Shown here piece after piece: positions 1 through 64,000 of a stretch of 64,000 nt of DNA. Within the stretch, counting starts at the first letter, position 1. Every line of letters starts with the position of its first letter. This DNA is from Micromonospora sp. Llam0 (lineage in GTDB: Bacteria; Actinomycetota; Actinomycetes; Mycobacteriales; Micromonosporaceae), in contig NZ_RJJY01000002.1 of the NCBI RefSeq assembly GCF_003751085.1, positions 1,426,001-1,490,000 on the forward strand, read 5' to 3'. The translations under genes were made by a program, and so were the position numbers. The notes under the pieces are model-generated. The model was given only the letters and a program-made list of their open reading frames with translations, searched no databases and was not told the DNA's origin.

Positions 1-92
1 CCCGGCCGGCAGGTCATCGCCTTCGTCGGCGACGTCGGGTTCGCGATGCTGATGGCCGAGTTCCTCACCGCCGTCCGGCACGAGCTTGTTCC
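1..92 (+). pseudogene. 3' scrap of a thiamine-pyrophosphate (pyruvate oxidase/acetolactate synthase type) enzyme
   Basis: Frame 1 from the first base reads RQVIAFVGDVGFAMLMAEF, which matches the TPP-binding segment of pyruvate oxidase/dehydrogenase-type enzymes (family form: RQVIAFVGDGGFAMLMAEFLT). The GDG core of the TPP motif is GDV here, and similarity stops around base 92, before the NN part of the cofactor motif. The rest of the gene, if present, lies outside the window. I read this as a truncated, mutated remnant at the edge of the mobile region, not a working enzyme. Confidence 0.6.
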
Positions 93-248
93 TGCCGAGA
101 ATGTCATCCGGGCAGGTCAGGCGGCATGTTCGTACTCGTGGAGGAGGCCTCCGCGGCGGTCACATCGGTGGATGCTCAGGTGGATGAGACGGTCCGGGTC
201 GCTGAGCGGACGGCGGTGGAGGTGATCCGTACGATCGCATCGGTCGGC

Positions 249-898
249 TCATCGATCCTCGGATCGGGGACCTCTGTGACGCGTACGTCCCGTATGCCCT
301 ATCGCCGCGGAGAACCCGCCGTTGACGTCAACGACTGTCTCGGAGTCGCCCACTTCGCGCTGCAGGGCAATGATGTTCGTCTCGGTCTCGGCGACCTCCG
401 CGTCCAGCTTCGCTATCTCAGCCGCTCGACGCCGCTCCTCCATAGCAGGGATGCATGTCCGGTCCTGTAGCCCGGTCCGCTCGGCGATCCGGGCCGTGAG
501 GAACGACTGCTGCTCCAGCGGCGCCAGGCGCGACTGATGACGACCCTCGTCGTATCCAGCCGCTCGTGCCTGCCGCTCCCGCTCAGCCTGCTCTTCCTCG
601 AACTCCGCTTTCCAGTAGGCGAGCCACTCCTCAAACTCCTGCGGGGTCGTCTTCCGGAAGCCCGGCTCCGCGCGAGTCCACTCCCCTACCACCGCCAACG
701 CTGCCTCCAGATCCGCAGCGCGCTCCGCCTTCACCCACCGGTTCCATCTGGCCTCACGGTGTACCTCGATAAATAGAGACCTCGCGGCCTCGAACTCGAC
801 TGCGGTCGCCTCGGCCCCGGGACAGGCTTCCACAACAGCCCGTCGATCTCGACGATGACAGGCTCGTCAGGCTGCACGACGGGGCCGGCGATCGACAT
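249..898 (-). pseudogene. Frameshifted hypothetical gene, coiled-coil C-terminal half
   Basis: An ATG at 898 opens MSIAGPVVQPDEPVIVEIDG, then the frame breaks near 806-815. The protein continues in the neighbouring frame as AEATAVEFEAARSLFIEVHR and a long charged helix rich in E, R, K and A (the 833..249 reading frame, 194 aa). Joining the two frames gives one protein of about 215 aa whose second half looks like a coiled coil with the conserved-looking stretch ERTGLQDRTCIPAMEERRR. I associate this type of protein with actinomycete accessory regions, but its function is unknown. The C-terminus after VVDVNGG is low-complexity and may be a further frameshift. Sequencing error cannot be excluded; real decay is likely, given that the gene two upstream is broken too. 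Confidence 0.45.
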
Positions 899-1196
899 GG
901 GCTGCCTCCTGGGGTACGCGAGTATCGCGGATGCGGCACATCACGCAACGAGCCTGCCGCCCATAGGCCACGGCCCACCGGTCCGACCTGGCCCAACAAC
1001 ATCCGATGCCATGCCGTTCCCCATCCGGATGTCCCGGGCCGCCGCACAGTCCAGGCCGTGTTGCCAGGCGGTTCCAGTTCTTGCGGCGGCGACTTGGTCC
1101 GCACCGCCTCTTGAAGGCCCGTTTGTACGCAGCGGCGAGTTCTTGGTGCTGGTCCTGGCTTATCGCCCTGCCCAATGCCGGTAGGTGTCGATCCAC
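867..1196 (-). CDS. Small hypothetical protein, possibly degraded
   Basis: This is a 109-codon frame between two broken genes on the same strand. Its start overlaps the end of the upstream remnant (stop at 1160-1162) and its end overlaps the start of the downstream remnant (ATG at 898). The first third, QDQHQELAAAYKRAF, looks like genuine coding sequence; the rest is Arg/Cys-rich with two close Cys residues (CVMC) but no family I recognise. The overlapping stop/start arrangement suggests the three genes once formed an operon. Confidence 0.25.
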   Translation of the reverse strand: MDRHLPALGRAISQDQHQELAAAYKRAFKRRCGPSRRRKNWNRLATRPGLCGGPGHPDGERHGIGCCWARSDRWAVAYGRQARCVMCRIRDTRVPQEAAHVDRRPRRAA

Positions 1197-1467
1197 GCGG
1201 AGCCGTCCGGTGCAGGAGTGGGTAGCGGCAGGTCGAGCAGGTCGATCTTCTGCCGGTGCCGGCCCCGGCTGCAGACCGCGACGATACGGCAGTCAGGTCG
1301 ACCTTCTGCACGGTGGCCTCAATGCCGAGGACGGCGGTGGCGCACGGCACCGCCAGATGCTCTTCGATCATGGTGAACAGCCCGGTGAGCTGTTCGTCGT
1401 CGCCGTACGTGTCGACCGTGGCTTCCTCGATCATCGCCTCGAGCGCGGCGTTCCGGTTCGGCGTCAT
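1160..1467 (-). pseudogene. Frameshifted small actinobacterial hypothetical (MIEEATVD family)
   Basis: From ATG 1467 the frame reads MTPNRNAALEAMIEEATVD and continues to VQKVDLTA near base 1283. The sequence then shifts by one base into CRIVAVCSRGRHRQKIDLLD and ends WIDTYRHWAG with a stop at 1160-1162. Put together, this is a protein of about 100 aa very like the small acidic proteins found widely in actinomycetes (MIEEATVDAYNEDEQ type, ending LPLPxPxPxGxxWIxxYRxW). Those proteins have no assigned function that I know of. One missing base around the DLT-DD codons explains the break. Confidence 0.6.
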
Positions 1468-1610
1468 CGGCGCAGGAATCGGTTCGGTGCCGGGTGTCCA
1501 TAAGCCCGATACGCGAGGATGGTCGGCTTTACCCATCAAGTCTGCCCCGACTTCTAGGCAGGGGCAGGCGACGGACCCCTGCGGTCAGGCAAGTTCGCGA
1601 AGGTCGATGC

Positions 1611-2640
1611 CTAGATGATCGATTCCAAGGGGTCAGTGGTCGAATGCGGTCAGGGAGCGCAGGGTCGGTTGGCCGGTGTGCCAGTTGTGCCAGATCGCGG
1701 CGGTCAGGGCGAGGACGCGTTGCAGGACCCGGACGGCGACGCCGGTGATGGTCCGGCCGCCGTGCTGTTCGAGGTCGAGTTGGCTTTTGAAGGTCTGGTT
1801 GACTGATTCGATGGTCTGCCGGACGGCGCGGAGCAGGCCCCGGCCGGGTCGTGCGGGTTCGGTGCGGTACGCGGGGCGTACGACGGTGACATCGTTGTCG
1901 TTGAGCCAGATTTCGGTGTCGCGGTCGCGGTAGCCCTTGTCCACGACCAGGATCACCCCGTCGGGGTGGTGGAACATGCCGGGTTGCAGGGTGACCAGGT
2001 CGATGAGGACTTCACGTTCGTCGGTCTTGGCGTTGGTGAGGGCGAACGCGACCGGCAGTCCGTGGACCGTGGTGACCAGGTGCAGGCGTAGTCCCCAGAA
2101 CAGCCGGGAGTGGGAGGCGCAGTAGCCGTAGCCGGCCCAGCCGGCCAGGTCGGAACGCTGCACCGTCTCGCGGGATGTGCCGCAGGGCACGGGTGTGGAG
2201 TCGGCGATCCGGATCGGGTGCCGCCACAGGTCGGTGTCGGTGGCGAGCACCGTGATGAAGTGGGCCAGTTGGGTGGTCAGCGCTCGCAGCCGTTTGTTGT
2301 AGCCGGGCTGTTTGGGCAGGTGGGGGAACAGGTGGATGATGGATTTGCGGGCGTAGCGGATCCAGCGGGTCTCGTTGTGGTAGCCGAGTAGTGCCTGCAT
2401 CACTGACACCGTGATGAGTTCGGCGTCGGTGATCCGGGCGGTGATGCCGACCGCTGGACGCCACCGGTTGAGGTGCGGGGACGCCTTCAGTTCGTCGTCG
2501 ATCCTGACGTACAGTGCGGTCGCGAGGGTGTCCAGATCGACGTGCACGTGGCCTCCATGGTTTCGCTGCCTAGGCAACGTTGATCATGGATGCCCTCGCG
2601 TCCGCTTGCTACCCCGTATCCCTTGGAATCGATCATCTAG
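1611..2640 (-). mobile_element. IS982-family insertion sequence
   Basis: The element is bounded by a perfect 21-bp inverted repeat at 1611-1631 and 2620-2640 (ctagatgatcgattccaagg plus one more g). The outer four bases are the palindrome CTAG, so they may be repeat or target. It is about 1.03 kb long with one transposase on the minus strand, typical for the family. No clear target duplication is visible. The right end coincides with the CTAG at which the IS630-family element begins. Confidence 0.85.
1633..2547 (-). CDS. IS982-family DDE transposase
   Basis: An intact transposase of about 304 aa. Catalytic-type motifs are visible: IADSTPVPCG with the first Asp, VDKGYRDRDTEIW with the second Asp, and a C-terminal Glu in QTIESVNQTFKSQLD. 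The tail AAIWHNWHTGQPTLRSL is characteristic of IS982 transposases. I chose the GTG at 2547 because GGAGG lies four bases upstream; a TTG at 2577 gives a ten-residue extension. The stop lies just inside the left inverted repeat. Confidence 0.88.
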   Translation of the reverse strand: MHVDLDTLATALYVRIDDELKASPHLNRWRPAVGITARITDAELITVSVMQALLGYHNETRWIRYARKSIIHLFPHLPKQPGYNKRLRALTTQLAHFITVLATDTDLWRHPIRIADSTPVPCGTSRETVQRSDLAGWAGYGYCASHSRLFWGLRLHLVTTVHGLPVAFALTNAKTDEREVLIDLVTLQPGMFHHPDGVILVVDKGYRDRDTEIWLNDNDVTVVRPAYRTEPARPGRGLLRAVRQTIESVNQTFKSQLDLEQHGGRTITGVAVRVLQRVLALTAAIWHNWHTGQPTLRSLTAFDH

Positions 2641-2683
2641 TGTCCCGCGCCGTTAATTCGATGAATTAATGTAGTGTCGGGTG

Positions 2684-3583
2684 ATGGCTGGTCGTGGGCG
2701 CCCGAAAACGCCGTTGATGTTGACCGATGAGGAACGGGAAACCCTGGTGCGCTGGTCACGGCGAGCGAAGTCGTCGCAGGCCCTCGCGGTGCGGTGCAGG
2801 ATCGTGCTGGGCTGCGCCGAGGATGACGGCCTGCGCCCGAACCAGGACGTCGCACAGCAGTTGGGGATCTGGCCGCAGACGGTGACCAAGTGGCGCAGGC
2901 GGTTCCTCCAACGGCGTCTCGACGGCCTGGCCGACGAGCAACGACCGGGCGCACCCCGGAAGATCACCGATGAACAGATCGAGGACGTGATCGTCAAGAC
3001 CCTCGAAGCGACACCGGCCAACGCCACGCACTGGTCGCGGGCATCGATGGCCACGCAGTCCGGGCTGTCGAAGTCGACGGTCGGCCGCGTGTGGAAGGCG
3101 TTCGGGCTCAAGCCACACCTGGTCGACACCTTCAAGCTGTCCAACGATCCGCAGTTCATCGACAAGGTCCGCGACGTGGTCGGGTTGTACCTGGACCCGC
3201 CGGAGAACGCGATCGTCCTCGCGGTCGACGAGAAGTCGCAGATCCAGGCCCTCGACCGGTCAGCCCCCGTGCTGCCGATGATGCCCGGCATGCCCGAGCG
3301 ACGCACCCACGACTACGTACGCCACGGCATCACCACGCTGTTCGCCGCCCTGGACGTGGCCACCGGCACCGTGATCGGCTCCATCCACCGCCGGCACCGC
3401 GCCGTCGAGTTCAAGAAGTTCCTCACCAAACTCGACCGTGAGGTGCCCGCCGACCTCGACGTCCACCTGATCTGCGACAACTACGGCACGCACAAACACC
3501 CCACCATCCAGCGGTGGCTGGTCACGCACCCCCGGTTCCACATGCACTTCACCCCGACCTACTCCAGCTGGCTCAACCAGGTG
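2684..3583 (+). pseudogene. IS630-family transposase, 5' exon (300 codons)
   Basis: Starts at the ATG of MAGRGRPKTPLMLTDEER (a GTG lies one codon upstream). An N-terminal helix-turn-helix region (LRPNQDVAQQLGIWPQTVTKWRRR) is followed by the DDE domain: LAVDEKSQIQALDRS carries the first Asp and LICDNYGTHKHPT the second. The frame is exactly 300 codons long and ends SSWLNQV at the group II intron 5' boundary. The third catalytic residue (Glu) is on the other side of the intron at 10077. Without splicing, translation runs 19 codons into the intron and the protein lacks its catalytic Glu. Confidence 0.9.
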
Positions 3584-4265
3584 GTGCGACACGCAAGTCG
3601 CATGAGTACAGCGACACTCATCGAAGGGGGTGCGGCGTGACGTCGCGGATGTAGTGTCCGGTCCCGTGCGCAAGGACCGTCCCCGCCTCGGCGTGCGTCG
3701 CGGGTAACCGCGGGGTGCGAAGCCCGGGGAAGGGCCCAAGGACTCCTGTTCCATCCAGGGGTTACCGGCTGGGGAAGACCGGACGGGTGAACGCAAGTGA
3801 ACCCTCGATGACGCCTCGTCATAGGCACTTCCGCTCGATGGGACGCGCCAGCGGGAGACAGGGGCCAGCCGTTGCAAGGCGGCAGGTGCCGCTCGGAGGA
3901 ATCTAGCCGGGCGGGAGCGCACCACCGTCCCCGGGGTTCAGAGGGCGCCCTACCCGGTCGTATCTGTCTCATGCGGAACGTGACAACCCCGATGGGGTCC
4001 AGACGGACAGTGATTCGGCTGGTAGGCCGCCTGTGAGGGCGGACGATGTCCCAGCGGGCGCAGGACGACCCGAGAAGCGAATGCCGGTGGCCGAAAGGCA
4101 GCGGGAAACCGGCGGCGGTGATGCTGGCTCCTCCGCCAGCGGTCGCCGGATAACCGGCCGGATAAGGGCATGTGCCCTGGCCTGAAAGGGCGCTGACGCG
4201 GGTCGGGTGAGCCTGCGGAGCTACTGCTGACCACAGCTTCGGAACCGAAGGGCAAGTTAGACACG
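3584..4265 (+). ncRNA. Group II intron 5' ribozyme region (domains I-III, start of IV)
   Basis: This 680-base stretch has no convincing gene and many short inverted repeats, starting with gtgcgacacgcaagtcgcat, the expected beginning of domain I. It ends immediately before the ATG of the intron-encoded protein at 4266, so it should hold domains I to III plus the proximal stem of domain IV. I did not assign exon-binding sequences; no convincing complement of the 5' exon end CAACCAGGTG stood out by eye. Confidence 0.75.
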
Positions 4266-5015
4266 ATGACAGCTCATGCCTTCGCTTTGGCGATGGCGGC
4301 TCTCGACGTGAACGGACCGGAGGACGATCCTGCTGGCTGGGACGCCATCGACTGGCGGACCTGCGAGGACAACGTACGGCGGCTACGGCAGCGGATCTTC
4401 GCGGCGTCGCGGGACGGGGACCTGAAGAAGGTCCGGAACTTGCAGAAGTTGATGCTCCGCTCGCGCAGCAACGCCGTGGTGGCGGTGCGGCGGGTGACGG
4501 AGCGCAATGCTGGTCGCAGGACGGCCGGGGTGGACCGGCAGGTCGTGGTGACTGGGGAGCAGAAGGCCGAACTGGCCGACTGGATCCAGAACGACGCCAA
4601 GCCGTGGACTCCCCTGCCGGTCAAGCGCGTGTATGTGCCCAAGAGCAACGGCCGCCGTCGCGGCCTCGGGATTCCCGTGATCGCTGACCGGGCGCTGCAA
4701 GCCCTGACGGTGAACGCGTTGGAGCCCGAATGGGAGGCCCGGTTCGAGCCGAAATCCTACGGCTTCCGACCGGGTCGTGGCTGCCACGACGCCATCGTGG
4801 CCATCCACACGACGTCGAGCCGCACCGACGCCAAACGGCTGTGGGTGCTCGACGCCGACCTGGCGGCGGCGTTCGACCGGCTCGACCACGACCACATTTG
4901 CCGGTCGCTGGGCTGGTTCCCCGGACGGGGACTGGTCCGGCAGTGGCTGAAAGCGGGCGTGGTCGAGGACGGCCGGTTCACCCCCACCGGGGAGGGCGCT
5001 CCCCAGGGCGGGGTG
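4266..5015 (+). pseudogene. Group II intron reverse transcriptase/maturase, N-terminal part (250 codons)
   Basis: Encodes the RT fingers and palm start: GVDRQVVVTGEQKAELADW, then VPKSNGRRRGLGIPVIADRA (RT motif around the RPLGIP position), EPKSYGFRPGRGCHDAI, LDADLAAAFDRLDHDHI and GEGAPQGG. It breaks at codon 250 (GGGGTG), where the serine-recombinase element enters; reading on gives 100 unrelated residues to a stop at 5318. Joining base 5015 to 7272 restores APQGGVISPLLMNVALHGME without loss of a codon. The intact intron-encoded protein would be 595 aa. Confidence 0.9.
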
Positions 5016-6677
5016 TTCACGCCCCCAACGCAATGGGTAACTTCGGGTTTGGTCACCCTGTGTTGCGGGTTGGTCGTGGTCTGCTTGGCTGGTGGAGCCT
5101 GGTGTGGGGGTGGGGATGCGGTGTCGGATGGTGATCTTCTCGGGTCCGACGAGGACGTCCTTGACGAGCAGTCTCAGGACGTGTTGGCGTTCTTCGACTT
5201 CGGCAGTGTTGGCCCGGTTGCGGAGCTGGGTGAGGAAGCCTTCGAGGTTGTCGGCGAGTTTGAGGTAGGCGTCGCGGTCGGCGGCCTGGGCGTTGAGGGC
5301 GTCGATCTGGACGCGTAGGCCGGTTTCGCGGGCTCGGAGGTCGGGCATTCGGGCGCGCAACTCGTCGATGGTGACGAGTTGTTCCTGGAATGCCTCGATC
5401 ATGCGGGTGATCGCCGCCGTGGCTTTCGCGAGGGCGGCCTCGAGGCGTTTGCGCTGGTGGGTGACCGGGTCGGAGGTTCGGGCCTGCTCTAGGCGGCGGT
5501 CGATCTCGCCGCGGATCATGGTCGGGTCGGTGAGCAGGGCGCCGATGTGGTCCCAGACGACCTGGTCTAGGTAGTCGGCGCGGACCGGTTTGTTGGCGCA
5601 GACCCGGCCGCCTTCGTAGCGGTAGTCATCCGATCCGAGGCATCGATAGTAGAAGATCTTCTTCTTCGCGGTCGTGGTGGTGTTGGTCCGGTAGTAGGCG
5701 TATCCGCAGCCTGAACAGGCTGCCAGGCCCTGCAGCAGGGATGGGATCTTGGTGTTGCGGGCGGCGAAGCGCTTGTTGTCGACCAGCCGCCCGGCGACCC
5801 GTTCGAAGGTCTGCTCGTCGATTATCGCCGGGACGGCGATGGTGATCTGCTCGGCGAGGGGCCGGTCGACGACCTTGACCGCGCGTGGTGTGGCCCGGCC
5901 CTCAAGCCGGGCTCTGCGGTTCAGACCTGGGGATTCGTTGATCGTCATGGTTTTGCCGAAGACCGCCTGGCCTGCGTATGCGGGGTTGCGGAGCATGGCC
6001 CAGACGACCGAGCGGTCCCAGCGGGTCTTGCCCGTGCGTGTGGGCACGCCCTGTTCGGTGAGCCACCGGGTCAGGTCGGCGATGGAGGCGCCGTCGTCGG
6101 CGTAGCGGCGGAACAACTCGGCGACCAGCACCGCCTCGCCCTCGACGATGGCGTAGGCGGCGCCGGCATGGTCGCTCTTCTTGACGTAGCGGTAGCCGAA
6201 CGGGGCGCCGCCCAGGACGTTGACAGATCCGGCCTTGGCCCGGTGCTGCTTCCCGCGGCGGCTGCGTTCGAGGATCTGCGCCTTCTCGTACTCGGCGAAC
6301 ATGCCCTGGAACTGCACCAGCAGGGCGTCCTCGGGGCTGTCCCCGCGAGGACCGTTGACGAACTCGACCCGGGTCCCGGCCCGGGAGAACTCCTCGATCA
6401 GCAGTGCCTGGTAGGCGAACTTGCGGGCCAGCCGGTCCGGCGAATAGCACAGGATCACATCCACCCCGACGCCGGCGACCAGGTCCCGCAGCCGCTCCAG
6501 GGCCGGACGGACCAGGGTCGCGCCGGAGTGTCCCTCGTCTTCGAACACCCACTCGGCGGGCACCTCAAGCCGATTCCGCTCGGCGTGCGCGCGCACCGCC
6601 GCGGTCTGCGACACGATCGTGTCGTCCTGCTTCTGCCGGGCCGAGGACACCCGGGCGTAGATCGCCGCGCTCGTCAT
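4383..6677 (-). CDS. Large serine recombinase, reading through its att site into the host intron
   Basis: Starts at ATG 6677 (MTSAAIYARVSSARQ) with GGAG about eight bases upstream. The resolvase domain (about residues 1-150) has YARVS with the presumed nucleophile Ser11, LCYSPDRLARK and ERSRRGK. The recombinase domain follows (GGAPFGYRYVKK, then WAMLRNPAYAGQ), then a zinc ribbon (ACSGCGYAYY to VCANKPVRADYLD) and a coiled coil of about 100 residues (EAALAKATAAITRMIEAFQE). This is the order expected of phiC31/TnpX-type enzymes. The element ends at base 5016, just after SYPLRWGRE (about residue 553). The frame then stays open for 211 more codons through antisense RT sequence to a stop at 4383. 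Those codons are host-derived and probably irrelevant to activity. Confidence 0.85.
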   Translation of the reverse strand: MTSAAIYARVSSARQKQDDTIVSQTAAVRAHAERNRLEVPAEWVFEDEGHSGATLVRPALERLRDLVAGVGVDVILCYSPDRLARKFAYQALLIEEFSRAGTRVEFVNGPRGDSPEDALLVQFQGMFAEYEKAQILERSRRGKQHRAKAGSVNVLGGAPFGYRYVKKSDHAGAAYAIVEGEAVLVAELFRRYADDGASIADLTRWLTEQGVPTRTGKTRWDRSVVWAMLRNPAYAGQAVFGKTMTINESPGLNRRARLEGRATPRAVKVVDRPLAEQITIAVPAIIDEQTFERVAGRLVDNKRFAARNTKIPSLLQGLAACSGCGYAYYRTNTTTTAKKKIFYYRCLGSDDYRYEGGRVCANKPVRADYLDQVVWDHIGALLTDPTMIRGEIDRRLEQARTSDPVTHQRKRLEAALAKATAAITRMIEAFQEQLVTIDELRARMPDLRARETGLRVQIDALNAQAADRDAYLKLADNLEGFLTQLRNRANTAEVEERQHVLRLLVKDVLVGPEKITIRHRIPTPTPGSTSQADHDQPATQGDQTRSYPLRWGREHPALGSALPGGGEPAVLDHARFQPLPDQSPSGEPAQRPANVVVVEPVERRRQVGVEHPQPFGVGAARRRVDGHDGVVAATTRSEAVGFRLEPGLPFGLQRVHRQGLQRPVSDHGNPEAATAAVALGHIHALDRQGSPRLGVVLDPVGQFGLLLPSHHDLPVHPGRPATSIALRHPPHRHHGVAARAEHQLLQVPDLLQVPVPRRREDPLP
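5018..5043. repeat. Left terminal inverted repeat / presumed attL of the serine-recombinase element
   Basis: A 26-bp sequence starting cacgcccccaacgcaatggg, the exact reverse complement of 7246-7271. On the minus strand it encodes the conserved recombinase C-terminal residues SYPLRWGRE, so the site is inside the recombinase gene. Confidence 0.85.
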
Positions 6678-6813
6678 CAAGGAAACTCCGTATCTCGGCG
6701 TCGCGACCAAGCCGGGCCCGCCGTTGGGGGACAAGAACCTGATAGGCGGCCGACACATCCGCCGCGCCGTGGCGGTCGAAGACGAACTCCGTCTCGACCA
6801 CCCGGTCGCTCAC
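6565..6813 (-). CDS. Small hypothetical protein overlapping the recombinase start
   Basis: An 82-codon frame beginning MSDRVVETEFVFDRHGAADV at GTG 6813. It shares a GTGA overlap with the stop of the upstream HTH/RHH gene and overlaps the recombinase by about 113 bases in another frame. The first 35 residues look like genuine coding sequence (VSAAYQVLVPQRRARL); the remainder is recombinase sequence in a different frame. It may be a short real protein whose end is unclear, or a translational coupler. Function unknown. Confidence 0.5.
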   Translation of the reverse strand: MSDRVVETEFVFDRHGAADVSAAYQVLVPQRRARLGRDAEIRSFLDDERGDLRPGVLGPAEAGRHDRVADRGGARARRAESA

Positions 6814-7163
6814 CAGCGCGGACGCTGACTGCGACCCCGTTGAAGGAACTCGGTCAACGCCGAGGCGACCACCGCGGAGATCGTGACCCCGGACCGCGCC
6901 GCGTGGGACCGAGTCCCAGCGGCCACCGACACCGGCAGCTTCACCGTGAACACCACACTCGTCTCCGGCACCGCCACCCGGCCCGCCACCGCGCCACGAT
7001 CGGCATACCGGCGCCCCTGACGCACCGACACCCCGAACCGCACGGCCAGCAACCGAGCCACCTCCGTGACCGAAACCCCGGCCTCGACAAGCTCGACAGC
7101 AGCGTTCACCCGCCCGGCGAACTCACCACCACCCACACGACGACCACCGGAAGCGACATCCAC
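6810..7163 (-). CDS. Small DNA-binding protein with HTH- and ribbon-helix-helix-like halves
   Basis: A 117-residue first gene of the three-gene element. The N-terminal half (about residues 18-60, VELVEAGVSVTEVARLLAVR then GVSVRQGRRYADR) resembles a helix-turn-helix. The second half (about 72-112, VVFTVKLPVSVAAGTRSHA then TISAVVASALTEFL) resembles a CopG-type ribbon-helix-helix with its beta strand and two helices. The assignment rests on pattern, not a search. Lying upstream of the recombinase and 80 bp from the terminal repeat, it could repress the operon or help position the recombinase at the repeat. Confidence 0.65.
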   Translation of the reverse strand: MDVASGGRRVGGGEFAGRVNAAVELVEAGVSVTEVARLLAVRFGVSVRQGRRYADRGAVAGRVAVPETSVVFTVKLPVSVAAGTRSHAARSGVTISAVVASALTEFLQRGRSQRPRW

Positions 7164-7245
7164 GTACTACCCAACGAGTCATCCACCACTTTGGATACGC
7201 CGAGGAAACTCCAACCTTCGATAACCCAGCGTCACATCGAAACAG

Positions 7246-7271
7246 AAGTTACCCATTGCGTTGGGGGCGTG
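7246..7271. repeat. Right terminal inverted repeat / presumed attR of the serine-recombinase element
   Basis: A 26-bp sequence, the exact reverse complement of 5018-5043, ending ttgggggcgtg next to host ATCAGTCCG. It lies upstream of the element's operon, so promoter and recombination site may overlap or be close. Confidence 0.85.
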
Positions 7272-8309
7272 ATCAGTCCGTTGCTCATGAACGTTGCTCT
7301 GCACGGCATGGAGGCTGCGGCCGGGGTCCGCTACCACGTCACCGGCACCCGTGCCGGGAAGACGATGGACGGTTGCCCGGTCGTGGTCCGCTACGCCGAC
7401 GATCTGATCGCCTTGTGTCACTCCCGTGAGCAGGCCGAACAGGTCAAGGCGGCACTGGCCGGATGGCTGGCGCCCAGGGGTCTGGTCTTCAACGAGGACA
7501 AGACCCGGATCACGCACCTGACCGAGGGCGTGGACTTCCTGGGGTTCAACATCCGCCGCTACCCCAACGGCAAGCTGCTGACCAAGCCGAGTAACGACGC
7601 GGTGCGACGGATCCGCAGACGCCTGTCCGTGGAGGTGCGGGCCCTGCGCGGGTCCAACGCCGACGCGATGATCGGCAAGCTCAACCCGATCATCAACGGA
7701 TGGTGCGCCTACTACCGGATCGGGGTGTCCAAACGCGTGTTCAACGCGCTGGACGCCCACGCGTGGAAACTGGTCTACAAGTGGGCCAGGTTCACCCACG
7801 CGAACAAGCCGAGACGCTGGGTGGTAGCCCGGTACTTCGGCGAGTTCAACTCGTCCCGGCGCGACAGGTGGGTATTCGGGAGCCGGGAAACCGGCTACTA
7901 CCTGCGCAAGTTCGCCTGGACTCCGATTGTCCGGCACCGGATGGTCGCAGGGACGGCATCACCCGACGACCCGACCCTGACCGACTACTGGACCCTGCGG
8001 CGTCGCCGCAGCAATCTCCCGGTGGACATCACCACGCAACGGCTCCTGCGAGCCCAGCACGGCCGGTGTCCGATCTGCCGAGACCTGCTGCTGCACGCCG
8101 ACCACGAGCCGCGAAGCCCACGTGAGTGGGAACAATGGCTCACCGCCACCCGCAGAGCGGTCCGCAGACACGCGGTCACCGTCTGGGGAGCGGGAACACC
8201 GGACGAACGCGTCGCCAACCGCCTCATACACACCCACTGCCACCGCCGGACCACCAGCAACGGCAGCCCAGCACTTCCGCCCACCCGCGAGCCTCCAGGG
8301 CTTGCTTGA
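7272..8309 (+). pseudogene. Group II intron reverse transcriptase/maturase, C-terminal part with HNH domain
   Basis: Resumes the interrupted protein at ISPLLMNVALHGME. The RT active site VVRYADDLIAL is intact, followed by the thumb/maturase X region (LNPIINGWCAYYRIGVSKRV, AWKLVYKWARFTHANK). A C-terminal HNH endonuclease follows: CPICRDLLLHADHEP, then NRLIHTHCHRR. The stop (TGA 8307-8309) overlaps the first bases of intron domain V, as is common. All residues needed for activity look present, so only the 2.26-kb insertion prevents production of the whole enzyme. Confidence 0.9.
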
Positions 8310-8342
8310 GCCGGTTGCCCGGAAAGCGGGCATGGCCGGTTC
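8308..8342 (+). ncRNA. Group II intron domain V (catalytic hairpin)
   Basis: A 35-nt hairpin beginning GAGCCGG and ending CCGGTTC, with the lower stem GAGCCGGTTG/TGGCCGGTTC, a CCCGGAAAGCGGG-type upper stem and a GAAA-like cap. This is the canonical shape of bacterial domain V. Domain VI should follow within a few bases but is displaced to 10035 by the IS1380-family insertion. Confidence 0.88.
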
Positions 8343-8346
8343 TGAG

Positions 8347-10034
8347 CCTCGATCCACCGATGAAGGTTTGACCGGCAGGACCCCGGCTACAGAAAGTGCC
8401 CTCTGAACTGGAAGGATAGGAGTTCTGACGCTTCTATCACTCGGTTCGAGAGGGCACCTCGCAGGTGAGAATACGCCAGGACGCGCCGGTGGTGCGCGCG
8501 ACGTTCGACGATCCGAATCTGGTGTCGTGTGCCGGTCTCGTTCCGGTGATGCGCCTTGCCGAGCAGGCCGGTCTGCACGACGCGGTCGCAGACCGGGTCA
8601 GGCTACCGACGGACAAGGGCGCGAACCCGGCCGGCAAGGTCGCCACGATCGTGGCCGGGATGCTCGCGGGCGCGGACAGCATCGACGACCTCGACATCGC
8701 CCGGCACGGCGGCATGCGGTCGCTGTTCGGCGGCGTGTACGCGCCGTCGACACTCGGGTCGTTCCTGCGTACGTTCACCCACGGGCACGTACGGCAGTTA
8801 CAGGCCGCCGCCCGCGACACCCTGATCGGTCTGACCGGCCGGGCACCGATCCTGACCGGCGCCGACACCCTGTGCTTCGTGGACATCGACTCCATGCTGC
8901 GGCGGGTGTACGGCAAGCAGAAGCAGGGCATCGGGTTCGGCCACGCCAAGGTCGGCGGCTACAACGTCTACCTGCGCGGCTACAACCCCCTGGTCGCGAC
9001 GCTGTCCACCCCGCTGTCCGCGCCGGTGATCGCCGCCACGAGGCTGCGGTCGGGTAACGCCGGCTCGGCCCGGGGCGCCGCCACCATGATCGCCGAGGCC
9101 ATCACGACCGCCCGGGCATGCGGCGCTTCGGGGGAGATCATGGTGCGAGCGGACTCGGCGTTCTACGCCAAGACGGTGATCAGCGGCTGCCGGCGTCGTG
9201 GCGTGCGGTTCTCGGTCACCTGCCGCATCGACCCGAAGATCCGCGCCGCGTGCGACGGCATCGCCGCCGACCAGTGGGTCGACATCACCTATCCGCAGGC
9301 CGTCTGGGACGAAGACGCCGGCCGGTGGATCTCCGACGCGCAGATCGCCGAAACCACGTACACCGCGTTCGCCGGCACCCGACACGAGGCGACCGCCCGG
9401 CTGATCGTGCGCCGCGTCCGCCGCGACGACCCGCAACAGATCCCCGGCCAGGACGAACTCCTGCCGACCTACCGGTACCACGCCGTGTTCACCGACAGCC
9501 CGTACACCCTCGTCCAGGCCGAAGCCCAGCACCGGCAACACGCGATCATCGAGCAGGTCAACGCCGACCTGATCGCCGGGCCCCTCGCCCACCTGCCCTC
9601 CGGACACTTCAGCGCCAACGACGCCTGGCTGACCTGCGCCGCGATCACGCACAACCTCACCCGCGCCGCCGGACACCTCGCCGCGGGCACCTGGTCGACC
9701 GCCAGACCCGCCACCATCCGGACCCGGATCATCACCGTCGCGGCCCGCCTCGCCCACCGGGCCCGCACCATCCACCTACACCTGCCCGAGTACTGGCCCT
9801 GGCAGGCGGCGTTCGACAACCTGTTCACCGCCGTCCAGCCGGCACCCGGCTGACCACACCCCACCAGCCGAAACCAGGCGGCCCGACCACAGGCCACAAT
9901 CCCCGTTCCACCTCGAACCCTCACCCTCGGAGCAAGCCGATCACGTGATCGGCGACTCCCTCACGCCCGCCCCACCACCCCAATACAGAAATGTTCAACC
10001 AACATTTAGCGGCAACCGCGTCGGTGGATCGAGG
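8347..10034 (+). mobile_element. IS1380-family insertion sequence in the domain V-VI linker
   Basis: The ends are the inverted repeat cctcgatccaccga (8347-8360) and tcggtggatcgagg (10021-10034). They are flanked by a 5-bp direct repeat CTGAG at 8342-8346 and 10035-10039. Deleting the element plus one copy gives GGTTCTGAGGGGGCCCC, the usual join of domain V to VI. Length 1,688 bp, one transposase, as expected for the family. A hairpin with arms gtgccctctgaac and gttcgagagggcac precedes the transposase start. Confidence 0.92.
8465..9853 (+). CDS. IS1380-family DDE transposase
   Basis: A 462-aa intact frame from GTG 8465. Recognisable segments are LVSCAGLVPVMRLAEQAGL at the N-terminus, LCFVDIDSMLRRVYGKQKQG with the first Asp, IMVRADSAFYAKTVI with the second, and a long C-terminal section with HRQHAIIEQVNADL (probable Glu) and WLTCAAITHNLTRAAG. 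These fit the IS1380/IS942 group. It is the only layer of the nest besides IS982 that seems complete and still able to make its own transposase. Confidence 0.88.
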   Translation: MRIRQDAPVVRATFDDPNLVSCAGLVPVMRLAEQAGLHDAVADRVRLPTDKGANPAGKVATIVAGMLAGADSIDDLDIARHGGMRSLFGGVYAPSTLGSFLRTFTHGHVRQLQAAARDTLIGLTGRAPILTGADTLCFVDIDSMLRRVYGKQKQGIGFGHAKVGGYNVYLRGYNPLVATLSTPLSAPVIAATRLRSGNAGSARGAATMIAEAITTARACGASGEIMVRADSAFYAKTVISGCRRRGVRFSVTCRIDPKIRAACDGIAADQWVDITYPQAVWDEDAGRWISDAQIAETTYTAFAGTRHEATARLIVRRVRRDDPQQIPGQDELLPTYRYHAVFTDSPYTLVQAEAQHRQHAIIEQVNADLIAGPLAHLPSGHFSANDAWLTCAAITHNLTRAAGHLAAGTWSTARPATIRTRIITVAARLAHRARTIHLHLPEYWPWQAAFDNLFTAVQPAPG

Positions 10035-10076
10035 CTGAGGGGGCCCCGGCGCAGCAATGCGCCGGGGCTACCCGAC
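10035..10076 (+). ncRNA. Group II intron domain VI and 3' splice site
   Basis: Begins with the second copy of CTGAG and forms a hairpin from ccccggcgca and tgcgccgggg, ending ctacccgac at the 3' splice site. The AGCAATGC-containing loop and final AC agree with domain VI of related bacterial introns. It is separated from domain V by the 1.69-kb IS1380-family element. Confidence 0.8.
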
Positions 10077-10277
10077 GAACGCTGGTTCGGGCTACTCACC
10101 GACCAACGCCTACGCCGCGGTACCCACCGCACCCTGCGCAGCCTGGAAAACGACATCCGCACCTGGGTCCAGCAATGGAACGCCAACCCGAAACCGTTCA
10201 CCTGGACCAAGACCGCCGACGAGATCCTCGAACGACTCGCCTCATATCTTCAACGAATTCCCGGCGCGGGACACTAG
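10077..10277 (+). pseudogene. IS630-family transposase, 3' exon (66 codons plus stop)
   Basis: Begins with the third catalytic residue in ERWFGLLTDQRLRRGTHRT and ends LASYLQRIPGAGH with TAG, which lies in the terminal CTAG. Together with 2684-3583 it forms a complete 366-aa transposase, so the insertion of the intron cost no sequence. Confidence 0.9.
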
Positions 10278-10309
10278 ACGAGTAGGTCCGAAGTCGGGTC
10301 AGTCAGTTT

Positions 10310-10430
10310 CGTCGGCGATCAAGGATCCCTTGTCACGGGTTGGCCGGTGGTCCGGTTGTGCCAAGTCACGGCGGCCATCGCGAGGAGTCCGCTGCGCGAC
10401 CCGGGCGGCTCATCCTCGATCGAGCTGGCG
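10310..10430 (-). pseudogene. C-terminal remnant of a second IS982-type transposase
   Basis: Minus-strand residues LLAMAAVTWHNRTTGQPVTR match the tail of IS982 transposases (compare ALTAAIWHNWHTGQPTLRSL of the intact copy at 1633). A one-base shift near the end would restore RSLIADE. Nothing else of this copy can be recognised. From about 10430 to 10770 I see no gene, only Arg/Pro-rich noise frames. Confidence 0.5.
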
Positions 10431-10770
10431 GATCGGCTTGAGCAAGCGCGCGTCGGGACGTGGAGTGCGGTTTGCGGTACGACGGGTCGCAGCAACCGCA
10501 CCCCACGCTCGGCCCGGCGGCGGCCGAACATCACCGCCGCGAACTCCAGGACGCCGGAGAGTCCGAGCAGCCGTTGCGCCGGTGCTTGACCTGGTCGTAG
10601 CGGCAACGTTCTACTGGCGGCCTGCGGATCGGCGACCGCCGCGACGCCGGGCCCGCCCGGCGAAGCCGCCGGTCAGCCGAGCAGCTGTTCCGAACGCTCC
10701 CACAGCCGACGAGCAAGATCAGGGTCGTACGCCTGGGAGTTGACGCGTTTGGCGGGCCGACGCTTCTCGT

Positions 10771-10870
10771 ATTGACATCCTCGCCGCCCTAAACCGCGGC
10801 GATTCCAGCCACGCCGCGCGTGACACGCGCAGTGTTCTGGTGGGTTACCGTTTCACCGCGCGGTGCCGGG
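10771..10870 (-). ncRNA. Right-end hairpin and probable omega-RNA 3' region of the first TnpB unit
   Basis: Downstream of and overlapping the tnpB 3' end is a 7-bp stem TCGCCGC/GCGGCGA with loop cctaaacc, followed by the short guide-proximal run typical of IS605 right ends. In studied systems the tnpB transcript's 3' portion through this end becomes the guide (omega) RNA, with the guide taken from flanking sequence beyond about 10771. RNA production here is inferred. Confidence 0.45.
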
Positions 10871-12028
10871 GACGGGTCCCGGTCCTACCCGCGCTCCACG
10901 GTCGTTGAAGTCCGCCTGCCCGGCGGCCTTGATGTTGATCGCCGCGTTGACGTCCCGGTCGTGGTGACCGCCGCACGGACAGACCCACGACCGCACGTTC
11001 AACGCCATCTGCTCGTTGATCCGGCCACAGTCCGAGCACATCCGGGTGGACGGGAGCCACCGGTCCACCCGGGCGAACGTACGCCCGTACCTCGCCGCCT
11101 TGCACTCCAGCATGCCGACGAACGACGACCATCCCGCGTCGTGCACCGACCTCGCCAGCCGGGTCCGACCGAGACCGACGACACACAGATCCTCGACATA
11201 CACCGCTTGATTCTCACGGATGATCGTCGTGGACAACTTGTGCTGCCAGTCCCGCCGGGTGTCGGCCACCCGGGCGTGCGCCCTGGCGACCTTCACGACA
11301 GCCTTCCCACGGCGGTTGCTGCCCCGCTGCTTGCGCGACAGGGCCTGCTGCAGCCGTTTGAGCCTGCGGGCCGCACGGCGCAGGAACCTGGGTGCGGCCA
11401 CCTTCGTGCCGTCCGACATGACCGCGAAGTGCGTCAGCCCCAGATCGATCCCCACCTCGGCGTCGGTCGGCGGCAACGGCTCGTCCGTGGCCCGCACGAC
11501 GAACGAGGCGAAGTACCGCCCGGCCGCGTCCCGGATGACCGTCACGGACGACGGGTCCGACGGCAGGGTCCGGGACCAGCGGACCGCGAGGTCGCCGATC
11601 TTCGGCAACCGCAGACGACCGTTGTCCAGCACCGTGAACCGGGAATCGCGGGTGAAGCGGATGGCCTGCCGGTTGTCCTTGCGGGACCGGAACCTCGGCG
11701 GGGCCACCTTCGTACCCTTGCGTCTGCCGGTGATCGAGGCGAAGAAGTTGCGGTAGGCGGTGTTGAGGTCCGCGAGGGCCTGCTGCAACACCACCGCGGA
11801 CACCTCGCCGAGCCACGCCCGCTCCGGAGCCGCCTTGGCCCGCGTGATGACCCGCTTGGACGGCTCGGCGTCCGACACGTACGGCAGGCCCTGCTCGTGG
11901 GCGGTCTGCCGTGCGCGCAGCCCGTCGTTGAACACCACCCGCGCGCACCCGAACGCCCGGGCCAGCTCAACCTGCTGGCCGGGTGTCGGGTAGACCCGGA
12001 ACTGGTACCGGAGCTGCACGAACCACAC
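10853..12028 (-). CDS. tnpB: TnpB RNA-guided nuclease (RuvC-like)
   Basis: A 391-aa protein opening MWFVQLRYQFRVYPTPGQ at GTG 12028. RuvC-type motifs are intact: AEVGIDLGLTHFAVM (Asp), AVYVEDLCVVGL (Glu) and HDRDVNAAINI (Asp). A zinc ribbon lies between the last two (MCSDCGRINEQ and WVCPCGGHHDRD). The overall length is normal, so activity is plausible. The gene runs divergently from the truncated tnpA. Confidence 0.88.
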   Translation of the reverse strand: MWFVQLRYQFRVYPTPGQQVELARAFGCARVVFNDGLRARQTAHEQGLPYVSDAEPSKRVITRAKAAPERAWLGEVSAVVLQQALADLNTAYRNFFASITGRRKGTKVAPPRFRSRKDNRQAIRFTRDSRFTVLDNGRLRLPKIGDLAVRWSRTLPSDPSSVTVIRDAAGRYFASFVVRATDEPLPPTDAEVGIDLGLTHFAVMSDGTKVAAPRFLRRAARRLKRLQQALSRKQRGSNRRGKAVVKVARAHARVADTRRDWQHKLSTTIIRENQAVYVEDLCVVGLGRTRLARSVHDAGWSSFVGMLECKAARYGRTFARVDRWLPSTRMCSDCGRINEQMALNVRSWVCPCGGHHDRDVNAAINIKAAGQADFNDRGARVGPGPVPGTAR

Positions 12029-12044
12029 GATATCATGTTGGTCT

Positions 12045-12311
12045 ATGGCAGAAGTTGAGGGTATCCGTACCGGTAGACACTGCGTCTTCGCGATGCATGT
12101 TCATTTGGTTTTCGTGACGAAGTTCCGGCACACGGTGTTCGCCGACCGGCACCTGTCCCGCATGGAACAGATCATGCGGGACGTATGCCGCGACTTCGAG
12201 GCCGAACTGGTCGAGTTCAACGGCGGCCACGACCATGTCCACCTGCTGGTCGACCACCCACCCAAAGTCGCCGTTTCCCGCCTGGTCAACTCACTCAAGG
12301 GCGTCACATGA
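12045..12311 (+). pseudogene. tnpA: TnpA (IS200/IS605 Y1 transposase), C-terminally truncated
   Basis: The 88 residues include the start of the HUH single-strand transposase fold (HCVFAMHVHLVFVTKFRH) and the HUH motif HDHVHLLVD. Full-length enzymes are about 130-150 aa and carry the catalytic Tyr on a helix after the region where this frame stops (LVNSLKGVT, stop at 12309-12311). The catalytic tyrosine is therefore missing. The break lies 85 bp from the right end of the next TnpB unit, whose arrival may have caused it. Confidence 0.8.
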
Positions 12312-12395
12312 CGATCACCTTGGTCATGACGACACTGTACGCCGAAACTGTCAGCTACTGTCAACTTCGACGGCCAGTGCTAAGCTGACCACATC

Positions 12396-12530
12396 TTGAC
12401 TTCCTCCCCGCCCTAAGGGACGGGGATTCCCTGGGTCGCCCCAGGGGGTTCCTGTTTCACCGACGACCGCCCCGTCCGAGAGGAGGACTCCCGGTGAGGT
12501 CTTACACCGCCTCCACAGGCAATCACGGAG
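12396..12530 (-). ncRNA. Right-end hairpin and probable omega-RNA region of the second TnpB unit
   Basis: On the minus strand the unit ends with a hairpin around ccccgccctaagggacgggg (12406-12425) and then gaggaagtcaag at about 12396. A second hairpin, ccctgggtcgccccaggg, lies at 12430-12447. The sequence overlaps the last codons of tnpB, the place where omega-RNAs are encoded. A guide would be read from sequence just below 12396. Confidence 0.45.
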
Positions 12531-13621
12531 AGCCCCTCCGCGAGAATGTTCCGTGCCGCGTTCACGTCCCGGTCATGGGCCTGCCCGCACCGGCAGGTCC
12601 ACGACCGCACGGCCAACGGCATCCGCTCGGCCAGTACCCCACAGCCCGAGCACAGTCGGGTCGACGGGAACCAGCGGTCCACGACCACCAGGTCCCGGCC
12701 GTACCAGTCCGCCTTGTACCCCAGCATGCTGCGGAACCGCCGCCAGCCCGCATCCGAGACGGCGCGGGCCAGACTGTGATTGGCCATCATGGTGCGGACG
12801 GCCAGGTCCTCGATCACGATCGTTTGGGTTTCACGAACGAGCCGAGTGGTCAACTTGTGCAGGTGATCGCGGCGGCGGTCGGCGATCCGGGCATGAACCC
12901 GGGCCACCGACAGGCGGGCCTTGGCCCGGTTCGCCGAACCTCGGGCCTTACGCGCGAGGTTCCGCTGGGCCCGGGCCAGCCGATCGCGGTCGCGGCGTTC
13001 GTGCCTCGGGTTGGGGATCTTCTCCCCGGTGGACAGGGTGAACAGGCTGTCGAGCCCGGCGTCGACCCCCACCACGGCAGTGGAGGCCGGGGCCGGTTCG
13101 ATCCGGTCGTCGCAGAGCAGGGACACGAACCAGCGGCCCGCCGGGTCCTGCGACACGGTCACCGTCGACGGCGCCGCACCCTCCGGCAACGGTCGGGACC
13201 AGACGATGTCCAACGGATCGGACATCTTCGCCAGGGTCAGCCGACCGTCGCGCCAGCGAAACGCACTGGCGGTGTACTCCGCCGACCGACGCGACCGCTT
13301 CCTCGACTTGAACGTCGGATACCGGGCCCGTTTCGCCCAGAAGTTGGTGAACGCGGTCTGCAGGTGCCGCAGCGCCTGCTGCAGAGGGACGCAGGAGACG
13401 TCGTTGAGGAACGCGAGGTCGTCGGTCTTCTTCCACCCGGTCAGCATCGCCGACGTCGCGTTGTAGGTGACCCGTTCCCGACGCAGGGTCCACGCCTCGC
13501 TGCGGGCGGCCAGCGCCATGTTGTAGACCAGCCGGACACAGCCGAACGTCCGGGCAAGCTCGGCGGCCTGCCCGGGGGTGGGGTAGAAGCGGTACCTGAA
13601 CGCCCGCTTCACGGTCCTGGA
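12413..13621 (-). CDS. tnpB: Second TnpB RNA-guided nuclease (IS605/IS1341 type, no tnpA of its own)
   Basis: I place the start at GTG 13621 (SRTVKRAFRYRFYPTPGQ), which fits the family N-terminus; the upstream open frame is Pro/Gly noise. About 402 aa. RuvC motifs: AVVGVDAGLDSLFTL, TIVIEDLAVRTM and HDRDVNAARNI; zinc ribbon LCSGCGVLAER and WTCRCGQAHDRD. The last 40 residues are Gly/Arg/Ser-rich and overlap the presumed omega-RNA. It is only moderately similar to the first copy, so this is a separate arrival, not a duplication. Confidence 0.85.
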   Translation of the reverse strand, partial: SRTVKRAFRYRFYPTPGQAAELARTFGCVRLVYNMALAARSEAWTLRRERVTYNATSAMLTGWKKTDDLAFLNDVSCVPLQQALRHLQTAFTNFWAKRARYPTFKSRKRSRRSAEYTASAFRWRDGRLTLAKMSDPLDIVWSRPLPEGAAPSTVTVSQDPAGRWFVSLLCDDRIEPAPASTAVVGVDAGLDSLFTLSTGEKIPNPRHERRDRDRLARAQRNLARKARGSANRAKARLSVARVHARIADRRRDHLHKLTTRLVRETQTIVIEDLAVRTMMANHSLARAVSDAGWRRFRSMLGYKADWYGRDLVVVDRWFPSTRLCSGCGVLAERMPLAVRSWTCRCGQAHDRDVNAARNILAEGLSVIACGGGVRPHRESSSRTGRSSVKQEPPGATQGIPVP

Positions 13622-13679
13622 CACAGTCCACAGTCTAGCGATTCGGTCGTGAGCCGTGGGGTGGCGTGTGGGGTGGACG

Positions 13680-13704
13680 CCGATCCGCCCTGGCGGCGGA
13701 TCGG
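13680..13704. terminator. Strong hairpin between tnpB and the TetR gene
   Basis: A perfect 10-bp stem, ccgatccgcc/ggcggatcgg, with a five-base loop followed by ctttcc. It lies in the 158-bp gap between the divergent tnpB and tetR genes. It could be an end structure of the tnpB unit or an attenuator ahead of the TetR gene. Confidence 0.4.
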
Positions 13705-13779
13705 CTTTCCCTGCCCTGCTCCGCAGGAGTTCCGTTTCCTCCCCGGCCGCAACGCCGGAGTATCCACGGAAGGAATCCG

Positions 13780-14376
13780 ATGACTGGAAAGCAGCCAACT
13801 CTGCGCGAACGCACCCGCCGGGCCGTGCAGCGCGACATCGCCGACGCAGCCCTGCGACTCTTCGTCTCCCGTGGCTACGACGCCACCACGATCGACGACA
13901 TCGCGGCAGCCGTCGGCATGTCCCAACGCAGCGTCTTCCGCTACTTCCCGACGAAGGAGGACATCGTCGTCGGCAAGTTCGACCTCGGCGCCGACGGCAT
14001 GCTCGACAACCTGCGCGAACGCCCCGCAGACGAACCCGTCTGGATGTCGCTGCGCCGGCTGTTCGACATCGTGGACACCACAGACCAGCAGCAGGTCAGC
14101 AAGCCCGTCCAGCGGGTGATCCTGGAGACGCCTGCGCTGCTCGCCGTCTACCTGCGCAAGCTGCAGAGCATGCAGCACGCCGTCGTCGCGGTGCTACGGG
14201 AGCGGGCCGCGGCGGCCGGCGCCCCGTACGCCGCCGACGATCCGACGCCCGGGGCGCTCGCCGCCGCCGCCTTCGGCTGCCTGGTCGCGGCGCAGCACGC
14301 CTGGCTGGCGGCCACGACCGAGCACTCACTCGCCGACTACGTCGACCGGGCGATGGCGGCCCTCAGCCCGCGATAA
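13780..14376 (+). CDS. TetR-family transcriptional regulator
   Basis: A 198-aa regulator starting at ATG 13780 with AAGGA seven bases upstream. The N-terminal HTH (about residues 15-60: DIADAALRLFVSRGYDATTI, IAAAVGMSQRSVFRYFPTKE) is typical. The C-terminal ligand domain is helical, with MtrR/AcrR-like features but no assignable ligand. No drug exporter or obvious target lies next to it: mobile elements are upstream and a converging Smr gene is downstream. Confidence 0.9.
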   Translation: MTGKQPTLRERTRRAVQRDIADAALRLFVSRGYDATTIDDIAAAVGMSQRSVFRYFPTKEDIVVGKFDLGADGMLDNLRERPADEPVWMSLRRLFDIVDTTDQQQVSKPVQRVILETPALLAVYLRKLQSMQHAVVAVLRERAAAAGAPYAADDPTPGALAAAAFGCLVAAQHAWLAATTEHSLADYVDRAMAALSPR

Positions 14377-14408
14377 GTGGCTGCGTCGCTACCAGCGCAG
14401 CGGCGGAG

Positions 14409-14663
14409 TCACTTCCATCGAAAATGGACGAACAGTCGGCCGAAGTTCTTCGAGTCCTTCTCCACCCGGTGGTAGAGCTGCTTGACGTCCTTCTGGTCGA
14501 GAAACCGCAGCACCCGCTTCTTCAGCTGGCCGGAGCCCTTGCCGGGGATGATCTCGACGAGGGTGGCCTTCTTGGCCACCGCCTCGTCGATGACACCCCG
14601 CAACGCCCGATCGATATCCTGGCCACGGTTGTAGATGTCGTGCAGGTCCAGTTTGATCTTCAC
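14409..14663 (-). CDS. Small Smr-domain protein
   Basis: 84 aa consisting of a lone Smr fold: KLDLHDIYNRGQDIDRAL at the start (the LDLH motif), then LVEIIPGKGSGQLKKRVL (the GKGxG motif) and a C-terminal strand. Smr domains occur on MutS2 and as free-standing nucleases or nucleic-acid binders; the stand-alone actinobacterial type has no settled role. It overlaps the TPR gene by GTGA, so the two are translated together. Confidence 0.85.
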   Translation of the reverse strand: MKIKLDLHDIYNRGQDIDRALRGVIDEAVAKKATLVEIIPGKGSGQLKKRVLRFLDQKDVKQLYHRVEKDSKNFGRLFVHFRWK

Positions 14664-15031
14664 GACGCCCTTCCGTTGACCTTCGCCTCGACCCGGCGCA
14701 GCGCGGCCAGGTAGTCCGAATGCTCGGAGCGCATGGCGGCGGCGAGCCGCAGGTGCCGCAGCGCCTGCGACGGCCGGCCGAGCCGTTCCAGGGTACGGCC
14801 CAGCACGTGGTGGGCGTAGTGGTCACTCGGGTCGCGGTCGATCAGCTCGCGCAGCTGCTCCTCGGCCCGACCGAGCTGCGCCGACTTGAAGTAGGAGCGG
14901 GCCAGCAGCTGGCGGACCGCCGAGTTGTCGGGCTCGGCGGCGATGATCGGCTCCAGCAGCCGGGCCGCCCCGGACGGGTCGCCGGACTCGAAGTACAGGT
15001 TCGCCCGGCGGTACTCCTCCAACAGATCCAT
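14660..15031 (-). CDS. Tetratricopeptide-repeat protein
   Basis: 123 aa with about three TPR units: YRRANLYFESGDPSGAARLL, VRQLLARSYFKSAQLGRAEE and YAHHVLGRTLERLGRPSQAL. I use ATG 15031 (MDLLEEYRRANLYF), preceded by GGGAAGGTGGGG; a longer frame reaches 15157 but its extra 42 residues are non-conserved in character. The gene probably supplies a protein-protein scaffold and is coupled to the Smr gene. Confidence 0.85.
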   Translation of the reverse strand: MDLLEEYRRANLYFESGDPSGAARLLEPIIAAEPDNSAVRQLLARSYFKSAQLGRAEEQLRELIDRDPSDHYAHHVLGRTLERLGRPSQALRHLRLAAAMRSEHSDYLAALRRVEAKVNGRAS

Positions 15032-15181
15032 GGCCGCCCCACCTTCCCGGTCGCGATCACCGACAACCTTGACGCTGGCACAACCACCGGCGGAATGCGA
15101 CTGTTCCCGTACCGGACATCCGCCGGTCACCCAGTCAGTTTCCGGACGATCCGCCACAGACCAGTCAGAGCTGGAGCGGTC

Positions 15182-15934
15182 TCAGGGTCGGACCAGCGTC
15201 CAGGCCCGTACGCCGCCGACGATGCCGGCCGTGTTCGGCACCACCACCACGTCGTCACCCATCCGGGCCACCTGCTCGGGCCGGATCAGCCGCGAGTTGC
15301 CACCGCCGAGGTAGAGCCGGTCCCAGCAGAACACCGGTCGCAGACCGTCGACGACGCCGCGTACCCGTCGGGACCAGAACGCGTCGCCGAGCCGGCGGCG
15401 TTCGTGCTCGCCGACGTAGGTGTCGTAGCTCTGCCCCCAGCGCACCGGCGCCTGGGACAGCTCCAGGTGCGGGGCGAGCCGGCCGCCGTCGAACAGCGCG
15501 CAGCCGAGCCCGGTGCCGAGGGTGAGGACCAGTTCGCAGCCGGTGCCGGCGACCACTCCGGCGCCGTGCACCTCGGCGTCGTTGAGCACCAGCACCGGCA
15601 GGTCGAAGGCGGCGCCGAGCGCCGTACGGGCGTCGAAGCCGGACCATTCGGCGAGCAGTCCCGGGTCGACCTTGGTCCGCGGACCGGCCTTCGTCACGTA
15701 GTGCGGGGTGGCGACCACCACCCCGTGCCGGATCATGCCGGGCATCCCGACGGTGACCCGGTCGGCCGCCGGCAGCTGGTCGCTCAACTCGCGCAGGGTG
15801 TCGACGAAGCGTTTCGGCGGCAGCGGGTACGGGGTCGGCACCCGCAGCGGCCGGGCCCGCATGGTGCCGGCCTCGTCGAGTACGGACGCCTTGATGCCGC
15901 CGCCGCCGCAGTCGATGGCCAGCGTGGAAATCAT
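15182..15934 (-). CDS. ROK-family sugar kinase, polyphosphate-glucokinase-like
   Basis: 250 aa from ATG 15934. The N-terminal phosphate loop is LAIDCGGGGIKASVLDEAG, the substrate region is PVLVLNDAEVHGAG, and the adenosine motif is LVLTLGTGLGCALFDGG; these are the usual ROK/ASKHA pieces. Length and the DCGGGGIK form resemble actinobacterial polyphosphate/ATP glucokinases, but the polyphosphate-specific features cannot be judged by eye. The CXCGXXGC-type zinc motif of many ROK proteins is absent, as in glucokinases of this group. It is divergent from the ABC-F gene, 39 bp away. Confidence 0.75.
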   Translation of the reverse strand: MISTLAIDCGGGGIKASVLDEAGTMRARPLRVPTPYPLPPKRFVDTLRELSDQLPAADRVTVGMPGMIRHGVVVATPHYVTKAGPRTKVDPGLLAEWSGFDARTALGAAFDLPVLVLNDAEVHGAGVVAGTGCELVLTLGTGLGCALFDGGRLAPHLELSQAPVRWGQSYDTYVGEHERRRLGDAFWSRRVRGVVDGLRPVFCWDRLYLGGGNSRLIRPEQVARMGDDVVVVPNTAGIVGGVRAWTLVRP

Positions 15935-15973
15935 CAGCACAGTCTGCCGGTCGGCGGCTACGATCGCCGGGCC

Positions 15974-17632
15974 ATGAGCGCCACGTTGATCGCCAGGGAC
16001 CTGTCCGCCGGGCACGGTGACCGGCAGCTCTTCACCGGGCTGGACCTCGTCGTCGCGCCCGGCGACGTGATCGGGCTGGTCGGCGCGAACGGCGCCGGCA
16101 AGTCGACGCTGCTGCGGATCCTGGCCGGGGTGGACGCACCCGAGTCGGGCACGGTCACCCGCACCCCGCCGACCGCCACCGTTGGGCTGCTGCCGCAGGA
16201 ACCGCAGCGCCGACCGGGCGAGTCGGTACGCGACTTCCTGGCCCGCCGGACCGGGGTGGCGGCGGCGCAGCAGGCGATGGACGCCGCCGCCGAGGCGCTG
16301 GCCGCCGGCCAGCCCGGCGCCGACGACGACTACGCGGTGGCGCTGGAACGCTGGCTGGATCTCGGCGGCGCCGACCTGGCCGAACGCGCCGAGCAGGTGG
16401 TGGCCGACCTGGGTCTGACGGTGGCGTTGGATCAGCCGACGACGGCGCTCTCCGGCGGCCAGGCGGCCCGCGCCCAGCTCGCGTCACTGCTGCTCAGCCG
16501 CTACGACGTGGTGCTGCTCGACGAGCCGACCAACGATCTCGACCTGGCCGGGCTGGCCCGGCTGGAGCAGTTCGTCACCGGGCTGCGCGCCGGTGCCGTG
16601 CTGGTGTCGCACGACAGGGAGTTCCTGGCCCGTACGGTGCACCGGGTGGTCGAGCTGGATCTGGCCCAGCAGCAGGTCAACCACTACGGCGGCGGGTACG
16701 CCGGCTATCTGGCCGAGCGGGAGGTCGCCCGCCGGCACGCCCGCGAGGCGTACCAGGAGTACGCCGACACCCGGGCCGGGCTGGAGGCCCGCGCCCGTAC
16801 TCAGCGGGCCTGGATGGACAAGGGTGTGCGCAACGCCCGCCGCAAGGCCACCGACAACGACAAGTTCATCCCCCACTTCCGGGGCGAGACGGCCGAGAAG
16901 CAGGCGGCGAAGGCGCGGCAGACCGAGCGGATGATCGAGCGTCTGGAGACCGTCGAGGAGCCGCGCAAGGAGTGGGAGCTGCGGATGGAGATCGCCGCCG
17001 CGCCCCGGGCCGGCGCGGTGGTCGCGGTGCTGCGACAAGCAGTGGTACGCCGGGGCGGGTTCACCCTCGGTCCGGTGGATCTGCAGATCGACTGGGCGGA
17101 CCGGGTGGCGATCACCGGGCCGAACGGGTCGGGCAAGTCGACGCTGCTCGGTGCGTTGCTGGGGCGGTTGCCGCTGGACTCGGGCGAGTCGTGGCTCGGC
17201 CCGGGGGTGGTGGTCGGCGAGATCGACCAGGCCCGCCAGGTGTTCCTGCGCGACGAGCCGGTGCTGGACGCGTTCCGGGCGGCGGCCGACCTGGCCCCCG
17301 CCGAGGCCCGTACGGTGCTGGCGAAGTTCGGGCTGCGGGCCGACCACGTGCTGCGGCCGGCGGCCACCCTCTCACCGGGTGAGCGAACCCGTACCGCGCT
17401 GGCGTTGCTGCAGGCGCGCGGGGTGAACCTGCTGGTCCTCGACGAACCGACGAACCATCTGGATCTGCCGGCGATCGAGCAGTTGGAGTCGGCGCTGGCG
17501 TCGTTCACCGGCACGTTGCTGCTGGTTACGCACGACCGCCGGATGTTGGAGTCGGTGCGGCTGACCCGCCGGATCACGCTGGGCGGCGACGGCCCCGCGT
17601 TCCGGTCGCTGCTGGACCTGTCCCTCGACTAG
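15974..17632 (+). CDS. ABC-F family ATPase (ribosome-associated type)
   Basis: 552 aa with two nucleotide-binding domains and no membrane segments. Domain 1: Walker A GANGAGKST (residues 37-45), signature ALSGGQAARAQ, Walker B VVLLDEPTNDLD. Domain 2: Walker A GPNGSGKST, signature LSPGERTRTAL, Walker B LLVLDEPTNHLD. They are separated by a charged linker (RRKATDNDKFIPHFRGE), the P-site tRNA interaction motif of ABC-F proteins. These factors rescue stalled or antibiotic-bound ribosomes. Which antibiotic, if any, cannot be told from sequence. Confidence 0.88.
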   Translation: MSATLIARDLSAGHGDRQLFTGLDLVVAPGDVIGLVGANGAGKSTLLRILAGVDAPESGTVTRTPPTATVGLLPQEPQRRPGESVRDFLARRTGVAAAQQAMDAAAEALAAGQPGADDDYAVALERWLDLGGADLAERAEQVVADLGLTVALDQPTTALSGGQAARAQLASLLLSRYDVVLLDEPTNDLDLAGLARLEQFVTGLRAGAVLVSHDREFLARTVHRVVELDLAQQQVNHYGGGYAGYLAEREVARRHAREAYQEYADTRAGLEARARTQRAWMDKGVRNARRKATDNDKFIPHFRGETAEKQAAKARQTERMIERLETVEEPRKEWELRMEIAAAPRAGAVVAVLRQAVVRRGGFTLGPVDLQIDWADRVAITGPNGSGKSTLLGALLGRLPLDSGESWLGPGVVVGEIDQARQVFLRDEPVLDAFRAAADLAPAEARTVLAKFGLRADHVLRPAATLSPGERTRTALALLQARGVNLLVLDEPTNHLDLPAIEQLESALASFTGTLLLVTHDRRMLESVRLTRRITLGGDGPAFRSLLDLSLD

Positions 17633-17722
17633 GGGCAGGACCAAAGGGTACGACCGGGTTGCGGGGCCGCCGCCGGCCAGTCCGGGTCAGCGGCGGGAGC
17701 CGCCCGCCGCTGCCAATCCGGC

Positions 17723-19114
17723 TCAGAGCCGGTCGGCGTCCGGTGTCGGTTGCGGTGGTGGCTGCTGGTAGATGTCCGGGATCCCGTCGCCGTCGCGGTC
17801 CTGCCGTTCCTGTTCGGAGATCCGCCGGTAAACCTTGTTGCGCCGGCTGAGGACGATGGCGGCGAGCAGTGCCGCGGTCAGCGAGCCGATCAGGACGGCT
17901 GCCTTGACGTGGGCGTCGCGGTCGCTGCCGGCGCCGAACGCCAGCTCGCCGATCAGCAGCGAGACGGTGAACCCGATGCCGGCCAGCAGGGACACCCCGA
18001 GCAGGTCGACCCATTTCAGCCCGCCCAGGTCGGCGCGGGTGAAGCGGGTCATCAGCCCGGTGGCGCCCAGGATGCCGATCGTCTTGCCGAGGACCAGACC
18101 GGCGATCACGCCGATCGCCACCGGATCGGTCAGCACCGACCCGATGCCGCCGTCGCGCAGCGACACCCCGGCGGCGAAGAAGGCGAAGACCGGCACGGCG
18201 AAGCCGGCGGAGACCGGCCGCCACCGGTGTTCGAAGTGCTCGGCCAGGCCGTGCTGCTCGCCCTTGCGGGGCAGCACCGGCACCATGAAGCCGAGCAGTA
18301 CGCCGGCGATGGTGGCGTGTACGCCGGAGGCGTGCATCAGCGTCCAGGTGATGGCGGCCAGTGGGATCAGCGCCCACCACCAGGTTTTGCCGAACCGCAG
18401 CAGCAGCGCGAAGGCGAGCAGCGGCAGCAGGGAGCCGGCCAGTGCCAGGAAGTTGACCTGTTCGGTGTAGAAGAACGCGATGATGGTGATCGCCAGCAGG
18501 TCGTCGACGACGGCCAGGGTGAGCAGGAAGGCGCGCAGCCCCTGCGGCAGGTGGGAGCCGATGACGGCGAGCACGGCGAGGGCGAACGCGATGTCGGTGG
18601 CGGTGGGGATCGCCCAGCCGCGCAGCGCGCTGTCGCCAGTGTTGAGGTTGATCAGTACGTAGATGAGCGCCGGCATGGCCATGCCGCCGATCGCGGCGAT
18701 CACCGGCAGCGCGGCCCGGCGGGGGCTGCGCAGTTCACCGGCGACGAATTCGCGTTTGAGTTCCAGACCGACCACGAAGAAGAAGATCGCCAACAGGCCG
18801 TCCGCCGCCCAGTGCGCCAGGTCGACGTCCAGGTGCAGCGGTGCCCCGCCGGGCCAGGGCACGAACTGGCCCAGGTCGGTGTAGGCGGCACTCCACGGCG
18901 AGTTGGCCCAGATCAGCGCGATGACCGCGCCGAGCAGCAGCAGCCCGCCGCCGACGGTCTCGGTGCGGAGCACGTCGCCGATGAACTTGGCTTCCGCCCA
19001 GGAGGAGAGCTGGAAGGGACGCCGGGACTCCGGCGGCCTGGTTGAGTCCGACTTTTTACTCGATCCGGACTTGTCGCCGGATCCGGAAGCCTTGGTGGGG
19101 GTCGGGTCGGTCAT
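17723..19114 (-). CDS. nhaA: Na+/H+ antiporter NhaA
   Basis: 463 aa from ATG 19114 with GGTGGAG upstream. A Ser/Lys-rich cytoplasmic tail of about 35 residues precedes 11-12 transmembrane helices. The functional acidic residues are present: TATDIAFAL (Asp174, equivalent to E. coli Asp133) and VVDDLLAI (Asp204/Asp205, equivalent to Asp163/164). It exports Na+ in exchange for protons and helps in pH and salt stress. A charged C-terminal tail ([20 protein letters not shown]) has a DxDxDG-like stretch unusual for NhaA and could bind calcium. Confidence 0.93.
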
Positions 19115-19213
19115 GTAGAGAACTCCACCTCCACGTACATGCAGCAGGTACAGCGACGCCGGCCCTGGTTGACCGGCGTGTCGATGATGATCACACTATC
19201 CGTTCCGGCCCGG

Positions 19214-21145
19214 TTACCGAAGGTCTGCGGCTGGCGACGCCGTCGTCGGGCGACGCCCGCCGCCCGGTACGCCGTACCCCGATTCTTCCAAGCTCATGTC
19301 GCGCTGACCAGCAAGTGCGGGGTCTCTCACCGACCCCGGCCGGCTGCGCAGCCAAAGTTCGAGTTGCAGCAACGTGTAGATCTCGCCGGCGTGGTCGAGC
19401 CCGGCCTGGTGCTCGTCGAGCAGCCGGCGGACCGCAGCCGGCTGGAACAGGCCACGGTCCTCGAAGGTCCGGTCGGTGAGCAGGTCCCGGGCGAGTTCGC
19501 GCAGCTCGGCCCGCAGCCAACTGGCCAGCGGCGGCCGCGCGTCCACCGGCTCGGACGTGACCGCCCGGCCCGGCAACCAGCCGGCCGCCGCCCGCCGCGC
19601 CAGGTTCCGCCGCCGCCCCGGCACCTTCCACGATGCCGGCAGGCCGGCCACCCACTCGAGCAGTCGGTGGTCGAGCAACGGCGCCTGCAGCCGTAGTCCC
19701 GCGCCGGCCGACACGGTCGACCACCGGGCGAGTACGTCGCCGGGCAGGTATCCGTGCAGGTCCGCATCGGTCATCCGGGTCGACTGAGAGTCCCCCGACG
19801 AGGCGAGGTAGGCCGCCTCGGCCAGCAGGGCGCTGTCCACATCGGCGAGTTCGTCGCGCAGCCGCGCCGGGTAGAGGGCACTTTTCTGCTCGGCGCTGCA
19901 CTCGGCGACGATCCGGGCGTACCGGGTCGGTGGTGGGCAGCCGGCGACCTCCAGCAGCCGGCCGAACCGGCGCACCGGGGTCCCGGCCATGCTCCGCCGC
20001 ACCAGCGCGGCCCCGGCCCGCTGCAACCCGGGCAGTCCGGCCGGCCGCTGCGGCCAGCCGTTGAGCCAGCCGAGCAGCAGGTGGTGCGGGAACCCGCCGT
20101 ACAGCAGGGCACCGCCGAGGCCGCAGAACGCCTCCGCCCGCCGCACCCCGGCGTACCGGGCGACCAGGTAGGCGGGGATCGCGGCCGGGCTGGCGAACGG
20201 TTCGTCGAACAGGCCGGCGATCTGCTGCGGTACGGCCGGGTCGAGCCCGGTCACCAGATACTCCTGGTGCTCGGTGCCGAGCGCCCGGGCGACGGCTCGC
20301 GCCGCCGCCCGCTGGTCGAGCCGGGGTTCGCCGAACCCGACCGAGCAGGTGTGCGCCCTGACGCTGGTGCTGCGGGTCACGGCGGCCGCGACCAGCGTGG
20401 CGCTGATCCCGCCGGAGAGCAGCACGTGCGGCGGCCCGGTGGCCGGCAGCCGGGAGCGCACGGCGTCGACCAGCCGCCCGCGGAGCTGCTCGGCGGCCTG
20501 GTCGATGCCCGACGTCGTCGGCCCGGCAGCGGCGTCGAGTGTCCAGTAGCGACGCGTGGTCACCCGCCCGTCCGCCCAGATCAGCGACGTGCCCGGGGGA
20601 AGCTTGCGGATGCCGGCGTAGATCGTCCACGGCGCGGGGACGTACCGGTAGGTCAGGTAGTGGTGCAGTGCGACCGGGTCGAGCTCCTGGCCGGTTCGGG
20701 GATCGGCCAGCAACGCCCGCAGCTGCGAGGCGAAGGTCAGCCGGCCACCGCTGAGCCGCCAGTACAGCGTCCGCTCTCCGGTCCGGTCGGCCGCGAGCAT
20801 CAGCTGGCTCCGGTCGCGGTCCCAGACCGCGATCGCGAAGTCGCCGGTCAGCCTGGTGACGGCCGCCGTACCGTGCCGCTGGTACAGGTCGAGCAGGTCG
20901 GGTTGGGCGGTGCAGCTGACCGCGACCGCGTCCGTCGTGGCCGCGTAGTACGGCGACCGGGTCGCGTAGAAGGGCGACCGGGTCGCCGCTGGGTGCTCGT
21001 CGGGCCAACGGGCGACGATCGCCGCGCGGTCGTCCAGGTAGCGACCGGTCCGCTGGAGGTCATGCGGGGTGCAGGCCAGGGCGAGTTGGTCGGCGCGCTG
21101 GCCGCGACCACCGGCCTCACCGATAATACCGACTATTGCTGACAT
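19214..21145 (-). CDS. Asparagine-synthetase-like protein with lost catalytic motifs
   Basis: 643 aa with the layout of class B asparagine synthetases: N-terminal glutaminase fold (to about 200) and C-terminal ATP-pyrophosphatase fold. The nucleophile Cys2 is Ser (MSAIVGIIGE). The pyrophosphate loop SGGxDS is SGGISA (244-249). The later GEGADELFGGY motif is GLGGALLYGGF (342-352). Other family marks remain (GDFAIAVWDRDRSQLMLAADR, LFDEPFASPAAIPAYLVAR, APLLDHRLLEWV). It therefore probably cannot hydrolyse glutamine or adenylate a carboxylate by the known mechanism. It stands alone, with no lasso-peptide or other biosynthetic partner nearby. A short palindrome (21145-21157) overlaps its start codon. 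Confidence 0.8.
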   Translation of the reverse strand: MSAIVGIIGEAGGRGQRADQLALACTPHDLQRTGRYLDDRAAIVARWPDEHPAATRSPFYATRSPYYAATTDAVAVSCTAQPDLLDLYQRHGTAAVTRLTGDFAIAVWDRDRSQLMLAADRTGERTLYWRLSGGRLTFASQLRALLADPRTGQELDPVALHHYLTYRYVPAPWTIYAGIRKLPPGTSLIWADGRVTTRRYWTLDAAAGPTTSGIDQAAEQLRGRLVDAVRSRLPATGPPHVLLSGGISATLVAAAVTRSTSVRAHTCSVGFGEPRLDQRAAARAVARALGTEHQEYLVTGLDPAVPQQIAGLFDEPFASPAAIPAYLVARYAGVRRAEAFCGLGGALLYGGFPHHLLLGWLNGWPQRPAGLPGLQRAGAALVRRSMAGTPVRRFGRLLEVAGCPPPTRYARIVAECSAEQKSALYPARLRDELADVDSALLAEAAYLASSGDSQSTRMTDADLHGYLPGDVLARWSTVSAGAGLRLQAPLLDHRLLEWVAGLPASWKVPGRRRNLARRAAAGWLPGRAVTSEPVDARPPLASWLRAELRELARDLLTDRTFEDRGLFQPAAVRRLLDEHQAGLDHAGEIYTLLQLELWLRSRPGSVRDPALAGQRDMSLEESGYGVPGGGRRPTTASPAADLR

Positions 21146-21314
21146 AGCGTGACGCTAACCTCAGCTCGTCGTCTCGGGTGCCGAGATGTCGATCCGGCTC
21201 CACCGACGGCGCCGGGTAGCCGGAATCCCGTCTTGGTTTTCGCCGATTGACGCCATAGGACCGTAATGTCTGGTTAGCCTGGATCTCTCAGCGATCGAGC
21301 CAGAGGTGATCACC

Positions 21315-22628
21315 ATGACCGGACGACCTGACGATCAGGGCAATCCGGCACCGGCCCCGGAGAACTGGGCCGACCTGCCCGCGTACGACCAGGGCCGGCA
21401 CCGCCCCGCCACGGCGGACGACGACTGGGCCGAGTCACACCAGTGGACCATCGACCAGCAGCACGACCAGTGGGCGACCGCCGACCAGACGTACGACCAG
21501 TGGGCGACCGCCAACCAGCAGCAGTGGTCAGACCGGCAGCCGGGGGTCTCGGCGACCAGCCCGGTGGCGTTGACCCGGTCGAGCACCGGCAGTGGCCAGC
21601 ACCGGCGGCCACCGGCCCGGCACGGCCGTCGCCGGCTGCGCCGGATCGCCCTGCTCGGCATCACCGGCCTGGTGGTCGCCGCCCTCGCCGGGGTGACCGG
21701 GGTGGCCGTCGTCAGCCACTACTACCTCGGCGAAATCAACCGGATACCCGACCCGTTCGCCGCCATCCCGGCCGATCAGCGCCCGGCGCCGACGGCAAAG
21801 GGCCTGACCGTGCTGCTCGCCGGCATCGACAGCCTGGCCTCAAGCGCCACCGGCGCGGACTCCCCCGCCGGGCCGTACGGGCGGACCGACTCGCTGATGG
21901 TGGTCCGGATCACCGCCGACCGGGAGCGGGCGTACGTCGTCTCCATCCCCCGCGACTCGTGGGTGCCGGTCCCCGGCCACGGCAACGTCAAGATCAATTC
22001 CGCGTACGCGCTCGGTGGTGCCAGCCTCGCCGTACAGACCGTCGAGAATGTGACCGGCCTGCGCATCGACCACGTCGCCCTGATCGACCTCGTCGGGCTG
22101 CAGGACCTGACCGACGCGGTCGGCGGGGTGACCGTGGAGATCCCGGCCGGGACGCCCGGACCGAGCCTGCAGTCCAGCTGGCCCGCCGGACCACAGCGGC
22201 TCAACGGCGAGCAGGCCGTCAAGTACGTACGCCAGCGCTACGGCCTGCCGGAGGGCGACTTCGACCGGATGCGCCGACACCAGAACTACCTGCGCGCGCT
22301 GCTCGACGAGACCCTCGACCGGGACACCCTGACCAGCCCGCGACAGCTCGGCGCGCTGCTCGACGCGATCACCGCGACCGTCACCGTCGACGACGGCCTG
22401 ACCAACGACAAGCTCCGGCAGCTCACCTTCGACCTGCGCAAGATCCGCAACGACGTCCGGTTCGTCACCGCGCCGGTGGCGAACACCGGGTACGTCGGCG
22501 ACCAGTGGGTGATGTGGCTGGACACCGATCGCGGCGTCGACTTCTGGACCGCCGTACGCGGCGACACCTTGGAGCAGTACATCGAGCGGTACGGCGCCGA
22601 ACAGCTCGACTCGGTCGTCGTCCGCTGA
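21315..22628 (+). CDS. LytR-CpsA-Psr (LCP) family cell-wall glycopolymer ligase
   Basis: 437 aa from ATG 21315, chosen because AGAGGTGA lies just upstream (a GTG at 21306 is possible). The cytoplasmic N-terminus holds a Gln/Asp/Trp-rich repeat (DQWATADQTYDQWATANQQQ), then one membrane helix (about 108-130) and an extracellular LCP domain. Key LCP marks: GRTDSLMVVRITADRE, VSIPRDSWVPVPGHG and KINSAYALGG. LCP proteins transfer undecaprenyl-linked polymers to peptidoglycan or other acceptors. This may serve the polysaccharide genes elsewhere in the window. The next two genes, secreted and wall-related, follow on the same strand. Confidence 0.88.
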   Translation: MTGRPDDQGNPAPAPENWADLPAYDQGRHRPATADDDWAESHQWTIDQQHDQWATADQTYDQWATANQQQWSDRQPGVSATSPVALTRSSTGSGQHRRPPARHGRRRLRRIALLGITGLVVAALAGVTGVAVVSHYYLGEINRIPDPFAAIPADQRPAPTAKGLTVLLAGIDSLASSATGADSPAGPYGRTDSLMVVRITADRERAYVVSIPRDSWVPVPGHGNVKINSAYALGGASLAVQTVENVTGLRIDHVALIDLVGLQDLTDAVGGVTVEIPAGTPGPSLQSSWPAGPQRLNGEQAVKYVRQRYGLPEGDFDRMRRHQNYLRALLDETLDRDTLTSPRQLGALLDAITATVTVDDGLTNDKLRQLTFDLRKIRNDVRFVTAPVANTGYVGDQWVMWLDTDRGVDFWTAVRGDTLEQYIERYGAEQLDSVVVR

Positions 22629-22732
22629 CCACCCCACCCGCCCCTCCCATCAGTCGGACCCGACGCACCTACGCGCCGGATCCGTCCCGAAACCGGGAAA
22701 CACCGGAACAAAACAAGGAAGGTAGAGAATCT

Positions 22733-23284
22733 GTGCGTACCAGCAGAATCCTGACCGTCGGCGCAGCGACGGTGACGGCGATCGCCCTGGCGGCCACCCC
22801 GGCCGCCGCCCAGGAAGACACCACGACAACCTTCGACCTGGACGCCGGCACCCTGGACATGACCGTCCCGGGCACCGCTGACCTGGGCAACGGCGGCGGC
22901 GGCACGACGATCACCGGCCAACTCGGCGTGGTGACCGTCGACGACACCCGGGCCGCCGCCGACGCGACCTGGACCGCCGAGGTGGAGGCCACCGACTTCA
23001 CCACCGACGACGGCGGTGACGCGAGCGAGATCGTCACTCCCGGCAACATCGACTACTGGTCCGGCGCGGCGACCGCGACCGAAGGAAACGGCACCTTCAC
23101 GCCGGGGCAGGCCGACGCCGGCGCGGCCGAGCCGCTCAGTGACGTCACACCGATCACCGCGTTCGACCACACCGGCGGCACCGGCAACAACTCCGCGTCC
23201 TGGAACCCGACGTTGGAGGTCAACGTACCGCTGGCGAACGTCGCCGGCACCTACACCGGGACGGTGACCCATTCGGTCGCCTGA
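22733..23284 (+). CDS. Secreted WxL-domain-like surface protein
   Basis: 183 aa from GTG 22733 (AAGGAAGG upstream). A signal peptide (RTSRILTVGAATVTAIALAA, cleavage near TPAAAQ-ED) precedes a Thr/Asp/Gly-rich beta-type domain with TWTAEVEATDFTTD and a closing ANVAGTYTGTVTHSVA. This resembles WxL-type wall-binding domains, though the WxL tripeptides are not classical. The next gene is of the DUF916 type that accompanies WxL proteins, supporting the call. It probably sits on the wall surface. Confidence 0.65.
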   Translation: MRTSRILTVGAATVTAIALAATPAAAQEDTTTTFDLDAGTLDMTVPGTADLGNGGGGTTITGQLGVVTVDDTRAAADATWTAEVEATDFTTDDGGDASEIVTPGNIDYWSGAATATEGNGTFTPGQADAGAAEPLSDVTPITAFDHTGGTGNNSASWNPTLEVNVPLANVAGTYTGTVTHSVA

Positions 23285-24386
23285 CCGTGGTCGGCGGTGG
23301 CTGTCGCTCGCCGTCCTGCTGTGCTGCGTCGCCGGTCTGGGCCACCCGGCCCGGGCCGGCGCCGCCCCGGCCCCGCAACCGGCACCCGCAACCGACGGTG
23401 GGATCGGCATCCAACTGCTGGAGGCGCCCACGCAGCGTCGTGCCGACCCGCGGGCACACCGGTACATCGTCGACCACGTGCCACCGGGCACCGGCATCCG
23501 GCGTGAGGTGCTGGTGGTCAGCAACTCGGGGCAGTACCGAGGGATCGAGGTGTACGCCGGTGCCGCCCGCATCGAGCAGGGCCGGTTCCGCTTCGCCACA
23601 GCGGGCACCGACAACGAACTGACCTCCTGGATCACCGTGGACCAGCCCCGGCTGGACCTGGCACCGTACGAGCAGGCCCGGGTCGAGGTGACCATCGCCG
23701 TACCGCCGAAGGCCTCCGAGGGCGAGCGGTACGCGGTGATCTGGGCGGCGACCGACCCGGACGGCGTTGGCACGGACGACGGCACCGGTGCGGACAGCGG
23801 CAACGGCGACGGCACCGGCGGTGGCCAGCCGGGCGACCAGCAGGGGGTGCAGGGCGACGTCCGCCAGGTGCACCGGGTCGGCATCCGGGTCTATCTCGAC
23901 GTCGGGATGGGCGGCGAGCCGCGCTCCGACTTCGAGATCGAAGGGCTGCTGCCGGCCCGCGACGACGCCGGGGTGCCGTCGCTGAGCGCGCGGGTACGCA
24001 ACACCGGCGGCCGGGCCGTCGACCTGACCGGCGAGGTGGCGCTGTCCGACGGGCCGGCCGGGGCGCGGGCCGGGCCGTTCCCGGTGGTGCAGGGCACCAC
24101 CCTGCTGCCCGGGGAGACCGGGTCGGTGCTGGTCGAACTGCCGGGTGACCTGCCCGACGGGCCGTGGGCGGTGACCGTACGGCTGCGCAGCGGAACCGTT
24201 GCCCACGAGGCGACCGGACGGCTGACCTTTCCAGGGCCGGGCGAGGTCGGCGTACCCGCGTCGATCCTGAGCGGCATACTCACCGCGCCGACGATGATGG
24301 GCGGGTCGCTGGTGCTCGGCCTGCTGGTGCTCGGCGGTCTGGCGATGGTGGCTCGGCGGGTCCGGTCGGGGGCCCGGGCGGCGTGA
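23271..24386 (+). CDS. DUF916-like, wall-associated membrane protein, ATT start likely
   Basis: The conserved-looking part begins GIGIQLLEAPTQRRADPRAH and continues with immunoglobulin-like repeats, a Gly/Asp-rich spacer (about 165-190) and a C-terminal membrane helix (MMGGSLVLGLLVLGGLAMV) with an Arg-rich tail. The frame stays open to 23268, where RSPDRGRRWLSLAVLLCCVAG forms a perfect signal peptide, yet it has no ATG, GTG or TTG before the signal sequence. The only fitting codon is ATT at 23271, overlapping the upstream stop (TGA 23282-23284) by 14 bases. A GTG at 23478 would remove the signal peptide and 69 residues. The C-terminus overlaps the converging symporter gene by 107 bases. Confidence 0.7.
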   Translation: MRSPDRGRRWLSLAVLLCCVAGLGHPARAGAAPAPQPAPATDGGIGIQLLEAPTQRRADPRAHRYIVDHVPPGTGIRREVLVVSNSGQYRGIEVYAGAARIEQGRFRFATAGTDNELTSWITVDQPRLDLAPYEQARVEVTIAVPPKASEGERYAVIWAATDPDGVGTDDGTGADSGNGDGTGGGQPGDQQGVQGDVRQVHRVGIRVYLDVGMGGEPRSDFEIEGLLPARDDAGVPSLSARVRNTGGRAVDLTGEVALSDGPAGARAGPFPVVQGTTLLPGETGSVLVELPGDLPDGPWAVTVRLRSGTVAHEATGRLTFPGPGEVGVPASILSGILTAPTMMGGSLVLGLLVLGGLAMVARRVRSGARAA

Positions 24387-25353
24387 CCGGGGCCCGGTTC
24401 GACCACCACCGGGCCAGCGCCGCGCAGACAATCAACTGGATCTGGTGGAAGATCATCAGCGGCAGGACCAGCAGGCCGAGCAGTTGCGGGCTGAACAGCA
24501 CGGCCGCCATCGGCAACCCGGTGGCCAGGCTCTTCTTGGCACCGCAGAAGACCGTCGCGGCCCGGTCGGCGTGGTCGAAGCCGAGCAGCCGGGTGACGCC
24601 GAAGAGCAACCCCATCACCACCGCCAGCAGCGCGCCGACGGTGGCCCCGAGGACCAGCAGCTGGCTGACGGCGATCTGCTGCCAGATCCCGGCGACCACT
24701 CCGGCGCTGAACGCGGTGTAGACCACCAGCAGGATCGAGCCCCGGTCGACCACCGAGGTCAGGCTCTTGTGCCGACCGATCCAGTCGGCGGTCCACCGCC
24801 GGGACAACTGACCGGCGACGAATGGCAGCAGCAGCTGCCCGACGATCGAGCCGATCGAACCGGCGGTCAGCCGCAGGTCACCGGTGTTCTGCATGAGCAG
24901 CACGGCGAGCAGCGGGGTGAGTGCGACCCCGACGATGTTGGAGAACGACGCGCTGAACACGGCGGCCGGCACGTTGCCCCGGGCGATCGAGGTGAACGCG
25001 ATCGACGACTGCACCGTGGAGGGGACCACGCAGAGGAAGAGGACCCCCTGGTAGAGGTCGGCCGGCAGCAGTTGCGGGCTGATCACCGCGACGGCCAGGC
25101 CGAGCAGCGGGAAGACCACGAAGGTGGTGCTCAGCACCACGGTGTGCAGGCGCCAGTGCCGGGCACCGGCGAGCGCCGCGGCCGGGGCGATCCTGGCCCC
25201 GTGCAGGAAGAACAGCAGGGCGATGCCGACGCTGGCGACGACGCCGGCGACCGAGGCGGCGGTACCGCGGACCGGGAGCAGCGCGGCCAGCGCCACGACG
25301 GCGAACAGCATCGCGATGAACGGGTCGATGATCAGCCAGCGGGGCCAGCGCAT
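24280..25353 (-). CDS. Bile-acid:sodium-symporter (BASS)-family carrier
   Basis: 357 aa from ATG 25353, preferred over 25386 because GGAG lies seven bases upstream. About ten transmembrane helices; typical segments are LLFFLHGARIAP, FLCVVPSTVQSSIAFTSIA and VFCGAKKSLATGLPM, as in the YfeH-like branch. These take up organic anions with sodium; the substrate is unknown. The Pro-rich C-terminal tail overlaps the converging DUF916-like gene. The divergent LysR gene probably controls it. Confidence 0.85.
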   Translation of the reverse strand: MRWPRWLIIDPFIAMLFAVVALAALLPVRGTAASVAGVVASVGIALLFFLHGARIAPAAALAGARHWRLHTVVLSTTFVVFPLLGLAVAVISPQLLPADLYQGVLFLCVVPSTVQSSIAFTSIARGNVPAAVFSASFSNIVGVALTPLLAVLLMQNTGDLRLTAGSIGSIVGQLLLPFVAGQLSRRWTADWIGRHKSLTSVVDRGSILLVVYTAFSAGVVAGIWQQIAVSQLLVLGATVGALLAVVMGLLFGVTRLLGFDHADRAATVFCGAKKSLATGLPMAAVLFSPQLLGLLVLPLMIFHQIQLIVCAALARWWSNRAPVTPPGPPTGPAEPPSPDRRAPAGRAPATRPSSSAR

Positions 25354-25440
25354 CCGGGTGCTCCAGGTCGATGAGGGGTGGTCCACCCATTCTGGGCGGC
25401 CGGACGATCAGCGGGAAAGCCGATCACCGCACTGACTGTC

Positions 25441-25455
25441 ATCGCGTACCGCGAT
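25441..25455. promoter_or_regulatory. Perfect LysR-type T-N11-A palindrome in the divergent promoter
   Basis: atcgcg-tac-cgcgat is a perfect 15-bp dyad with the T-N11-A spacing typical of LysR operators. It lies 13 bp upstream of the LysR start and 88 bp from the carrier start, where an autoregulating LysR protein would bind. Confidence 0.6.
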
Positions 25456-25467
25456 AACATTCAGGTC

Positions 25468-26361
25468 GTGTACGAGCCTGTCCAGCTGCGCAGCTTCCTG
25501 GCGGTGAGCCAGTTACTCAGCTTCACCCGAGCCGCCGAGCGGCTCGGCCTGCGGCAGTCCACGGTCAGCGCGCACGTGCGGCGGTTGGAGGAGGCGGCCG
25601 GGCGGCCGCTGCTGCTGCGCGACACACACACCGTGCAGCTGACGGTGGACGGCGAAGCGATGATCAGCTTCGCCCGGGACATTCTCGACGCGCACGACCG
25701 GGCCCGCCGACATTTCAGCACCACGGTGGTACGCGGCAAGCTGCGGCTCGGCGTCTCCGAGGACCTGATCTCCAGCTATCTGCCGGACGTGCTGCAGACC
25801 TTCCGCCGCCGCAATCCGCTGGTCGACGTCGAGTTGACCGTGGCGCTGAGCGGCACACTGCACCAGTTGCTGGACGCCCGGGCACTCGACCTGGTCTTCG
25901 CCAAACGCCTGGCGGGTCAGTCCCGGGGCACCCTGGTCTGGCGTGACCGGCTGGTCTGGCTGGGCGCGGCGGACCAACCGACGCCGTCGCGGCGCGCCAC
26001 CGGGGAACCGGTGCCGCTGGTGGTCTACCCACCGCCGAGCATCTCCCGGGCGCAGGCACTCGCCGCGCTCTCGTCCGCCGGCCAGCCCTGGCGGATCGCC
26101 TGCACCAGCGGCAGCCTCGGCGGGTTGGTGGCCGCCGCCCGTGCCGGCCTCGGCCTGCTGCCGCACTCGGCCCGGTTGGTGCCGGCCGGCCTGACCCCGG
26201 TGGCCCCGGCCGATCTGCCGCCGCTGGGCGAGGTGGAGTTCATCCTGCTGTCCCGTCCGGACGCCGACCCGGCGGTGGTGGCGGCGGTCAGCGAGGCGGT
26301 CGGGGCCGCCGGTCGGCCGACCGCCGGTGGCCGGGGGCGGGCTCCGCGTACCGTCGGCTGA
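25468..26361 (+). CDS. LysR-family transcriptional regulator
   Basis: 297 aa from GTG 25468. The winged HTH (LRSFLAVSQLLSFTRAAERLG, LRQSTVSAHVRRLEEAAGRP) is followed by a periplasmic-binding-fold effector domain (LRLGVSEDLISSYLPDVLQT). It is divergent from the BASS carrier with a T-N11-A palindrome between them, so it very likely controls that carrier. Confidence 0.9.
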   Translation: MYEPVQLRSFLAVSQLLSFTRAAERLGLRQSTVSAHVRRLEEAAGRPLLLRDTHTVQLTVDGEAMISFARDILDAHDRARRHFSTTVVRGKLRLGVSEDLISSYLPDVLQTFRRRNPLVDVELTVALSGTLHQLLDARALDLVFAKRLAGQSRGTLVWRDRLVWLGAADQPTPSRRATGEPVPLVVYPPPSISRAQALAALSSAGQPWRIACTSGSLGGLVAAARAGLGLLPHSARLVPAGLTPVAPADLPPLGEVEFILLSRPDADPAVVAAVSEAVGAAGRPTAGGRGRAPRTVG

Positions 26362-26394
26362 CCCCGGCCCGGGACCGCAGATCGACGGATCTTG

Positions 26395-26550
26395 CTGCAA
26401 GTGAAAGTCACTTCTTGCAGCCCGATCACGGGCTGCCACCCGATGCACCTCAGGTAGGCGGCCGAAACAAGCTGTTCACAGCGAGACGTCTGATTGTTAC
26501 CCTCACCACACGCCTGAAAGTACTTGCGATCCTTGCAGACACTTTCAGGC
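26395..26550 (+). promoter_or_regulatory. Two dyad operators of maltose-regulator type upstream of the amylase
   Basis: Site 1: CTGCAAG (26395-26401) and CTTGCAG (26414-26420), 12 bases apart. Site 2: gcctgaaagt (26512-26521) and actttcaggc (26541-26550), a perfect 10-bp dyad enclosing acttgcgatccttgcag. CTTGCAG/CTTGCAA repeats are the known target type of actinomycete MalR-like LacI regulators at amylase promoters. Site 2 ends 51 bp before the amylase start. Confidence 0.55.
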
Positions 26551-26601
26551 CCCTGGTGCCTGCCTCCTCCCAGGCAAGCCATCACCAGCATTGGAGCGCT
26601 G

Positions 26602-28803
26602 ATGTCCGTACCCGGATCGACCGTGTCCAGACCGATGGCCACCGCCGTGGCGGCCGTCCTCGGGATCCCGCTGGCCGTCACCCTGGCCGCACCCGCCACC
26701 GCCACGACCCCGGCCCCGACCACCGCCACGACCCGCGCAGCGGCCCCGGCCACGACCGCCGATGCGACCGCCACCGCCGTCGGCAACGGCGACGCGATCG
26801 TGCACCTGTTCCAGTGGCGGTGGGACTCCATCGCCGAGGAGTGCGAGACGACACTCGGCCCGGACGGCTGGGGCGGGGTCCAGGTCTCCCCACCGCAGGA
26901 GCACGTGGTGCTGCCCAGCGCCGAAGGCGCCAGCTACCCGTGGTGGCAGGACTACCAGCCGGTTTCGTACCGGATCGACCAGACCCGGCGCGGGGACCGG
27001 GCCGACTTCATCGACATGGTCGAACGCTGCCGGGACCAGGGCGTCAAGATCTACGTCGACATGGTGCTCAACCACATGAGCGGCACCGGCTCGGTCGGCA
27101 GCGGGCCGGGCAGCGCCGGCACCGTCTACAGCAAGTACGGCTACCCCGACCTGTTCGGCGACGGATCCGGGGACAGCTACGGCTACGCCGACTTCGGACC
27201 CTGCTACCGCACCATCAGCAACTGGGGCAGCAAGACCGAGGTGCAGGACTGCGAACTGCTCGACCTGGCCGACCTCAACACCGCCGACCCGGAGGTACGC
27301 CGCAAGATCGCCAAGTACATGAACTCGGTGATCGCCCTCGGCGTCGCCGGGTTCCGGGTGGACGCCGCCAAACACGTCCAGGAAGCCCACCTGGCGGACA
27401 TCATCTCCCGGCTCGACGACGTGCCCGGCTTCGGCGGCCGACCCGACCTGTTCCACGAGGTGTACGGCGACGGCACCGTCCCGTACACCGCCTACGCGCC
27501 GTACGGCGCGGTCACCAACTTCGACTACCAGCGGGCGGTCTCCGCGGCGTTCCGCGACGGCAACGTCGCCCAACTGGCCAGCATGCCGAACTACGGTGGG
27601 CTGACCAGCGACCAGGCCGTCGTCTTCATCGACAACCACGACACCCAGCGAAACACCCCGACCCTCACCTACCAGGACGGCGACCGCTACTACCTGGCCG
27701 ACGCGTTCATGCTGGCCCACCCGTACGGAACCCCGCAGTTGATGTCCAGCTACGCGTTCGGCTCAGTGGTCGCCCAGGGCCCGCCCAGCACCGGCGACGG
27801 CACCACGCTGCCCACCGACTGCGCCAGCGCCGAGTGGATCTGCGAGCACCGCGACGAGCAGGTCGCCGGAATGGTCGGCTTCCGCAACGCCACCGCCGGC
27901 ACCGGCGTCGGCGGCGTGGTCACCGACGGCAACGGCCGGCTCGGCTTCGCCCGCGCCGACCGCGGGTACGCCGCCTTCAACGCGACCGGCAGCACCTGGA
28001 GCCGCAGCTTCACCACCAGCCTGCCGGACGGCTGGTACTGCAACGTGGCCCGAGGCACCTACCGCCCGGACAGTGGCACCTGCACCGGCGGCACGATCGC
28101 CGTCACCGACGGCGGCTTCCACGCCGACATCCCGGCGAACCGGGCAGTGGCACTGCACGTCGCGGCGCGACTCGACTGCACCGACCCGGCCGGCTGCGGC
28201 CCGGTCGACCCGCCCCCGGGCGACGGCACCCCGGTCACCGCCACCGTGCAGACCGTATTCGGCCAGCAGGTACGGGTGGTCGGCTCGCTGCCCGAACTCG
28301 GCTCCTGGGATCCGGCCGACGCGGCGCCGCTGAGCACCGACGCGACCAGCTACCCGACCTGGACCGGCTCCGTCGACGTCCCGGACGGTACCGCGTTCGA
28401 GTGGAAACTGGTCAAGGTGGACGCAAACGGCACGGTCGAGTGGGAAGGCGGCGCCAATCGCAGCGGCGTCGGCGGCACACCGCTCACCGCCACCTGGGGC
28501 CAGCCCGGCTCGGGCACCGTCCCGGTCACCTTCGACGTCACCGCTACCACCTGGTACGGGCAGGAGGTCCTGGTCGTCGGCTCGGTCCCGGCGCTGGGCT
28601 CGTGGGACCCGACCCGGGCGGTCGCCCTCGCTCCGGACGGCTACCCGGTCTGGTCGGGCAGCGTCACGCTGCCGGCCGGTGAGCCCTTCGAGTACAAGTA
28701 CGTGAAGCGGGCGCCGGACGGCACCGTCGACTGGGAGTCGGGCGGCAACCGCAGTGCCACCCCGGCCGGCGGCGCGACCACCCTCACCGACACCTGGCGG
28801 TGA
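26602..28803 (+). CDS. Secreted GH13 alpha-amylase with two CBM20 starch-binding domains
   Basis: 733 aa from ATG 26602 (GGAG five bases upstream). A signal peptide plus Thr/Ala-rich linker (1-60) precedes the GH13 barrel: YVDMVLNHMSG, GFRVDAAKH (nucleophile Asp254), LFHEVYGDG (acid/base Glu286) and FIDNHDTQR (Asp347). A C-terminal beta domain follows. Two CBM20-type modules start near residues 542 (VTATVQTVFGQQVRVVGSLP) and 639 (VTFDVTATTWYGQEVLVVGS), each with the LGSWDP signature and Trp residues. It should cut starch outside the cell; the two modules hint at raw starch binding. Confidence 0.92.
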   Translation: MSVPGSTVSRPMATAVAAVLGIPLAVTLAAPATATTPAPTTATTRAAAPATTADATATAVGNGDAIVHLFQWRWDSIAEECETTLGPDGWGGVQVSPPQEHVVLPSAEGASYPWWQDYQPVSYRIDQTRRGDRADFIDMVERCRDQGVKIYVDMVLNHMSGTGSVGSGPGSAGTVYSKYGYPDLFGDGSGDSYGYADFGPCYRTISNWGSKTEVQDCELLDLADLNTADPEVRRKIAKYMNSVIALGVAGFRVDAAKHVQEAHLADIISRLDDVPGFGGRPDLFHEVYGDGTVPYTAYAPYGAVTNFDYQRAVSAAFRDGNVAQLASMPNYGGLTSDQAVVFIDNHDTQRNTPTLTYQDGDRYYLADAFMLAHPYGTPQLMSSYAFGSVVAQGPPSTGDGTTLPTDCASAEWICEHRDEQVAGMVGFRNATAGTGVGGVVTDGNGRLGFARADRGYAAFNATGSTWSRSFTTSLPDGWYCNVARGTYRPDSGTCTGGTIAVTDGGFHADIPANRAVALHVAARLDCTDPAGCGPVDPPPGDGTPVTATVQTVFGQQVRVVGSLPELGSWDPADAAPLSTDATSYPTWTGSVDVPDGTAFEWKLVKVDANGTVEWEGGANRSGVGGTPLTATWGQPGSGTVPVTFDVTATTWYGQEVLVVGSVPALGSWDPTRAVALAPDGYPVWSGSVTLPAGEPFEYKYVKRAPDGTVDWESGGNRSATPAGGATTLTDTWR

Positions 28804-28922
28804 TTCGACAGGGTGCGGCGGACCGGCTCCGAGCGGTCCGCCGTACACCCGGCGGCCGAGCTGATAGCGTCGGCCCAGGTGGACGGACCGGCTGCGGACG
28901 CCTGCCGTTCGGGAGGTCACCT

Positions 28923-29858
28923 GTGCGGATCGGGCCGCGGGTAGCAACCGTCGTAGTCAACTACCGGCACTACGACGACACTGTCCGTTGCCTCACCTCG
29001 TTGCAGGCCAGTGACACCGCCGACCAGCGGGTGATCGTGGTCGACAACACCGAACGGGAGCACCACGGGCCCGATCTCACCGACCTGCTGGATCCGGCCG
29101 TGGAAGTCGTCTCCGCCGGTGACAACATCGGCTTCGCCGCCGGCTGCAACATCGGCATCCGGGCCGCGCTGGCGTCGTCCGCCGAGTTCGTCTGGCTGCT
29201 CAACCCGGATGCGGTCGTCAGCGCGCAGACGCTGACCCGTCTGCTGCAGACCGCCGAGGAGCACCCGGACGCCGGGATCGTCGGCAGCCGCATTCTCGAC
29301 GGCGGACACCCGGCCCGCATCCTGTTCAACGGCGGCGTGATCAAGGGCCACGGGTCCACGTACCACGCCGACGCCGGGGTGTTCGATCCGTCCGTGCCGG
29401 ACGGGACGGTACGCGACGTCGACTACGTCACCGGCGCGTGTTTCCTGATCCGGCGGGAGACGCTGCGCCAGATCGGTCTGCTGTCCGAGGACTACTTCCT
29501 GTACTACGAGGAGACCGACTACTGCCTGCGTGCCCAGCAGGCCGGCTGGCGTACCGTCCTCGCGCCCTACTCCCGGGTGTGGCACTACAAACGGTCGGCC
29601 GGCAGATACCCGCCGCCGTACTACGTCTACTACATGTGCCGGAACCGGATGCACTTCAGCAAGCGGTTCTTCACCGCCCCGCTGAGCGAGATCGAGTCGG
29701 AGCTCGAGGCGTTCGTCACCTGTTGGCTCCGGCAGGTCGCCACCCACGCCCCGCAGTTGCGCGCCGGCTACGAAAAGCTCGTCGAACTGGCACTCGCCGA
29801 CGGCCGGGACGGTCGCCTCGGCCGCCGCGACGACCTCGACGCGCTCGTCTCCGGCTAG
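28923..29858 (+). CDS. GT2-family glycosyltransferase (rhamnosyltransferase-like)
   Basis: 311 aa from GTG 28923 (GGGAGG upstream). A GT-A fold: VATVVVNYRHYDDTVRCLTS, VIVVDNTEREHHG, NIGFAAGCNIGIRAALAS and FVWLLNPDAVVS (metal-binding NPDA in place of DxD). Then a C-terminal acceptor region with YVTGACFLIRRETL and YYEETDYCLRAQQAGW. This is the WbbL-type pattern for dTDP-rhamnose and related donors. It is followed after about 160 bp by the large methyltransferase-glycosyltransferase on the same strand. Confidence 0.85.
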   Translation: MRIGPRVATVVVNYRHYDDTVRCLTSLQASDTADQRVIVVDNTEREHHGPDLTDLLDPAVEVVSAGDNIGFAAGCNIGIRAALASSAEFVWLLNPDAVVSAQTLTRLLQTAEEHPDAGIVGSRILDGGHPARILFNGGVIKGHGSTYHADAGVFDPSVPDGTVRDVDYVTGACFLIRRETLRQIGLLSEDYFLYYEETDYCLRAQQAGWRTVLAPYSRVWHYKRSAGRYPPPYYVYYMCRNRMHFSKRFFTAPLSEIESELEAFVTCWLRQVATHAPQLRAGYEKLVELALADGRDGRLGRRDDLDALVSG

Positions 29859-29867
29859 CCGGAGACG
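29846..29867. terminator. 22-bp perfect palindrome at the GT2 stop codon
   Basis: cgtctccggcta/tagccggagacg is a perfect palindrome centred on the TAG stop codon. No U-run follows, as is usual in high-GC genomes. Confidence 0.45.
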
Positions 29868-30020
29868 ACGAGCGGATCGCCAACCGGATTTGACGCGGTT
29901 GCTGGCGCTTCGCCGCCGGTCACCCCGTTGATCCAGTAAAGTTGCTGTTCAGCCACCCCCTGCGCCCCGACTACGCACCGCCCGGCCGACGAGGCCCACG
30001 GCGCACCCGCGGAGACGGTC

Positions 30021-33000
30021 ATGAGCAGATACTCCTACAGCTTCGAGCCGGAGGACACCAACAACACCGCCGCCGCCGTCTACCGGCTGGCGGCGAGCGG
30101 TGGCCCCCGGGTGCTCGATCTGGGCTCGGGGCCGGGCGTCGTCTCCGGCATGCTCGCCACCGTCGCGGGGCGCACCGTCACCTGCGCCGACGTCGACACC
30201 GAGGCGCTCGCCGAGGCCCGGGCCGGCGGCGTACAGGAGACGATGGTCGTCGACCTGCGGGAACCGGACTGGCCCGGCATGTTGGCCGGCCGCGAGTACG
30301 ACGTGGTGATTCTCGCCGACGTACTGGAACACCTGATCGAGCCGGGTTCCGTCCTGCGCGCACTGCGGGACGACAAGATCCTCGCTCCGGACGGCCTCCT
30401 GGTCGTCAGCTTCCCGAACATGGCGCACGAGTCGATCATCATCCAGTTGATGACCGGCAACTTCGAGTACACCAGGACGGGCCTGCTGGACTCGACCCAC
30501 CTGCGCTTCTTCACCCGGACCAGCATGCAGACGCTGCTGGAGTCGAACGGGTTCCTGGTCAGCGCGACACACCGGACGATCCGGTCCGCCGAGCAGACTC
30601 CGCACCGGGCCCACGCCTTCGAGATCAGCACCGAGCTGCGCCGGGTGGTGGCCCAACTCGGTGCGGAGGCCGAAACCTACCAGTACGTCGTGGAGTGCCG
30701 GCCGTCCACCGAAGCGGCCCGGATCAGCCTGGCCGAGCAGCGGCTCACCGCCGAGCATTCGGCCCACCTCGACACGCTGGCCGAAAACGAGCGGCTGACC
30801 GCGCAACTCGACGACCTGCGGCACCGGCACCGGCAGTTGGACGAGCAGTTCCGCCTCGCCCAGGACCTGGTCGGCCAGGAACGGCTCGACGCGCTGCAGG
30901 CCCGTGAGACGCTGCGCCGGGCCGAGCAGGAACGGACGCAGTTCCAGGCGAAGCTCAAGGACTCGCAGCAGAAGGTCAAGGAGCTGCAGGAGACGGCCAC
31001 CAGGCTGCAGACCCGGATCAACAAGATGACCAACAGCAACACGTACCGGGCCGGAAAGATGGTCCGGTACGTGTTCCGGCCGAACGAGGGCCTGCGGGCC
31101 GTCAAACGCCGACGGAGCCGGTCGACCAACCGACGCACCACGGCCGGCGCCGGTGCCGGCGCCGACAGCTCGGAGGGCCGCGGGGCGCCGGCCACCAACG
31201 TACCGACCACCAACGTGCCGGCCCAGTTCCACGGGCTGACCGCTGATCCGGTGCTGCGCGACGCCTACCGGCAGGCCTGCGGGCAGGACCGGTTCCACCG
31301 CTCGGACGCGGTGAAGGTGATGTTCTGCGTCTCCACCGTCGACCTGGACGCCGGCCGTGGCGACCTCTACGTCGCCGTCGGGATCGGCCGCTACCTGCAG
31401 CGGCACGGCTACCAGGTCGCGTACCTGCCGGCGGAGCGCTGGGCGGAGCTGCCACCGGAGACCGACGTGGCGGTCGCCATGATCCCGACGTTCGACCCGC
31501 TGACCGTGCCGGACCGCTGCCGGATCGTCGCCTGGGTCCGCAACGAGACCGACCGGTGGCGGGAGCATCCGCACCTCGCCCTGTTCGACACGGTGGTCGC
31601 CTCCTCGTCCGCCTCGGTGAGCCGGCTGCGCGAACACTACGACGGGCCGGTCGGGTTGCTGCCGCTCGGGGTGGACACCGAGCTGTTCACCCTGCCCGGC
31701 ACCGAGCAGGTCCGCAGTGGCGCGGTGACGACGGTCAACTCGTGGGGACGGGAACGGCACCTGTACCAGTGCCTGCGCGGGGTGGACATCACCTTCCCGT
31801 TCGTCGTGTTCGGCGAGAAGCGCGGGCTGAGCTCGTACTTCTCCCGATACGCCGGCGGCCCCACCAGCTACTTCAACCTGCCGGACCTGTACCGGCGGGC
31901 GCTGCTGGTGCTCGACGATCTCAACCACACCACCCGGCCGTACGGCAACGTCAACTCCCGGCTGCTGGAGAGCCTGGCGGCGGGCGCGCTGCCACTGACG
32001 AACTGCCGGATCGGGCTCGCCGAACTCGGGCTGGGGGAGCTGCCCACGTACAGCGACGCGGCCAGCCTCGGCGACCTGATCGCCCGGCTGACCGGCGACC
32101 CCGCCGGCACCGTCGCGCTGGCCGGCCAGCTGTCCGAGGTGGTACGCGAGCGTCACTCGTTCGCCCGCCGGGCGGCGGACCTGCACGCGGTGATCGACGG
32201 GCTCGACCCGCAGCCGCGCCGGGCCAACAGCCGGTTCGTCGGCACCTACCCCTACTACCTGGACAATCCGTACCAGCAGCTGCTGATGTCGGGTCTCCGC
32301 GACGTCGGGGTGCGGTGGTTCCCGGTCGCCGACGCCGTCCGGGTCTCCGCCGCCCCGCACCTGGCCACCGGGCGGCTGGACAGCTACGTGCTACACGTGC
32401 ACTGGACCGACCCGATCGTGCACCCGGCCACCGACGCCCAGCAGGCGGCGGCGCGGCTGGCCGAGTTCCAGAACCGGATCGCCGACCTACGGCGTCGGGG
32501 CGGCCGGCTGATCTGGACCATCCACAACGTCTTCCCGCACGAGTGGAAGTACCCGGAGGTGGAGAAGGAACTGGCCCGGTACCTCGCCGGCGAGGCCGAT
32601 GTCGTGCACCTGCTCTGCCCGGAGACGGTGGCGGCGACCGCGCCACACTATCCGCTGCCGCCGGAAAAGGTCCGGATCGTCCGGCACAGCAGCTACCTCG
32701 GGGTGTATCCCGACTCGGTGAGCCGGCTCGCGGCCCGTCGCCGATTCGGGTACGCCGCCGACCACCACGTCCTGCTGTTCTTCGGTGGGATCCGACCGTA
32801 CAAGGGGGTCAGCGAACTGCTCGACGCGTTCGACGCGGCCGGCGAGCAGGACCCCCGGCTGCGACTGATCGTCGCGGGGGCGCCGAAACGGCTCGACCCG
32901 CGCGACGGACTGGCCGAACGCTGCGACCGTGACCCCCGGATCACCGCGATCTTCGATCCGGTCCCGGACGAGGAGGTCCAGTTCTACTTCAAGGCCGCGG

Positions 33001-33311
33001 ACACGGTGGTGCTGCCGTACCGCACGGTGCTCAACTCGGGCAGCTTCCATCTGGCGGTGTCGTTCGGCCGCCCGGTGGTGGCGCCACGGGTGGGCGCGTT
33101 GACCGCACTGCTCGATCCGACATACACCATCGGCTTCGATCCGGCGGCCCGCGACGGGCTGACCGACGCCCTGCTGGCCTCGACCGAGCTGCGCGGCCGG
33201 CACGTGGAACTGGCGGCCCGGGCCGCCGCCCGCAGCTACCAGTTCGCCGACATGGCCCGCGACTACGCCAAGATGGTCACCGAACTGTTCGAGACCCCAC
33301 ACCGCCACTGA
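30021..33311 (+). CDS. Methyltransferase / coiled-coil / twin-glycosyltransferase fusion protein
   Basis: 1,096 aa with four parts. (1) SAM methyltransferase, about residues 1-235: VLDLGSGPG (31-39), VTCADVDTEAL, DVVILADVLEHL. (2) Long coiled coil, about 240-345, ending in a basic stretch (RAVKRRRSRSTNRR). (3) A glycosyltransferase-like domain, about 430-725, CgeB/GT-B in style: VKVMFCVSTVDLDAGRG, LLPLGVDTELF, RPYGNVNSRLLESLAAG. (4) A second GT4-like domain, about 735-1090: LHVHWTDPIV, IWTIHNVFPHEWKY, LLFFGGIRPYKG, LPYRTVLNSGSFHL. Part 4 is clearly related to the separate glycosyltransferase at 58788. Such fusions build and cap or methylate surface polysaccharides; donor and acceptor are unknown. 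Confidence 0.85.
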   Translation: MSRYSYSFEPEDTNNTAAAVYRLAASGGPRVLDLGSGPGVVSGMLATVAGRTVTCADVDTEALAEARAGGVQETMVVDLREPDWPGMLAGREYDVVILADVLEHLIEPGSVLRALRDDKILAPDGLLVVSFPNMAHESIIIQLMTGNFEYTRTGLLDSTHLRFFTRTSMQTLLESNGFLVSATHRTIRSAEQTPHRAHAFEISTELRRVVAQLGAEAETYQYVVECRPSTEAARISLAEQRLTAEHSAHLDTLAENERLTAQLDDLRHRHRQLDEQFRLAQDLVGQERLDALQARETLRRAEQERTQFQAKLKDSQQKVKELQETATRLQTRINKMTNSNTYRAGKMVRYVFRPNEGLRAVKRRRSRSTNRRTTAGAGAGADSSEGRGAPATNVPTTNVPAQFHGLTADPVLRDAYRQACGQDRFHRSDAVKVMFCVSTVDLDAGRGDLYVAVGIGRYLQRHGYQVAYLPAERWAELPPETDVAVAMIPTFDPLTVPDRCRIVAWVRNETDRWREHPHLALFDTVVASSSASVSRLREHYDGPVGLLPLGVDTELFTLPGTEQVRSGAVTTVNSWGRERHLYQCLRGVDITFPFVVFGEKRGLSSYFSRYAGGPTSYFNLPDLYRRALLVLDDLNHTTRPYGNVNSRLLESLAAGALPLTNCRIGLAELGLGELPTYSDAASLGDLIARLTGDPAGTVALAGQLSEVVRERHSFARRAADLHAVIDGLDPQPRRANSRFVGTYPYYLDNPYQQLLMSGLRDVGVRWFPVADAVRVSAAPHLATGRLDSYVLHVHWTDPIVHPATDAQQAAARLAEFQNRIADLRRRGGRLIWTIHNVFPHEWKYPEVEKELARYLAGEADVVHLLCPETVAATAPHYPLPPEKVRIVRHSSYLGVYPDSVSRLAARRRFGYAADHHVLLFFGGIRPYKGVSELLDAFDAAGEQDPRLRLIVAGAPKRLDPRDGLAERCDRDPRITAIFDPVPDEEVQFYFKAADTVVLPYRTVLNSGSFHLAVSFGRPVVAPRVGALTALLDPTYTIGFDPAARDGLTDALLASTELRGRHVELAARAAARSYQFADMARDYAKMVTELFETPHRH

Positions 33312-33375
33312 GCCGGTACGCTTGACGACCGCTCGGGCGCACCGGGCCACGCCCTGCCACTGTGGAGGGCACATT

Positions 33376-33407
33376 GGATGATCACTAAGATCGGCCGGTG
33401 ATCATCC
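33376..33407. promoter_or_regulatory. Perfect 10-bp dyad that includes the vWA start codon
   Basis: ggatgatcac (33376-33385) and gtgatcatcc (33398-33407) are perfect inverted repeats 12 bases apart. The second arm begins with the GTG start codon of the vWA gene. In RNA the hairpin would hide the start; in DNA it would be a good operator. No Shine-Dalgarno sequence is visible in the loop. Confidence 0.5.
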
Positions 33408-34747
33408 GACGTACCGCCCAGGTTGTCCTGATCGGACTACTGGGCGTCATCATCCTGCCCGGAACCCCGCCCGCCGGTGCCGACGAGACCACCGAGAACC
33501 TGCGGATGCAGCTGGTCCTGGACGTCAGCGGCTCGATGCGGGAGCCCGACATGAACGGCCAGACCCGGATGGCCGTCGCCCAACGCGCGTTCAACGAGGT
33601 CGTCGACGCCGTACCGGCCGGCACCGACCTCGGCATCCGGGTCCTCGGTGCCACCTACCCCGGCGACGACAAGGCCCTCGGCTGCCAGGACACCCAGCAG
33701 ATCGTGCCGGTCGGGCCGGTCGACCGCGACCAGGCGAAGGCCGCGATCGCCAGCCTGCGGCCCACCGGTTTCACCCCGATCGGGCTGGCGCTGCGGGAGG
33801 CGGCCAAGGACCTCGGCTCCGGTGAGACCGCCCGACGCATCGTCCTGATCACCGACGGCGAGGACACCTGCGCCCCGCCCGACCCGTGTGACGTCGCCCG
33901 GGAACTCGCCGCCCAGGGCACCCGGCTGATCATCGACACGCTCGGCCTCACGCTCGACGACAAGGTCCGCCAGCAGCTGGTCTGCATCGCCGGGGCCACC
34001 GGCGGCACGTACACCACCGCGCAGAGCGCCGACCAGCTCGCCGACCGGATCAACCAGCTGGTCGACCGGGCCCAGGACACCTACACCCAGACCCCGGAGC
34101 TGGTCACCGGCAGCACCGACTGCACGGCGGCGCCACTGCTCGCGGCCGGTGTCTACACCGACCGGGAACGTTTCGAGGAGCACCGCTGGTACCGCGTACC
34201 GATCCGAGCGGACCAGGAGCTGCGCGCCTCGGTGAGCATCGCGCTGGACCGCCCGGTGAACCGGGACTACGGGATCCTGCTCCGCGCCGTCCATCCCAAC
34301 GGCCGTGAGCTGGTCCGGGGTACCGACGCCGGCAGCGGCCGGACCGACGTACTGTCCACCGGCCTGCGATGGTCCGCCGGCCCGGAAGACGGCCGGGCCG
34401 ACGAGACCGACCGGGCCGACGACGCCGATGGGACTTCTGACCTGGCCGGTACGCCGACCGGTGCCGCGTCCGCCGCCGCGCCGACGGCCGCCGACGCGGA
34501 ACCACCGCCCTCCGAGGTCTGCCTGGTGGTCAGCAACTCGTTCGCCGCCGCCGGCGGGGCCGGCGACGCCCCGGGCATGCCGATCGAGCTCACCGTCGAT
34601 CTGGTGGCCGCCTCCCCCACCCCGGACAGCCCGGGCCTGGGCCGCGGCTGGCTGCTGCTGATCGTACTCAGCCTCGCCGGGCTGGTCACCGGAGTCCTCG
34701 CCGGCTGGCTGACCCGCTGGTGGACCACTGTCTGGAAGGAGAGCTGA
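33398..34747 (+). CDS. Secreted/membrane-anchored von Willebrand factor A protein
   Basis: 449 aa. A signal peptide (to about 29, PAGADE) is followed by a vWA domain with an intact MIDAS: DVSGSM (42-47), GFTPIGLAL (Thr) and LITDGEDTC (Asp). After it come a beta-rich domain with paired cysteines and an Asp/Ala/Pro-rich spacer. A C-terminal membrane helix (GWLLLIVLSLAGLVTGVLAG) with cytoplasmic end WTTVWKES completes it. It probably acts as a metal-dependent adhesion or scaffold protein outside the membrane. It is followed with no gap by a partner of similar topology. Confidence 0.85.
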   Translation: MIIRRTAQVVLIGLLGVIILPGTPPAGADETTENLRMQLVLDVSGSMREPDMNGQTRMAVAQRAFNEVVDAVPAGTDLGIRVLGATYPGDDKALGCQDTQQIVPVGPVDRDQAKAAIASLRPTGFTPIGLALREAAKDLGSGETARRIVLITDGEDTCAPPDPCDVARELAAQGTRLIIDTLGLTLDDKVRQQLVCIAGATGGTYTTAQSADQLADRINQLVDRAQDTYTQTPELVTGSTDCTAAPLLAAGVYTDRERFEEHRWYRVPIRADQELRASVSIALDRPVNRDYGILLRAVHPNGRELVRGTDAGSGRTDVLSTGLRWSAGPEDGRADETDRADDADGTSDLAGTPTGAASAAAPTAADAEPPPSEVCLVVSNSFAAAGGAGDAPGMPIELTVDLVAASPTPDSPGLGRGWLLLIVLSLAGLVTGVLAGWLTRWWTTVWKES

Positions 34748-34748
34748 G

Positions 34749-35669
34749 TTGACCCGTCGTAGATTCCGGCCGACCCGCACCGGCCTGGCCATCGGCGCCG
34801 CTGGCGCCGCCGTCCTTCTCATCGCGACTCCGGCGGCGGCCGACGGTCCCACCCCGGCACCGGCGGAGGCCACCCTCACCAAGGCCGGTACGTCGTTTCT
34901 CACCGCCGCGGCGGTCCACATCGACCAGCCGGTCCGGGTCTCCGCCGCGACCGGTGAGTACCTGTACTGGTCGTTCCCGGCCCAGGCCGGCCAGACCAGC
35001 TCGATCGTGGCGACCGTGACCCTCGCCGATCCGGCGACGCGCAGCGGCGCGTCGACCTGGACCATCGACGTGTTCGACGGGCTGCGCCGCCGCCAGCCGT
35101 GCACCGCGGGCATGCAGTCACCCGTCGGATCCGCCACCGACCGGCAGGTACGGGCCGGCTGCGCACTGCGGCAGGTCCGGGCCTGGGCCGAACCGTGGTC
35201 CGCCGATCCACTGCCCGGTACCTACTACGTCCGGCTCTCCGTCACCGACCTGCCGGAGCAGGACCTCGGCCTGCCGGTGCAGGTCGAGCTGCGGGTGAGC
35301 GCCGACATGTCGGGTGACACCAGCCCGGAGGGCGGCCGGCTGGAGGCGCCGCTGACGCCGACCGTACGGCAAGGGGCGGTGCTCACCAGCGCGGCCGACG
35401 GCACCGGTACGGCGGACGCCGCCGGGCAGACCGACGACGTCCCGGCCGGGGACGACCCAGCCGCAGACGACCCGGACGCCGCCGGACAGGTCGGCGAAGA
35501 GTCCTGGTGGGACAGGGTGGCCGGCTGGTTCAGCGACTGGTTGCCCGGCCTGACGAGTCGGTGGATCTGGACGGTGGCCGGTGGCGTACTGGCCGCCGTC
35601 GGTGGCGTGGTCGGCTTCGGGCTGACCCGCCGGCCCCGCCGCCGGACCGGCCCCGCCGCAGCCGGCTGA
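34749..35669 (+). CDS. Secreted membrane-anchored partner of the vWA protein, function unknown
   Basis: 306 aa from TTG 34749, one base after the vWA stop with AAGGAGAG upstream. A signal peptide (TGLAIGAAGAAVLLIATPAA) precedes a beta-sandwich-like domain (residues 40-190) that resembles the extracellular part of the vWA protein (TYYVRLSVTDLPEQD). An acidic spacer, a Trp-rich amphipathic segment (SWWDRVAGWFSDWL) and a membrane helix with an Arg-rich end follow. The tight coupling implies a joint surface complex. Confidence 0.75.
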   Translation: MTRRRFRPTRTGLAIGAAGAAVLLIATPAAADGPTPAPAEATLTKAGTSFLTAAAVHIDQPVRVSAATGEYLYWSFPAQAGQTSSIVATVTLADPATRSGASTWTIDVFDGLRRRQPCTAGMQSPVGSATDRQVRAGCALRQVRAWAEPWSADPLPGTYYVRLSVTDLPEQDLGLPVQVELRVSADMSGDTSPEGGRLEAPLTPTVRQGAVLTSAADGTGTADAAGQTDDVPAGDDPAADDPDAAGQVGEESWWDRVAGWFSDWLPGLTSRWIWTVAGGVLAAVGGVVGFGLTRRPRRRTGPAAAG

Positions 35670-35672
35670 CCG

Positions 35673-36440
35673 TCAACCGGCGGCCGCCAGCCGCCGCATC
35701 GACTCGACCGGCAGCCGGCGTCCGACCGCCACCACCGGCCGTCCGGTAGGCGTGCCGTCGATCGGACCGGCGGCAGCCGGGTCGATCTCGGTCAGCAGCC
35801 TACGGAACAGCGTCGGGCGGTCTACCCGGATCACGGTGCTGCGCCCGCTGCGCTCGACGACCGTGTGCGGCAGCGCCAACGCCGGCGCGGCACTTCGCAG
35901 CAGCGCCGCCGCCGGGGTGCTCACCGAGATGGCGAGCACCCCGGCGGTCCGGTCCGCCGGAGCCAGCAGCGCGGCCATCCGCCAGACGGCCAGCGCAGCG
36001 GGGTAGTGCGCGGCCGCCAGCCCGGGGCTGCCGAGCATCCGCCGCCCGTCGCGCCACGCGCCGGCCAACGCCCGCAACACCCGGTGGTACCCGTCCGAGG
36101 ACACCTCGACCCTGGTCAGCGAGGCGCATGCGCCGACCGGGCTGGTCACCGACCAGGTGATCGTGGACAGCAGGCGGGCGGTCCGGGCCGCGGCCGCCGG
36201 CTGCTCGGTCTGGGCCACCGGTAGCTGCCGGTCCGCGGTGGCCGACGCCGGCCCCAGCCGGCGCCAGCCGACCGGCCGCCGCTCGTTCCAGCAGAACGCG
36301 GCCTCCAGCAACGGGTACGCGCCGAGCGGGCCGGCCGCGACGGCGCGCAGCACCTTCTCGGTGCCACCACCGGGCCGGTTGTCCGCCCCGGTGCAGGCGT
36401 CGCCGGCAGCGCCACTGCCGGCCGTGGTCGGTAGGGTCAT
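35673..36440 (-). CDS. Conserved-looking hypothetical protein
   Basis: 255 aa from ATG 36440. No family recognised. It has no signal peptide or membrane helix. It is Ala/Arg-rich with a repeated pattern of short helices and strands (RVEVSSDGYHRVLRALAGAW, GVLAISVSTPAAALLRSAAP, TVVERSGRSTVIRVDRPTLF). Codon bias fits a real gene, and it starts only three bases past the end of the converging partner gene. Upstream, the substrate-binding lipoprotein gene reads in the same direction across a 50-bp gap, so they may be co-transcribed. Confidence 0.6.
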   Translation of the reverse strand: MTLPTTAGSGAAGDACTGADNRPGGGTEKVLRAVAAGPLGAYPLLEAAFCWNERRPVGWRRLGPASATADRQLPVAQTEQPAAAARTARLLSTITWSVTSPVGACASLTRVEVSSDGYHRVLRALAGAWRDGRRMLGSPGLAAAHYPAALAVWRMAALLAPADRTAGVLAISVSTPAAALLRSAAPALALPHTVVERSGRSTVIRVDRPTLFRRLLTEIDPAAAGPIDGTPTGRPVVAVGRRLPVESMRRLAAAG

Positions 36441-36491
36441 GACTGAGCTCCTCTGCCACGTTCACGGACGCGCCCGCCAGGGGCGCGCAGG

Positions 36492-37640
36492 TCAACTTGC
36501 CGGGATGGACCGCTCCGCCACGAACCGGCCCTGCTGGACGCGGAACGCCCAGACCACTACCGACGACGCCACCAGCTCACCGGTGCCGGTCCAGGCGATC
36601 CGGGTGGTGACCCCGGGCGCGTCGTAGTCGTCGACGAACGCGGCCATCGCGGCCCGGTCCCCGTGTCCGGCCTGGATTCCGGCGAGGAACACCGTCGCCG
36701 CGTCGTACGACTCGGCGGAGTTCGTGCCCGGCTCCACCCCGAAGCGTTCCCGGTAGCGCTGCGGAAACTCGGCCCCGGCCCGCTCCGGCGGCAGACAGGG
36801 GCAGGTGATCACCACCCCGGTCTCGGCGTCGTCGCCGGCCTCGCGGAGAAATCCGTCCGCCTTCGCCCCGTCACCGGCGACGAAGGTCGCCGGGATGTCG
36901 GCCGCGCGCAGCTGGCGGCGCAGCCGACCAGCTTCCGCGTAGTAGCCGCCGTAGAAGACGACGTCGGCGTCGGCGGAACGGATCTGCCCGACCACCGCGC
37001 TGAAGTCGGTCGCTCCGGCGGCGACCGTCGCCCGCTGCACCACCTTGGCGCCGAGTCCGGCGGCCACCTGGTCGGCCAGCCCTTGGCCGTACGCCCCGCC
37101 GTCGTCGACGACGAACACCGCCGTGCCGCCCAGCGCCTGGTCGATGTACCGACCGGCGGCACGCCCCTGCACGGCGTCGTTGCCGACCAGCCGGTGGAAG
37201 GTGGACCAGCCGCGTTCGCTGAGTTCGGTCCGGGTCGCCGAGGTGGTGATCGTGGCGACGCCACCCTGGTCGAGGATCGGCAGTGCCGCTTCGGCCTCGC
37301 CGGAGAAGCCCGGACCGACCACCCCGATGATGCGGGCGTCGTCGACGATCTGCTGGGCCAGCGCGGGGGCCTGCTTCGGGTCGCCCTGCGAATCGAACTC
37401 GACCAGCTCCACCGGGCAGTCCGGATGCTCCGCCCGGTACTGGTCGAAGGCCAGTCGGGCACCGTCGCGGACGTTGCCGCCGAGGTCGGCCGAGTCGCCG
37501 GAGAGCGGGCCGAGGACCGCGATGCGGCTGCCGCAGGCGCTGGCCGGTGCCGGCTGCTCGCCGCCGGCCGCGACGCATCCGGTCAGCACCGACAGCAGGC
37601 CGAGCATCGCCGTCGGCCGCAGCAACGTACGCACGTCCAC
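36492..37640 (-). CDS. Substrate-binding lipoprotein of branched-chain amino-acid/amide ABC type
   Basis: 382 aa. The lipobox SVLTGC places the lipidated Cys at 22. The body is a type I periplasmic-binding fold: IAVLGPLSGDSADLGGNVRD, VELVEFDSQGDPKQAPALA, GVVGPGFSGEAEAALPIL, DVVFYGGYYAEAGRLRRQL. This is the Leu/Ile/Val- or urea-binding style. No permease or ATPase genes of that transporter are next to it, so it may be an orphan sensor or receptor. Confidence 0.88.
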   Translation of the reverse strand: MDVRTLLRPTAMLGLLSVLTGCVAAGGEQPAPASACGSRIAVLGPLSGDSADLGGNVRDGARLAFDQYRAEHPDCPVELVEFDSQGDPKQAPALAQQIVDDARIIGVVGPGFSGEAEAALPILDQGGVATITTSATRTELSERGWSTFHRLVGNDAVQGRAAGRYIDQALGGTAVFVVDDGGAYGQGLADQVAAGLGAKVVQRATVAAGATDFSAVVGQIRSADADVVFYGGYYAEAGRLRRQLRAADIPATFVAGDGAKADGFLREAGDDAETGVVITCPCLPPERAGAEFPQRYRERFGVEPGTNSAESYDAATVFLAGIQAGHGDRAAMAAFVDDYDAPGVTTRIAWTGTGELVASSVVVWAFRVQQGRFVAERSIPAS

Positions 37641-37693
37641 CTCCTGTACCCGGTCGGACCCGCCTATCCTGCTGGTAGGAGCGTGAGGTTTTG

Positions 37694-38176
37694 ATGAGAC
37701 GATTTGTACGGGGCGCGGTGCTGGTCCTCACCGGGTTGGTCCTCAGCGGGTGCAGCGACCCCGGGGCGGGGGCCCCGGCGGGTGTCTCCGCCGCGCCGTC
37801 GTCCACCGCGACCGGCACCGCGTTGTATGCGGTCGACTCCCGGACGCTGGACGAGATCGTCATCGACGCGCAGGGGTTCGTGCTGTACCGGTCCGACCGG
37901 GACACCGCAGCACCGACCTGGTCCGCCTGCGAGGGACAGTGCCGGCAGTCCTGGCTTCCGGCCCCCTGCGAGGGCGAGGTACGGGTGGAGGGAATCGACC
38001 GGCAGCTGGTCGGCTGCTTCGACCGGTCCGACGGGAGCCGGCAGCTGAGCCTGGCCGGCTGGCCGTTGTACGGCTACGCCGGTGACCGGATGCCCGGCGA
38101 CGCGAACGGCCACGGCCAGTCGGGCATCTGGTTCGCGATCCGCCCCGACGGCGACAACGCGGTCTACGTACCCTGA
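37694..38176 (+). CDS. Small lipoprotein with COG4315-type repeat
   Basis: 160 aa from ATG 37694 (GTGAGG upstream). The lipobox LVLSGC has the lipidated Cys at 20. The domain has the pattern VIDAQGFVLYRSDRD, APTWSACEGQCRQSW and LSLAGWPLYGYAGD, which is the secreted predicted-lipoprotein repeat family (COG4315/DUF-type) with two clustered Cys pairs. Function unknown. It is divergent from the substrate-binding protein gene (53-bp gap) and converges on the histidine kinase. Confidence 0.8.
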   Translation: MRRFVRGAVLVLTGLVLSGCSDPGAGAPAGVSAAPSSTATGTALYAVDSRTLDEIVIDAQGFVLYRSDRDTAAPTWSACEGQCRQSWLPAPCEGEVRVEGIDRQLVGCFDRSDGSRQLSLAGWPLYGYAGDRMPGDANGHGQSGIWFAIRPDGDNAVYVP

Positions 38177-38221
38177 TCGGGCGGTCCCGGCATGCTGACC
38201 GGTCCGCTCGGGCACGCCGCC

Positions 38222-39520
38222 CTACCCGCCCTGACCGCCGGGCAGCCGCAGCCGGGCCTCGGCACCGCCGCCTTCGGCGTTGACCAGCCGCAGCTGCCCG
38301 CCGTGCAGTTGCGCCACCCAGCTGGCGATGGCCAGCCCGAGCCCGGTGCCGTCCTCGGTGCCGCTGCGGAACCGCTGCTCGGGCGCGGCGGCGACGGCTT
38401 CGCTGAGCCCGGTGCCGCGATCGCGTACCCGTACCGTCGGTGGCCCGGCGGTGACCTCGAGCCGGATCTCGGCCGGCTGGTCGGCGGCCCGACCGTGCTG
38501 GACCGCATTCTGGATCAGATTGCGCAGCGCGATCCGGACCAGCGCCGGGTCGCCGTACGCCACCACCGCCTCGGTGACCGGCACCGCCCGGTGCGGCGCG
38601 ACGACGGTGTCGGCCAGCACCTCCTCGGCCAGTTGGTCCAGGCGGAACGGCTCCCGGCGCAGGTCACGCAGGCCGGCGACGAGCTGGGCCCGGGTGAGCA
38701 GGACGGAGACCGAGTCGGCGAGCCGGTCGGCGGAGCGCACCACCTGGCGCAGCGCCGCCGGGCGGCGCTGCGGCTCGGCCAGCGCGGTCTCGGAGACGGC
38801 ACGGATCACGGTCAGCGGTGTGCGCAGCTCGTGCGCGGCGTCGGCGACGAACCGTTCCTGCTGGTTGAGCGCGTCGGCGATGGGCTCGGTGCCACGGCGG
38901 GCGAGCAGGTATCCGCCGGCACAGGCCAACGCGGTGAAGCTGACGCCGCCGGCGACCAGGGCCAGGGCCAGCCGCCGGTTGGCGGTCTCGGCCGGCCCGG
39001 TGTCGCCGAGCACCACGACGGCGCCGGCCACCGCGCCGGTGACGGCGTGCTCGAACGGTACGGCGAGCAGCGGGGTGGGGGTACCGGCGGTGTCGCCGAC
39101 TCCGCCGGCGAGCTCGGTACCGGAGGTCCAGACCGTTCGGGCCGGTGCGAGCAGGTTGCCCGGTGGGACGACCGGCAACCGGGCCGGGTACGCGAAGACC
39201 AGGCTGAGGTCGGTCCGGCCGGCCTCGTACACGTAGACGGCGGTGGTGCCGTTGGCGACCGCGTTGTCGAACAGTTTGTCGAGTTGCAGCGCCCCGGACT
39301 CGTAGTAGAGCAGGGCGGCGGCGGTGCTGGCGGTACGCCGCAGCTCGGCGGCGACCACCTCGTCCCGCTGCCGTCCGTCGACCAGCAGCGCGACGGCACC
39401 CATCCCGGCCAGGCCGACCACGTTGATCGCCATCACCAGCAGCGTGATCCGGATCCGCAGGTTGCGCAGCCGGTCGGCGGTCTGCAGCGGCTTGCCGCCC
39501 CGCCGGTCGCGGCGGTTCAC
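38222..39520 (-). CDS. Sensor histidine kinase
   Basis: 432 aa, GTG start at 39520. Two membrane helices (about 24-47 and 185-207) flank a 135-residue extracellular sensor. The catalytic part carries AAHELRTPLT (phosphorylated His230), the N box RIALRNLIQNAVQHG, RVRDRGTGLS (G1) and GTGLGLAIA (G2). It pairs with the response regulator just upstream. No obvious target operon beyond that; the neighbouring lipoprotein and FnIII-CBM2 genes are candidates. Confidence 0.92.
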   Translation of the reverse strand: MNRRDRRGGKPLQTADRLRNLRIRITLLVMAINVVGLAGMGAVALLVDGRQRDEVVAAELRRTASTAAALLYYESGALQLDKLFDNAVANGTTAVYVYEAGRTDLSLVFAYPARLPVVPPGNLLAPARTVWTSGTELAGGVGDTAGTPTPLLAVPFEHAVTGAVAGAVVVLGDTGPAETANRRLALALVAGGVSFTALACAGGYLLARRGTEPIADALNQQERFVADAAHELRTPLTVIRAVSETALAEPQRRPAALRQVVRSADRLADSVSVLLTRAQLVAGLRDLRREPFRLDQLAEEVLADTVVAPHRAVPVTEAVVAYGDPALVRIALRNLIQNAVQHGRAADQPAEIRLEVTAGPPTVRVRDRGTGLSEAVAAAPEQRFRSGTEDGTGLGLAIASWVAQLHGGQLRLVNAEGGGAEARLRLPGGQGG

Positions 39521-39566
39521 GACGGCGCCCCGCCAACTCGACCGGCGGTCACGACGGCGCCCCGCC
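39517..39566. repeat. 18-bp direct duplication at the regulator-kinase junction
   Basis: tcacgacggcgccccgcc occurs at 39517-39534 and 39549-39566, 32 bp apart. One copy holds the regulator's last codons and stop; the other supplies the kinase start codon. Confidence 0.85.
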
Positions 39567-40217
39567 GACCCGGTAGCCGACCCCGCGTACGGTGTGGATC
39601 AGCTGCGGTTCGCCGAGCTTGCGGCGCAGCTGGGCGACCACCGCGTCCACCACGTTCGAGCTGGGGTCGGCGAGCTCGTCCCAGCAGTGTTCGAACAGGT
39701 CGCTGCGGCTGACCACCGCCGGGCGCCGGACCAGCAGCATCTCCAGTACGGCGAACTCCTTGCGGGTGAGCGTCAGCAGGACGCCGGCGCGGCGCACCTC
39801 CCGGCGGGCGGCGTCGACCTCCAGATCGGCCACCCGCAGCAGCGGCGGGGTGGTGGCGCCGCGGCGTCGGCAGAGGGCCCGGACCCGCAGCACCAGTTCG
39901 GCGGTGACGAAGGGCTTCACCACGTAGTCGTCGACACCGGCCTGGAAGCCGGCGATCCGGTCCCCGGCGCTGTCCAGCGCGGTGAGCACCAGCGCCGGTG
40001 TGGTGAGCCCGGCCCGCCGGCGGTGGCCGAGCTGGTGCAGTGAGTCGCCTTCCGGAAGGATCCGGTCGAGCACCAGACAGTCGTAGTCGTTGATGCTCAT
40101 GCTCAGGTCGGCCTGGCTCCAGTCGGCCGCCTGGTCGACGGCGAATCCGCCGGAGCGCAGCGCGGTGACGACGGCGCTGCGTACCTCGGGGTCGTCCTCG
40201 ACCACCAGCACCCGCAT
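39549..40217 (-). CDS. OmpR/PhoB-type response regulator
   Basis: 222 aa from ATG 40217. Receiver domain with acidic pocket VVEDDPEV, phospho-acceptor Asp51 in LVLDRILPEGD and Lys in YVVKPF. It is followed by a winged-helix DNA-binding domain (LTLTRKEFAVLEMLLVRRPA, VVDAVVAQLRRKLGEP). It is the first gene of the two-component operon. Confidence 0.93.
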   Translation of the reverse strand: MRVLVVEDDPEVRSAVVTALRSGGFAVDQAADWSQADLSMSINDYDCLVLDRILPEGDSLHQLGHRRRAGLTTPALVLTALDSAGDRIAGFQAGVDDYVVKPFVTAELVLRVRALCRRRGATTPPLLRVADLEVDAARREVRRAGVLLTLTRKEFAVLEMLLVRRPAVVSRSDLFEHCWDELADPSSNVVDAVVAQLRRKLGEPQLIHTVRGVGYRVGGAPS

Positions 40218-40265
40218 GCGGGCGAGGCTAGCAAGCCGCCGTCACCAGCGCGTCTTCGACGAGGG

Positions 40266-41330
40266 TCAACCCGAGGACGCGCACCGGTCGCCGTTGAGCA
40301 GGAAGTCCGTCGGCGGCGGGTTGCTCGCCTGGTACCTGACCACGAAACCGAGCTGTACGCTGCCGCTGACCGGGATCCGGCTGTTCCATGTGGTGTTGGC
40401 GACGGTGATCTCCGGCGGCACCAGGTCGACCGGTTCGGCGCCCCACAGGTGGCTGATCCGCTGGTCGCCGGGGAAGGTCCAGCGCAGGGTCCAGCCGTCG
40501 ATCGCGACCGGTCCGGCGTTGTGGATGGTCAGCTGGGCCTGGAAGGCTCCGGGCCAGTGGTTCACCACCTGGTAGCTGACCTTGCAGTCGGGTGCCGCCG
40601 GCAGGGTCCGCACGGTCAGTGGCTCGGACGGTGGTGAGGTGTTGCCGGCGTCATCGTGGGCCCGCACCACGAAGGTGTACGCGGTCTGCGGTTGTAGTGC
40701 GCCGACCCGGGCGGTCGGTCCGGTCGGTGGGTGTTGCGGGGCGGTCGCCACCGGGGTGGTGGAGCCGTCGGGGTTGATCCGCAGCACCTCGTACCAGGCG
40801 ACGTAGACGTTGTCGGCGGACGGCTGCCACCGCAGGGTGACCGAGTCGGTGCCGATCGTGGTGGCGGTCAGCGCGGTGGGCGCGGTGGGTGGTTGGCCGT
40901 CGCCGGGCGGCATGGTCAGGCGCAGGCTCGGGCTGGCCGGCGAACGGTTGCCGGCGGCGTCGAGCGCGTACACCCAGAACTGGTACGTCTGCGACGGCCC
41001 CAGCCCGTCGATGGTGATCTCGTTGTCGGGGGTCGTGCTGATCACGATGTAGTCGGTGTGCAGTCGGGCCACCTCGTAGCCGGTCACCCCGACGTCGTCG
41101 GTGGCCGCCGTCCAGACCAGGGTGACGTCGGTGGTGCCGATCGCGGCGACGGTCGGGGTGCCGGGGGTGGTCGGCGGCTCGGTGTCCGCCACGGCGAGCG
41201 CCGCGGACGCCGGCAGCAGGGGTGGGCCGAGCAGCGCGGCGGCGACCGCGACGCCGAGCCGGCGTCGGGTGCGGTTGGGATCGCGCCGGATCCACCGGCG
41301 GCAGTGGTGCGGCGGTTGCGGCATGGACAT
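40266..41330 (-). CDS. Secreted protein with two fibronectin III domains and a CBM2 cellulose-binding domain
   Basis: 354 aa from ATG 41330. A twin-arginine-like basic N-terminus (RRWIRRDPNRTRRRLGVAVA) leads a hydrophobic signal. Two FnIII modules follow (TPTVAAIGTTDVTLVWTAAT, TALTATTIGTDSVTLRWQPS), then a C-terminal CBM2-like domain (CKVSYQVVNHWPGAFQAQLT, IDGWTLRWTFPGDQ) ending with the partner Cys (GDRCASSG). There is no catalytic domain, so it is a binder or anchor for cellulose or chitin. The upstream 700 bp is non-coding and has hairpins plus a cellobiose-type operator. Confidence 0.85.
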   Translation of the reverse strand: MSMPQPPHHCRRWIRRDPNRTRRRLGVAVAAALLGPPLLPASAALAVADTEPPTTPGTPTVAAIGTTDVTLVWTAATDDVGVTGYEVARLHTDYIVISTTPDNEITIDGLGPSQTYQFWVYALDAAGNRSPASPSLRLTMPPGDGQPPTAPTALTATTIGTDSVTLRWQPSADNVYVAWYEVLRINPDGSTTPVATAPQHPPTGPTARVGALQPQTAYTFVVRAHDDAGNTSPPSEPLTVRTLPAAPDCKVSYQVVNHWPGAFQAQLTIHNAGPVAIDGWTLRWTFPGDQRISHLWGAEPVDLVPPEITVANTTWNSRIPVSGSVQLGFVVRYQASNPPPTDFLLNGDRCASSG

Positions 41331-41691
41331 CTCGCTTTCGGTGCGGACGCCGGGACGGACCAGCGACTGTGAGATCCATGATTGTCGATTTAATAGCCGG
41401 GCACCACCGCACCGGCAGCACCCGACGGGATCATCCGGTCGCGACCAGCGGATCAACCGACTGTGAGCTTGCCCACTACCAATCGGCGAGCCCCGGACCC
41501 TTGCGCGACGACGGAACGGGCTTCGGTCCGACCGTCGCCGCAGACCGGGCACGGCCGCCCAGCCGCTGCTCCAGGCCCTATACACAACGAAGCCCGCCGG
41601 CTCATCGGCGGGCTGGGCAGCGCTGTCGGACGGACCAGCGTCGCGGTCCTGACTTGTCGGCGATTCCCCGCCGTAACAATCGGAGACTAGC

Positions 41692-41723
41692 GTGGGGACG
41701 GGGAGGGCAACCCCCGTCCCCAC
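41692..41723. terminator. 12-bp-stem hairpin, probable terminator
   Basis: gtggggacgggg, loop agggcaac, ccccgtccccac. A very stable structure that could end minus-strand transcripts coming from the TrkA-type gene. Confidence 0.5.
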
Positions 41724-41953
41724 CATCAGTTGCTACACACGCACGAGCGGTCTGGCGTCCAGGTCGTGCGTGACGCGCGGGAGCCGGGCCACGCGAGTGG
41801 CTCTGGTTCCACCTCCTCTCGACAGGTGGTGCGCGGGCTGGCGGCGGAGTCCGGGCTTGGCCCGCCGCCAGCCTCGGGAGCTGTGCGGTTGACACGGTGA
41901 TGTCGCCATCGCCGCGCCACGCGTCGACTACTTCAGCGGGGCACATCCATCGA

Positions 41954-41967
41954 TGGAAGCGCTCCCA
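41954..41967. promoter_or_regulatory. CebR-like operator
   Basis: tggaagcgctccca differs at one position from the 14-bp palindrome TGGGAGCGCTCCCA bound by the cellobiose repressor CebR of actinomycetes. The nearest carbohydrate-binding gene is the FnIII-CBM2 gene, whose start is about 620 bp downstream on the minus strand. Confidence 0.5.
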
Positions 41968-42060
41968 TGCAGGGACTGTAGCCTGAGTCACGAGTTTGCG
42001 AAAGTGCAGCGGCTGATCAGCTCACGAAATGAAGGTGTGATGAGGCGGTCACGCCCATGT

Positions 42061-42780
42061 TCACCGGCCGAACTGCTGGACCGCCGTGGTCGCCCCGGCG
42101 ACGATCAGCAGCGCGTCCGGCGGGATCAACGTCTCAGGTCCCGCGTACCGCAGCTGCCGGTCCCGCTCCTTGATCCCGACCACCGTGATGCCGTACCGCT
42201 GGCGTAGCCGGGACTCGGCCAACGTCCGACCGGCGGCGTCCGGCGGGGCACAGACCTTGGCGATGGCGAACCCGTCGTCGAACTCGATGAAGTCGAGCAT
42301 CCGGCTGGCCAGCAGGTGGGCCACCCGGTCACCCATCGCCGCCTCCGGAAAGATCACATGGTGCGCGCCGACCGAGGCGAGGATCCGGCCGTGCTTGGCG
42401 GTGATCGCCTTCGCCCAGATCTCCGGGACGCCCAGCTCGGTCAGCGCCACCACGGTGAGGATGCTGGCCTCGACGTCCGAGCCGATGCCGACCACCGCGC
42501 GGGGGTAGCCGGCGACGCCGCACTGGCGCAACGCCTGGTCGTCGGTCGAATCCGCCTCGACCACCCTCGGCAGCCGCTCGGACCAGCGGTGCACCCGTTT
42601 GGGATGCTCGTCGATGCCCAGCACGTGATGGCCGAGGCGGAGCAGGGACTGGGCGACCTGACCGCCGAACCGGCCGAGGCCGATCACCGCCACGCTGTCG
42701 GCGTCCGGCGGCCCGACCGGGGAATCGTCATCTCTCACCGAGGATCCGTCCGACGCTACGACTTTCCCACTTTTCCTCAT
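42061..42780 (-). CDS. TrkA/KtrA-type potassium uptake regulator (RCK_N + RCK_C)
   Basis: 239 aa from ATG 42780. The Rossmann motif VAVIGLGRFGGQVAQSLLRL (NAD/ATP binding), VEADSTDDQALRQCGV, FPEAAMGDRVAHLLASRMLD and a C-terminal RCK_C domain (GRTLAESRLRQRYGITVVGI, PDALLIVAG). It gates a K+ channel/transporter subunit, which is not in the window. RCK_C domains of this family are known c-di-AMP receptors, and the divergent neighbour has a c-di-AMP riboswitch. Confidence 0.88.
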   Translation of the reverse strand: MRKSGKVVASDGSSVRDDDSPVGPPDADSVAVIGLGRFGGQVAQSLLRLGHHVLGIDEHPKRVHRWSERLPRVVEADSTDDQALRQCGVAGYPRAVVGIGSDVEASILTVVALTELGVPEIWAKAITAKHGRILASVGAHHVIFPEAAMGDRVAHLLASRMLDFIEFDDGFAIAKVCAPPDAAGRTLAESRLRQRYGITVVGIKERDRQLRYAGPETLIPPDALLIVAGATTAVQQFGR

Positions 42781-42999
42781 ACGTACTGTAGTCAGCCGCT
42801 AACCTCGGCGCAGCGGTATCCGGCCCGTCCCGCGACTTGTCGTACGCCGCCGAGCGCAGACAGTGGACATCACCGAAAGTCGTTGTCCGGTAACGGATTT
42901 TTCCAGCTCAGTCAGGATTGTCGAGGTGTTGATGCCGGTGACCGATCCGGTAAGCTTGCCCGCGGTCTCCGCCAGGCGGCGCCCACCGGCGCCGGCGGT

Positions 43000-43119
43000 G
43001 ACCGCCGCCCAATCACCCCTCCGGGGTGAGCCGGGGAACCACGTTTCCACCGGGGTGAATCCGCGCCAGCGGTAGGGATCGTTCCGTCCCGAACCCGTCA
43101 GCTAACTCGGTCGGCGGCC
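43000..43119 (+). promoter_or_regulatory. c-di-AMP (ydaO/yuaA-type) riboswitch
   Basis: Conserved blocks of the class are visible in order: GAGCCGGGGAACCAC (43028-43042), CGGGGTGAATCCGCG (43051-43065), GGTAGGGATC (43071-43080), and CCCGAACCCGTCAGCTAA (43088-43105). The ends gaccgccgcc and gtcggcggcc pair to close the structure. It lies immediately before AAGGAAAGGAAC and ATG 43135. In actinomycetes this class commonly controls cell-wall hydrolase and RpfA-like genes and turns expression off when c-di-AMP is high. Confidence 0.88.
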
Positions 43120-43134
43120 AAGGAAAGGAACAGG

Positions 43135-44151
43135 ATGACCGCACCCCTCCGCCGGCGGATTCCGACGGCCGCGGCCCTCGCCGCCGTCGCCGCCCTGCTC
43201 GCCGGCTTCGTCGTAGCGTCGCCGGCCGCCGCTCAGGATCCGGACGACGAAGGCGCCCCGCCACTGCTCAGTGAAGTGCTCGAATCGACCGGCCGGGGCT
43301 TCGTCGAAGCCAAGGCCGCAGTCGACGAGTCCCGCAAACGCCAGTTGAAGCTCAGCCTCGAGTTGGAAAAGGTCGAGGAACGGATAGCGGCGCTGACCCC
43401 ACAGATCGGCCAGGTCGCCTCCAACTCGTACCGTCTCGGTCGGATCACGCCGGTGATGGTCCTGCTCAACAGCGCCGACCCGGACGCGTTGCTGGAACGC
43501 GCCGAAGGCCTGGACATGATCGCCATGCACGACAACAAGCGAATCCGGGAGCTCAACGAGGCCCGCGAACAGGCCGCTCGGGCGGTCGCCGCGATCGACG
43601 CCGAAGTGGCCCGCGAGGAACAGCAACTCGAGGCGATGGCCCGCCAGAAGAAAGAGGCCGAGAAGGCCCTGCAACTGGTCGGCGCGGTCGCCACCAACGG
43701 ATTCGTCTCGGCCACCTCACCGGTCGCCGCCCAGGCGCCGCGCAACTCGGACGGTTCCTGGCCGTCCCAGTCGTGCAGTCTGGACGACCCCACCACGAGC
43801 GGCTGCATCACGCCGCGCACCATGCACGCGCTGAACGAGGCGAAGAAGGCCGGCTTCACCCGCTTCGTCTCCTGTTTCCGCCCCGGCGGTCCGTTCGAGC
43901 ACCCCAAGGGGCGGGCCTGCGACTTCTCCGCCCAGCAGCAGGGGTTCGGCGGCGACGCCTTCGGCGACGACCGGCTGTACGGCAACAACCTGACCGCCTT
44001 CCTGGTCCGCAACGCCGACAAGCTCGGCATCCTGTACGTAATCTGGTATCGCCAGTTCTGGTCACCGACGACCGGCTGGAGTTCGTACAGCGGTGCCGGC
44101 GGCGACCCGAACAGCGACCACACCAACCACGTACATCTGTCCCTGCTGTGA
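43135..44151 (+). CDS. Secreted coiled-coil protein with ARB_07466-like C-terminal domain
   Basis: 338 aa. Signal peptide (AALAAVAALLAGFVVASPAAAQ), then a coiled coil of about 130 residues (RKRQLKLSLELEKVEERIAA; AREQAARAVAAIDAEVAREE) like those of NlpC/P60 and PcsB-type hydrolases. The C-terminal globular domain has ITPRTMHALNEAKKAGFTRF, FRPGGPFEHPKGRACDFS and SDHTNHVHLSLL. The His/Asp pattern (HPKGRACDF, HTNHVH) resembles a metal site of LAS-type peptidases. Probably acts on or binds peptidoglycan. Expression is set by the c-di-AMP riboswitch just upstream. Confidence 0.85.
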   Translation: MTAPLRRRIPTAAALAAVAALLAGFVVASPAAAQDPDDEGAPPLLSEVLESTGRGFVEAKAAVDESRKRQLKLSLELEKVEERIAALTPQIGQVASNSYRLGRITPVMVLLNSADPDALLERAEGLDMIAMHDNKRIRELNEAREQAARAVAAIDAEVAREEQQLEAMARQKKEAEKALQLVGAVATNGFVSATSPVAAQAPRNSDGSWPSQSCSLDDPTTSGCITPRTMHALNEAKKAGFTRFVSCFRPGGPFEHPKGRACDFSAQQQGFGGDAFGDDRLYGNNLTAFLVRNADKLGILYVIWYRQFWSPTTGWSSYSGAGGDPNSDHTNHVHLSLL

Positions 44152-44164
44152 CCTGACCTCATCC

Positions 44165-44196
44165 CGCGCGGTGCCGGGCCGGCCCGGCACCGCGCG
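44165..44196. terminator. 32-bp perfect palindrome, bidirectional terminator
   Basis: cgcgcggtgccgggcc followed by its exact reverse complement, placed between two converging genes (stops at 44151 and 44226). Confidence 0.75.
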
Positions 44197-44225
44197 AGAG
44201 AGAGCCGCACGGGAGAGAAGGGTCG

Positions 44226-46595
44226 TCAGTCGGTACGCGCCGAACGGCGTACCGGTGACCGGCCGGTCGGCTGCTGCGGCGGCGGACCGACCGGGCCGGC
44301 CGGCGGGATCGCCCGGGTGACCGGCTTGTCCGCGGCCACCGTGATCGGCTCGCTGTGGTGGGTCAGGTCCACGGTGGCGTTCGGGTCGACGTCGCGCAGC
44401 GAGTAGGTCACCTCATCGTGCTGGACCGCCACCCGCAGCCGCAGGCCCCGCCACATCATGGCGAACTCCAGCCGGTTGATCCGCTGCGGCAGCCGGGGAG
44501 CGAAGGTCAACTCCCCGCCGTGGTCTCGCATCCCGCCGAAGCCGGCGACCAGCGCCAGCCACGCCCCGGCCAGGGCGGCCACGTGGATGCCGTCGCGGGT
44601 GTTGCGGTTGATGTCGTGCAGGTCCATCAACGCGGCCTCGCCCATGTAGTCGTGGGCGAGCTCCAAATGGCCGGTCTCCGCGGCGATCACCGACTGGGTG
44701 CACGCCGACAACGACGAGTCCCGCACCGTACGCCGCTCGTAGTAGGCGAAGTTGCGGGCCTTCTCCTCCTCGGTGAACGCGTCGCCCCGCCAGTGCATCG
44801 CCAGCGCCAGGTCGGCCTGCTTGACCACCTGCTTGCGGTACAGATCGAAGTACGGGTAGTGCAGCAGCAACGGATAGTGGTCCTGCGGGGTGCCGGCGAA
44901 GTCCCACTCCTGGTGCCGGGTGAACCCGGCCGACTGCGGGTGCACGCCCAGCTCGTCGTCGTACGGGACGTGCATCGACAGCGCCGCGTCCCGCCAGGCC
45001 GCGGTCTCCTCGTCGTCGACGCCGAGCACCCAGGCCCGGTCGGCGTAGCGCAGCGCGCAGTCGGCGGCGGTCAGCAGGTTCCGCTGCGCCATCAGGTTGG
45101 TGTAGATGTTGTCGTCTACCACTGCGGTGTACTCGTCCGGCCCGGTCACCCCGTCGATGTGGAACCGGCCGTGCCGGTCGTGGTGGCCCAGCGAACGCCA
45201 CAACCGGGCGGTCTCCACCAGCAGTTCCAGGCCGATCTCCCGCTCGAACTCGACGTCCCCGGTGGCGTGCACGTACCGCCGGACCGCGTCGGCGATGTCC
45301 GCCGCCACGTGGAACGCGGCCGTGCCGGCCGGCCAGTACGCCGAGCACTCCTGGCCCCGGATGGTCCGCCACGGGAACGCCGCCCCGTTGAGCCCGAGCA
45401 TCCGGGCCCGCTCCCGCGCCTGGTCCAGGGTCGAGTGCCGCCAGCGCAGCACCGAGGCGACCGCCCCCGGCTGGGTGTAGGTCAGCACCGGCAGCACGAA
45501 CATCTCGGTGTCCCAGAAGGCGTGTCCGTCGTACCCCGGGCCGGTCAGCCCCTTCGCCGCGATCGGCCGCTGCTCGGCGCGGGCGCCGGCCTGCAGCACG
45601 TGGAACAGCCCGAACCGGACCGCCTGCTGGATCTCCGGGTCGCCGTCCACCCGCACGTCCGAGTGGCCCCAGAAGTCGTCGAGGTACTTGCGCTGCTCGG
45701 CGCAGAGCCCTTCCCAGCCGGAGATCCGGGCGCCGGCCAACGCCGCGCCGACCTGATCGCGCAGCGCCGGCAACGAACGCTGACTGGACCAGCCGTACGT
45801 CAGCAGCTTCACCATCCGCAGCCGCTGCCCCGGCTCCAGCAGGCAGGAGACGGTGGTCCGGACCCAGTCGTCGAACCCCTCGGTGCTGACCGACACCTCG
45901 CCGGGGCCGTCGATCTCGTGCCCCATCGCCGCCGCCATCCGCAGCCCGCTGGCCTTGGTCCGGTGGATGAGCAGCCCGCCGTCGGGCTGTACCAGCCGCT
46001 CCTCGGCCTGCAGCGGCGTCTCAAGCACCGCCGCGACGCGCGGGTCCTTGCTCTGTGCCGGCAGCTCCTCGTTGGCGACCAGCTCGGACTGCACGATGAT
46101 GCGCAACGGCTCGTCGACCGCCTCCACCTCGAAGCAGATCGCCGCGACCGCCCGTTGGGTGAACGACACCAGCCGGGTGCTGCGGACCCGGGCGGTACGC
46201 CCGGCCGGCGAGCGCCACTCCAGCCGACGGTCCAGCAGACCGGCCCGCAGGTCGAGCACCCGCTCGTGGGAGAGCAGGTCGCCGTAGCGCACGTCGAACG
46301 GCTCGTCGTCGATCAGCAGCCGGATCGGTTTGCCGTTGGTGACGTTGACCAGCGTCTGACCGGACTCGGGGAAGCCGTAGCCGGCTTCGGCGTACGGCAG
46401 CGGTCGCAACTCGTAGAACGAGTTCAGGTAGGTGCCGGGCAGGCCGTGCGGTTCGCCCTCGTCCAGGTTGCCGCGGAATCCGACGTGCCCGTTCGCGAGG
46501 GCGAAGACCGACTCCGACTGGGCCAGGATGTCGAAGTCGAGCCGGGTCTCCCGCACGTGCCACGGTTCCACGGGGTAGGCCCGCTCGCGGATCAT
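44226..46595 (-). CDS. GH65 alpha-glucoside phosphorylase (trehalose/maltose/kojibiose type)
   Basis: 789 aa from ATG 46595. An N-terminal beta-sandwich (FDILAQSESVFALANGHVGF, GTYLNSFYELRPL) is followed by the (alpha/alpha)6 barrel with FWDTEMFVLPVL, GAAFPWRTIRGQE and the general-acid motif DGVTGPDEYTAVVDDN (Glu488). A phosphate-loop-like GHLELAHDYMGE, then a beta tail. It splits an alpha-linked disaccharide with phosphate to give beta-glucose-1-phosphate plus glucose; which disaccharide is not clear from sequence. It overlaps the phosphoglucomutase gene by ATGA. Confidence 0.88.
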   Translation of the reverse strand: MIRERAYPVEPWHVRETRLDFDILAQSESVFALANGHVGFRGNLDEGEPHGLPGTYLNSFYELRPLPYAEAGYGFPESGQTLVNVTNGKPIRLLIDDEPFDVRYGDLLSHERVLDLRAGLLDRRLEWRSPAGRTARVRSTRLVSFTQRAVAAICFEVEAVDEPLRIIVQSELVANEELPAQSKDPRVAAVLETPLQAEERLVQPDGGLLIHRTKASGLRMAAAMGHEIDGPGEVSVSTEGFDDWVRTTVSCLLEPGQRLRMVKLLTYGWSSQRSLPALRDQVGAALAGARISGWEGLCAEQRKYLDDFWGHSDVRVDGDPEIQQAVRFGLFHVLQAGARAEQRPIAAKGLTGPGYDGHAFWDTEMFVLPVLTYTQPGAVASVLRWRHSTLDQARERARMLGLNGAAFPWRTIRGQECSAYWPAGTAAFHVAADIADAVRRYVHATGDVEFEREIGLELLVETARLWRSLGHHDRHGRFHIDGVTGPDEYTAVVDDNIYTNLMAQRNLLTAADCALRYADRAWVLGVDDEETAAWRDAALSMHVPYDDELGVHPQSAGFTRHQEWDFAGTPQDHYPLLLHYPYFDLYRKQVVKQADLALAMHWRGDAFTEEEKARNFAYYERRTVRDSSLSACTQSVIAAETGHLELAHDYMGEAALMDLHDINRNTRDGIHVAALAGAWLALVAGFGGMRDHGGELTFAPRLPQRINRLEFAMMWRGLRLRVAVQHDEVTYSLRDVDPNATVDLTHHSEPITVAADKPVTRAIPPAGPVGPPPQQPTGRSPVRRSARTD

Positions 46596-47341
46596 CGTTC
46601 GGCTCCGACCAGCAACTCCCCCAGATCGCTCACCACGATGTCGGCACCGCTGGCCAGCAGTTCGTCACCGATACCGACCCGGTCGACACCGATGACACAG
46701 CCGAACTCCCCCGCTCGCGCCGCCGTCACGCCGGCCAGCGCGTCCTCGAACACCGCGGCGTTGCCCGGCTCGACGCCGAGCTGCGCGGCAGCGGCCAGGA
46801 ACGTGTCCGGTTCCGGCTTGCCCCGCAGGCCCTTCTCGCGCGCGATCACCCCGTCTACCCGCACCTCGACCAACTCCTCAATCCCCGCCGCGATCAGCAC
46901 GTCCCGGCAGTTGGCGCTGGCCGAGACGACGGCCCGGTGCAGCCCGACCCAGCGGGCAGCATGAAGGTAGGCCAGTGAACCGTCGTAGACCTGCACCCCG
47001 TCTTCGGCGATGCGTCGCAGCAGCACCTCGTTCTTCCGGGTGCCGATGCCGTACACGGTGTCGGCCTCCGGGGGGTCGTCCGCCGACCCCTCGGGAAGCT
47101 CAACGCCTCGCGAGGCGAGGAAGGAACGCACCCCGTCGGCCCGCGGTCGACCGTCGACGTACCGGCTGTAGTCGGCGCCCGGGTCGAACGGCTGGAACGG
47201 CTGGCCGGTCTCGTCGGCCCGAGCGCGGAGGAAGTTGTTGAACGTTTCCTCCCACGCCGTGTTGTGCACTTTCGCGGTCTGAGTCAACACCCCATCGAGG
47301 TCGAACAGGCAGGCGGTCACATGAGCGGGTAGACCGAGCAC
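46592..47341 (-). CDS. Beta-phosphoglucomutase-family HAD phosphatase/mutase
   Basis: 249 aa. HAD motif 1 CLFDLDGVLTQTAKVH (Asp14 nucleophile, Asp16), motif 2 VVSASANCRD, motif 3 GLRGKPEPDTFL and motif 4 AAVFEDALAGVTAA. It would convert beta-glucose-1-phosphate from the GH65 enzyme into glucose-6-phosphate. The ATGA overlap with that gene makes the pathway link strong. Confidence 0.9.
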   Translation of the reverse strand: MLGLPAHVTACLFDLDGVLTQTAKVHNTAWEETFNNFLRARADETGQPFQPFDPGADYSRYVDGRPRADGVRSFLASRGVELPEGSADDPPEADTVYGIGTRKNEVLLRRIAEDGVQVYDGSLAYLHAARWVGLHRAVVSASANCRDVLIAAGIEELVEVRVDGVIAREKGLRGKPEPDTFLAAAAQLGVEPGNAAVFEDALAGVTAARAGEFGCVIGVDRVGIGDELLASGADIVVSDLGELLVGAER

Positions 47342-47437
47342 GCAGCCAATCTAACCTGATCTCCGGTCGGACTGCTCGGTTTCCACCGGCGCGCCAGCCT
47401 GTAGTGACCGGTCAGTCACCCGTCGCCATCCGCCCAC

Positions 47438-48751
47438 TCATCGCCAGCCGACGTCGATCCGGTCGCCCCGTTCATCGAAGAAGTGCAGGGCGTCCATCCG
47501 GACCGAGACGGCCAGCGGATGGCCGGGGGTGACCGCCGGGTACGGGGCCAGTCGCACGGCCAGTTCGGCCGGCCGGCGGTGGTGCCGCCCCGGGTCACTG
47601 AGCACGCTCTCCCGCTCCGGGCCGGACTCGGCCGACGGCTCGGCGACGGCCGCCCGGCCGACCGACCGACCGGTGAGGCGCTGCATCACGCCGCCGAACC
47701 GACGCAGGCGCCGGCCGGCACCGGCCGGCTCCACCGCCGTACCGGCGAGGTCGTCGACCACGATCGCGGTGGCCCCGATGTCGAGGTAGGCCAGCGACTC
47801 GTGGCCGTGGTGTTCGAGGAACCGGATCCGGCCCTGCAGCACGTCACCCGGGCTGCCGGGAGCGACCGGGGTCAGCGCCTCGGCCCGCAGGCCGACCACG
47901 ATGCGTTCCCCGTGGTAGTGCGACACGGCCCGGGCCCGCAGATCGGTCCAGGGCAGGTAGAGGGTCTGTTCGCCCAGGTTGAGCGCCACGTAGCGGTCGA
48001 GATGGACGTAGACCGAGGCCTCCAGCAGGTTCATCCGAGGGCTGCCGAGGAACGCGGCGACGTAGAGGGTGGCCGGCCGGCCGTACACCTCGGTCGGGGT
48101 GCCGACGTCCTGCAGCACGCCCTTGCGCATGATCGCCACCCGGTCGGCCATGGTGAGCGCCTCAGCCTGGTCGTGGGTGACGTAGACGGTGCTGACGCCG
48201 AGCTCGCGGACCAGCCCGGAGATCTCCGCCCGCAACTCGGCCCGCAGCCCGCTGTCCAGGTTGGATAGCGGCTCGTCCATCAGGAACAGGCCGGGACGGC
48301 GGACGATGGCCCGCCCCATCGCCACCCGTTGCCGCTGGCCGCCGGAGAGCTGGCTGGGCTTGCGGGCGAGTACGTCGCCGATGCCCAACGCGCTGGCGAC
48401 GTCGGCCACCCGCTCCTGCCGGGACGTCGTCTCCACTCCGGACAGGCGCAGCGGGAAGGCGATGTTGTCCTGCACCGACATGTGCGGGTAGAGGGCGAAG
48501 TCCTGAAAGACCATCGCGACCCGGCGGTCCCGGGGCGGAATGTCGTTGGCCAGCTCGCCGTCCAGCAGCACCGCACCGCTGCTCGGGTCCTCCAGCCCGG
48601 CGATCATCCGCAGCACGGTCGACTTGCCGCAGCCGGACGGGCCGAGGAGCACCATGAACTCACCGTCGTTGACGTCGAGGTTGACCTTGTCGACGGCGAC
48701 GGTCCCGTCGGCAAAGACCTTGGATACATCCTTGAGCGCGACGGTGGTCAC
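47438..48751 (-). CDS. Sugar ABC transporter ATP-binding protein (MsmK/UgpC/MalK type)
   Basis: 437 aa from GTG 48751 (GGGGGAGG six bases upstream). ATPase domain: Walker A LLGPSGCGKST, FQDFALYPHM, signature LSGGQRQRVAMGRAI, Walker B GLFLMDEPLSNLD, H-loop VTHDQAEALTM. The C-terminal TOBE/MalK regulatory region (VVGLRAEALTPV; FLEHHGHESLAYLDIGATAI) contains an unusual insertion of about 65 residues rich in Arg, Ala and Ser (about 315-385). No permease genes are adjacent. Such orphan ATPases power several sugar importers at once; with the GH65 pair next door it likely serves trehalose/maltose uptake. Confidence 0.88.
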   Translation of the reverse strand: MTTVALKDVSKVFADGTVAVDKVNLDVNDGEFMVLLGPSGCGKSTVLRMIAGLEDPSSGAVLLDGELANDIPPRDRRVAMVFQDFALYPHMSVQDNIAFPLRLSGVETTSRQERVADVASALGIGDVLARKPSQLSGGQRQRVAMGRAIVRRPGLFLMDEPLSNLDSGLRAELRAEISGLVRELGVSTVYVTHDQAEALTMADRVAIMRKGVLQDVGTPTEVYGRPATLYVAAFLGSPRMNLLEASVYVHLDRYVALNLGEQTLYLPWTDLRARAVSHYHGERIVVGLRAEALTPVAPGSPGDVLQGRIRFLEHHGHESLAYLDIGATAIVVDDLAGTAVEPAGAGRRLRRFGGVMQRLTGRSVGRAAVAEPSAESGPERESVLSDPGRHHRRPAELAVRLAPYPAVTPGHPLAVSVRMDALHFFDERGDRIDVGWR

Positions 48752-48877
48752 CGTCACCTCCCCCAGCCATCGGTTGCCGGCCCCCGAATGACTGTGACGA
48801 GCGCCATCGCCCTGGCACATCGGGTAAACGTGCCATGTTCATATTGTGACAGCTCGATTACCAGGAGATCGGATGGA

Positions 48878-50872
48878 TTACCGAGCGGTTACTTCGGGTA
48901 GTCCGACCGGCGACGTACCGAACTCCGGGTGCCGGGGTACCCCGTCCCACTGCTGGCCACCCCGACGCAGGAAGTAGTCGAGACCGGCGTCCCAGGTGTG
49001 CCCGGCCGCCCGCCGTTCGTACAGGTAGCCGAGCGGATGGGTGCGGTAGATCAGCCCACCGGCGCGCAGCACCCGGTCCATCAGGCCACGGTCCACCGAC
49101 CGGGGCACCGGCCGCCAACCACCGACCGCCTCCAGGTCACCGCGCGCCATCAACATCGTGCCGCCGGCCACCGGGGCGCCGTACGCCTCCGGCGGCACCG
49201 CCGCCCGGCGGACCGTGACCCCGAGCATCTGCAGCACCACGAACTCGGCGGCCTTGCCGACCAGCATCGCGCCCGAATACTCCCGGGCCAGCACCAGGTC
49301 CCAGATGTGCTCCGGGCCGTACACGTCGTCGTCGTCGACCTTGGTGACCAGGCTGCCCCGCGCCCGCGCGGTCGCCGCGCCCATCACCTCGCCGAAGCTG
49401 AACCCGGCGGGCGCGCTGAAGATCTGGATCGGCCGGCCACACTCACCGAGCCGCGCCCGCAGGTCCGCCGTCAACTCGATACCGTGCAGGCAGAGCACGA
49501 TCTCCAACTCCGGGTAGGTCTGCCCGGCCAACTGCCGCACCACGTCCGGCAGGTACTCGGGACGCCGGGTGACCAGCACCGCGCTCACCGACGGCGGCGC
49601 CGCCAGCGCCGGGAAGGTGTCGGCGGTGACGTCACCGGCGGCGAACGCGGCGGCATGCCCACGCAACGCCGCCGACCGCTGCCGTACGCTGCGGATCTCC
49701 CACTCCAACGGATCCGCGCCGACCCCGGGCAGGTCGCTGCGCAGCACCGCCAGCAACGGCTCGGCCAGCCGGTCCGCCACCGCCGGCGGCAGTTGCGGCA
49801 CCCGCAGCACGGCACCGGTCGCCGCCAGCTGGGCCAGCAGCGTCGCCTCCGCCGCCGGCGCGATCGCCGGCACGTCGGGGCAGATCAGATGGGTGAACCG
49901 GCGCATGGCCGCCAGCTGGTCGCCGGACAGCGGTACGCCGGCCAACCCGCCACGCGCCACCGGCACCGCACCGGCCGGCGGGGAATCCGCCCCGGCCGGT
50001 GCCAGGTCCGACCCGGCCGGGTCGGACTCAGCCGGCCGCACCTGCCAGCCCGGCACCGGGTCGCCGGGCAGGAACTCCAGCACCCCGGTCGGCTCCGTCG
50101 GCCCGTACCGGCGGCCCCGGCCGACCGGGTTCGCCACCGCCGAATCGATCAGCACCAGTGGCTGCCGGTTGGCTACCCGGGCGCCGGTGCCACCTGCGGT
50201 CACCGCCACCCCGACCAGGTCCGACGCGGCGGCCAACGTCGCCGCGTCCGGGGCGAGCACCACGTCGTACCCGCGGATCTCGGGGTTCGTCGTCAGCGCC
50301 CCGGTCACCGAATGGTTGGCGTCGACCGGCAGCCAGCCGGGCGCCACCCCGACCGCCGCGACGTCGGCGCTGGCCGGTCGGGGCAACGGCCGGACCGGCG
50401 CCAGCACCGCCAACGCGGCGGTGAGCAGATCGTGCAGCGGGACCGGCTCGGCCAGGTCGACGCTGAGCCGTGCGTTGCCGCCACCGCGCGGCAGCCGCAC
50501 CCGGTGCCGCCGCAGACCCGGTACCGGGCCGAGGCGGCCGGACCAGCCGGCGGTCGGCGGACGCCAACGGCGTACCCGAACCACCAGCTGGCGGGTCGGC
50601 GTGGCCGCAGCCGGCTCAGCCAGCAGGCGGCGCAGCGCCGCCACCGAGTCGGCGTCCACCAGCGCCCGACGGGCCGTCCCGGTGGTCGGCCCGGACACCG
50701 GGCGGCCGTCCGGTCGATCGGTCAGCCGGACCCGCCACCACCAGCGCCGGTGATCGGGGCTCCCGCCGCGCACGACGCCACCCACCGCATTCTCCGCCAC
50801 CCTGCGCCACCTTGTCGTTCCGGCTCGGAGCACCACGTCGGGCCGACGCGCGCGACGCCCGACCCACATCAC
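48878..50872 (-). CDS. Large protein with C-terminal GT2-type glycosyltransferase domain
   Basis: 664 aa. The N-terminal 430 residues form a region I cannot assign (Ala/Arg/Pro-rich, with a Rossmann-like PEIRGYDVVLAPDAATLAAA). The C-terminal 230 residues are GT-A: VSAVLVTRRPEYLPDVVRQL, LEIVLCLHGIELTADLRARL, GAATARARGSLVTKVDDDDV (DxD) and VAGGTMLMARGDLEAVGGW. The frame starts at ATG 50872, facing the next glycosyltransferase gene across a 39-bp divergent gap. Probably part of surface-polymer synthesis. Confidence 0.75.
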   Translation of the reverse strand: MMWVGRRARRPDVVLRAGTTRWRRVAENAVGGVVRGGSPDHRRWWWRVRLTDRPDGRPVSGPTTGTARRALVDADSVAALRRLLAEPAAATPTRQLVVRVRRWRPPTAGWSGRLGPVPGLRRHRVRLPRGGGNARLSVDLAEPVPLHDLLTAALAVLAPVRPLPRPASADVAAVGVAPGWLPVDANHSVTGALTTNPEIRGYDVVLAPDAATLAAASDLVGVAVTAGGTGARVANRQPLVLIDSAVANPVGRGRRYGPTEPTGVLEFLPGDPVPGWQVRPAESDPAGSDLAPAGADSPPAGAVPVARGGLAGVPLSGDQLAAMRRFTHLICPDVPAIAPAAEATLLAQLAATGAVLRVPQLPPAVADRLAEPLLAVLRSDLPGVGADPLEWEIRSVRQRSAALRGHAAAFAAGDVTADTFPALAAPPSVSAVLVTRRPEYLPDVVRQLAGQTYPELEIVLCLHGIELTADLRARLGECGRPIQIFSAPAGFSFGEVMGAATARARGSLVTKVDDDDVYGPEHIWDLVLAREYSGAMLVGKAAEFVVLQMLGVTVRRAAVPPEAYGAPVAGGTMLMARGDLEAVGGWRPVPRSVDRGLMDRVLRAGGLIYRTHPLGYLYERRAAGHTWDAGLDYFLRRGGQQWDGVPRHPEFGTSPVGLPEVTAR

Positions 50873-50911
50873 GGCAGAGGCTACCGGCCAGGCTTCCGGT
50901 ACGCTGCACGC

Positions 50912-52396
50912 GTGTCCCTGCCTGGTGCCGTGTCCGCCGCTCCGTCACCACACAACGACTGGACGCTGATCGCCCCCGTAGAGCCCGGTCACCCGGCACC
51001 CACCGCCCAGGTGAGCGTGCTGGTGGTCGGCGATGGTGGCGACCCGGCGGCCGCCGCCCGGACCGTCGCCGCGCTGCGCCAGCAGCGGTACCCGGACCGG
51101 CTGTTGCAGATCGTCACCGTCGCCGCCGACAGCGACTTCGCCGACCAGGTCGGCACCGCCAAGGGCGAAATCATCGTCCGGGTTCCGGCCGGGGCGGTCC
51201 CCGCACCGGACCTGGTCTCGGCGCTCACCCGCTGGCAACAGGCCAGCCCGGCGGCGGTCAGCGTCGCCGTACCGATGATCTTCTCCGGCCGGGCCCCGGA
51301 CCCGGACGTGATCGTGGCCCATGCCAGCGCCGGCACCCTCGGCCAGCTCTTCCCGGGCAGTACGGTCGACCCCGGGCTGGCCCGGCTGCTCGACACCACG
51401 CATCAGCTCCGCACCGCCGACCATCTCGTCTTCCTGGCCGCCGCCGGCACCGGTTACGCCTTTCAGCGGGACCGCTACCAGGCCGGCTCCGACCGGTTCC
51501 AGGGCACCGACGTCGAGGTCGCCTACCGGCTGGCGCAGGCCGGGGCGGTGTTCGTACCCGAGCCGGCGGCGACGCTGTGGACGGCCGCCCCGGCGGATCC
51601 GGTCACCGCCGGGCAGCGGGCCGACGCCGAGCTGACCGACCTGGTGCCGTTCCCTCGCGAGCGTCGCCACCGACCCGGCCGGGTCTGGCAGGTGCCACTG
51701 GTGACCGCCGTGGTGCCGGTCGACCAGCCGTACCGGGTGGTCCGGTCCTGCGTCGACCGGCTGCTCGGCGGCGACGAGCGCGACCTGCACGTGGCCCTGG
51801 TCGGCGACTGGGCCGCAGCCGAGGCCGACAGCAACAGGGCCGACAGCAACAGGGCCGACAGCAGCGGAGCCGACCTGCGGCTGCTGGCCGCCGAGTACCG
51901 CAGCGAACCACGGGTACGGATGGTCAGCAGCGCTCCGGTGACCGCCTTTCCCGCGCCGTACCTGCTCCGGGTGCCGGCCCGGCTGGGCGTCGGTCCGCGG
52001 ACCGTCGGCTCGCTGGTCGCGGCGATGGAGAAGTGGCGGTGCGGTCTGCTGCGGGTGCTGCCGGCCGGTGCCGGTGCCCCCACCCACGCCGTCGAGTTGT
52101 GGTCCACCGCAGCCCGCAGCCGGGCGCTGCACGCCGGTACCGCCGACGGCGCGCTGGTCGAGGCGGTCGCCGCCAGCCACGGTCAACGGTGGGAGACCGG
52201 CAGTGAGTACGACGTCGTCGACCTGACCGCGGCTGGGTCGGGTGCGGCGGGCGGCCCGGTGACGGCCGGACCGCGCGGCGGCCGACGGGCCGGGCAGACG
52301 GTCACCGTCGGTGGGGCCCGCAGCCTCGGCCGGGCGACCGTCTTCGTCGCCCGCAAGTACGCCCGCGGGGTACGCCGTCGGCTGGTCTCCCGCTGA
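50912..52396 (+). CDS. GT2-like glycosyltransferase family protein with DSNRA repeat
   Basis: 494 aa from GTG 50912. The first half has a GT-A-like start (QVSVLVVGDGGDPAAAARTV; ALRQQRYPDRLLQIVTVAAD) and FQGTDVEVAYRLAQAGAVF. A second related domain follows (VPLVTAVVPVDQPYRVVRSC, HVALVGDWAAAEAD). The classical DxD motif is not evident, so it may be a degenerate or auxiliary transferase. Between the halves of domain 2 is a short tandem repeat, DSNRADSNRADSSGAD, encoded by a 15-base unit (51830-51870). Confidence 0.65.
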   Translation: MSLPGAVSAAPSPHNDWTLIAPVEPGHPAPTAQVSVLVVGDGGDPAAAARTVAALRQQRYPDRLLQIVTVAADSDFADQVGTAKGEIIVRVPAGAVPAPDLVSALTRWQQASPAAVSVAVPMIFSGRAPDPDVIVAHASAGTLGQLFPGSTVDPGLARLLDTTHQLRTADHLVFLAAAGTGYAFQRDRYQAGSDRFQGTDVEVAYRLAQAGAVFVPEPAATLWTAAPADPVTAGQRADAELTDLVPFPRERRHRPGRVWQVPLVTAVVPVDQPYRVVRSCVDRLLGGDERDLHVALVGDWAAAEADSNRADSNRADSSGADLRLLAAEYRSEPRVRMVSSAPVTAFPAPYLLRVPARLGVGPRTVGSLVAAMEKWRCGLLRVLPAGAGAPTHAVELWSTAARSRALHAGTADGALVEAVAASHGQRWETGSEYDVVDLTAAGSGAAGGPVTAGPRGGRRAGQTVTVGGARSLGRATVFVARKYARGVRRRLVSR

Positions 52397-52667
52397 GCCT
52401 CGATCAGCCGCCCCCGTCAAGGGCGACCATGAAACCAAGGACGATCATGAAAATTCCTTGTTTCGGGCCGCCCGGCACCACCCGATCTTCGGGCACGGCG
52501 TCGCAGGTGGGCGATGATCCCGCCGGTTCCATCGCACCAGTGGTATAGACGTTTCGGAATATAACTTCCCAGTGTCGGCTCAGATTACTCTCAGCAAGAT
52601 CGGCGTTCACTGATCCGCTGTCACCGTCAGCGGACTGACGCCTGCCGATCTGATGGGAGGACGGGAG
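52397..52667. other. 270-bp intergenic region before the subtilase gene
   Basis: No gene seen. It is less GC-rich than its surroundings (for example aaacgttcggaatataactt-like text near 52550-52570), as expected of a promoter region. I cannot place a specific promoter. Confidence 0.4.
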
Positions 52668-54527
52668 ATGAATCTCCCCCGCAGGATCATCATCGTCGGT
52701 GCCACCGCACTGGCCATGGTGGCGGCAGTCACCGGACCGGTCACCGCCGCCGAACCGGAGGGGACGATCCGGCACGCCGGTGGACCGACCGCCGTACCGG
52801 ACAGCTACATCGTGGTCTTCAAGAAGAGCGCGGTCACCCGGGGACAGGTCGCCGCGACCGCCCGCAACCTTGCCAGCCAGCACGGTCGGACAGTCGCCCG
52901 CACCTACACCGCCGCGCTGCGCGGCTTCGAGATCTCCGCCAACGCGAAGCAGGCGGCCCGGATCGCAGCCCACCCGGCCGTCGAGTACGTCGAGCAGAAC
53001 CACACCGTACGGATCACCGACACCCAGCCGAACCCGCCGTCGTGGGGGCTGGACCGGATCGACCAGCGCGATCTGCCGCTGGATGACTCGTACACCTACC
53101 CGAACACCGCGTCCAACGTGCACGCGTACATCATCGACACCGGGATCCGGTTCAGCCACAACGACTTCGGCGGCCGGGCGGTCAGCGGCTTCGACGCCGT
53201 CGACGGCGGGTCGGCGGACGACTGCAACGGCCACGGCACGCACGTCGCCGGTACCGTCGGCGGCACCGCGTACGGCGTCGCCAAGGGTGCCACCCTGGTC
53301 GGCGTCCGGGTGCTGAACTGCTCCGGCAGTGGCACCACCGCCGGCGTCATCGCCGGGGTGGACTGGGTGACCGACAACGCCGAACTGCCGGCGGTGGCCA
53401 ACATGAGCCTCGGCGGCGGCGCCAACACCTCGCTGGACACCGCGGTGCGCAACTCGATCGCCACCGGTGTCACCTACAGCCTGGCGGCGGGCAACAGCAA
53501 CGCGAACGCCTGCAACACCTCCCCGGCCCGGGTCACCGAAGCCGTCACCGTCGGCTCCACCACCAGCAACGACGGTCGGTCCAGCTTCTCCAACTACGGC
53601 ACCTGCCTGGACGTGTTCGCTCCCGGGTCGTCGATCACCTCGGCCTGGCACACCAGCAACACCGCGACGAACACCATCAGCGGCACCTCGATGGCCGCGC
53701 CGCACGTGGCCGGCGCGGCGGCCCTGGTCGCCTCGGTCAACCCCGGCTGGAGCCCGCAGGAGGTCCGCGACTACCTGTACGACAACGCGACCGTGGGCGC
53801 GGTCGGCAACCCGGGCAGCGGCTCGCCCAACCGGCTGCTGTACGTGGTCAACGACGGCACCCCGCCAGCGGACAACTTCTCCATGTCGGTCAGCCCGACG
53901 TCCGGCTCGACCACGCCGGGTGGTTCGGTGACGGCGACCGTCTCCACCGCCACCACTTCCGGCTCGGCGCAGTCGGTCAGCTTCTCGGCCAGCGGTCTGC
54001 CGAGCGGTGCGACCGCCAGCTTCAGCCCGTCGAGCGTCACCTCGGGCGGCTCGGCCAGCCTGACCGTCAGCACCTCGGCGAGCACCCCGGGCGGCAGCTA
54101 CCCGGTCACCGTCACCGGCACCGGCAGCTCGGCGACCCGTACCGCGACGTTCACCCTGACGGTGATCGGCCCGGGCGGCAGCTGCACCGGCACCAACGGC
54201 ACCGACGTGGCGATCCCGGACAGTGGATCGTGGGTGAGCAGCAGCATCGCGATCAGTGGCTGCAGCAGCACCCCCTCGTCGTCGTCGACGGTGGACGTCA
54301 ACATCCAGCACACCTACCGGGGTGACCTGATCGTCGATCTGATCGCCCCGGACGGCTCGTCCTACCGGTTGAAGAGCTGGGCGTTCTTCGACGGCGCGGA
54401 CAACGTGATCGAGACGTACACGGTGAATCTGTCGTCGGAGACCGCTAACGGCACCTGGCAGCTGCGGGTCCGCGACATCTTCAGCGGCGACACCGGCTAC
54501 ATCAACACCTGGTCGCTGGAGCTGTGA
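52668..54527 (+). CDS. Secreted subtilisin-like serine protease (S8) with P domain
   Basis: 619 aa from ATG 52668 (GGGAG upstream; an ATG-like start at 52653 is less well placed). Signal peptide, then an I9 propeptide (SYIVVFKKSAVTRGQVAATA to VEYVEQNHTV), then the proteinase-K-type catalytic domain: YIIDTGI (Asp157), NGHGTHVAG (His192), GTSMAAPHVAG (Ser341). A Ser/Thr-rich beta domain (about 400-500) is followed by a proprotein-convertase P domain (DVNIQHTYRGDLIVDLIAPD; WQLRVRDIFSGDTGYINTWS). An extracellular protease, matured by propeptide cleavage. Confidence 0.93.
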   Translation: MNLPRRIIIVGATALAMVAAVTGPVTAAEPEGTIRHAGGPTAVPDSYIVVFKKSAVTRGQVAATARNLASQHGRTVARTYTAALRGFEISANAKQAARIAAHPAVEYVEQNHTVRITDTQPNPPSWGLDRIDQRDLPLDDSYTYPNTASNVHAYIIDTGIRFSHNDFGGRAVSGFDAVDGGSADDCNGHGTHVAGTVGGTAYGVAKGATLVGVRVLNCSGSGTTAGVIAGVDWVTDNAELPAVANMSLGGGANTSLDTAVRNSIATGVTYSLAAGNSNANACNTSPARVTEAVTVGSTTSNDGRSSFSNYGTCLDVFAPGSSITSAWHTSNTATNTISGTSMAAPHVAGAAALVASVNPGWSPQEVRDYLYDNATVGAVGNPGSGSPNRLLYVVNDGTPPADNFSMSVSPTSGSTTPGGSVTATVSTATTSGSAQSVSFSASGLPSGATASFSPSSVTSGGSASLTVSTSASTPGGSYPVTVTGTGSSATRTATFTLTVIGPGGSCTGTNGTDVAIPDSGSWVSSSIAISGCSSTPSSSSTVDVNIQHTYRGDLIVDLIAPDGSSYRLKSWAFFDGADNVIETYTVNLSSETANGTWQLRVRDIFSGDTGYINTWSLEL

Positions 54528-54534
54528 CCCTGCC

Positions 54535-54569
54535 CCGGACCCGGTCGGATCGATCCTGACCGGGTCCGG
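54535..54569. terminator. Terminator hairpin after the subtilase gene
   Basis: cggacccggtc and gaccgggtccg pair perfectly around an 11-base loop, starting eight bases past the stop codon. Confidence 0.7.
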
Positions 54570-54587
54570 CAGGCAGTTCACCGGATC

Positions 54588-54617
54588 GGGGGGCGTCGCG
54601 GACCTGCGACGCCCCCC
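54588..54617. terminator. Second terminator hairpin
   Basis: ggggggcgtcgc and gcgacgcccccc, a perfect 12-bp stem with a 6-base loop. It probably serves the remnant gene converging from the right or backs up the first hairpin. Confidence 0.65.
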
Positions 54618-54662
54618 GGTCCGGTGCGCGCCGGGCTCACGCTCGGCGGACACCCGGTCGCG

Positions 54663-54795
54663 TCAGGCGAGGAGGTACGCCTCCAGCCGGTCGGCCAGCT
54701 CCCGTGGTGGTTGAGCGCCGCCAGATGGCCACCACCGGTGTATCGCAGCATCAACCGCCGACAGTACGAGTGTCGGGCATCTGACCTGCCGTTAC
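54663..54795 (-). pseudogene. C-terminal remnant of an alpha/beta hydrolase
   Basis: The minus strand reads CPTLVLSAVDAAIHRWW and, after a one-base shift, ends PRELADRLEAYLLA with TGA. This is the usual end of small alpha/beta hydrolases (TLVLxGxxD, then GGH and a final helix). A stop codon lies just upstream of CPTLVL, and the histidine region is scrambled (YTGGGHLAALNHH in a neighbouring frame). No more of the gene is present up to 54892. Confidence 0.4.
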
Positions 54796-54892
54796 GCCAT
54801 CCGGCCCGGCGCCACGGGCGTCATCTGCATGGCTCGGCCCACCGGCCGGGGCCACCCGTCACGCAGATACGCCGACCGCCAGGAGGCCGCTG

Positions 54893-55525
54893 ATGACCGC
54901 GATCCACCCAGCCGCCGTGACGATCCGTACCGCCGGAGTGGACGACCTCCCGCAGGCCGCCACCCTGCTCACCGAGGCGTTCCTGATCGCGCCGGTGTCG
55001 CAGTGGCTGGTCAAGGACCTGGAGGCACGGGCGGAGATCTTCCGGACGCTGTTCACCATCGAGCTCGATCACGCCATCCGGGCCGGCGGCACGGTACACG
55101 TCGCCGGCCAGTTCAGCGGGGTCGCGGTCTGGCACCCGCGCGGGCGACGTACGCCCACCGAGCCGGAGACGGTCAGCGACCACGAGCTTCAACTGCTCAC
55201 CGCGACCGGACGGTGGCAGCCCCGCTTCGCCGCGTTGGGCCGAATCCTGGCGGCACACCATCCGTGGCAGCCGCACTGGCATCTGGCCTACCTGGCGGTG
55301 GCGCCGTGGCGGCAGGGCGGTGGGTTGGGCAGTGCGCTGCTCCGGCACCACCACCGGCATCTGGACGGCTACGGCACCCCTGGTTACCTGGAGGCGACCA
55401 CGCCCCGCAACCGGGACCTCTACCTGCGGCACGGCTACCGGCCGCACGGACCGGTCCGGCTGCCCGACGGCCCGCCGATCTGGCCGATGTGGCGCGAGCC
55501 CCGGCCCCGGAGCGTGGCCAGCTGA
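54893..55525 (+). CDS. GNAT-family N-acetyltransferase
   Basis: 210 aa. The acetyl-CoA site is visible as HLAYLAVAPWRQGGGLGSAL (motif A, Q/RxxGxG/A) followed by PGYLEATTPRNRDLYLRHGY (motif B). An N-terminal AVTIRTAGVDDLPQAATLLT start is normal for the family. Substrate unknown. The start at 54893 (ATG of MTAIHPAAV) has AGGAGG upstream. Confidence 0.88.
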   Translation: MTAIHPAAVTIRTAGVDDLPQAATLLTEAFLIAPVSQWLVKDLEARAEIFRTLFTIELDHAIRAGGTVHVAGQFSGVAVWHPRGRRTPTEPETVSDHELQLLTATGRWQPRFAALGRILAAHHPWQPHWHLAYLAVAPWRQGGGLGSALLRHHHRHLDGYGTPGYLEATTPRNRDLYLRHGYRPHGPVRLPDGPPIWPMWREPRPRSVAS

Positions 55526-55560
55526 CGGTGCCGACCCGGCAGGTGTGCCCGCCGGTCCGG

Positions 55561-55634
55561 GCCGGATGACCGCGCTCCGGGCCGGATGACCGCGCTCCGG
55601 GCCGGATGACCGCGCTCCGGGCCGGATGACCGCG
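55561..55634. repeat. 20-bp tandem repeat, three full copies plus 14 bases
   Basis: The unit gccggatgaccgcgctccgg occurs at 55561, 55581 and 55601, then partly at 55621. Copies are identical. It lies between the converging GNAT and ArsI-like genes. Confidence 0.9.
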
Positions 55635-55638
55635 ACTG

Positions 55639-56106
55639 TTACGAGCAGCAGCCGCCCGCAGGCGAGCTGCCCGATCCGACGGCTGCGGGCTCCGCCGAGG
55701 TCTCCGAGGCGTCGGCGACGCCAGAGGCGCCGATGTCGTCGGAGTCGCCCTTGACCACGTACACCTCCCATGGCTCGTTGCCCGGGCCACGGACCCACAC
55801 CTTGTCCTGCACCGCGTAGCAGCAGGAGGTGTCGTTTTCGGCAAGGGTGATCAGGCCGGCCTCGGTGAGCCGGTCGGTCGCGGCGGTGACCTGCGCGCCG
55901 TCGAAGACCTCGACCCCAAGGTGGTCCAACACGGTCGGCTGGTCGGGGGCGCCTTCGAGCAACACCAGCTTCAGCGGTGGCTCGGCGATGGCGAAGTTGG
56001 CGTAGCCGGGCCGCCGCTTGGCCGGCTCGACGCCGAACAGCTTCCTGTAGAACGCGACCGACGCTTCCAGGTCGGCGACGCGCAGGGCCAGTTGGACACG
56101 GGACAT
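55639..56106 (-). CDS. arsI: ArsI/CadI-family VOC metalloenzyme (organoarsenical C-As lyase-like)
   Basis: 155 aa from ATG 56106. A vicinal-oxygen-chelate fold: VQLALRVADLEASVAFYRKL, FAIAEPPLKLVLLEG, LDHLGVEVFDGAQV and ENDTSCCYAVQDKVWVRGPG with the Cys pair used to bind the arsenical. A C-terminal Cys-rich end (GGCCS) matches characterised ArsI proteins. It is divergent from an ArsR-family gene, so arsenic or another soft metal is the likely signal. Confidence 0.85.
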   Translation of the reverse strand: MSRVQLALRVADLEASVAFYRKLFGVEPAKRRPGYANFAIAEPPLKLVLLEGAPDQPTVLDHLGVEVFDGAQVTAATDRLTEAGLITLAENDTSCCYAVQDKVWVRGPGNEPWEVYVVKGDSDDIGASGVADASETSAEPAAVGSGSSPAGGCCS

Positions 56107-56184
56107 CCCGCACCTCCATGTTGATTAGACGAACATCTAGACAATGAGCTTGCGGGCTGACTCGACGATTGTCAAACTAGACGA
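56107..56184. promoter_or_regulatory. Divergent arsI-arsR promoter with repeated TAGAC-type motifs
   Basis: Four related motifs: attagacgaac, tctagacaatg, attgtcaaactag and agacgagtgtcaagaca. gacaat (56140-56145) and attgtc (56168-56173) are inverted. This looks like an ArsR/SmtB operator covering both promoters. The arsR leader is nearly absent: its GTG begins within the last motif. Confidence 0.55.
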
Positions 56185-56559
56185 GTGTCAAGACAAGAGT
56201 TGCCGGTCGTGCCGGACGCGTCGACCTGCTGCCCCCCGCTGACCGACCAGGCGCTGACCGACGACGCGGCCGCCAGCCTGGCCCGCGGCTTCAAGGCCCT
56301 CGGCGACCCGGTGCGGCTGAGGCTGCTGTCCCTGATCGCGTCCCAGGCCGGCGGCGAAGTGTGCGTCTGCGACCTGACCGACGCGTTCACCCTGACCGGG
56401 CCGACGATCTCGCACCACCTCAAGGTGCTGCGCGAGGCCGGTCTGATCGACTGCAAGCGCCGCGGCACCTGGGTGTACTACTGGATCGTCCCGGCCCGGG
56501 TCGCCGCCCTGTCCCGACTGCTCGACGTCCCGATCGCCGCTACCGAAGCTGCCCGATGA
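56185..56559 (+). CDS. arsR: ArsR/SmtB-family metal-responsive repressor
   Basis: 124 aa from GTG 56185. The winged HTH has ALGDPVRLRLLSLIASQ, GEVCVCDLTDAFTLTGPTIS and HHLKVLREAGLIDCKRRGTW. The metal-binding cysteines CVC sit in the usual ArsR helix position, plus a CC near the N-terminus (STCCPPL) as in several actinobacterial ArsR proteins. It should repress the divergent ArsI gene and itself until arsenite binds. Confidence 0.88.
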   Translation: MSRQELPVVPDASTCCPPLTDQALTDDAAASLARGFKALGDPVRLRLLSLIASQAGGEVCVCDLTDAFTLTGPTISHHLKVLREAGLIDCKRRGTWVYYWIVPARVAALSRLLDVPIAATEAAR

Positions 56560-56578
56560 CCGTTACCGGAGCGCCCCG

Positions 56579-57103
56579 GTGACCGCCGCCGACGAGGCAC
56601 CACCGCTGGTCCTCGCCCCGATGTCCGACGCGCACCGCGACGCCGTACTCGACATCTACCGGCTCGGCATCGCCACCGGCAACGCCACCTTCGAGACCGA
56701 GCCGCCTTCCTGGGACAGGTTCACCGCCACCCGCCTGCCGGACCACCGCTGGGTCGCCGTCGACCCCGCCGCCGGGATGCACACCGTCCTCGGTTGGACG
56801 GCCTGCGCCCAGGTCTCGGACCGGTGCGTCTACGCCGGGGTCGTCGAGCACTCGGTCTACGTCCACCCCGATGCCCGCGGGCGCGGCATCGGCCGGCTGC
56901 TGCTCCAGCAGTTGATCGGCTCGACCGAGCAGGCCGGCATCTGGACCATCCAGTCCGGAGTCTTCCCCGAGAACACCGCCAGCATCGCCCTGCACCACAG
57001 GTGCGGTTTCCGTACCATCGGCACCCGCGAACGCATCGGCCGCCACCACGGCCGCTGGCGCGACGTCGTCCTCCTCGAACGCCGCAGCCCGATCGTCGGC
57101 TGA
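56579..57103 (+). CDS. GNAT acetyltransferase of the phosphinothricin/arsinothricin (ArsN1-like) type
   Basis: 174 aa from GTG 56579, 19 bp after arsR. Family signature: YRLGIATGNATFETEPPSWD, YVHPDARGRGIGRLLLQQLI (motif A) and GIWTIQSGVFPENTASIALH. Members acetylate the amino group of phosphinothricin, methionine sulfoximine or the arsenic antibiotic arsinothricin. The ars context favours the ArsN1 role, but sequence alone cannot decide. Confidence 0.8.
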   Translation: MTAADEAPPLVLAPMSDAHRDAVLDIYRLGIATGNATFETEPPSWDRFTATRLPDHRWVAVDPAAGMHTVLGWTACAQVSDRCVYAGVVEHSVYVHPDARGRGIGRLLLQQLIGSTEQAGIWTIQSGVFPENTASIALHHRCGFRTIGTRERIGRHHGRWRDVVLLERRSPIVG

Positions 57104-57218
57104 CCTTCCGACCGGCGGCGCTCCAGGTCGGGCCGGTCGCGAATGATCGGATCGGGCCGCAATAGTCGGGCGCCACCGAGGTGCGTTCGGCCAGGCTGAA
57201 CGGTGAAGGGGGTTCCTC

Positions 57219-58088
57219 GTGATCTCGGCACTCAACCGGCTGGTCGACCTCATCGAAGAGCACCTGACCGAGGAGTTCGACGTCGACGCGGTGGCCGGCA
57301 GGCTCGGCACGACCGAGTATCACCTGCGCCGGATGTTCTCGTCGCTGGCCGGCATACCGCTGTCGGAGTACGTACGCCGCCGCCGGATGACCGTCGCCGC
57401 CGCCGACCTCGTTCGCGGCGACGACGACCTGCTGAGCATCGCCATCCGGTACGGGTACGGCTCGACGGAGGCGTTCGGGCGGGCCTTCCGGGCCGTACAC
57501 GGTGTCGGCCCGGGTGACGTCCGCCGCTGCGGCGGCCCCCTTCGCACCCAGTCACAGCTCAGGTTCCGCCTGACCGTCGAAGGGAACACCCCGATGCACA
57601 CCCGAATCCTCGACCGGCCCGCGTTCCGGCTCGTCGGACACGCGGCCCGGGTCCCGCTGATCCACCACGGCGTCAACCCGCACATCCAGCGGCACATCGC
57701 CGCACTACCGGCCGAGGAGCACTCCCGGCTGAAGTCGCTCGGCAACGCCGAGCCGGCCGGACTGCTGCAGATTCTCCACGACCTCGACCCGGACAGCACC
57801 GAAGGCACCGAGCTCACCTACCTGCACGGGGTCGCCATCGACACGGACACGGCCGTCCCCGCCGACCTCGACTCCGTCGAGGTGCCGGTCGGCACCTGGG
57901 CGGTGTTCCGTACCGCCGGACCGCACCCGCAGACCCTGCAGGCCGCCTGGGCCGCGACCGCCACCGAGTGGTTCCCGTCCAACCCGTGGCGGCTGCGGCC
58001 GGGTCCGTCGATGGTCGCCTTCCTCGAACGTTCGGCCGACTTCAGCACCGCCACCTGCGAGCTGTGGTTGCCCGTCGAACCGGACTGA
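57219..58088 (+). CDS. AraC-type regulator with GyrI-like effector domain
   Basis: 289 aa from GTG 57219 (GAAGGGGG upstream). The N-terminal double HTH (RLVDLIEEHLTEEFDVDAVA, YGYGSTEAFGRAFRAVHGV) is followed by a GyrI-like/SOUL-type small-molecule domain (about 125-289, RILDRPAFRLVGHAARVPLI; LTYLHGVAIDT). This is the Rob/BmrR arrangement used to sense hydrophobic drugs. No efflux gene is adjacent. Confidence 0.88.
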   Translation: MISALNRLVDLIEEHLTEEFDVDAVAGRLGTTEYHLRRMFSSLAGIPLSEYVRRRRMTVAAADLVRGDDDLLSIAIRYGYGSTEAFGRAFRAVHGVGPGDVRRCGGPLRTQSQLRFRLTVEGNTPMHTRILDRPAFRLVGHAARVPLIHHGVNPHIQRHIAALPAEEHSRLKSLGNAEPAGLLQILHDLDPDSTEGTELTYLHGVAIDTDTAVPADLDSVEVPVGTWAVFRTAGPHPQTLQAAWAATATEWFPSNPWRLRPGPSMVAFLERSADFSTATCELWLPVEPD

Positions 58089-58134
58089 CGGGCAGGACTG
58101 ACGGGCAGGACTGACGGGCGGAGCTGACGGGTCG
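58083..58134. repeat. 13-bp tandem repeat after the AraC-type gene
   Basis: gactgacgggcag is repeated at 58083 and 58096, then with changes at 58109 and 58122. The first unit overlaps the gene's stop codon. Confidence 0.8.
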
Positions 58135-58154
58135 GGCGGCAGTTGTCCGGACCG

Positions 58155-58745
58155 TCAGGTCGCCGGGTCCGGCGTATCGGCCGCGTCATGCGCATCGGCC
58201 GGACCGCGCCGACGGCGACGCAGCAGCAGCCGGGCGACCAGTGCCGGCAGCAGATGCAGGACGACGACGAGCAGGCCCACCGGCACCGCCAGCTGACCGA
58301 TCGAAAGTCCGTGCAACGCCAGCACCAGTGCCGCGCATCCGGCGGTGACCAGCGCGCCGCCGGACGCGCGGAGCAGCACCCGGCGGGTCGGCGGGTTGCC
58401 ATCGGCCCCGTCGGTCGCTGTGGCCTGCCGCGACGTCAACGCCCCGACGACTGCCCAGACCGCGATCAGGGTGGCGAACTGCAGTGCCCAGACGGCGGTC
58501 GCCGCGACGCTGGCGTGGTTGGTGGACGCCGGCGCGGCGGTCGTCGCAACCGCGAAGACGACGAACGCCGGCAGCCAGGTGAAGGCGTAGACGAACACCG
58601 CCGCCCGTACGGCCGTCGCCGGCCTGGTCTGCCGGTCCCGCAGCGGCAGGACCTGCTCGGCGATACCGACCCGCACCTCGTCGGAGGCCCACACCAGTCT
58701 GCGGTCCGGACCCGACGGAGGCGCCGGTGGTACGGGGCTCGACAT
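58155..58745 (-). CDS. Hypothetical membrane protein with four predicted helices
   Basis: 196 aa from ATG 58745. After a charged cytoplasmic N-terminus (SSPVPPAPPSGPDRRLVWAS) come four hydrophobic segments (AAVFVYAFTWLPAFVVFAV, WALQFATLIAVWAVVGAL, GGALVTAGCAALVLALHGL, LAVPVGLLVVVLHLLPALV) and an Arg-rich tail. No family recognised. It starts 42 bp downstream of the glycosyltransferase on the same strand. Confidence 0.7.
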   Translation of the reverse strand: MSSPVPPAPPSGPDRRLVWASDEVRVGIAEQVLPLRDRQTRPATAVRAAVFVYAFTWLPAFVVFAVATTAAPASTNHASVAATAVWALQFATLIAVWAVVGALTSRQATATDGADGNPPTRRVLLRASGGALVTAGCAALVLALHGLSIGQLAVPVGLLVVVLHLLPALVARLLLRRRRRGPADAHDAADTPDPAT

Positions 58746-58787
58746 GCCGACAAGACTAGCGGCCAATCGATCCAATTAGGTACGCGG

Positions 58788-59966
58788 TCACGCCAGTGGG
58801 TCGAGGTGCCGCCGCAACTCGGCCGCGAACCGGGCGCTGACCTTGGCCGGGGCCAGATCCTCGACGTGGTCGCGGACCGCCGCACGGACCGGCTCGGCAC
58901 GCTCCCAGGCCCCACCGGACTCGGTGATCGTCTCGGCGGTCTTGTCCGGGTCGGACAGGTCGAACCGGCGCAGCGCGGCGTCCGGCAGCAGACCACCGAT
59001 GGTGGTGCCGGTCGACACGTACGCCGGCAGGCCGAATCCGGCGGTCAACGCCAGCGCACCGGAGTTCAGCGACGACCGGTACGGGTAGACGGCGGCGTCG
59101 GCCGCCCGCAGGAAGTACTGCACGTCGGTGTCGGATGCGAAGCCGGGATGGAAGATCACCGCCGGGTGCTCGGCGGCCCGGCGCATGAACTCGGGGCCGC
59201 CGGCCTCCTCGCGTACCTTGCCGGCGACCAGCCAGCGCAGCCGTGGGTCGTGCCGGACCGCGACGTCGAGCGCGTCGAGGAAGTCCCCGTGCCCTTTGTA
59301 CGGCCGGACCTGTCCGAAGGTGACCAGCACCCGGGCGCCGAGCGGGATGCCGAGGTGGCTGCGGGCGGCGGGCCGGTCCACCCAGTCCGGGTAGGCGCCG
59401 GCGAAGGTGGGATGCGGGGCGATCACCACGCGTCGGGGCTCGGCTCCGAAGGTGTCCCGCAGGATGTCGAGGTGGCTGTCGTGCATCAGGTGCACCACGT
59501 CGGCGCCGGCGAGCATCACCTGGCGCAGCCGGGTCTCGGTCGCCCGGTGCACGGTCTCGTGCGGGAGCAGGTTGTGCACCGTCCAGACCAGCCGTACGCC
59601 CCGGTCGCGCAGGGCGTCCAGCCGCTTGGCGAAAGCGTCGACCGCTGCCTCGGCCTGGCTGGTGGTGGTGCAACCGGAGGTGACGTCGTAGAGCCAGTGC
59701 ACGTGCAGCACCCGGCCGATGCCGTCGGGCAGCGCGGGCAGCAGTTCGTCCAGCTGGTCGAGCCGGCGGACCCGGATCGGCGTCAGGTTGCGCCGGGCGA
59801 ACCGGCTGTACAGCAACGACTGGTACGGGTTGGCCATGTCGACCGGCCAGTGCAGCCAGGCGACCGGCGGGCGGTCGGTGTCGGACCAGTCGGCGGCGGC
59901 CAGCGCGCTCAACGCGTCGTCGAGCAGGTGTCCGGCGGAGGCGCCACGGCCCCAGGGAACGATCAC
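58788..59966 (-). CDS. GT4-family glycosyltransferase
   Basis: 392 aa, GTG start at 59966 overlapping the stop of the upstream gene (GTGA). GT-B markers: VLHVHWLYDVTSG, LVWTVHNLLPHETVHR, VLVTFGQVRPYKGHGDFLDA and YPYRSSLNSGALALTAGFGL. It is clearly related to the fourth domain of the fusion protein at 30021. Probably adds a sugar to a surface polymer. Confidence 0.85.
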   Translation of the reverse strand: MIVPWGRGASAGHLLDDALSALAAADWSDTDRPPVAWLHWPVDMANPYQSLLYSRFARRNLTPIRVRRLDQLDELLPALPDGIGRVLHVHWLYDVTSGCTTTSQAEAAVDAFAKRLDALRDRGVRLVWTVHNLLPHETVHRATETRLRQVMLAGADVVHLMHDSHLDILRDTFGAEPRRVVIAPHPTFAGAYPDWVDRPAARSHLGIPLGARVLVTFGQVRPYKGHGDFLDALDVAVRHDPRLRWLVAGKVREEAGGPEFMRRAAEHPAVIFHPGFASDTDVQYFLRAADAAVYPYRSSLNSGALALTAGFGLPAYVSTGTTIGGLLPDAALRRFDLSDPDKTAETITESGGAWERAEPVRAAVRDHVEDLAPAKVSARFAAELRRHLDPLA

Positions 59967-60583
59967 GGCTGCCCACCGTACCGTGCACCGGTGCCGGCGG
60001 CGACCGCTCGGGCGACGGATGTGCTGGCCGGGTCGCCGGCACGCACCTCGGTGACACCGCCGGTCGCCGCGAGTCGGGTGAGGACACTGGTGGTGAGCTG
60101 GTCTCGCAGGTCGGAGGGCAGCCCCGCCCAGGCGGGGCGCCAGTAGGGCAACGCTCCGGGTCGGCCGGTGACGGTGGCCTCGATCGGAGCTGCCGGATCG
60201 GGTCGGTGCAGGGTGAGCCGGACCGCGTCGTCTGCTTGAGTCGACCGGTCGGCGACCGACTCTGGCTCGGCCGGCGGACCTACGGGCCGGTCGGTCGTGG
60301 GCGGCGGGTCGGCGGCCGGGGCCGGGGCGCCGACGCCCACGGACCGGACCCGCCGCTGCTCGGTCTCGTTCGCCGCCCCGCGCTGCACCAGCCGGAGCAG
60401 TGCCGCCGTCACGCCCTGACGATCGCCCTTGCGCTCGGCGATGCCGACGAAAAGACGGACATCGCTCGCAGTAACGTTCGGGCTGTAGAGTTGCGCCGCC
60501 GGCCGGCCGGCCCTGCGCTGCAACCGACCGACCATCCGCCGTGCCGGGCGCAGCACGCGACGTACTCTACGCATAAGGGTCAC
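59963..60583 (-). CDS. Hypothetical protein coupled to a glycosyltransferase
   Basis: 206 aa. A basic N-terminus (RRVRRVLRPARRMVGRLQRR) like those at the ends of the glycosyltransferases nearby, then a helical segment (DVRLFVGIAERKGDRQGVTA), a Pro/Asp-rich linker and a C-terminal domain of unknown type. It is transcribed with the glycosyltransferase and overlaps it by GTGA. It may be an adaptor protein for the polysaccharide enzymes. Confidence 0.6.
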   Translation of the reverse strand: MTLMRRVRRVLRPARRMVGRLQRRAGRPAAQLYSPNVTASDVRLFVGIAERKGDRQGVTAALLRLVQRGAANETEQRRVRSVGVGAPAPAADPPPTTDRPVGPPAEPESVADRSTQADDAVRLTLHRPDPAAPIEATVTGRPGALPYWRPAWAGLPSDLRDQLTTSVLTRLAATGGVTEVRAGDPASTSVARAVAAGTGARYGGQP

Positions 60584-60612
60584 CGATCCAGATTACCCAG
60601 TCGTGACGTGAG

Positions 60613-62220
60613 GTGAACGCGGTGCCATCCCCGACGGTCAGCGTCGTCGTGCCGGTCTACAACACAGAGAAGTGGCTCGCGGAAGCGCTCGGATCGATCG
60701 ACCGCCAGCCGGGCCGGGACCTGATCGAGGTCGTCGTGGTCGACGACGGCTCGACTGACGGGTCAGCCGAGGTCGCCCAGCGGTACGCCGACCAGGCCAC
60801 CGCGGTGCGCTACGTCCGGCAGGACAACGCCGGACTCGGCGCGGCCCGCAACCACGGCGTACGCCTCGCCGCCGGCCGCTACCTGGCATTCCTCGACTCG
60901 GACGACATCTACCCGGACGGAGCGCTCAGTCACCTGACCGGGCTCGCCGACCGTCACGAGGCGGCGATCGCCGTCGGCGACATGCAAGGGCTGCCGCCCC
61001 GGCCGAACCCCGCCTGGCGGCGGGAACTGCTCGCCGGTGAGCGGGTGGTCGAACACATCGCGCACGCCCCGGACCTGGTTGGCAACCCCTCGGCCTGCAA
61101 CAAGATCTTCCGCCGGGATCTGGTCGACGCCCTCGGCGTCAAGTTCACCGAGGGCACCGCGTTCGAGGACGTGTTGTTCACCATTCCGTTCCTGGCCAGG
61201 TCGCCCCGGACGATCCTCACGCCCCGGCTGAGCTACCTCTACCGGCAGCGGGGGGACAACTCCTCGCTGATGGATTCCCGCAGCCAGCCGGCCCGGATCA
61301 TGCAGCATCTGACCATCATCGAACGGCTCGCCGACGAGGTGCGTGACCTGCGCCCCGACGACCGCGAAGCGGTGCACCGGTGGATCGCCTACGTGCAGCT
61401 GCACTACGCGTGGCGGGCGGCGGCCGGCTGCGACGATGACCAGCTCGCCGAGTTCACCGCCCGGATGCACAGCCTCTTCAAGGACATCCCGACCGATGTG
61501 GCCAGCGAGTTCGTCGGCAACGCCGGGGCCGGGTTACGTGCCGTCGCGATCTACGAGCAGGACGCCGCGACGGTTCGCCGGCCACGCACCAGTCGACCGC
61601 TGCGGGTGCACGCCGGCCAGCCGTACCTCGGGCACCCCGACTTCGACACCTACCGCGACCTGCTCCGGGTCCGTGAGGTGACGGTCAGTGTGCACGGCCT
61701 GCGCGACAGTCGGCCGGTCACCGGCCCGACGGTCACCGTCCACGGCACGGTGCGCTGCGCCGGCATCGACGGCGAACCCGGTCAGGTCCGCTCCGATCTG
61801 CTGCTGGAGATCGGTGACGGGCTGCTCCGCCAACCGGTCACCGTCGAGGACCGCAAGAGCAACGATCTGCGCTGGTCCTGCCGGCTGGCCGCCGGCGAGC
61901 TGGCCCCCGGCCGGTACCCGGTCCGGCTGGTCGTCCGGGACAGCGGTCGCGAGTACGCCGTACCGCCGGGTCCGGAGCGCGGCGGCCGGGGCACCCTCGG
62001 CACCCGACCGACCCGGGTCGGCACCCGGGTGCTCTGGCTGACGCCGGACGCCGCCGGGCCGACGCTGGTCGTCACCGACGGCACCGCCGGCACCCTGGCC
62101 CGCAGTCCGCAGTGGCTGTCCGAGATGGGTGCCCGGCAGAGCCGGAACCTGCTCCGCCGGGCATGGCGGACGGCACGGTCCGGTCGGCGGCGGCTGACGT
62201 CCCGCCGTACCGACAGCTGA
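60613..62220 (+). CDS. GT2-family glycosyltransferase with C-terminal accessory domain
   Basis: 535 aa from GTG 60613. The GT-A domain has VSVVVPVYNTEKWLAEALGS, VVVVDDGSTDGSAEVAQRYA, RNHGVRLAAGRYLAFLDSDD (DxD) and EGTAFEDVLFTIPFLARSPR (catalytic ED). After about residue 300 is a beta-rich domain (VTVSVHGLRDSRPVTGPTVT) and a basic C-terminus (RRAWRTARSGRRRLTSRRTD). The accessory domain resembles that of the next gene, as in teichoic-acid-like polymer enzymes (TagF/TarQ style); the match is by appearance only. Confidence 0.85.
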   Translation: MNAVPSPTVSVVVPVYNTEKWLAEALGSIDRQPGRDLIEVVVVDDGSTDGSAEVAQRYADQATAVRYVRQDNAGLGAARNHGVRLAAGRYLAFLDSDDIYPDGALSHLTGLADRHEAAIAVGDMQGLPPRPNPAWRRELLAGERVVEHIAHAPDLVGNPSACNKIFRRDLVDALGVKFTEGTAFEDVLFTIPFLARSPRTILTPRLSYLYRQRGDNSSLMDSRSQPARIMQHLTIIERLADEVRDLRPDDREAVHRWIAYVQLHYAWRAAAGCDDDQLAEFTARMHSLFKDIPTDVASEFVGNAGAGLRAVAIYEQDAATVRRPRTSRPLRVHAGQPYLGHPDFDTYRDLLRVREVTVSVHGLRDSRPVTGPTVTVHGTVRCAGIDGEPGQVRSDLLLEIGDGLLRQPVTVEDRKSNDLRWSCRLAAGELAPGRYPVRLVVRDSGREYAVPPGPERGGRGTLGTRPTRVGTRVLWLTPDAAGPTLVVTDGTAGTLARSPQWLSEMGARQSRNLLRRAWRTARSGRRRLTSRRTDS

Positions 62221-62248
62221 CCGGTCGCGGCCGTCGGGCCGATCGCCG

Positions 62249-64000
62249 TCAACTGGCCAGCAGGGCGATCCGGTGCAGCCGGTCCGGCTCCAGTCGCAGC
62301 CGGAGCGGCTGCCTGCCGCCGGTGCCGTCCGCTCGGCCCAGGCCGTCCCGGATACGCAGGGACACCGGCAGGTCGCACACCTGGTCAGCCGCGCCCGGTT
62401 GGTAGCCGAACCACCAGCGGCCCGGTTCAAGCTGGTCCGGGCCGGCGGCCGGCACCCGGACCTGCCAGCCTTCGTCGACGCTCTCCACCGGCAGGTCGCG
62501 GTCCGCCGGGGCGGCCGCGTCCCGCAGGTCGTCGGCGTGCCGCAGGACAACCAGGGACGGCAGGTCACCAACCGCGCACTCACCGCCGATCGTCACCCCG
62601 CCCTGATCTACAGTCGCCCAGGTGGCCACCGGACCGGTCGGCAGCATCCGGATCGTCAGGCTGCCGTGATCCCCCGGCTCCACCAACGGGCCCGGGCGCC
62701 CACCGACCGGGTGCAGATCGACGAAGCCCTCCCCGACCGGCAGTTGTTCGTCGGTCCGGTCGGCGCCGAGCCGGTAGCCGACCAACCAGCCCGACACCGG
62801 ATCACCGACCGGCGCCGGTCGCTGGACGGCAGCCCCGGCGAGCAGATCCGCGAGCGGGATCCGACAGCTGAAGACAGCTCCGGTCGCCTCGTCGGTGTCC
62901 CGGCCGGCCGCCGCCGGATCGGCGGCGGGCCGGGCGGATCCGCCGACGGCGGTCGGGTAGCGCCGCCACACCACCGCCGGCGCCCGGGACAGGGACAGGG
63001 CCGTCGGCGGTGCGACACCGGCGGCGGCTGTTCCGCTGATCACCAGGCTGTCGTCGTCGACCTCGGCGGCGGTGGCCCACACCCTGGGTCGTTCGACCCG
63101 CAACCGCAGCGCACCGTCGTACAGCACCGGCACGATCCGTACCCCGGGTGCCACCCAGGTTGCGGGAAGGGCCGGCTGGATCTCGCCGACCTTGACCGGT
63201 GCGCTGACCGGCGGTCCGGCCGGGTCGACGACGCCGGTCATCACCAGCCAGGTGCCGGTCCGCCATCCTGAGCTGGGCCGCAGCGCCGACGTACGGAACG
63301 ATGCGTCGAACCCCGACCCGGCCGGCAGGTCGTCGGCCGACTGGCACGACACCGAGCCGCGACCAGCGAACACCCGCGAGTGGGCCAGGCCCGGCACGCG
63401 CCGCCCGGGACGGCCCCGCTCGCGCAGCCACAGGGCGCGTAGCCGGAGCCAGGGTGCGCCGGCCACCTGCGGCGCACGGTAGACGTGCCCGGAAATTCGC
63501 AACCGGCCGTCCCGCCAGGCGACCGACCGCAGGGCGGTACGCAACTGCCGGTCCGGCCGGTACAGCTGTACCGGAACGTCCGGCACCACCGGCGGTTGCT
63601 GTCCGAGCCGGGTCGCCGCCACCACGGTGAGCAGCTCGGCGAGTCGACCGTCGCTAGCCAACCGCCAGGCCACCCGCAGTCCCGGTTCGAGCCGGTCCGG
63701 CACCGACGGGTCGACCTCGGCGAGGAACTCGCCGGCCAACTGCAGGAAGCGCTGCCGGTACGCCTCGTCCGGCACGTCCGGCAGCAGGTGCAGGAACATC
63801 CGCAGGTCGCTGCGTAACGCGATGGTGTCGTAGTGGTTCTTCATCTTACGGTTGCCGAGCGCGGCGAGTGACCGGCTGGCGCTGCGCACCGCCGCGAACC
63901 GGTCGACCAGGTTGGTGATCTCCGTCTGCCGTTGACTGATCGACTCCTCGGCACCGGCCTCGCGCTGGCGCCAGTGGTAGACCGGGGTGCTCAGCACGTC
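62249..64000 (-). CDS. C-terminal part of a glycosyltransferase-like protein (runs past the window end)
   Basis: 582 codons to the window end, still open, so the N-terminal part is missing. A helical section (RQTEITNLVDRFAAVRSASR; NHYDTIALRSDLRMFLHLLP) is followed by repeated beta domains (LRISGHVYRAPQVAGAPWLR; VDDDSLVISGTAAAGVAPPT; GGVTIGGECAVGDLPSLVVL). The helical section is typical of the region after a GT2 catalytic domain in actinomycete surface-polymer transferases. The N-terminal catalytic domain is presumably beyond 64000. Confidence 0.65.
   Translation of the reverse strand, partial: DVLSTPVYHWRQREAGAEESISQRQTEITNLVDRFAAVRSASRSLAALGNRKMKNHYDTIALRSDLRMFLHLLPDVPDEAYRQRFLQLAGEFLAEVDPSVPDRLEPGLRVAWRLASDGRLAELLTVVAATRLGQQPPVVPDVPVQLYRPDRQLRTALRSVAWRDGRLRISGHVYRAPQVAGAPWLRLRALWLRERGRPGRRVPGLAHSRVFAGRGSVSCQSADDLPAGSGFDASFRTSALRPSSGWRTGTWLVMTGVVDPAGPPVSAPVKVGEIQPALPATWVAPGVRIVPVLYDGALRLRVERPRVWATAAEVDDDSLVISGTAAAGVAPPTALSLSRAPAVVWRRYPTAVGGSARPAADPAAAGRDTDEATGAVFSCRIPLADLLAGAAVQRPAPVGDPVSGWLVGYRLGADRTDEQLPVGEGFVDLHPVGGRPGPLVEPGDHGSLTIRMLPTGPVATWATVDQGGVTIGGECAVGDLPSLVVLRHADDLRDAAAPADRDLPVESVDEGWQVRVPAAGPDQLEPGRWWFGYQPGAADQVCDLPVSLRIRDGLGRADGTGGRQPLRLRLEPDRLHRIALLAS

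What the first reader, a model, noticed from the sequence alone, without database searches (positions are those of the whole stretch)
2637..10277. Four mobile elements nested inside one another, with every junction readable
An IS630-family element (CTAG ends) contains a group II intron (3584-10076). The intron contains a serine-recombinase element (5016-7271) in its RT gene and an IS1380-family element (8347-10034) between domains V and VI. Each removal restores a frame or a known RNA join: NQV-ERW, GGV-ISP, and GGTTCTGAG-GGGGCC. A nest this clean gives a relative time order and a natural test of which layers are still alive.
Basis: partly seen in the sequence, partly recalled or inferred. Interest (0 to 1): 0.85.

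Follow-up and report, generated by a model that had tools for sequence, protein, structure and literature searches.

The report
Jumping gene that targets intron genes

Summary
The nest is real at the stated coordinates, but three levels deep, not four: IS630 > group II intron > two side-by-side inserts, a serine-recombinase (SR) element and an IS1380 copy. The same genome holds uninterrupted intermediates collinear with the window pieces.

Two layers are not random. Near-identical copies of the intron (99.5-100%) sit in divergent IS630-like genes at the same codons, SWLNxV|E or close. The SR element is the main result: all 3 copies in this genome split different intron reverse transcriptase (RT) genes at PQGG(V/I)|..|SPLL, in both orientations. 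Of 34 outside relatives with both ends located (of 53), 27 split an RT gene at that column.

The elements are about 2.25 kb: a CopG-type protein, a small ORF and a large serine recombinase, between inverted arms around a variable 2-nt core. In 38 of 41 tested the recombinase has no stop codon inside the element. Some distant relatives split IS5 or IS110 transposase genes at fixed columns. I read it as a site-specific parasite of mobile elements. Listings of nine paper searches (open library) showed no description.

The parts
2637..3583 (+). IS630-like element, 5' exon (transposase up to SWLNQV)
   Evidence: NCBIfam NF033545 IS630 E 4.7e-69; Pfam DDE_3; terminal repeat read
10077..10277 (+). 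IS630-like element, 3' exon (starts ERWFG), with its right terminal repeat
   Evidence: continues from the 5' exon as in uninterrupted relative L011; no profile match on its own
3584..10076 (+). group II intron including its two inserts (uninterrupted copies are 2544 nt)
   Evidence: L011-L014 copies 99.5-100% identical; RF00029 in L011-L013
4266..5015 (+). intron RT gene, N-terminal half (ends APQGGV)
   Evidence: TIGR04416 columns 3-185 E 6e-49; RVT_N, RVT_1 1-124
7272..8306 (+). intron RT gene, C-terminal half (starts ISPLLMN), with maturase domain
   Evidence: TIGR04416 columns 186-350 E 1.8e-36; RVT_1 125-205, GIIM
5018..7271 (-). serine-recombinase (SR) element between its inverted arms; core TT (5016-5017) on the left, AT (7272-7273) on the right
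   Evidence: boundary printed two bases off and corrected by hand; arms occur only in the 3 SR copies of this genome
5018..6677 (-). large serine recombinase gene; no stop codon inside the element, the frame runs on into host DNA
   Evidence: Pfam Resolvase, Recombinase, Zn_ribbon_recom; stop 635 nt past the arm
6565..6813 (-). small ORF overlapping the recombinase start; its first part (FDR...AY..LVPxRR) is conserved, function unknown
   Evidence: ORF; motif read in 10 of 13 elements tried
6810..7163 (-). CopG-type (ribbon-helix-helix) small protein
   Evidence: ORF; no Pfam or NCBIfam hit itself; 62% identical over 104 residues to an annotated CopG protein of a related element; relatives match PF01402
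5018..5044 (.). left inverted arm of the SR element
7245..7271 (.). right inverted arm of the SR element
8347..10034 (+). IS1380-family element, 1688 bp, target duplication CTGAG, between intron domains V and VI
   Evidence: NCBIfam NF033539 E 4.5e-96; duplication and copies

Best explanation
The insert in the RT gene is one member of a family of compact site-specific elements that prey on group II introns. Step 1 (inferred from the enzyme type and anatomy): the recombinase excises the element as a circle, joining its two inverted arms around a 2-nt core to form a nearly palindromic attP. Step 2 (shown by junctions): the element enters DNA that encodes PQGG(V/I)..SPLL of a group II intron RT, splitting the gene between the two motifs, in either orientation. 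Step 3 (shown for the window by its empty-site relatives, inferred for others): the dinucleotide brought in need not equal the target's, so one junction keeps the target core and the other the imported one, a 2-nt footprint that I take to come from an earlier site. Because the target is DNA for a widely conserved protein motif, RTs of many kinds are landing pads. The host RT copy is split and presumably disabled. The recombinase frame ends inside host DNA. In this window the element hit an intron that had itself homed into the SWLNQV|E codons of an IS630 transposase, and IS1380, before or after, hit a CTnAG site at the domain V/VI junction.
For: Own genome: 3 of 3 SR copies split RT genes at the same codons. 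The N-halves of those RTs are 45-62% identical to each other while the SR pieces are 99.8-100% identical. Of 53 loci, 34 had both arms located; 26 of 34 matched a local RT HMM (10 frames) on at least one flank, 19 of 34 on both; N-halves end at HMM 267-271, C-halves start at 271-272 or 304-310. L081 is a 27th, by TIGR04416 starting at column 186. These 34 are not all independent (L049/L084 and L063/L073 are related pairs). Plasmid records with at least 49% SR identity: 11 of 12 have RT homology on a flank. 21 of 30 RT rows have N-halves of 90 residues or more; these form 19 groups at 90% identity, median pairwise identity 39%. Host-coded tails of database recombinases: 58 of 103 match RT-site DNA in the predicted frame and place at p<=0.01 against 200 shuffles, 71 of 103 at 0.05 (a few come from records also in the site library). 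DNA-level recognition: 5 of 7 insertions without an RT match lie in the best 0.5% of local positions by a matrix from 24 RT sites. Core: five uninterrupted RT relatives in this genome have AT at the site, the window has TT left and AT right. 18 of 31 junction pairs share the core, 13 differ, 10 of these at the first base only (five boundaries corrected by hand).
Against: 7 of 34 genome loci gave no RT profile match: L047 (methyltransferase), L074 (kinase), L078 (beside an ISNCY transposase), L072, L080, L086, L091. L080 and L086 look RT-like by eye only. L063 and L073 have RT on one side only, with non-RT DNA on the other. L106 sits in a DUF4158 gene, which I recall as Tn3-type transposase. 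L072 and L074 do not resemble the target. No circle, excision or integration has been seen. Serine recombinases usually need matching core dinucleotides (recalled), yet 13 of 31 pairs differ. 45 of 103 tails were not significant at 0.01. 19 of 53 loci could not be judged.
Confidence: 0.88

Rival explanations
1. Hitchhiking: the SR element entered one ancestral intron RT once and then spread with intron mobility, so the shared position is inheritance, not targeting.
For: Two Kibdelosporangium loci share a 3739-bp stretch (99.9%) holding the SR element and RT pieces in different surroundings, so co-movement can happen.
Against: Near-identical SR copies sit in RTs whose N-halves are only 45-62% alike in one genome, and both orientations occur: 10 same, 21 opposite. 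5 of 7 non-RT sites resemble the target in DNA.
Confidence: 0.06
2. Chance nesting of ordinary mobile elements in a transposon-rich genome.
For: The genome is full of them: 36 RT pieces, 14 IS1380 copies of 1688 bp. For the IS1380 layer alone this reading holds: its copies share only a CTnAG-like flank.
Against: Same codons in 3 of 3 own SR copies and 27 of 34 outside loci; intron at the same codons in all five other copies examined.
Confidence: 0.02
3. The element is a cut-and-paste transposon with a 2-bp target duplication rather than a recombinase-type integrating element; the arms are transposon ends.
For: Inverted ends, and the same 2 nt on both sides in 18 of 31 pairs (corrected).
Against: The only large gene is a large serine recombinase. 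The two sides differ in 13 of 31 pairs, and in the window the empty-site base is known, which gap-filling duplication does not explain.
Confidence: 0.08

Closest known systems
Large serine recombinase elements (phage integrases, Ccr, TnpX/TndX; Durrant et al. 2022, PMC10083194, passages)
   Same: Resolvase + Recombinase + zinc-ribbon architecture; weak NCBIfam similarity to CcrB, CcrC and XisF, far below cut-offs; a 2-nt core between unlike sites
   Different: About 2.25 kb without cargo; near-palindromic arms; variable core; no stop inside the element; target is RT motif DNA. A term search of PMC10083194 main text found 0 occurrences of group II intron and reverse transcriptase
RmInt1 group II intron in IS630-family ISRm2011-2 (PMC4496777, passages)
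   Same: A group II intron whose natural target lies in an IS630-family insertion sequence
   Different: RmInt1's protein lacks the C-terminal endonuclease domain (start of abstract of PMC8914252), while this intron's RT has an HNH-like C-terminus by eye (no profile test); several divergent IS630-like hosts in one genome; here the intron is itself split by other elements
IS607 family
   Same: Small element moved by a serine enzyme (recalled)
   Different: IS607 profile match is weak and below cut-off (30.7 vs 110 bits)
IS630, IS1380 and group II intron families
   Same: The other three layers are ordinary members by profile
   Different: Only their arrangement is unusual

Membership tests
Large serine recombinase | N-terminal resolvase catalytic domain, Recombinase domain, zinc ribbon | tested here: met
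   PF00239, PF07508, PF13408 above cut-offs
Large serine recombinase | crossover at a 2-nt core with different attP and attB | tested here: inconclusive
   31 junction pairs read: 18 share the core, 13 do not (corrected); no reaction shown
Large serine recombinase | excision through a circle with a directionality factor | not testable with these tools
   the CopG-type protein and the small ORF are only candidates
RT-targeting SR family (proposed here) | splits a group II intron RT between PQGG and SPLL | tested here: met
   window; 27 of 34 outside loci
RT-targeting SR family (proposed here) | recombinase frame has no stop inside the element | tested here: met
   38 of 41 tested including the window: 36 stop in host DNA, 2 run off the contig; 3 have a stop inside the gene
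Group II intron | 5' GTGCG, domain V/VI, RT-maturase | tested here: met
   uninterrupted copies: RF00029, 618-codon RT frame, boundaries
Group II intron | splicing and retrohoming | not testable with these tools
   99.5-100% introns in 67-75% hosts imply recent movement
IS630 | IS630 transposase profile and TA-centred target | tested here: met
   NF033545 E 4.7e-69 for the 5' exon; CTAG at both ends; TA rule recalled
IS1380 | IS1380 transposase profile, inverted ends, target duplication | tested here: met
   NF033539; 16 copies read, 12 with identical 5-nt flanks
IS607 | IS607 transposase profile over cut-off | tested here: not met
   30.7 bits against 110

The most novel reading that the evidence does not exclude
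Large serine recombinases have given rise to a cross-phylum superfamily of compact hyperparasites. Each lineage has come to recognise the DNA of highly conserved codons of another mobile element's enzyme: intron RT PQGG..SPLL in the main lineage, the IS5 transposase at profile columns 220-223 in perhaps two lineages, and the IS110 transposase at column 331 in another. They move from one such gene to the next, carry the previous victim's two core bases as a coupling sequence, and let each victim supply the stop codon of their recombinase.
Probability: 0.55. Interest if true: 0.87.

Novelty: new variant of a known kind. Interest (0 to 1): 0.75.

Why it matters
It suggests a predictable food chain among bacterial mobile elements: intron on IS630, recombinase element on intron. 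It makes testable how a DNA enzyme can use a widely conserved protein motif as landing site across phyla. Such elements could act as natural brakes on group II introns, which bears on what limits intron spread. They also offer recombinases with a defined target and unusual core rules, and they may explain split 'reverse transcriptase' and oddly tailed 'recombinase' annotations.

Tried and rejected
Hitchhiking, chance and ordinary target duplication were weighed as stated under rivals. A phage origin was considered: in the phage collection 13 records match, all under 60% identity, 5 Wolbachia and 5 Bacillus among them. Passages of the WO paper (PMC9203015) place WO recombinase integration elsewhere, so I did not pursue it.

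A search of Hyphomicrobiales genomes with a sister recombinase was not possible, so the 14 distant plasmid relatives (32.8-40.6% identity) are a small, plasmid-only set. Of these 14: 3 have RT on both flanks (L104, L113, L116; arms not located), 4 split an IS5 gene (L103, L107, L115, L121; L107's left piece had no profile match, L115's right piece was not scanned), 2 an IS110 gene (L105, L117; left piece by profile, right piece by eye), 1 lies just upstream of an IS110-like start (L119, E 0.0049), and 4 are unassigned (L102, L118, L120, L122).

The tree of 55 recombinases has three very long branches (L085, L080, L078; broken genes) and a midpoint root. I use it only to see that RT-splitting is spread across it and that IS5/IS110 splitting falls in a supported 14-row clade, which also holds a phage row and two RT-splitting rows (L104, L116). 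19 of the 53 loci were dropped before counting: no arms found (15) or spurious arms (4). The stop-codon test covered 41 elements; six with both arms (L058, L073, L078, L080, L081, L085) were left out, and first miscounted L047 and L057 as stopping inside, corrected. Structure prediction was not run.

Literature: nine answered searches bear on the question (one search found 0). I saw listings of at most 25 papers each, out of up to 252, and passages of PMC4496777, PMC9203015, PMC10083194 and PMC6053426. None of what I saw describes such an element. The library is open-access only.
Full report
What is there. The window (G000:C2:1426001-1490000, an 8.9-Mb genome in two contigs) carries an IS630-like element at 2637-10277 split by a group II intron at 3584-10076. 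The intron carries a serine-recombinase (SR) element in its RT gene and an IS1380 copy between domains V and VI. Profiles agree: IS630, group_II_RT_mat split at columns 185|186, and IS1380; Resolvase/Recombinase/Zn_ribbon and RVT_1 split at 124|125. The two inner elements are side by side, so the nest has three levels.

Test by natural intermediates. Instead of mending the sequence I compared window pieces with other copies in the same genome. In L011 the pieces 2639-5019, 7263-8346 and 10035-10280 abut. Four uninterrupted 2544-nt introns (L011-L014) match the window intron pieces at 99.5-100%, while the IS630-like DNA around them is 67-75% identical over aligned stretches of more than 100 bp. 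The five other copies examined (L011-L015) and the window read SWLNMV|E, SWMNQI|E or SWLNQV|E (L013 and L014 have the same exons, translated by eye), and a congener copy reads SWINQV|E. I recall the E as the catalytic glutamate of IS630 transposases. So the intron has moved recently and, in every copy read, sits at the same codons of IS630-like genes; RmInt1's natural target likewise lies in an IS630-family element (PMC4496777, passages). L015 is a further intermediate: a 92% intron copy with an 86% IS1380 relative at another place.

The SR element. A 26-nt arm sequence occurs six times in the genome, two for each of three SR copies, and nowhere else with up to 3 mismatches. All three copies split RT genes at PQGG(V/I)|..|SPLL. 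The RT N-halves are 45-62% alike, the SR pieces 99.8-100%; one of the three copies (L010) has the same orientation as its RT, the other two the opposite one. A scan of one genome per species, limited to two peptide patterns, gave 53 relatives in Actinobacteria, Acidobacteria, Proteobacteria, Nitrospirae and Chloroflexi. For 34 of 53 both arms were found. An HMM made from 10 RT frames of this genome matched at least one flank in 26 of 34 and both in 19 of 34; N-halves end at HMM 267-271 and C-halves start at 271-272 or 304-310. L081 adds a 27th. The 34 include related pairs (L049/L084, L063/L073). In 12 plasmid records with at least 49% recombinase identity, 11 have RT homology on a flank; where annotated, neighbours are called CopG protein, recombinase, reverse transcriptase or group II intron maturase.

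A second check. In 38 of 41 elements tested the recombinase frame has no stop inside the element: 36 stop in host DNA, 2 run off the contig; 3 (L066, L105, L107) have a stop inside the gene. Database recombinases should therefore carry host-coded tails. Of 120 listed homologues 118 gave a tail. Of 103 tails of at least 11 residues, 58 match RT-site DNA read in the predicted frame (32 same orientation, 26 opposite) at p<=0.01 against shuffles, where about 1 is expected. 45 did not. The set is not wholly independent, since a few of these proteins come from records or close relatives also used in the 34-site library.

How it recognises and joins. A target matrix from 24 RT sites was applied to 7 insertions without an RT match. 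Five lie within the best 0.5% of local positions (windows at or above: L086 1 of 18632, L106 10 of 6632, L091 35 of 18632, L078 15 of 3946, L047 41 of 8310), while L072 (943 of 6372) and L074 (876 of 3290) do not. Recognition therefore seems to be of DNA, with RT genes as the richest source. Around the arms lies a 2-nt core. In the window it is TT left and AT right; five uninterrupted relatives have AT, so TT came in with the element. Of 31 junction pairs counted as RT (including L080 by eye) 18 share the core and 13 differ, 10 of these only at the first base (boundaries of window, L009, L010, L058 and L067 corrected by hand afterwards). I read this as a coupling dinucleotide carried from an earlier site. 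That the reaction runs through a circle is inference from the enzyme type.

Element content. Besides the recombinase there is a CopG-type small protein (62% to an annotated one; PF01402 in two relatives; no profile hit for the window's own) and a conserved small ORF with FDR...AY..LVPxRR seen in 10 of 13 elements tried, not in the three IS5/IS110-splitting relatives tried. Either could be a directionality factor; this is untested.

Wider family. Fourteen relatives at 32.8-40.6% identity were read. Three have RT on both flanks. L103 splits the IS5 profile NF033580 at 220|222 and L121 at 221|223; L107's right piece starts at 222 and L115's left piece ends at 222. The left pieces of L105 and L117 both end at column 331 of the IS110 profile NF033542. 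L121 lies apart from L103 in the tree, so the same IS5 position may have been reached twice. Four of the 14 are unassigned.

Which layers look alive. IS1380: 14 copies of 1688 bp plus two relatives at 86%, with identical 5-nt flanks in 12 of 16. Intron: four uninterrupted copies with a 618-codon open RT frame. SR: three copies, two of them interrupted by other insertions. The window's IS630 is broken, and one search shows no close sister of its exons. Time order: IS630, intron, then SR and IS1380 in unknown order.

Verdict. The recombinase kind is known; the target, the stop-less gene and the variable core make it a new variant. I saw no description in the listings of nine paper searches of an open-access library.

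Noticed in passing
L009 3319-9688 (G000:C1:1740318-1746687): A deeper nest in the same genome: intron RT > SR element > second IS1380-like element (duplication TCGG) > another group II intron.
   Followed up: partly
L019 about 5358-7781 (G000:C2:1554357-1556780): A group II intron sits inside another intron at the end of its domain V, a twintron-like arrangement within a few bases of the place that IS1380 uses in the window; inner ends set by eye.
   Followed up: partly
window 8348-8462 minus: The left end of IS1380 matches Rfam RF02469 Ms_IGR-7, listed as an actinobacterial sRNA (67 bits); that family may be an IS1380 end. Two papers name Ms_IGR-7 (listing only).
   Followed up: no
L049 and L084, 4094-7832: Two Kibdelosporangium loci share 3739 bp (99.9%) holding an SR element and RT pieces in different surroundings, suggesting movement or duplication as a unit.
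   Followed up: partly
L063 and L073: Two acidobacterial loci share one flank next to the SR element, but one has the RT N-half and the other the C-half on the far side, as if the element had rearranged the gene.
   Followed up: no
L023, L029, L031 (+ copy), L034: Four of 16 IS1380 copies have flanks that differ only in the middle base of CTnAG, perhaps from recombination between copies.
   Followed up: no
window 1633-2636: A DDE transposase gene abuts the IS630 left end at CTAG; 641 bp (window 2000-2640) recur at 99.8% in L010, beside another SR locus.
   Followed up: no
P0035: A database recombinase of 789 residues whose precomputed Pfam list also has RVT_1 and GIIM, perhaps a natural recombinase-RT read-through.
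   Followed up: no
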